NCBI GenBank assembly: GCA_030673345.1
Contig: DAOVJH010000012.1
Span: 1-12,314, forward strand
Reading direction: 5' to 3'
Length of the DNA: 12,314 nucleotides
DNA from: Pseudomonadota bacterium
Lineage (GTDB): Bacteria; Pseudomonadota; Gammaproteobacteria; SZUA-229
Position numbers and translations under genes: made by a program. Positions 1 through 12,314 of this stretch are shown piece by piece (the first letter of the stretch is position 1; every line of letters begins with the position of its first letter). A model generated the notes under the pieces. The model ran no database searches. It saw only the letters and a list, made by a program, of their open reading frames with translations, and was not told the DNA's origin.

Positions 1-33
1 TCAGGGGCGTAGCTGTTGTGGCGGCCTTTTCTG

Positions 34-81
34 GGTACTCTTTTGGGCTGTAGCAAAAGAGTGCCTCGCCAGTGGGGCGAG
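34..81. repeat. Two adjoining hairpins (dispersed-repeat-like)
   Basis: Bases 34-45 (GGTACTCTTTTG) pair with 54-65 (CAAAAGAGTGCC) through a 12-bp stem containing one G-T wobble and an 8-base loop. The last base of that stem also starts a second stem, CTCGCC (65-70) with GGCGAG (76-81), across a 5-base loop. The pattern of a CTTTTG/CAAAAG stem next to a CTCGCC/GGCGAG stem resembles intergenic repeats I recall from Pseudomonas and Xanthomonas relatives, but that is from memory. No T-run follows directly, so it is not a typical intrinsic terminator. Confidence 0.6.
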
Positions 82-165
82 ACCCACAAAGCCTAACTAA
101 AAACCAAATGTAAATATTGCTCAACCTATCCCTAACTCAAACAGCACTAGCTAAACCTGCAAAAA

Positions 166-194
166 GATCGCGGAATAAAGTTCCGCTCCTACAG
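166..194 (-). repeat. REP-like palindromic element with GTAG tetranucleotide
   Basis: GCGGAA (170-175) pairs perfectly with TTCCGC (181-186) across a 5-base loop. Read on the minus strand, the element starts CTGTAGGAGCGGAAC, so a GTAG tetranucleotide sits two bases before the palindrome. GTAG or GGAG followed by an imperfect hairpin is the signature of bacterial REP elements mobilised by RAYT (TnpA-REP) transposases, and TGTAGGAGCG is a typical Pseudomonas REP head. There is no RAYT gene in the window. A single copy cannot prove that the sequence is repetitive in this genome. Confidence 0.6.
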
Positions 195-253
195 GTGAGG
201 GCAATGCCCACGGGGTGAGAACTGCAAGGCCTGGATAAAAGTAAACTGTAAAT

Positions 254-261
254 GCTATACA
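254..261 (+). promoter_or_regulatory. Possible extended -10 promoter element for hslVU
   Basis: TGCTATACA (TG at 253-254 allowing one base, then TATACA at 256-261) resembles an extended -10 box. The matching -35 position (about 233-239) has no good TTGACA-like hexamer. If used, it would leave a leader of roughly 120 bases before hslV. The match is weak and is given only as the best candidate seen. Confidence 0.2.
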
Positions 262-337
262 TCCAGACCAAACAAAACCCCAACCAACACAAGGTATGAG
301 CAATCGTCATCATAGTGTAAAATTCACCATTTCCTAA

Positions 338-359
338 TACAGGTCAGAAAACCCCTGTA
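338..359. repeat. Inverted repeat in the hslV leader
   Basis: TACAGG (338-343) is the perfect inverse of CCTGTA (354-359), with a 10-base A-rich spacer. It ends 17 bases before the hslV ribosome binding site (GGAG, 377-380). It could be a small leader hairpin, a protein-binding palindrome, or a decayed REP half, since the right half reads CCTGTAG like the head of the element at 166-194. There is no direct evidence of function. Confidence 0.35.
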
Positions 360-386
360 GCAAATACCAGATATCCGGAGCTAAAA

Positions 387-920
387 GTGGAAACATTTCA
401 CGGTACAACTATCCTTACGGTGCGCCGCGGCGGAAAAGTCGTCGTCGGTGGTGATGGCCAGGTGACATTAGGCAATACCGTGATGAAAGGTAATGCTACC
501 AAGGTAAGAAAAATCTATGGCGACAAAGTTATCGTTGGATTTGCCGGTGCTACCGCCGATGCATTTACCCTGTTGGAGCGTTTTGAAGCAATGTTAGAGC
601 GCCACAGCGGTCAATTGAAGCGAGCCGCTGTAGAGCTGGCCAAAGAATGGCGTACCGACAGAGTGCTGCGCAAGCTTGAAGCGATGCTGATCGTGGCTGA
701 TGCTGAAGCCTCGTTGCTGGTTTCCGGCACGGGTGATGTAATCGAAGCGTATGATGATTTGATTGCTATCGGTTCGGGTGGACCTTATGCGCAGTCAGCT
801 GCCAGGGCATTATTTGACAATACGGAGCTGCCCGCCCGCGATATCGTGGAGAGAAGTCTGGGGATCGCCGGCGATATCTGCATTTACACTAATCAGACGC
901 GCACGATCGAAGAAATTTAA
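387..920 (+). CDS. hslV: HslV (ClpQ), peptidase subunit of the HslUV protease
   Basis: Threonine peptidase of the proteasome beta-subunit fold. It forms the double-ring cytoplasmic chamber that degrades proteins unfolded by HslU. The start is GTG at 387 with a good GGAG site (377-380) six bases upstream. The first residues METFHG form a short propeptide, and removing it would expose Thr7 as the catalytic N-terminal threonine (TTILTVRR). Other conserved elements are GGDGQV (21-26) with Asp23, MKGNATK (33-39) with the active-site Lys39, [10 protein letters not shown] (51-60), [10 protein letters not shown] (96-105), the GSGG turn (129-132) with Ser130, and AGDICIYTN (161-169). The length of 177 aa is normal. 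It lies 87 bases before hslU, its ATPase partner, and the two are normally co-transcribed and often heat-induced. The identification is secure. Confidence 0.98.
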
Positions 921-1007
921 CACCGATTTTTGCTTAAAGGCGCACCTTAGACGCTTTTAGCAGCATTTAGTAACAAAATATAGAATTTTATAGAAGGTTA
1001 GAGTTAT

Positions 1008-2339
1008 ATGTCTGAAATGACACCCCGTGAGATTGTTCAGGAACTAGATAAACACATCGTTGGCCAGGATGACGCGAAGCGTGCAGTGGCGATTGCATTG
1101 CGTAATCGCTGGCGCCGGATGCAGATACACGAAGAGTTGCGAGAAGAAATCACGCCGAAGAACATTCTGATGATCGGCCCGACTGGTGTCGGTAAAACCG
1201 AGATTGCACGTAGATTAGCGCACCTGGCAAATGCGCCTTTCGTAAAGGTTGAGGCGACTAAATTCACCGAAGTTGGTTATGTTGGCCGCGAAGTTGATTC
1301 TATAATTCGTGATCTTGTCGATATGTCGGTAAAAACGACACGTGAACAGGAAATGGAAAAAGTGCGACATCTGGCGGAGCAGGCAGCAGAAGAGCGCATT
1401 TTAGATGCTTTATTGCCGCCAGCGAGAAATGAGTTTGGTGAGCCTGAGGAAGACCGTGATACGGGCACCCGGCAGAAATTCAGAGAGAAATTACGCAATG
1501 GCGAGCTGGATGATAAAGAAATAGAGATGGAAGTCTCTGCTTCACCTGTCGGTGTAGAAATCATGGCGCCGCCGGGCATGGAAGAGATGACATCGCAGCT
1601 GCAGGGTATGTTCCAGAACATGGGCAGCGACAAGAAAAAATCCAGCAAACTGCGTATCGAAAAAGCACGAAAAATAATCCTCGATGAAGAGGCCGGTAAA
1701 CTGCTCAAAGAAGATGAGATAAAGACCCGTGCGGTCGAAAATGCCGAGCAAAATGGCATCGTTTTTATCGATGAGATCGATAAAGTGGCAAAACGCGCAG
1801 AGGGCGGCGGTGGCGCTGAAGTGTCGCGCGAAGGTGTGCAGCGAGACCTGTTACCTTTAGTGGAAGGCTGTACGGTGTCGACCAAGTACGGCATGGTAAA
1901 AACAGACCATATATTATTCATCGCGTCGGGCGCCTTCCACCTGACCCGGCCCAGCGATCTTATTCCGGAATTACAGGGCCGTTTACCGATACGGGTCGAG
2001 CTGTCTGCATTGAATGCAGAAGATTTTGAACGTATATTGACCGAGCCGGATGCCGCTTTAACCGTACAATACAAAGCATTGATGAATACCGAAGGCCTGG
2101 CGCTCGAGTTCACCGAAGACGGCGTAAAGCAGATCGCTAAATCCGCTTTTGATGTCAATGAAAGCGCTGAAAATATCGGTGCGCGTCGTCTGCACACCAT
2201 CATGGAAAGACTGCTCGAAGAGATTTCATTTTCAGCGCCGGATAAAGCGGGTGAATCAATAGTCATCGATGCGGATTACGTCAATGATAGTCTGAGCGAA
2301 TTAGTTAAAGATGAAGATCTGAGCAGATACATCTTATAG
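1008..2339 (+). CDS. hslU: HslU (ClpY), ATPase/unfoldase subunit of the HslUV protease
   Basis: AAA+ hexameric unfoldase that recognises, unfolds and threads substrates into HslV. At 443 aa it is as long as the E. coli protein and complete. Visible features are the N-terminal [16 protein letters not shown] segment, Walker A GPTGVGKT (57-64), the pore loop GYVG (90-93), and the family-specific I domain (about 105-240; Met/Glu-rich with a [12 protein letters not shown] stretch near 183-194). Walker B is IVFIDEID (251-258), the arginine-finger region is ELQGRLP (321-327, Arg325), and sensor 2 is GARRLHT (391-397). The C-terminus DLSRYIL is the tail that inserts between HslV subunits, so the pair should assemble. 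The ATG at 1008 has an AAGG-type site about 10 bases upstream. A 52-base gap with a small hairpin separates it from the DUF971 gene. Confidence 0.99.
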
Positions 2340-2354
2340 AACCATTTTATAGAC

Positions 2355-2374
2355 GCAGCTTTGTTTTGAGCTGC
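2355..2374. repeat. Small hairpin between hslU and the DUF971 gene
   Basis: GCAGCT (2355-2360) and AGCTGC (2369-2374) form a perfect 6-bp stem with an 8-base TTGTTTTG loop, 15 bases after the hslU stop. No T-run follows, so it is not a convincing terminator. It could stabilise the hslVU message end or be chance. Confidence 0.35.
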
Positions 2375-2391
2375 AGTTAAAGAGAAACATT

Positions 2392-2751
2392 ATGTCAAAA
2401 CCAGTTAATATCAATCTACACCAGAAAAGCCGCGTATTAGAAGTCGAATATGAGGATGGTTCGGTCCATCAGCTGCCCTGTGAATACCTGCGTGTGTATT
2501 CACCATCAGCAGAAGTAACCGGGCACGGCCCCGGTCAGGAAATCCTGCAGTTAAATAAAGAAGAGGTCAGCATCGAATCGATCGAGCCGCAGGGAAATTA
2601 TGCGCTGAAATTTATATTCGATGACCAACATGATACCGGGTTATATACCTGGGAATACCTGTATGAACTGGGTTCGACCTACGAAGAAAAATGGCAGGAT
2701 TATCTCAACCGCCTGAAAGAAGCCGGTCACGAGCGTAGAAAAATAGATTAA
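2392..2751 (+). CDS. DUF971 (GBBH-like N-terminal domain) protein
   Basis: A small cytoplasmic protein made of a single DUF971 domain, the fold also found at the N-terminus of gamma-butyrobetaine hydroxylase. Family hallmarks are [16 protein letters not shown] (31-46), the [16 protein letters not shown] region (59-74) and the [15 protein letters not shown] block (76-90). The length of 119 aa is typical of stand-alone members. In the animal hydroxylase this domain binds zinc through three cysteines and a histidine; here only Cys30 and His80 lie in comparable places, so zinc binding is doubtful. The biochemical role of the bacterial family is unknown to me. Its position directly after hslU is conserved in Pseudomonas-type genomes, which hints at a link with HslUV or simply shared transcription. 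No signal peptide is visible. Confidence 0.92.
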
Positions 2752-2798
2752 AAACAGATCGTCTGCTGATAAATTTTGCTTGGCGAAGATTGAGAGTC

Positions 2799-3545
2799 AT
2801 GAAGAAAAAAGAAACGCATTTTGGATATAAAACGGTAGAAGAAAACGCGAAAGAAGGCATGGTTGCCGGCGTGTTCGATTCGGTTGCCAGTAAATATGAC
2901 ATCATGAACGATGTCATGTCATTTGGTATTCATCGCGTCTGGAAAAAAATTGCCATGCAGCACACCGGGCTGAAGCCGGGTGATACAGCGCTGGACGTTG
3001 CTGGCGGTACCGGTGACCTGACCATGCAGATGTCACATCAGGTTGGTCCGACTGGCAAGATAATCATCTCGGATATCAATGCCGCGATGCTCGAAGAAGG
3101 GCGAAAGCGTCTGCTCGACAAGGGTTATGCCGGCAATATCGATTTCGTCGAAGCGAATGCAGAAGATCTGCCATTCGAGGACAACAGTTTTAACTGTATC
3201 ACCATCGCGTTTGGCCTGCGTAATGTAACGCATCAGCTGAAAGCGCTGCAATCGATGTACCGGGTATTAAAACCGGGCGGACGACTGCTGGTGCTGGAGT
3301 TTTCCAAACCGGTGGTCCCCGGGCTGGATAAAATTTATGATTTTTATTCTTTTAATATCCTGCCGAAGATGGGTAAGCTGATAGCCAACGATGAAGAGAG
3401 TTATCGTTACCTTGCCGAATCGATCCGCATGCACCCGGACCAGGAAACCTTAAAGCAGATGATGATCGAAGCCGGGTTCGAGCGGTGTACTTATCATAAT
3501 ATGACCGGCGGCATCGTGGCGCTGCACAAAGGTTTTAAGCTATAG
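2799..3545 (+). CDS. ubiE: UbiE, SAM-dependent ubiquinone/menaquinone C-methyltransferase
   Basis: Class I SAM methyltransferase that adds the ring C-methyl group in ubiquinone synthesis (and to demethylmenaquinone, if present). Numbered from ATG 2799 (248 aa): THFGYKTV (6-13); the family signature [16 protein letters not shown] (33-48); SAM motif [11 protein letters not shown] (65-74); acidic motif II SDIN (91-94); FGLRNVT (138-144); the second signature [18 protein letters not shown] (154-171); and [13 protein letters not shown] (206-218). A TTG at 2790 would add three residues (MRV). I prefer ATG because GAAGA (2784-2788) is correctly spaced for it and too close to the TTG. It is 38 bases after the DUF971 gene and 35 before ubiJ, so an operon is likely. 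The family call is secure. Confidence 0.97.
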
Positions 3546-3580
3546 ATCATGTTCATCGTCACCGAGGCTAATTATCGCCT

Positions 3581-4174
3581 ATGCTGATTATTGAGGCTGT
3601 CATCAACCGTTATCTTGCGCTTGATCCAGAGATGCTGGGCAAGCTTGCACAGTTTGATGGCAAGGTTATAAAGCTGGAACTGACAGGCATCAATAAAGTA
3701 CTTTACATGTTGCCTAATGATAGCGGGATACAGGTCCTCGCCGATTACCAGGGTGTTGTCGACACTGTGTTGAAGGGCACGCCTATCTCTTTGTTCAGGA
3801 TGGGACTGGTGTCGAACGCAGCAAGCCTGCTGTTAAAAGGCGAGATCGAGATAAGCGGTGATACCCGGCTGGGCCATCAGTTTAAAAATGTTTTTTCACA
3901 GATGGATATCGACTGGTCTGAACCACTGGCCAGCATGGTTGGTGACGGCCTTGCCTACCAGCTCCATCAGTCTGGCAGTGCCTTAAGCCGCTGGGGAAAA
4001 GAAACAATTAAATCGGTTTCTACAAGTTTCAGCGAGTATCTGCAGGAAGAGAGCCGCGATGTGGTCACAGAGACAGAGCTTGATATGTTTAATGGAGAAG
4101 TCGATCGACTGCGTGAAGATGTCGAGCGGTTGCAGGCGCGGATTGAACTTTTAATAAATTCAGAAGTGAAATAA
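3581..4174 (+). CDS. ubiJ: UbiJ, SCP2-domain accessory factor of ubiquinone biosynthesis
   Basis: UbiJ carries an SCP2 (sterol carrier) lipid-binding domain that, in E. coli, binds the hydrophobic ubiquinone intermediates and helps assemble the soluble Ubi complex. Here the SCP2-like part spans about residues 20-112: GKVIKLELTG (27-36), then VLKGTPISLFRMGL (63-76) and LLLKGEIEISGDTRLGHQF (83-101). The last is the usual 'G-x-hydrophobic-GD' core of the family. The C-terminus ends in a predicted coiled coil (about 164-192; ELDMFNGEVDRLREDVERL), the region expected to contact UbiK. The sequence is diverged from E. coli YigP, but its length (197 aa), its domain order and its place between ubiE and ubiB make the call good. 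GAGG at 3564-3567 is rather far from ATG 3581. The 12-codon reading frame starting at 3549 and overlapping this start is probably incidental. Confidence 0.88.
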   Translation: MLIIEAVINRYLALDPEMLGKLAQFDGKVIKLELTGINKVLYMLPNDSGIQVLADYQGVVDTVLKGTPISLFRMGLVSNAASLLLKGEIEISGDTRLGHQFKNVFSQMDIDWSEPLASMVGDGLAYQLHQSGSALSRWGKETIKSVSTSFSEYLQEESRDVVTETELDMFNGEVDRLREDVERLQARIELLINSEVK

Positions 4175-4221
4175 CCGTCACTCAATAACTAACGATTAAT
4201 AACGGACAAGTTTAAAAAGCG

Positions 4222-5883
4222 ATGCCAATACTGACGCCAGGCCAATTCATCAGGATGTTACGCATTAACTGGGTGTTAATGCTACACGGCCTTGATGACA
4301 TTATTTTTACCACGCATCTGTTCCGCCCGTTCCGATTTATCATCTATATTTTTCCGTGGAACTGGTTTCGCCGTAAGCGCAAGCCGCGCGCTGTTCGCAT
4401 GCGGGAAGCGCTGGAAGACCTGGGGCCGATATTCATAAAGTTTGGACAGATGCTGTCGACCCGGCGTGATTTGCTGGCTGATGATATCGCTGATGAACTG
4501 ACACGCCTGCAGGATGACGTGCCGGCCTTCCCCGGCACGCAAGCCACCTTAATAGTCGAAAAAGCTTTCGGCCAGAAAGTTGGTGATCTGTTTGAGTCGT
4601 TTGATGAGCAGCCGTTGGCTTCAGCATCGGTAGCACAGGTTCATGCTGCCGTCTTAAAAACCGGCGAAGATGTTGTCGTAAAAGTGCTGCGTCCCGATGT
4701 GCTGCCGGTTATCAAGCGCGATATCTCGCTGCTCTATATCATTGCCGAGCTGGCGGCGAAGTATTCCTCTCAGCTGAGGCGCCTGCGTCCCGTCGAAGTT
4801 ATCGAAGAATATGAAAAGACGATACTGGACGAGCTGGACCTGATGCGCGAGGCGGCGAATGCGAGTCAGCTACGGCGAAACTTTGAAGGTTCGTCTGACC
4901 TGTACGTGCCAGAAATCTACTGGGACTATGTGCGCAAGAATGTTCTCGTCATGGAGAGGATCTACGGTACGCCGATACGCGACACCGATTCGTTGCGAGC
5001 GCAGGGAACAAACATGGAGCGGTTGGCGGCAATGGGTGTTGAGATATTTTTTACCCAGGTATTCACGCACAACTTTTTCCATGCGGACATGCACCCGGGC
5101 AATATTTTTGTCGATACGGATAATCCTGAAAGCCCGAAATATATCGCTGTGGACTTTGGCATTATCGGCACCCTGAGCCAGACGGACAAACGTTATCTTG
5201 CAGAAAATTTCCTGGCGTTTTTTCAGCGGGATTATTACAAGGTCGCCAAACTGCACGTGGAGTCTGGCTGGGTGCCTTCGCATACGCGTGTTGATGAATT
5301 CGAATCAGCTATCCGTAGCGTCTGTGAGCCCATCTTTGAAAAGCCGCTGAAAGAAATTTCTTTTGGCCAGCTGTTGTTGCGATTATTTCAGACTGCCCGA
5401 CGGTTTAATATGGAAGTTCAGCCGCAGCTCGTGCTGCTGCAAAAAACCCTGTTAAACATCGAAGGCCTGGGTCGACAGCTGTATCCGGATCTTGATCTCT
5501 GGAAGACGGCGAAACCGTTTTTAGAAAACTGGATGGAAGAACAGGTGGGCCCGCGCGCCCTGATGCACAACCTCAAAGAAGACATGCCTTACCTGATCGA
5601 GAAACTGCCAGAGATGCCGGGCCTGATTTACAAGAGCCTGAAAGTCTATGCCGACGGTGAGCATCAGCTTAATCAGATTAAGCAGCTCGAGAAGATCAGC
5701 GAGAAACTGGATCATAACCATCAGCGCAGCGCCTACGTCACCAGCGGTTCGGCGGCGTTGGTCGGTGCATCGGTTATCTATACGTTTGCCGACTCAGTAC
5801 CGTTGTTGCTGGGCGCACCGGCATTGGCATGGGCTGGCGGTGTCGGTGGTGTGTTGCTGATACTGTTTGGGCTTAAAAAATAA
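4222..5883 (+). CDS. ubiB: UbiB, atypical kinase/ATPase of ubiquinone biosynthesis
   Basis: Member of the ABC1/ADCK/UbiB protein-kinase-like family, needed for aerobic ubiquinone synthesis; probably an ATPase that extracts lipid precursors from the membrane. Motifs in order: the family KxGQ signature [12 protein letters not shown] (73-84); an Ala-rich loop ASASVAQVH (133-141) that replaces the kinase Gly-rich loop; the nucleotide-site lysine in VVVKVLRPD (151-159); [18 protein letters not shown] (196-213); the catalytic-loop equivalent [10 protein letters not shown] (287-296); and the metal-binding DFG (311-313). Then come [17 protein letters not shown] and the highly conserved [19 protein letters not shown]. 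Two hydrophobic segments at about 504-521 and 527-550 are the expected C-terminal membrane anchor. At 553 aa it is full length. The ribosome binding site before ATG 4222 is weak, but MPILTPGQ matches the usual N-terminal position. Confidence 0.98.
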
Positions 5884-5898
5884 CCATAGACTCTAAAT

Positions 5899-8724
5899 AT
5901 GAAACAGCGGATTGTTCTAATAATATGTTGTTTCATATTCCTGAATAAGTTTGCCTATGCTATCGACCCCGGACTGGACTGGAAGACCATAGAAAGTGAG
6001 CACCTGTATGTTCACTATGCTGATGGTAACAAAGTATTTGCTGAGCGAGCACTGGCTATAGCAGAAGCCGCTCACCGCCGACTGACCCGGGAGCTCAACT
6101 GGAACCCCTGGGACAAAACACACGTCGTACTCAGTGATGAAACTGACCAGCCAAATGGTTATGCCACCCCGTTGTTCTTTAACCACACGGTATTGTTTTT
6201 AGCGCCGCCGACAAGCATCAATACGCTGGAAGACTTCGATGACTGGTTCAGTACGTTAATCGTTCACGAATATACCCATATCGTCCACCTCGACCAGAGT
6301 TCTGCCGCGCCAGAATTTATAAGAAATATTTTCGGCCGCTTCCTGCTGCTGTTTCCTAATGTGTTTCAGCCGGCATGGGTGACCGAAGGTCTGGCAACGT
6401 ACAAAGAGACCTCTCCTGACCGTGGTGTTGGCCGCGGCCAGAGTACGATGTTCGCTTCGATGATGCGTGAGGAGGTGGCCAGAGGGTTACAGCCGATCTC
6501 GCACGTGAACCTGCCGGTAGCCACCTGGCCCGCAGGCACCACCCGTTATCTCTATGGCGTGTACTTCATGAATTTTCTTGCAGAAAAATATGGTGAAGAG
6601 GAGCTGCACGAGTGGATAGAAGAATATGGCGATAACCTGGTGCCATTCTTTATCAATAGAAACGCAAGGCAGACGCTGGGTAAAGAACTGACACCATTAT
6701 GGCAAGAATATAAACGATGGTTGCAAGACAGGTTTCAGGCGCAGATAGAGGCTATCGAAGCACGCGGCATCAGGGCGGGCAAGCAGATTTCCAGCGATGC
6801 TTATCGTACAGATTCGCTGCGTGTTATATCCAGAGAAAAAGGCGATGAACTCTATTATGTACGCAATAGCGGTTATAAGCGTGCCAGTCTGGTACACATC
6901 GATAGTAATGGTGTGGCCGAAGAGCTGCTCGATCTCAATGGCGGCGCAAGCCTTGATATACATCCGCAGGCAGGATTGCTGCTGACGCAAAATGAGTTCT
7001 GCAATAATTACACGGTCTATAAAGATATCTACCGCTATGATGAAAGCAGTGAAGAACTAGAGCGTCTTACAGAATGCGGGCGTTACCTCTTTGCCAGCTG
7101 GCATCCGGATGGTAAACAGATGGTCGCGGTACATCATGAGGCAGGGCAGCTGTCTCTGCATCTTCTGAATGCAGAGGCTGAGCTACAGGACATTCTATGG
7201 CAGTCTGCCGATGACGAGGTGATTGGTCAGATCGATATCTCGGCAGAGGGTAATGAACTTGTCGCATCGGTCTGGCGCAAGCAGGATGGCTGGAACATCG
7301 AAATATTTAATCTGGCTGACAGGCATTGGCAGAAGATAACGACGGGTGTGAGCATCACGGCGAACCCAAGGTTTACCGCTCAGGGCGATATCTTATTCAG
7401 TATGGAAGCAGACGGGGTTTATAACCTGTACCGCTATTCTTCGGATTCGGCAAAAGTAGAGCAGCTGACTAACCTGGTCGGTGGCGCTTTTCAGTCAGAC
7501 CAGGCCGAAGCGGATGGTGCTATCTATTACGCCGGTTACACGGCAGACGGTTATGCGATCTACAAAATGGAAGATGCTTCTGCGTTCGCAGGTGCGCCGC
7601 CTTTTAAAGAGGACCATCTGAAAAAGCTTGAGTACGATGTGACGGATCATGCGCAGGAAGATTATTCCGCATTATCAAACATGCACCCGCGTTGGTGGTT
7701 TCCAGCGATGACCTTTACCGAGCAGCGTTCAGAATACGGCTTCACGACCAGTGGCGCTGATGCGCTTTCTTTCCATCGCTATTCGCTCACCGCCAGTTAT
7801 GATACAAAACTGGATGTGCCGGCAGGTTCGCTCGCTTATGCATACACTGATCGATTATTTCTTTCTGCGCGGCGCTTTAACGAGATAGCGCTGGATATAA
7901 ATGATGTTGTAAGCCGCGTTTCGAAGCGAAGTTTAGCCAGTGCGGTTTTAGCTTTTCCGAATTATTATCTGCAGCGGCAGTACAATTTATTATTCTCTGC
8001 AATTTTTGATAAGACCGCAGATGGTGAGTTGGCGGCAGGTGTTATGCCGCGCGCTGATTTTGAAGACCACCTTCTCGGTATTGCCGGGCTGTACAATTCT
8101 GCTGATTATAATCCGCTGTCGATCAGTCTCAATGACGGTATGAATCTGCGGCTGGTGGCAGAAGACAGTGATGCGTTGGATGCTGATTTCAGCGGCCAGG
8201 TATACACCCTGGACTGGCGGCAATATATCCGAACTGGCAGAGAGAGTGTGCTGGCGTTTCGTTTTGTGCAGGGCTGGGGTACGGACAATCCGAGGCGATT
8301 TAAACTGGGCGGTGAAGGCCTGAACTCGAATGCGGTTGATGTCGTTTTCGGCAATAGCGGCCAGCCAGTTTTCGATGTGCGTGATTATGCTTTGCGCGGT
8401 TATAAGGAAGGCCGCCCGGAACTGCGTGGCAGGCGCATGCAGCTGCTCAGTGCAGAATGGCGCTTCCCCATCGACCGAATCGAAAAAGGTTTCATGGCAC
8501 CGCCGGTAGGTCTCATGCAGTGGTTCGGTAAGGTGTTTGCAGAAACCGGCAGCGCATATCAGGATTCACCGGACACGTACTATAACAGCGCCGGTCTCGA
8601 GCTGACGGCGGATATCAATATTTTCTATTATCTGATTTTACGCACACGTCTCGGTTACGCGCATGGTTTTGACAGTGCTATCGGTGATGACCGAGTATAT
8701 CTGAAGATAGGCAGCAGCTTTTAA
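5899..8724 (+). CDS. Exported gluzincin metallopeptidase-propeller protein with Omp85-like outer-membrane barrel
   Basis: A probable outer-membrane protein of 941 aa with three parts. A Sec signal peptide (1-21) ends in AYA. Residues about 25-285 form a peptidase MA-type (gluzincin) domain: HEYTH (123-127) supplies two zinc histidines and the catalytic Glu124, and WVTEGLA (160-166) supplies the likely third ligand Glu163. Residues about 305-560 hold roughly six TolB/PD40-like propeller blades, such as FASWHPDGKQMVAV (398-411); the only two cysteines of the mature protein, Cys368 and Cys393, could form a disulfide here. Residues about 597-941 look like an Omp85/BamA barrel: FKLGGEG, then the loop-6 hallmark LRGY (832-835), EWRFPI (853-858), strand-like YYNSAGLELTADIN, and a C-terminal Phe. 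I see no POTRA domains. The gene starts 15 bases after ubiB with a weak ribosome binding site, so it may be in the ubi operon. The substrate and role are unknown. The zinc site is confident, the propeller good, and the Omp85 assignment an inference from motifs. Confidence 0.82.
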   Translation: MKQRIVLIICCFIFLNKFAYAIDPGLDWKTIESEHLYVHYADGNKVFAERALAIAEAAHRRLTRELNWNPWDKTHVVLSDETDQPNGYATPLFFNHTVLFLAPPTSINTLEDFDDWFSTLIVHEYTHIVHLDQSSAAPEFIRNIFGRFLLLFPNVFQPAWVTEGLATYKETSPDRGVGRGQSTMFASMMREEVARGLQPISHVNLPVATWPAGTTRYLYGVYFMNFLAEKYGEEELHEWIEEYGDNLVPFFINRNARQTLGKELTPLWQEYKRWLQDRFQAQIEAIEARGIRAGKQISSDAYRTDSLRVISREKGDELYYVRNSGYKRASLVHIDSNGVAEELLDLNGGASLDIHPQAGLLLTQNEFCNNYTVYKDIYRYDESSEELERLTECGRYLFASWHPDGKQMVAVHHEAGQLSLHLLNAEAELQDILWQSADDEVIGQIDISAEGNELVASVWRKQDGWNIEIFNLADRHWQKITTGVSITANPRFTAQGDILFSMEADGVYNLYRYSSDSAKVEQLTNLVGGAFQSDQAEADGAIYYAGYTADGYAIYKMEDASAFAGAPPFKEDHLKKLEYDVTDHAQEDYSALSNMHPRWWFPAMTFTEQRSEYGFTTSGADALSFHRYSLTASYDTKLDVPAGSLAYAYTDRLFLSARRFNEIALDINDVVSRVSKRSLASAVLAFPNYYLQRQYNLLFSAIFDKTADGELAAGVMPRADFEDHLLGIAGLYNSADYNPLSISLNDGMNLRLVAEDSDALDADFSGQVYTLDWRQYIRTGRESVLAFRFVQGWGTDNPRRFKLGGEGLNSNAVDVVFGNSGQPVFDVRDYALRGYKEGRPELRGRRMQLLSAEWRFPIDRIEKGFMAPPVGLMQWFGKVFAETGSAYQDSPDTYYNSAGLELTADINIFYYLILRTRLGYAHGFDSAIGDDRVYLKIGSSF

Positions 8725-8729
8725 AGTAC

Positions 8730-8747
8730 AATGATTGTTTTATCATT
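8730..8747. repeat. AT-rich hairpin between the peptidase gene and uvrD
   Basis: AATGAT (8730-8735) pairs with ATCATT (8742-8747) across a TGTTTT loop, just after the stop of the upstream gene. The stem is weak and has no T-run behind it, so it is noted only as a possible structure. Confidence 0.25.
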
Positions 8748-8785
8748 CATTCTAACCATAACAGAAGATAAGCAGTAAGCCGCCG

Positions 8786-11062
8786 ATGTCAGACCAGCCA
8801 CAATCAGATCAGCAGCGATCAGACCAGAAAAAATCCGAAGCGGACGATAGTGTTTTTCAGCAGATCGTACAGCAGGCTGAAGAGGCCGATGTCTCACATA
8901 TACTGAATGACCTGAACGATGCTCAGCGTCGGGCCGTTACGGCAGCACCTGAGCATATGCTGGTGCTCGCGGGTGCCGGCAGCGGCAAGACGCGAGTTCT
9001 GGTGCACCGCATCGCATGGCTGAACCGGGTAGAGGGTGTATCGCCATATAATATCTTTGCCGTAACCTTCACCAATAAAGCGGCAGCAGAGATGCGCCAG
9101 CGTGTCGAAAAACTTCAGGACATGCCCGTCTCTGGCATGTGGGTCGGCACCTTTCACGGGCTGGCACACCGCATGCTGCGCAATCACTGGAAAGAAGCAA
9201 AACTGCCGCAGAGTTTTCAGATCCTGGATTCTGATGACCAGTACCGTATGGTGCGCCGCATCCTAAAAGCACTGGAGCTGGATGAGGCCCGCTGGCCGCC
9301 AAAACAGGCGCAGGCATTTATCAATGCGCGTAAAGATGAAGGCAAGCGGCCGTCGCATATCGACACTTCTCGTAACCCCATCTATGAGCAGATGGTCAGG
9401 ATCTACACGGCTTATGAAGTCGCCTGTGAACGTGCCGGGGTTATCGATTTTGCTGAGCTGTTATTGCGTACCCTGGAGCTGGTCCGGGACAATGATTCAT
9501 TGCAGGCGCATTACCAGAAAAGGTTTCAGCATATCCTAGTCGATGAATTCCAGGACACCAATACCATCCAGTACGCCTTGATCCAGTTACTGGCCGGCCA
9601 GTCGAACAAAGTGTTCATCGTCGGTGATGATGATCAGGCTATCTATGGTTGGCGTGGTGCGCGGGTAGAAAATATCCAGCGTTTTCAAAAACATTTCCCC
9701 AGCACCGAAGTCATCCGCCTGGAACAGAATTATCGTTCGACTACAACCATCCTCTCGGCCGCCAATGCGCTCATTGATAATAATGCTGATCGCATGGGTA
9801 AGAAACTGTGGAGTAGTGGTGAAGACGGTGAGCTGATCATCTTTTATAACGCGTATGACGAGCGTGATGAAGCGAAGTTTGTCATCGATAAGATAAAACA
9901 GTTTGTCGATGCCGGTAATGCACGAGAAGATGCCGCCATATTGTATCGCTCGAATGCGCAGTCACGTATTTTCGAGGAACGCTTCGTCAGTGAGGCTATA
10001 CCTTACCGAGTCTATGGCGGTATGCGTTTCTTTGAACGTGCAGAGATTAGAAATGCGTTAGCGTATCTGCGGTTGATGGATAATCAAAATGACGACGCTT
10101 CTTTTGAGCGGGTAGTCAATACACCGACCAGGGGCATCGGTGAACGCAGTGTCGAAAAAGTACGGGAAGTCGCCCGGCAGAATAATAGTACGCTGTGGTC
10201 TGCGGCCAGGCAGATCCTCGAAGATAAAAAGCTGCCGACGAGAGCGGCCAACGCGCTGCAGGGTTTTACCGACCTGGTCGAAGGCCTGCGTGCCGATACC
10301 AGTGACATGTCGTTGCATCAGCAGGTTGACCACGTGGTGCACAATGTCGGCCTGATCGAATACTACGAAAAAGAAAAAACAGAAAAAGCCCAGGCGCGCG
10401 TCGAAAACATCGAAGAACTTATTACCGCTGCACGTGGTTTTGATTACGATCAGTCAGAACTCGAAGTGCCGATGGATGAGCTCACCGCATTTTTAACGCA
10501 TGCCGCTTTAGAGGCGGGAGAAGGACAGGCCGCAGAGTGGGATGATTGTGTGCAGCTGATGACCATGCACAGTGCCAAGGGCCTCGAATTCCCCCTGGTG
10601 TTTATCGTCGGCATGGAAGAGGGGCTTTTTCCGAGCCAGCGCTCACTGGACGAAGAGGGCAAGCTCGAAGAAGAGCGCCGTCTGTGTTATGTCGGCATAA
10701 CCCGTGCACGGGAACAGCTGGTATTAAGTTGCGCAGAACATCGGCGTCTATATGGCCAGGACCTGTACCCCTCGCCTTCACGGTTCGTCAGTGAGATACC
10801 GGAGCATCTGGTGAACGAAGTCAGGGGCAGGCATAATACAAGTCATGCTGTATCTTCCTCACAGTACAAAGCATCAAGCTATAAAACGACAGAGACCGTT
10901 AACGGAGTCTATGTTGGTCAGCGTGTCACGCATAAGAAATTTGGTGAAGGCATGGTAACAAACCTGGAAGGCAGCGGAAGTCATGCGCGCGTGCAGGTCA
11001 ATTTTGAGTACGAAGGCAGTAAATGGCTGGTGATGGCATATGCCAATTTGTCGCCAGCTTAA
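8786..11062 (+). CDS. uvrD: UvrD, DNA helicase II (SF1A 3'-5' helicase)
   Basis: ATP-driven helicase that removes the excised strand in nucleotide excision repair and unwinds DNA in mismatch repair. SF1A motifs are all present: Q motif LNDAQRRAV (43-51), Walker A AGAGSGKT (62-69), Ia AVTFTNKAAAEM (92-103), Walker B LVDEFQDTN (251-259), III GDDDQAIYGWRGA (280-292), IV LEQNYRS (312-318), V LMTMHSAKGLEFP (591-603) and VI YVGITRAREQL (635-645). The C-terminal Tudor-like domain (about 708-757; VGQRVTHKKFGEGMV) binds RNA polymerase in E. coli UvrD and marks this as UvrD rather than Rep. E. coli UvrD begins at the equivalent of residue 35, so about 34 residues are extra here: a Ser/Asp/Gln-rich, probably disordered tail from a 15-bp tandem repeat. 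No in-frame ATG lies near the usual start, which supports 8786. The ribosome binding site is weak. Confidence 0.97.
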   Translation: MSDQPQSDQQRSDQKKSEADDSVFQQIVQQAEEADVSHILNDLNDAQRRAVTAAPEHMLVLAGAGSGKTRVLVHRIAWLNRVEGVSPYNIFAVTFTNKAAAEMRQRVEKLQDMPVSGMWVGTFHGLAHRMLRNHWKEAKLPQSFQILDSDDQYRMVRRILKALELDEARWPPKQAQAFINARKDEGKRPSHIDTSRNPIYEQMVRIYTAYEVACERAGVIDFAELLLRTLELVRDNDSLQAHYQKRFQHILVDEFQDTNTIQYALIQLLAGQSNKVFIVGDDDQAIYGWRGARVENIQRFQKHFPSTEVIRLEQNYRSTTTILSAANALIDNNADRMGKKLWSSGEDGELIIFYNAYDERDEAKFVIDKIKQFVDAGNAREDAAILYRSNAQSRIFEERFVSEAIPYRVYGGMRFFERAEIRNALAYLRLMDNQNDDASFERVVNTPTRGIGERSVEKVREVARQNNSTLWSAARQILEDKKLPTRAANALQGFTDLVEGLRADTSDMSLHQQVDHVVHNVGLIEYYEKEKTEKAQARVENIEELITAARGFDYDQSELEVPMDELTAFLTHAALEAGEGQAAEWDDCVQLMTMHSAKGLEFPLVFIVGMEEGLFPSQRSLDEEGKLEEERRLCYVGITRAREQLVLSCAEHRRLYGQDLYPSPSRFVSEIPEHLVNEVRGRHNTSHAVSSSQYKASSYKTTETVNGVYVGQRVTHKKFGEGMVTNLEGSGSHARVQVNFEYEGSKWLVMAYANLSPA
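8789..8833 (+). repeat. 15-bp in-frame tandem repeat at the 5' end of uvrD
   Basis: Three units start at 8789, 8804 and 8819, each beginning TCAGAYCAG and encoding SDQ plus two variable residues. A fourth, decayed unit (8834-8848) encodes SEADD. Because the unit is a multiple of three, gain or loss of copies would keep the helicase in frame. Confidence 0.75.
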
Positions 11063-11072
11063 AAAAATATTC

Positions 11073-11172
11073 ACCACAGAGACACAGAGAGCACAGAGAA
11101 AATATTATAAATAGTAATTGTGCCGTAGGCACAACCAAAGATAAACCTCTGCGTACTCTGCGTCTCTGCGGT
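11073..11172. repeat. 100-base inverted-repeat element with nested hairpin after uvrD
   Basis: The left arm (11073-11098) matches the inverse of the right arm (11147-11172) at 21 of 26 positions. Each arm holds three heptamers: CACAGAG at 11075, 11083 and 11092 on the left, CTCTGCG at 11147, 11156 and 11164 on the right, with mirrored 1- and 2-base spacers. Between the arms lies a perfect 7-bp hairpin, TTGTGCC (11118-11124) with GGCACAA (11128-11134), loop GTA. There is no coding capacity, so it would have to be a non-autonomous dispersed repeat (REP/MITE-like). Similar CACAGAG/CTCTGCG elements are familiar from many proteobacterial intergenic regions, but I could not check copy number. Confidence 0.75.
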
Positions 11173-11190
11173 AAAAAGTTTTTTGTTTTT
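11147..11190 (+). terminator. Possible intrinsic terminator of uvrD formed by the inverted repeat
   Basis: The right arm of the 100-base inverted repeat is followed, after a short A-run, by TTTTTT (11179-11184), G and TTTTT (11186-11190). A transcript from uvrD could fold the long hairpin and then meet this U-rich stretch. The A-run between stem and T-run and the long loop make it an atypical terminator. Confidence 0.4.
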
Positions 11191-11218
11191 AAACGCTAAA
11201 TAAAATTAAGGTAACAGT

Positions 11219-12292
11219 ATGAAACGTCGTGACTTTATTAAACAGGCAAGTGTTGGTGCCGTTGCAACATCGGCTATTGCCGCGCCGGCTATCGTCAGTG
11301 CAGATACAAAGATTAAATGGAAGATGGTTACTACCTGGCCAAAAAATTTTCCTGTCCTGGGTACCGGCGCAAACCAGTTGGCAAAACTTATCACCGAGAT
11401 GAGCGATGGCCGTATCAAGGTAAAAGTGTTTGGTGCCGGTGAGCTTGTGCCAGCATTCGAAGTGTTTGACGCAGTCTCACGCGGTACGGCTCAATTGGGC
11501 CATGGTTCTGCTTACTATTGGAAAGGAAAGATCGAAGAGGCGCAGTTTTTTTCGACGGTGCCTTTCGGTATGAATGCGCAGGAGATGACCTCGTGGTTAT
11601 ATTATGGCGGTGGCATGGAGTTATGGAGAGAGACTTATGAGCCGTTCGGTATAATCCCTGCTGCGGCCGGTAATACGACGGTACAGATGGCAGGCTGGTT
11701 CAATAAAGAGATAAATAGCACCGATGACCTCAAAGGGCTGAAGATGCGTATCCCCGGCCTCGGCGGTGAGGTTTTAAAACGTGCCGGCGGCACACCAGTC
11801 AACCTGCCTGGCGGTGAACTATTTACATCACTAAAGACTGGCGCAATCGATGCGACCGAGTGGGTGGGTCCTTATAATGACCTGGCATTTGGATTGCATA
11901 AAGCGGCTAAATATTATTACTATCCCGGTTGGCATGAGCCAGGTACGACACTGGAAGCGATCATCAATAAAAAAGCATTTGAAGCATTGCCAAAAGACCT
12001 GAAAGTGATCGTGGAGAACGCTTGCAAGATCGTAAATCAGGACATGTCATTAGAATTTACCGCGAAGAACAATACGGCACTGGATACACTTGTGAATAAG
12101 CACAAGGTAGATGTAAGACGGCTGCCCGATGATGTTCTGGTTAAACTTAAAGGCCTGTCTAATGAAGTTGTTGGTGAGCTTGCGGCAAAAAACAAAGCGG
12201 CACAAAAGATTTATGACTCATATAACAAATTTTATAAACAGGTATCTGCCTGGCATGAGATATCTGAAAAAATTTATTTTAATGTAAGATAA
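11219..12292 (+). CDS. TRAP transporter periplasmic substrate-binding protein (DctP/TakP-like), Tat-exported
   Basis: Binding protein of a tripartite ATP-independent periplasmic (TRAP) transporter, which captures an organic acid for a sodium-driven membrane importer. The N-terminus has a twin-arginine signal, KRRDFIKQA (2-10), then a mild hydrophobic stretch and a likely cleavage after VSA (26-28). The mature protein resembles TakP, the 2-oxo-acid receptor of Rhodobacter: MVTTWPKNFP (36-45), GAGELVPAFEVFDAVSRGT (72-90), YYWKGK (99-104), Gln156, MRIPGLGGEV (176-185) with the carboxylate-binding Arg177, LPGGE (196-200), EWVGPYND (214-221) and YYYPGWHEPG (233-242). In TakP the Glu-Trp pair helps hold sodium and substrate, so a 2-oxo or hydroxy acid ligand is likely but unproven. 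AAGG (11208-11211) is well placed for ATG 11219. The permease genes would be expected downstream, outside the window. Confidence 0.92.
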   Translation: MKRRDFIKQASVGAVATSAIAAPAIVSADTKIKWKMVTTWPKNFPVLGTGANQLAKLITEMSDGRIKVKVFGAGELVPAFEVFDAVSRGTAQLGHGSAYYWKGKIEEAQFFSTVPFGMNAQEMTSWLYYGGGMELWRETYEPFGIIPAAAGNTTVQMAGWFNKEINSTDDLKGLKMRIPGLGGEVLKRAGGTPVNLPGGELFTSLKTGAIDATEWVGPYNDLAFGLHKAAKYYYYPGWHEPGTTLEAIINKKAFEALPKDLKVIVENACKIVNQDMSLEFTAKNNTALDTLVNKHKVDVRRLPDDVLVKLKGLSNEVVGELAAKNKAAQKIYDSYNKFYKQVSAWHEISEKIYFNVR

Positions 12293-12297
12293 AAAAT

Positions 12298-12314
12298 ATG
12301 ACAGTCATTTCGAA
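12298..12314 (+). CDS. Possible start of the next gene, cut by the window edge
   Basis: An ATG five bases after the dctP-like stop opens a frame (MTVIS...) that runs off the end. TRAP loci usually continue with the small (DctQ) and large (DctM) membrane subunits, so this could be DctQ, but five codons cannot show it. No clear ribosome binding site is visible in the A-rich spacer. Confidence 0.25.

Follow-up and report, generated by a model that had tools for sequence, protein, structure and literature searches.

A metallopeptidase, a TolB-like propeller and an Omp85-type barrel predicted in one gammaproteobacterial protein

Results

The locus and its predicted product

The window, i.e., the whole stretch of 12,314 nucleotides analyzed here, belongs to a fragmented assembly of 2.18 Mb with a completeness of 85.6%. 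It holds an open reading frame of 941 codons and a TAA stop, free of internal stops, which begins 15 bases after the end of a ubiB-like gene and is followed, 61 bases downstream, by a uvrD-like helicase gene. The genes upstream run hslV-hslU-GBBH_N-ubiE-ubiJ-ubiB; these names, and that of the uvrD-like gene, are presumed, in part from Pfam matches. A scan of positions 5700-8900 for promoters and terminators returned counts like those of shuffled sequences (3 vs 3.8 and 4 vs 2.9). The N-terminus of the encoded protein (MKQRIVLIICCFIFLNKFAYA) reads as signal-peptide-like, as an earlier, preliminary description of this DNA had noted.

We modeled the protein with AlphaFold2 on an alignment of 72 rows (A2), comprising 71 related loci and the window protein. 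In the resulting model (mean pLDDT 90.9 and pTM 0.89 for the whole protein), the signal peptide is followed by an alpha/beta peptidase, a propeller, a short linker and a barrel, a three-domain architecture that is well supported by the prediction (Table 1). The same architecture recurs at full length in relatives, and its barrel profile outscores 20 column shuffles, arguing that it did not arise by chance. No POTRA domain was found in the model: the spacer between propeller and barrel (35-40 residues, mostly coil) is too short to hold one. The preliminary description had proposed an Omp85-type barrel in which a protease and a propeller take the place of POTRAs, and the 16-strand model, its fold matches to BamA, TamA and Sam50 and the missing POTRA all agree with that proposal.

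Table 1. Features of the gene and of its predicted product.
Feature	Residues	Window positions	Strand	Basis
Gene for peptidase / propeller / Omp85-type barrel protein, 941 aa	1-941	5899..8724	+	Open frame, relatives, AlphaFold2 (mean pLDDT 90.9, pTM 0.89)
Putative signal peptide (MKQRIVLIICCFIFLNKFAYA)	about 1-21	5899..5961	+	Sequence reading; low pLDDT at 1-19
Predicted gluzincin-fold metallopeptidase domain	22-290	5962..6768	+	AlphaFold2 model
HEYTH, two zinc-ligand His and catalytic Glu124 (roles by analogy)	123-127	6265..6279	+	H123, E124, H127 in 72/72 rows
WVTEGL, Glu163 presumed third zinc ligand	160-165	6376..6393	+	E163 in 72/72 rows
YLYG	217-220	6547..6558	+	Y217, Y219 in 72/72 rows
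Predicted TolB-like beta-propeller, read as six blades	291-563	6769..7587	+	AlphaFold2 model
Linker	564-598	7588..7692	+	Mostly coil, one short helix in model
Predicted Omp85-type barrel, 16 strands	599-937	7693..8709	+	AlphaFold2 model
LRGY, long loop between strands 11 and 12	832-835	8392..8403	+	Loop position in model; aligned with BamA VRGF (profile alignment)

The peptidase domain retains a gluzincin active site

The HEYTH motif and the downstream WVTEGLA glutamate pointed out in the preliminary description were recovered as H123-E124-x-x-H127 and WVTE163G. These features, together with a thermolysin-like fold, are those of gluzincins (clan MA). HExxH, Glu163, Tyr217 and Tyr219 are invariant among all 72 aligned sequences, which indicates that an active site has been kept by selection. 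By analogy, Glu163 is presumably the third zinc ligand, and Tyr217 or Tyr219 could serve as the transition-state tyrosine; the domain would bind zinc and act as a peptidase. Conservation in at least 90% of rows extends to 56 of 269 columns in this domain, compared with 44 of 343 in the barrel.

For fold comparison the peptidase domain was modeled apart; the VIA list of the full model was filled by the other domains, with no peptidase rows among the matches listed. Aminopeptidases and collagenases were among its nearest folds. Peptidases of families M1, M9 (collagenase), M30 and M61 share with the domain the gluzincin fold and the HExxH...E arrangement, yet at an identity of only about 8-14% in the VIA list, and we know of no member of these four families that is part of a barrel protein. 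Membership of the M1 aminopeptidases was rejected, as their exopeptidase motif, G-x-MEN (GAMEN), occurred in none of the 72 rows, and so was membership of M48, the family of BepA, whose Pfam model (Peptidase_M48) matched only 1 of 67 domain slices. The window protein by itself, searched whole and as a domain slice, matched no Pfam peptidase model, such matches appearing only with its relatives. A sequence search of the peptidase profile against the PDB likewise returned nothing meaningful (best E 0.96), whereas the fold comparison did match.

A TolB-like propeller separates the peptidase from the barrel

TolB/PD40-like blades had also been proposed in the preliminary description. In line with this, the window protein matched TIGR02800 (TolB) at an E of 6.7e-10 and 38.5 bits, far under the cut-off for true TolB, and profile A1 matched solved TolB at 3.6e-16. 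The model places 23 strands between residues 305 and 557, which we read as six blades. TolB itself is a soluble periplasmic protein of ~430 aa, unlike the three-domain chain described here, and in relatives it is encoded by a gene of its own, seen as propeller-only matches in frames of about 430-480 aa. Of note, two propeller cysteines, Cys368 and Cys393 (window 7000-7002 and 7075-7077), are both present in 47 of the 72 rows and both absent from the other 25, and this paired pattern suggests that they probably form a disulphide.

The barrel resembles those of the Omp85 superfamily

The predicted barrel consists of strands 599-606, 611-620, 626-635, 640-649, 652-665, 671-689, 694-711, 721-733, 746-756, 767-778, 784-794, 846-864, 870-887, 895-908, 912-923 and 931-937, a count that excludes a strand of three residues (801-803) within the long loop that joins strand 11 to strand 12. 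This loop spans residues 795-845 and carries the LRGY motif, and it sits where loop 6 of BamA carries its RGF/RGY-type motif. The features read from the sequence earlier thus reappeared: LRGY and EWRFPI were both found, the last five strands (846-864 to 931-937) come after the LRGY loop, and the 16-strand barrel bearing RGY, named beforehand as the support to look for, was obtained. Gly834 and Tyr835 are constant (72/72 rows) and Arg833 is kept in 66; in the remaining six relatives it is replaced by His.

Profile comparison using hhalign matched the barrel to 29 BamA sequences at 95.2% (91.2% at the default setting), while a control of 19 FadL sequences gave 0.0 (0.2)% and the 20 column shuffles reached at most 0.2 (0.6)% against BamA. 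Under the two aligner settings, the barrel scored 47.7 and 56.7 against BamA, compared with at most 7.0 and 20.9 for the shuffles. The Pfam Omp85 model (PF01103) matched 26 of 72 barrel slices (best 9.7e-9), but only among relatives, the window protein alone (whole and as a slice) giving no match. Searching the barrel profile against PDB sequences yielded nothing meaningful (best E 0.42); the fold comparison did match, and the barrels among the matches listed were chains of BamA, TamA and Sam50. The predicted structure thus combines 16 strands, an RGY loop, profile similarity and a fold match, which are the features of the Omp85 superfamily, and since it has no POTRA, the protein is placed there under the barrel definition only.

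The family is patchily distributed and has no constant neighbor

Matches at E <= 0.001 were found in 39 of 58 genomes, the host genome included, and 32 of these hold the family, some as fragments; in the others (G009, G039, G041, G048, G051, G053 and G056) matches were only remote or propeller-only, and these genomes were excluded. Full-length relatives reach down to 28% identity (L029). When the species genomes of GTDB were scanned for the two best-conserved peptide patterns, 436 relatives emerged, and we retained the best 79 loci. Judged by title, these best 79 are mostly from Gammaproteobacteria, with Mariprofundus, Ghiorsea and other Zetaproteobacteria also present, and the closest named loci bear titles such as Gammaproteobacteria bacterium, Proteobacteria bacterium and, in one case, Thiotrichaceae. 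A homologue is also present in Pleionea mediterranea (L097), a cultured species. Alignment A2 leaves out seven partial loci (L040, L055, L073, L100, L101, L104 and L109) and L039, and alignment A3 omits L036, L038, L075, L081 and L091.

Genomes of the class and of the phylum were sampled evenly. In the class sample, 29 genomes matched, and after removal of G041, which carries a remote sister type, the family was counted in at least 28 of 274 genomes. In the phylum sample it was counted in at least 19 of 398, following removal from 28 matching genomes of nine with propeller-only hits in TolB-like frames of 437-487 aa. Both counts include the host genome and are lower bounds, as at most three and two candidates, respectively, were scored per genome. 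Viral contigs gave 22 pattern matches, none of them a relative. The distribution of the family is patchy.

Gene neighborhoods were compared at 71 loci (leaving out L040, L055, L073, L081, L100, L101, L104 and L109), with 19 picked neighbors scanned. A ubiB gene lies at -1 in at least 19 of the 71 loci, all close kin, some contigs ending before that position, and the upstream order ubiE-ubiJ-ubiB is kept in close kin only. Two neighbors come next in frequency: a gene that combines amino-acid-kinase with acetyltransferase domains, at -1 in five loci, and a PEP-utilizer with a GAF domain, downstream on the other strand, at any place in eight. An AcrB-like gene precedes the family gene in three. 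No widely conserved neighbor was found among these loci beyond close kin, and we dropped gene neighborhood as a guide to function because neighbors vary outside that group.

Sister types share the peptidase domain

A sister type, here type B (L179-L181 and L184-L187; twice in G053, and in G041 and G202), has ~1000 aa with the same peptidase, a propeller and a related barrel. HHalign of four of these proteins (L184-L187) against the family gave 99.9% for the peptidase and 99.2% for the barrel; in the same four, the xRG-aromatic motif is absent and the barrel has no direct match to BamA. In one of the two G053 copies (L179, the same gene as L187), HETMS replaces HExxH, so that this protein looks like a pseudo-peptidase. 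Another type of ~920 aa (L182/L190 in G009 and L189 in G005) has its peptidase in common with the family (99.8%, HHalign), and its C-terminal part matched neither the family barrel nor BamA in what is a weak test of two sequences. G005 and G009 belong to the same genus, both are only about 80% complete, and the family was not found in them; in G009, the ~920-aa protein gene is followed by what we take to be clpS- and clpA-like genes. Judging by these sister types, the peptidase domain has probably been fused to C-terminal parts of more than one kind.

Discussion

The architecture described here is partly known. Heinz and Lithgow (2014; PMC4104836) defined ten Omp85 subfamilies by their barrels, among them WD40-Omp85, whose TolB-like propeller they likened to a BamA-BamB fusion; the section of that paper on the subfamily mentions no peptidase domain. 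The 941-aa protein has the N-terminal TolB-like propeller and Omp85 barrel by which the domain content of WD40-Omp85 is defined, and no POTRA is described for either. As far as that section goes, only the present protein has a peptidase, and the likeness drawn here is one of domain content. The earlier remark that no characterized member is known agrees with our finding none in the open-licence literature, but a WD40-Omp85 class has had a name since 2014. The relevant part of PMC13067283 uses WD40 for BamB and does not describe the present type, and PMC11116518, in the part that concerns them, calls the Omp85 subfamilies not well characterized. The protein type looks uncharacterized.

The 'Metallo' subfamily of PMC4104836 carries PF00149 and is termed a metalloprotease in its description there, a label repeated by two later papers (including PMC11014939), although PF00149 is Metallophos in Pfam. 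Like the 941-aa protein, it has an enzyme that depends on metal at the N-terminal side of an Omp85 barrel; membership was rejected, PF00149 giving no match in the window protein up to E 1. In PlpD of Pseudomonas aeruginosa, too, an enzyme domain precedes an Omp85-type barrel in the same chain, yet PlpD has a patatin and one POTRA where the present protein has a gluzincin peptidase and a propeller. Patatin gave no match in the window protein up to E 1 and the model has no POTRA, and so we rejected this membership too. According to the corresponding part of PMC11116518, surface display or secretion of the patatin domain was tested and rejected, the domain staying periplasmic. BepA, an M48 periplasmic zinc peptidase that works at BAM (PMC8423444, in the part relevant here), resembles the 941-aa protein in its proposed work as a metallopeptidase at the outer membrane, and differs in being a separate protein, whereas here peptidase and barrel share one chain.

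We favor, with middling confidence, the explanation that the protein is an outer-membrane-anchored periplasmic zinc metallopeptidase that serves quality control or maturation of the envelope. It would be exported by Sec and its C-terminal barrel would insert into the outer membrane, leaving the peptidase and the propeller on the periplasmic side. The propeller may act as a gate or docking platform, and the peptidase would most likely cleave or clip proteins of the envelope. Its targets may be outer-membrane proteins that have misassembled, in the way that BepA acts at BAM. Prediction and conservation support the structural side of this explanation, namely the three-domain layout, a barrel of 16 strands with its RGY loop, the missing POTRAs and the invariant active site. 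Against it stand the lack of a widely conserved partner gene and the type B barrel, which matches the family barrel and not BamA directly. Moreover, the patchy presence (at least 28 of 274 genomes in the class) counts against an essential quality-control role, the related copy without HExxH indicates that the scaffold can serve without a peptidase, and the His at position 833 in six relatives shows that the motif of the loop departs from a strict Omp85 form.

It seems to us unlikely that the protein is mainly a BamA/TamA-like assembly factor or translocase. In such a scheme the barrel would insert or export particular proteins, the propeller would stand in for POTRAs as the place of docking, as in a fused BamA-BamB, and the substrate would be trimmed or removed by the peptidase. 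The Omp85-type barrel with its RGY loop, the 44 of 343 conserved barrel columns and the BamA-BamB reasoning already published for WD40-Omp85 (in the pertinent section of PMC4104836) speak for it; yet conservation is higher in the peptidase than in the barrel, Arg833 is His in six rows, and in PlpD the same kind of barrel carries an enzyme that stays periplasmic (PMC11116518, same part). In addition, further Omp85 genes exist in the genome, PF01103 matching at five places (two at contig ends, perhaps one gene), so the 941-aa protein probably does not replace BamA. It is rather improbable that the protein is a nutritional or signaling protease, i.e., a coupled channel in which peptidase and propeller trim peptides entering or leaving via the barrel. 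The aminopeptidases and collagenases among the nearest folds, the patchy gene without a constant partner and the propellers that gate peptidases in prolyl oligopeptidases are compatible with such a role, but Omp85 barrels are normally plugged and form no diffusion pore, and a transporter neighbor is not general, the AcrB-like gene being in front in just 3 of 71 loci.

Quite improbable, in our judgment, is a barrel that serves to expose the peptidase on the cell surface or to secrete it there (type Vd, as first proposed for PlpD), so that it could degrade external proteins or process surface proteins. PlpD was long believed to work so (relevant parts of PMC4104836 and PMC11116518), but this was the idea rejected by experiment (PMC11116518), and a folded peptidase and propeller would hardly pass through a 16-strand barrel. 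Least probable is a dead peptidase scaffold whose resemblance to Omp85 is a general barrel likeness. Although the window protein alone matches neither a Pfam peptidase nor the Pfam Omp85 model, and within type B one copy lacks HExxH and the barrel has no direct BamA match, the active-site residues are kept in every one of the 72 rows, the FadL control and the 20 shuffles yield nothing, and the 16 strands and the loop position agree with Omp85.

A bolder idea, which we consider doubtful, is that protease and insertase work within one chain: the Omp85 barrel would engage nascent or stalled outer-membrane proteins, the gluzincin peptidase would decide their fate and the propeller would gate it in place of POTRAs, making the WD40-Omp85 class of 2014 one of membrane-integral metallopeptidases. 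The protein type described here would itself add a membrane-integral metallopeptidase to a superfamily known for protein insertion and export, and it suggests that an enzyme and a propeller can take the place of POTRAs entirely. It also suggests that a label in the literature is wrongly placed, the 'metalloprotease' class resting on Metallophos while a real metallopeptidase lies in a propeller-bearing type.
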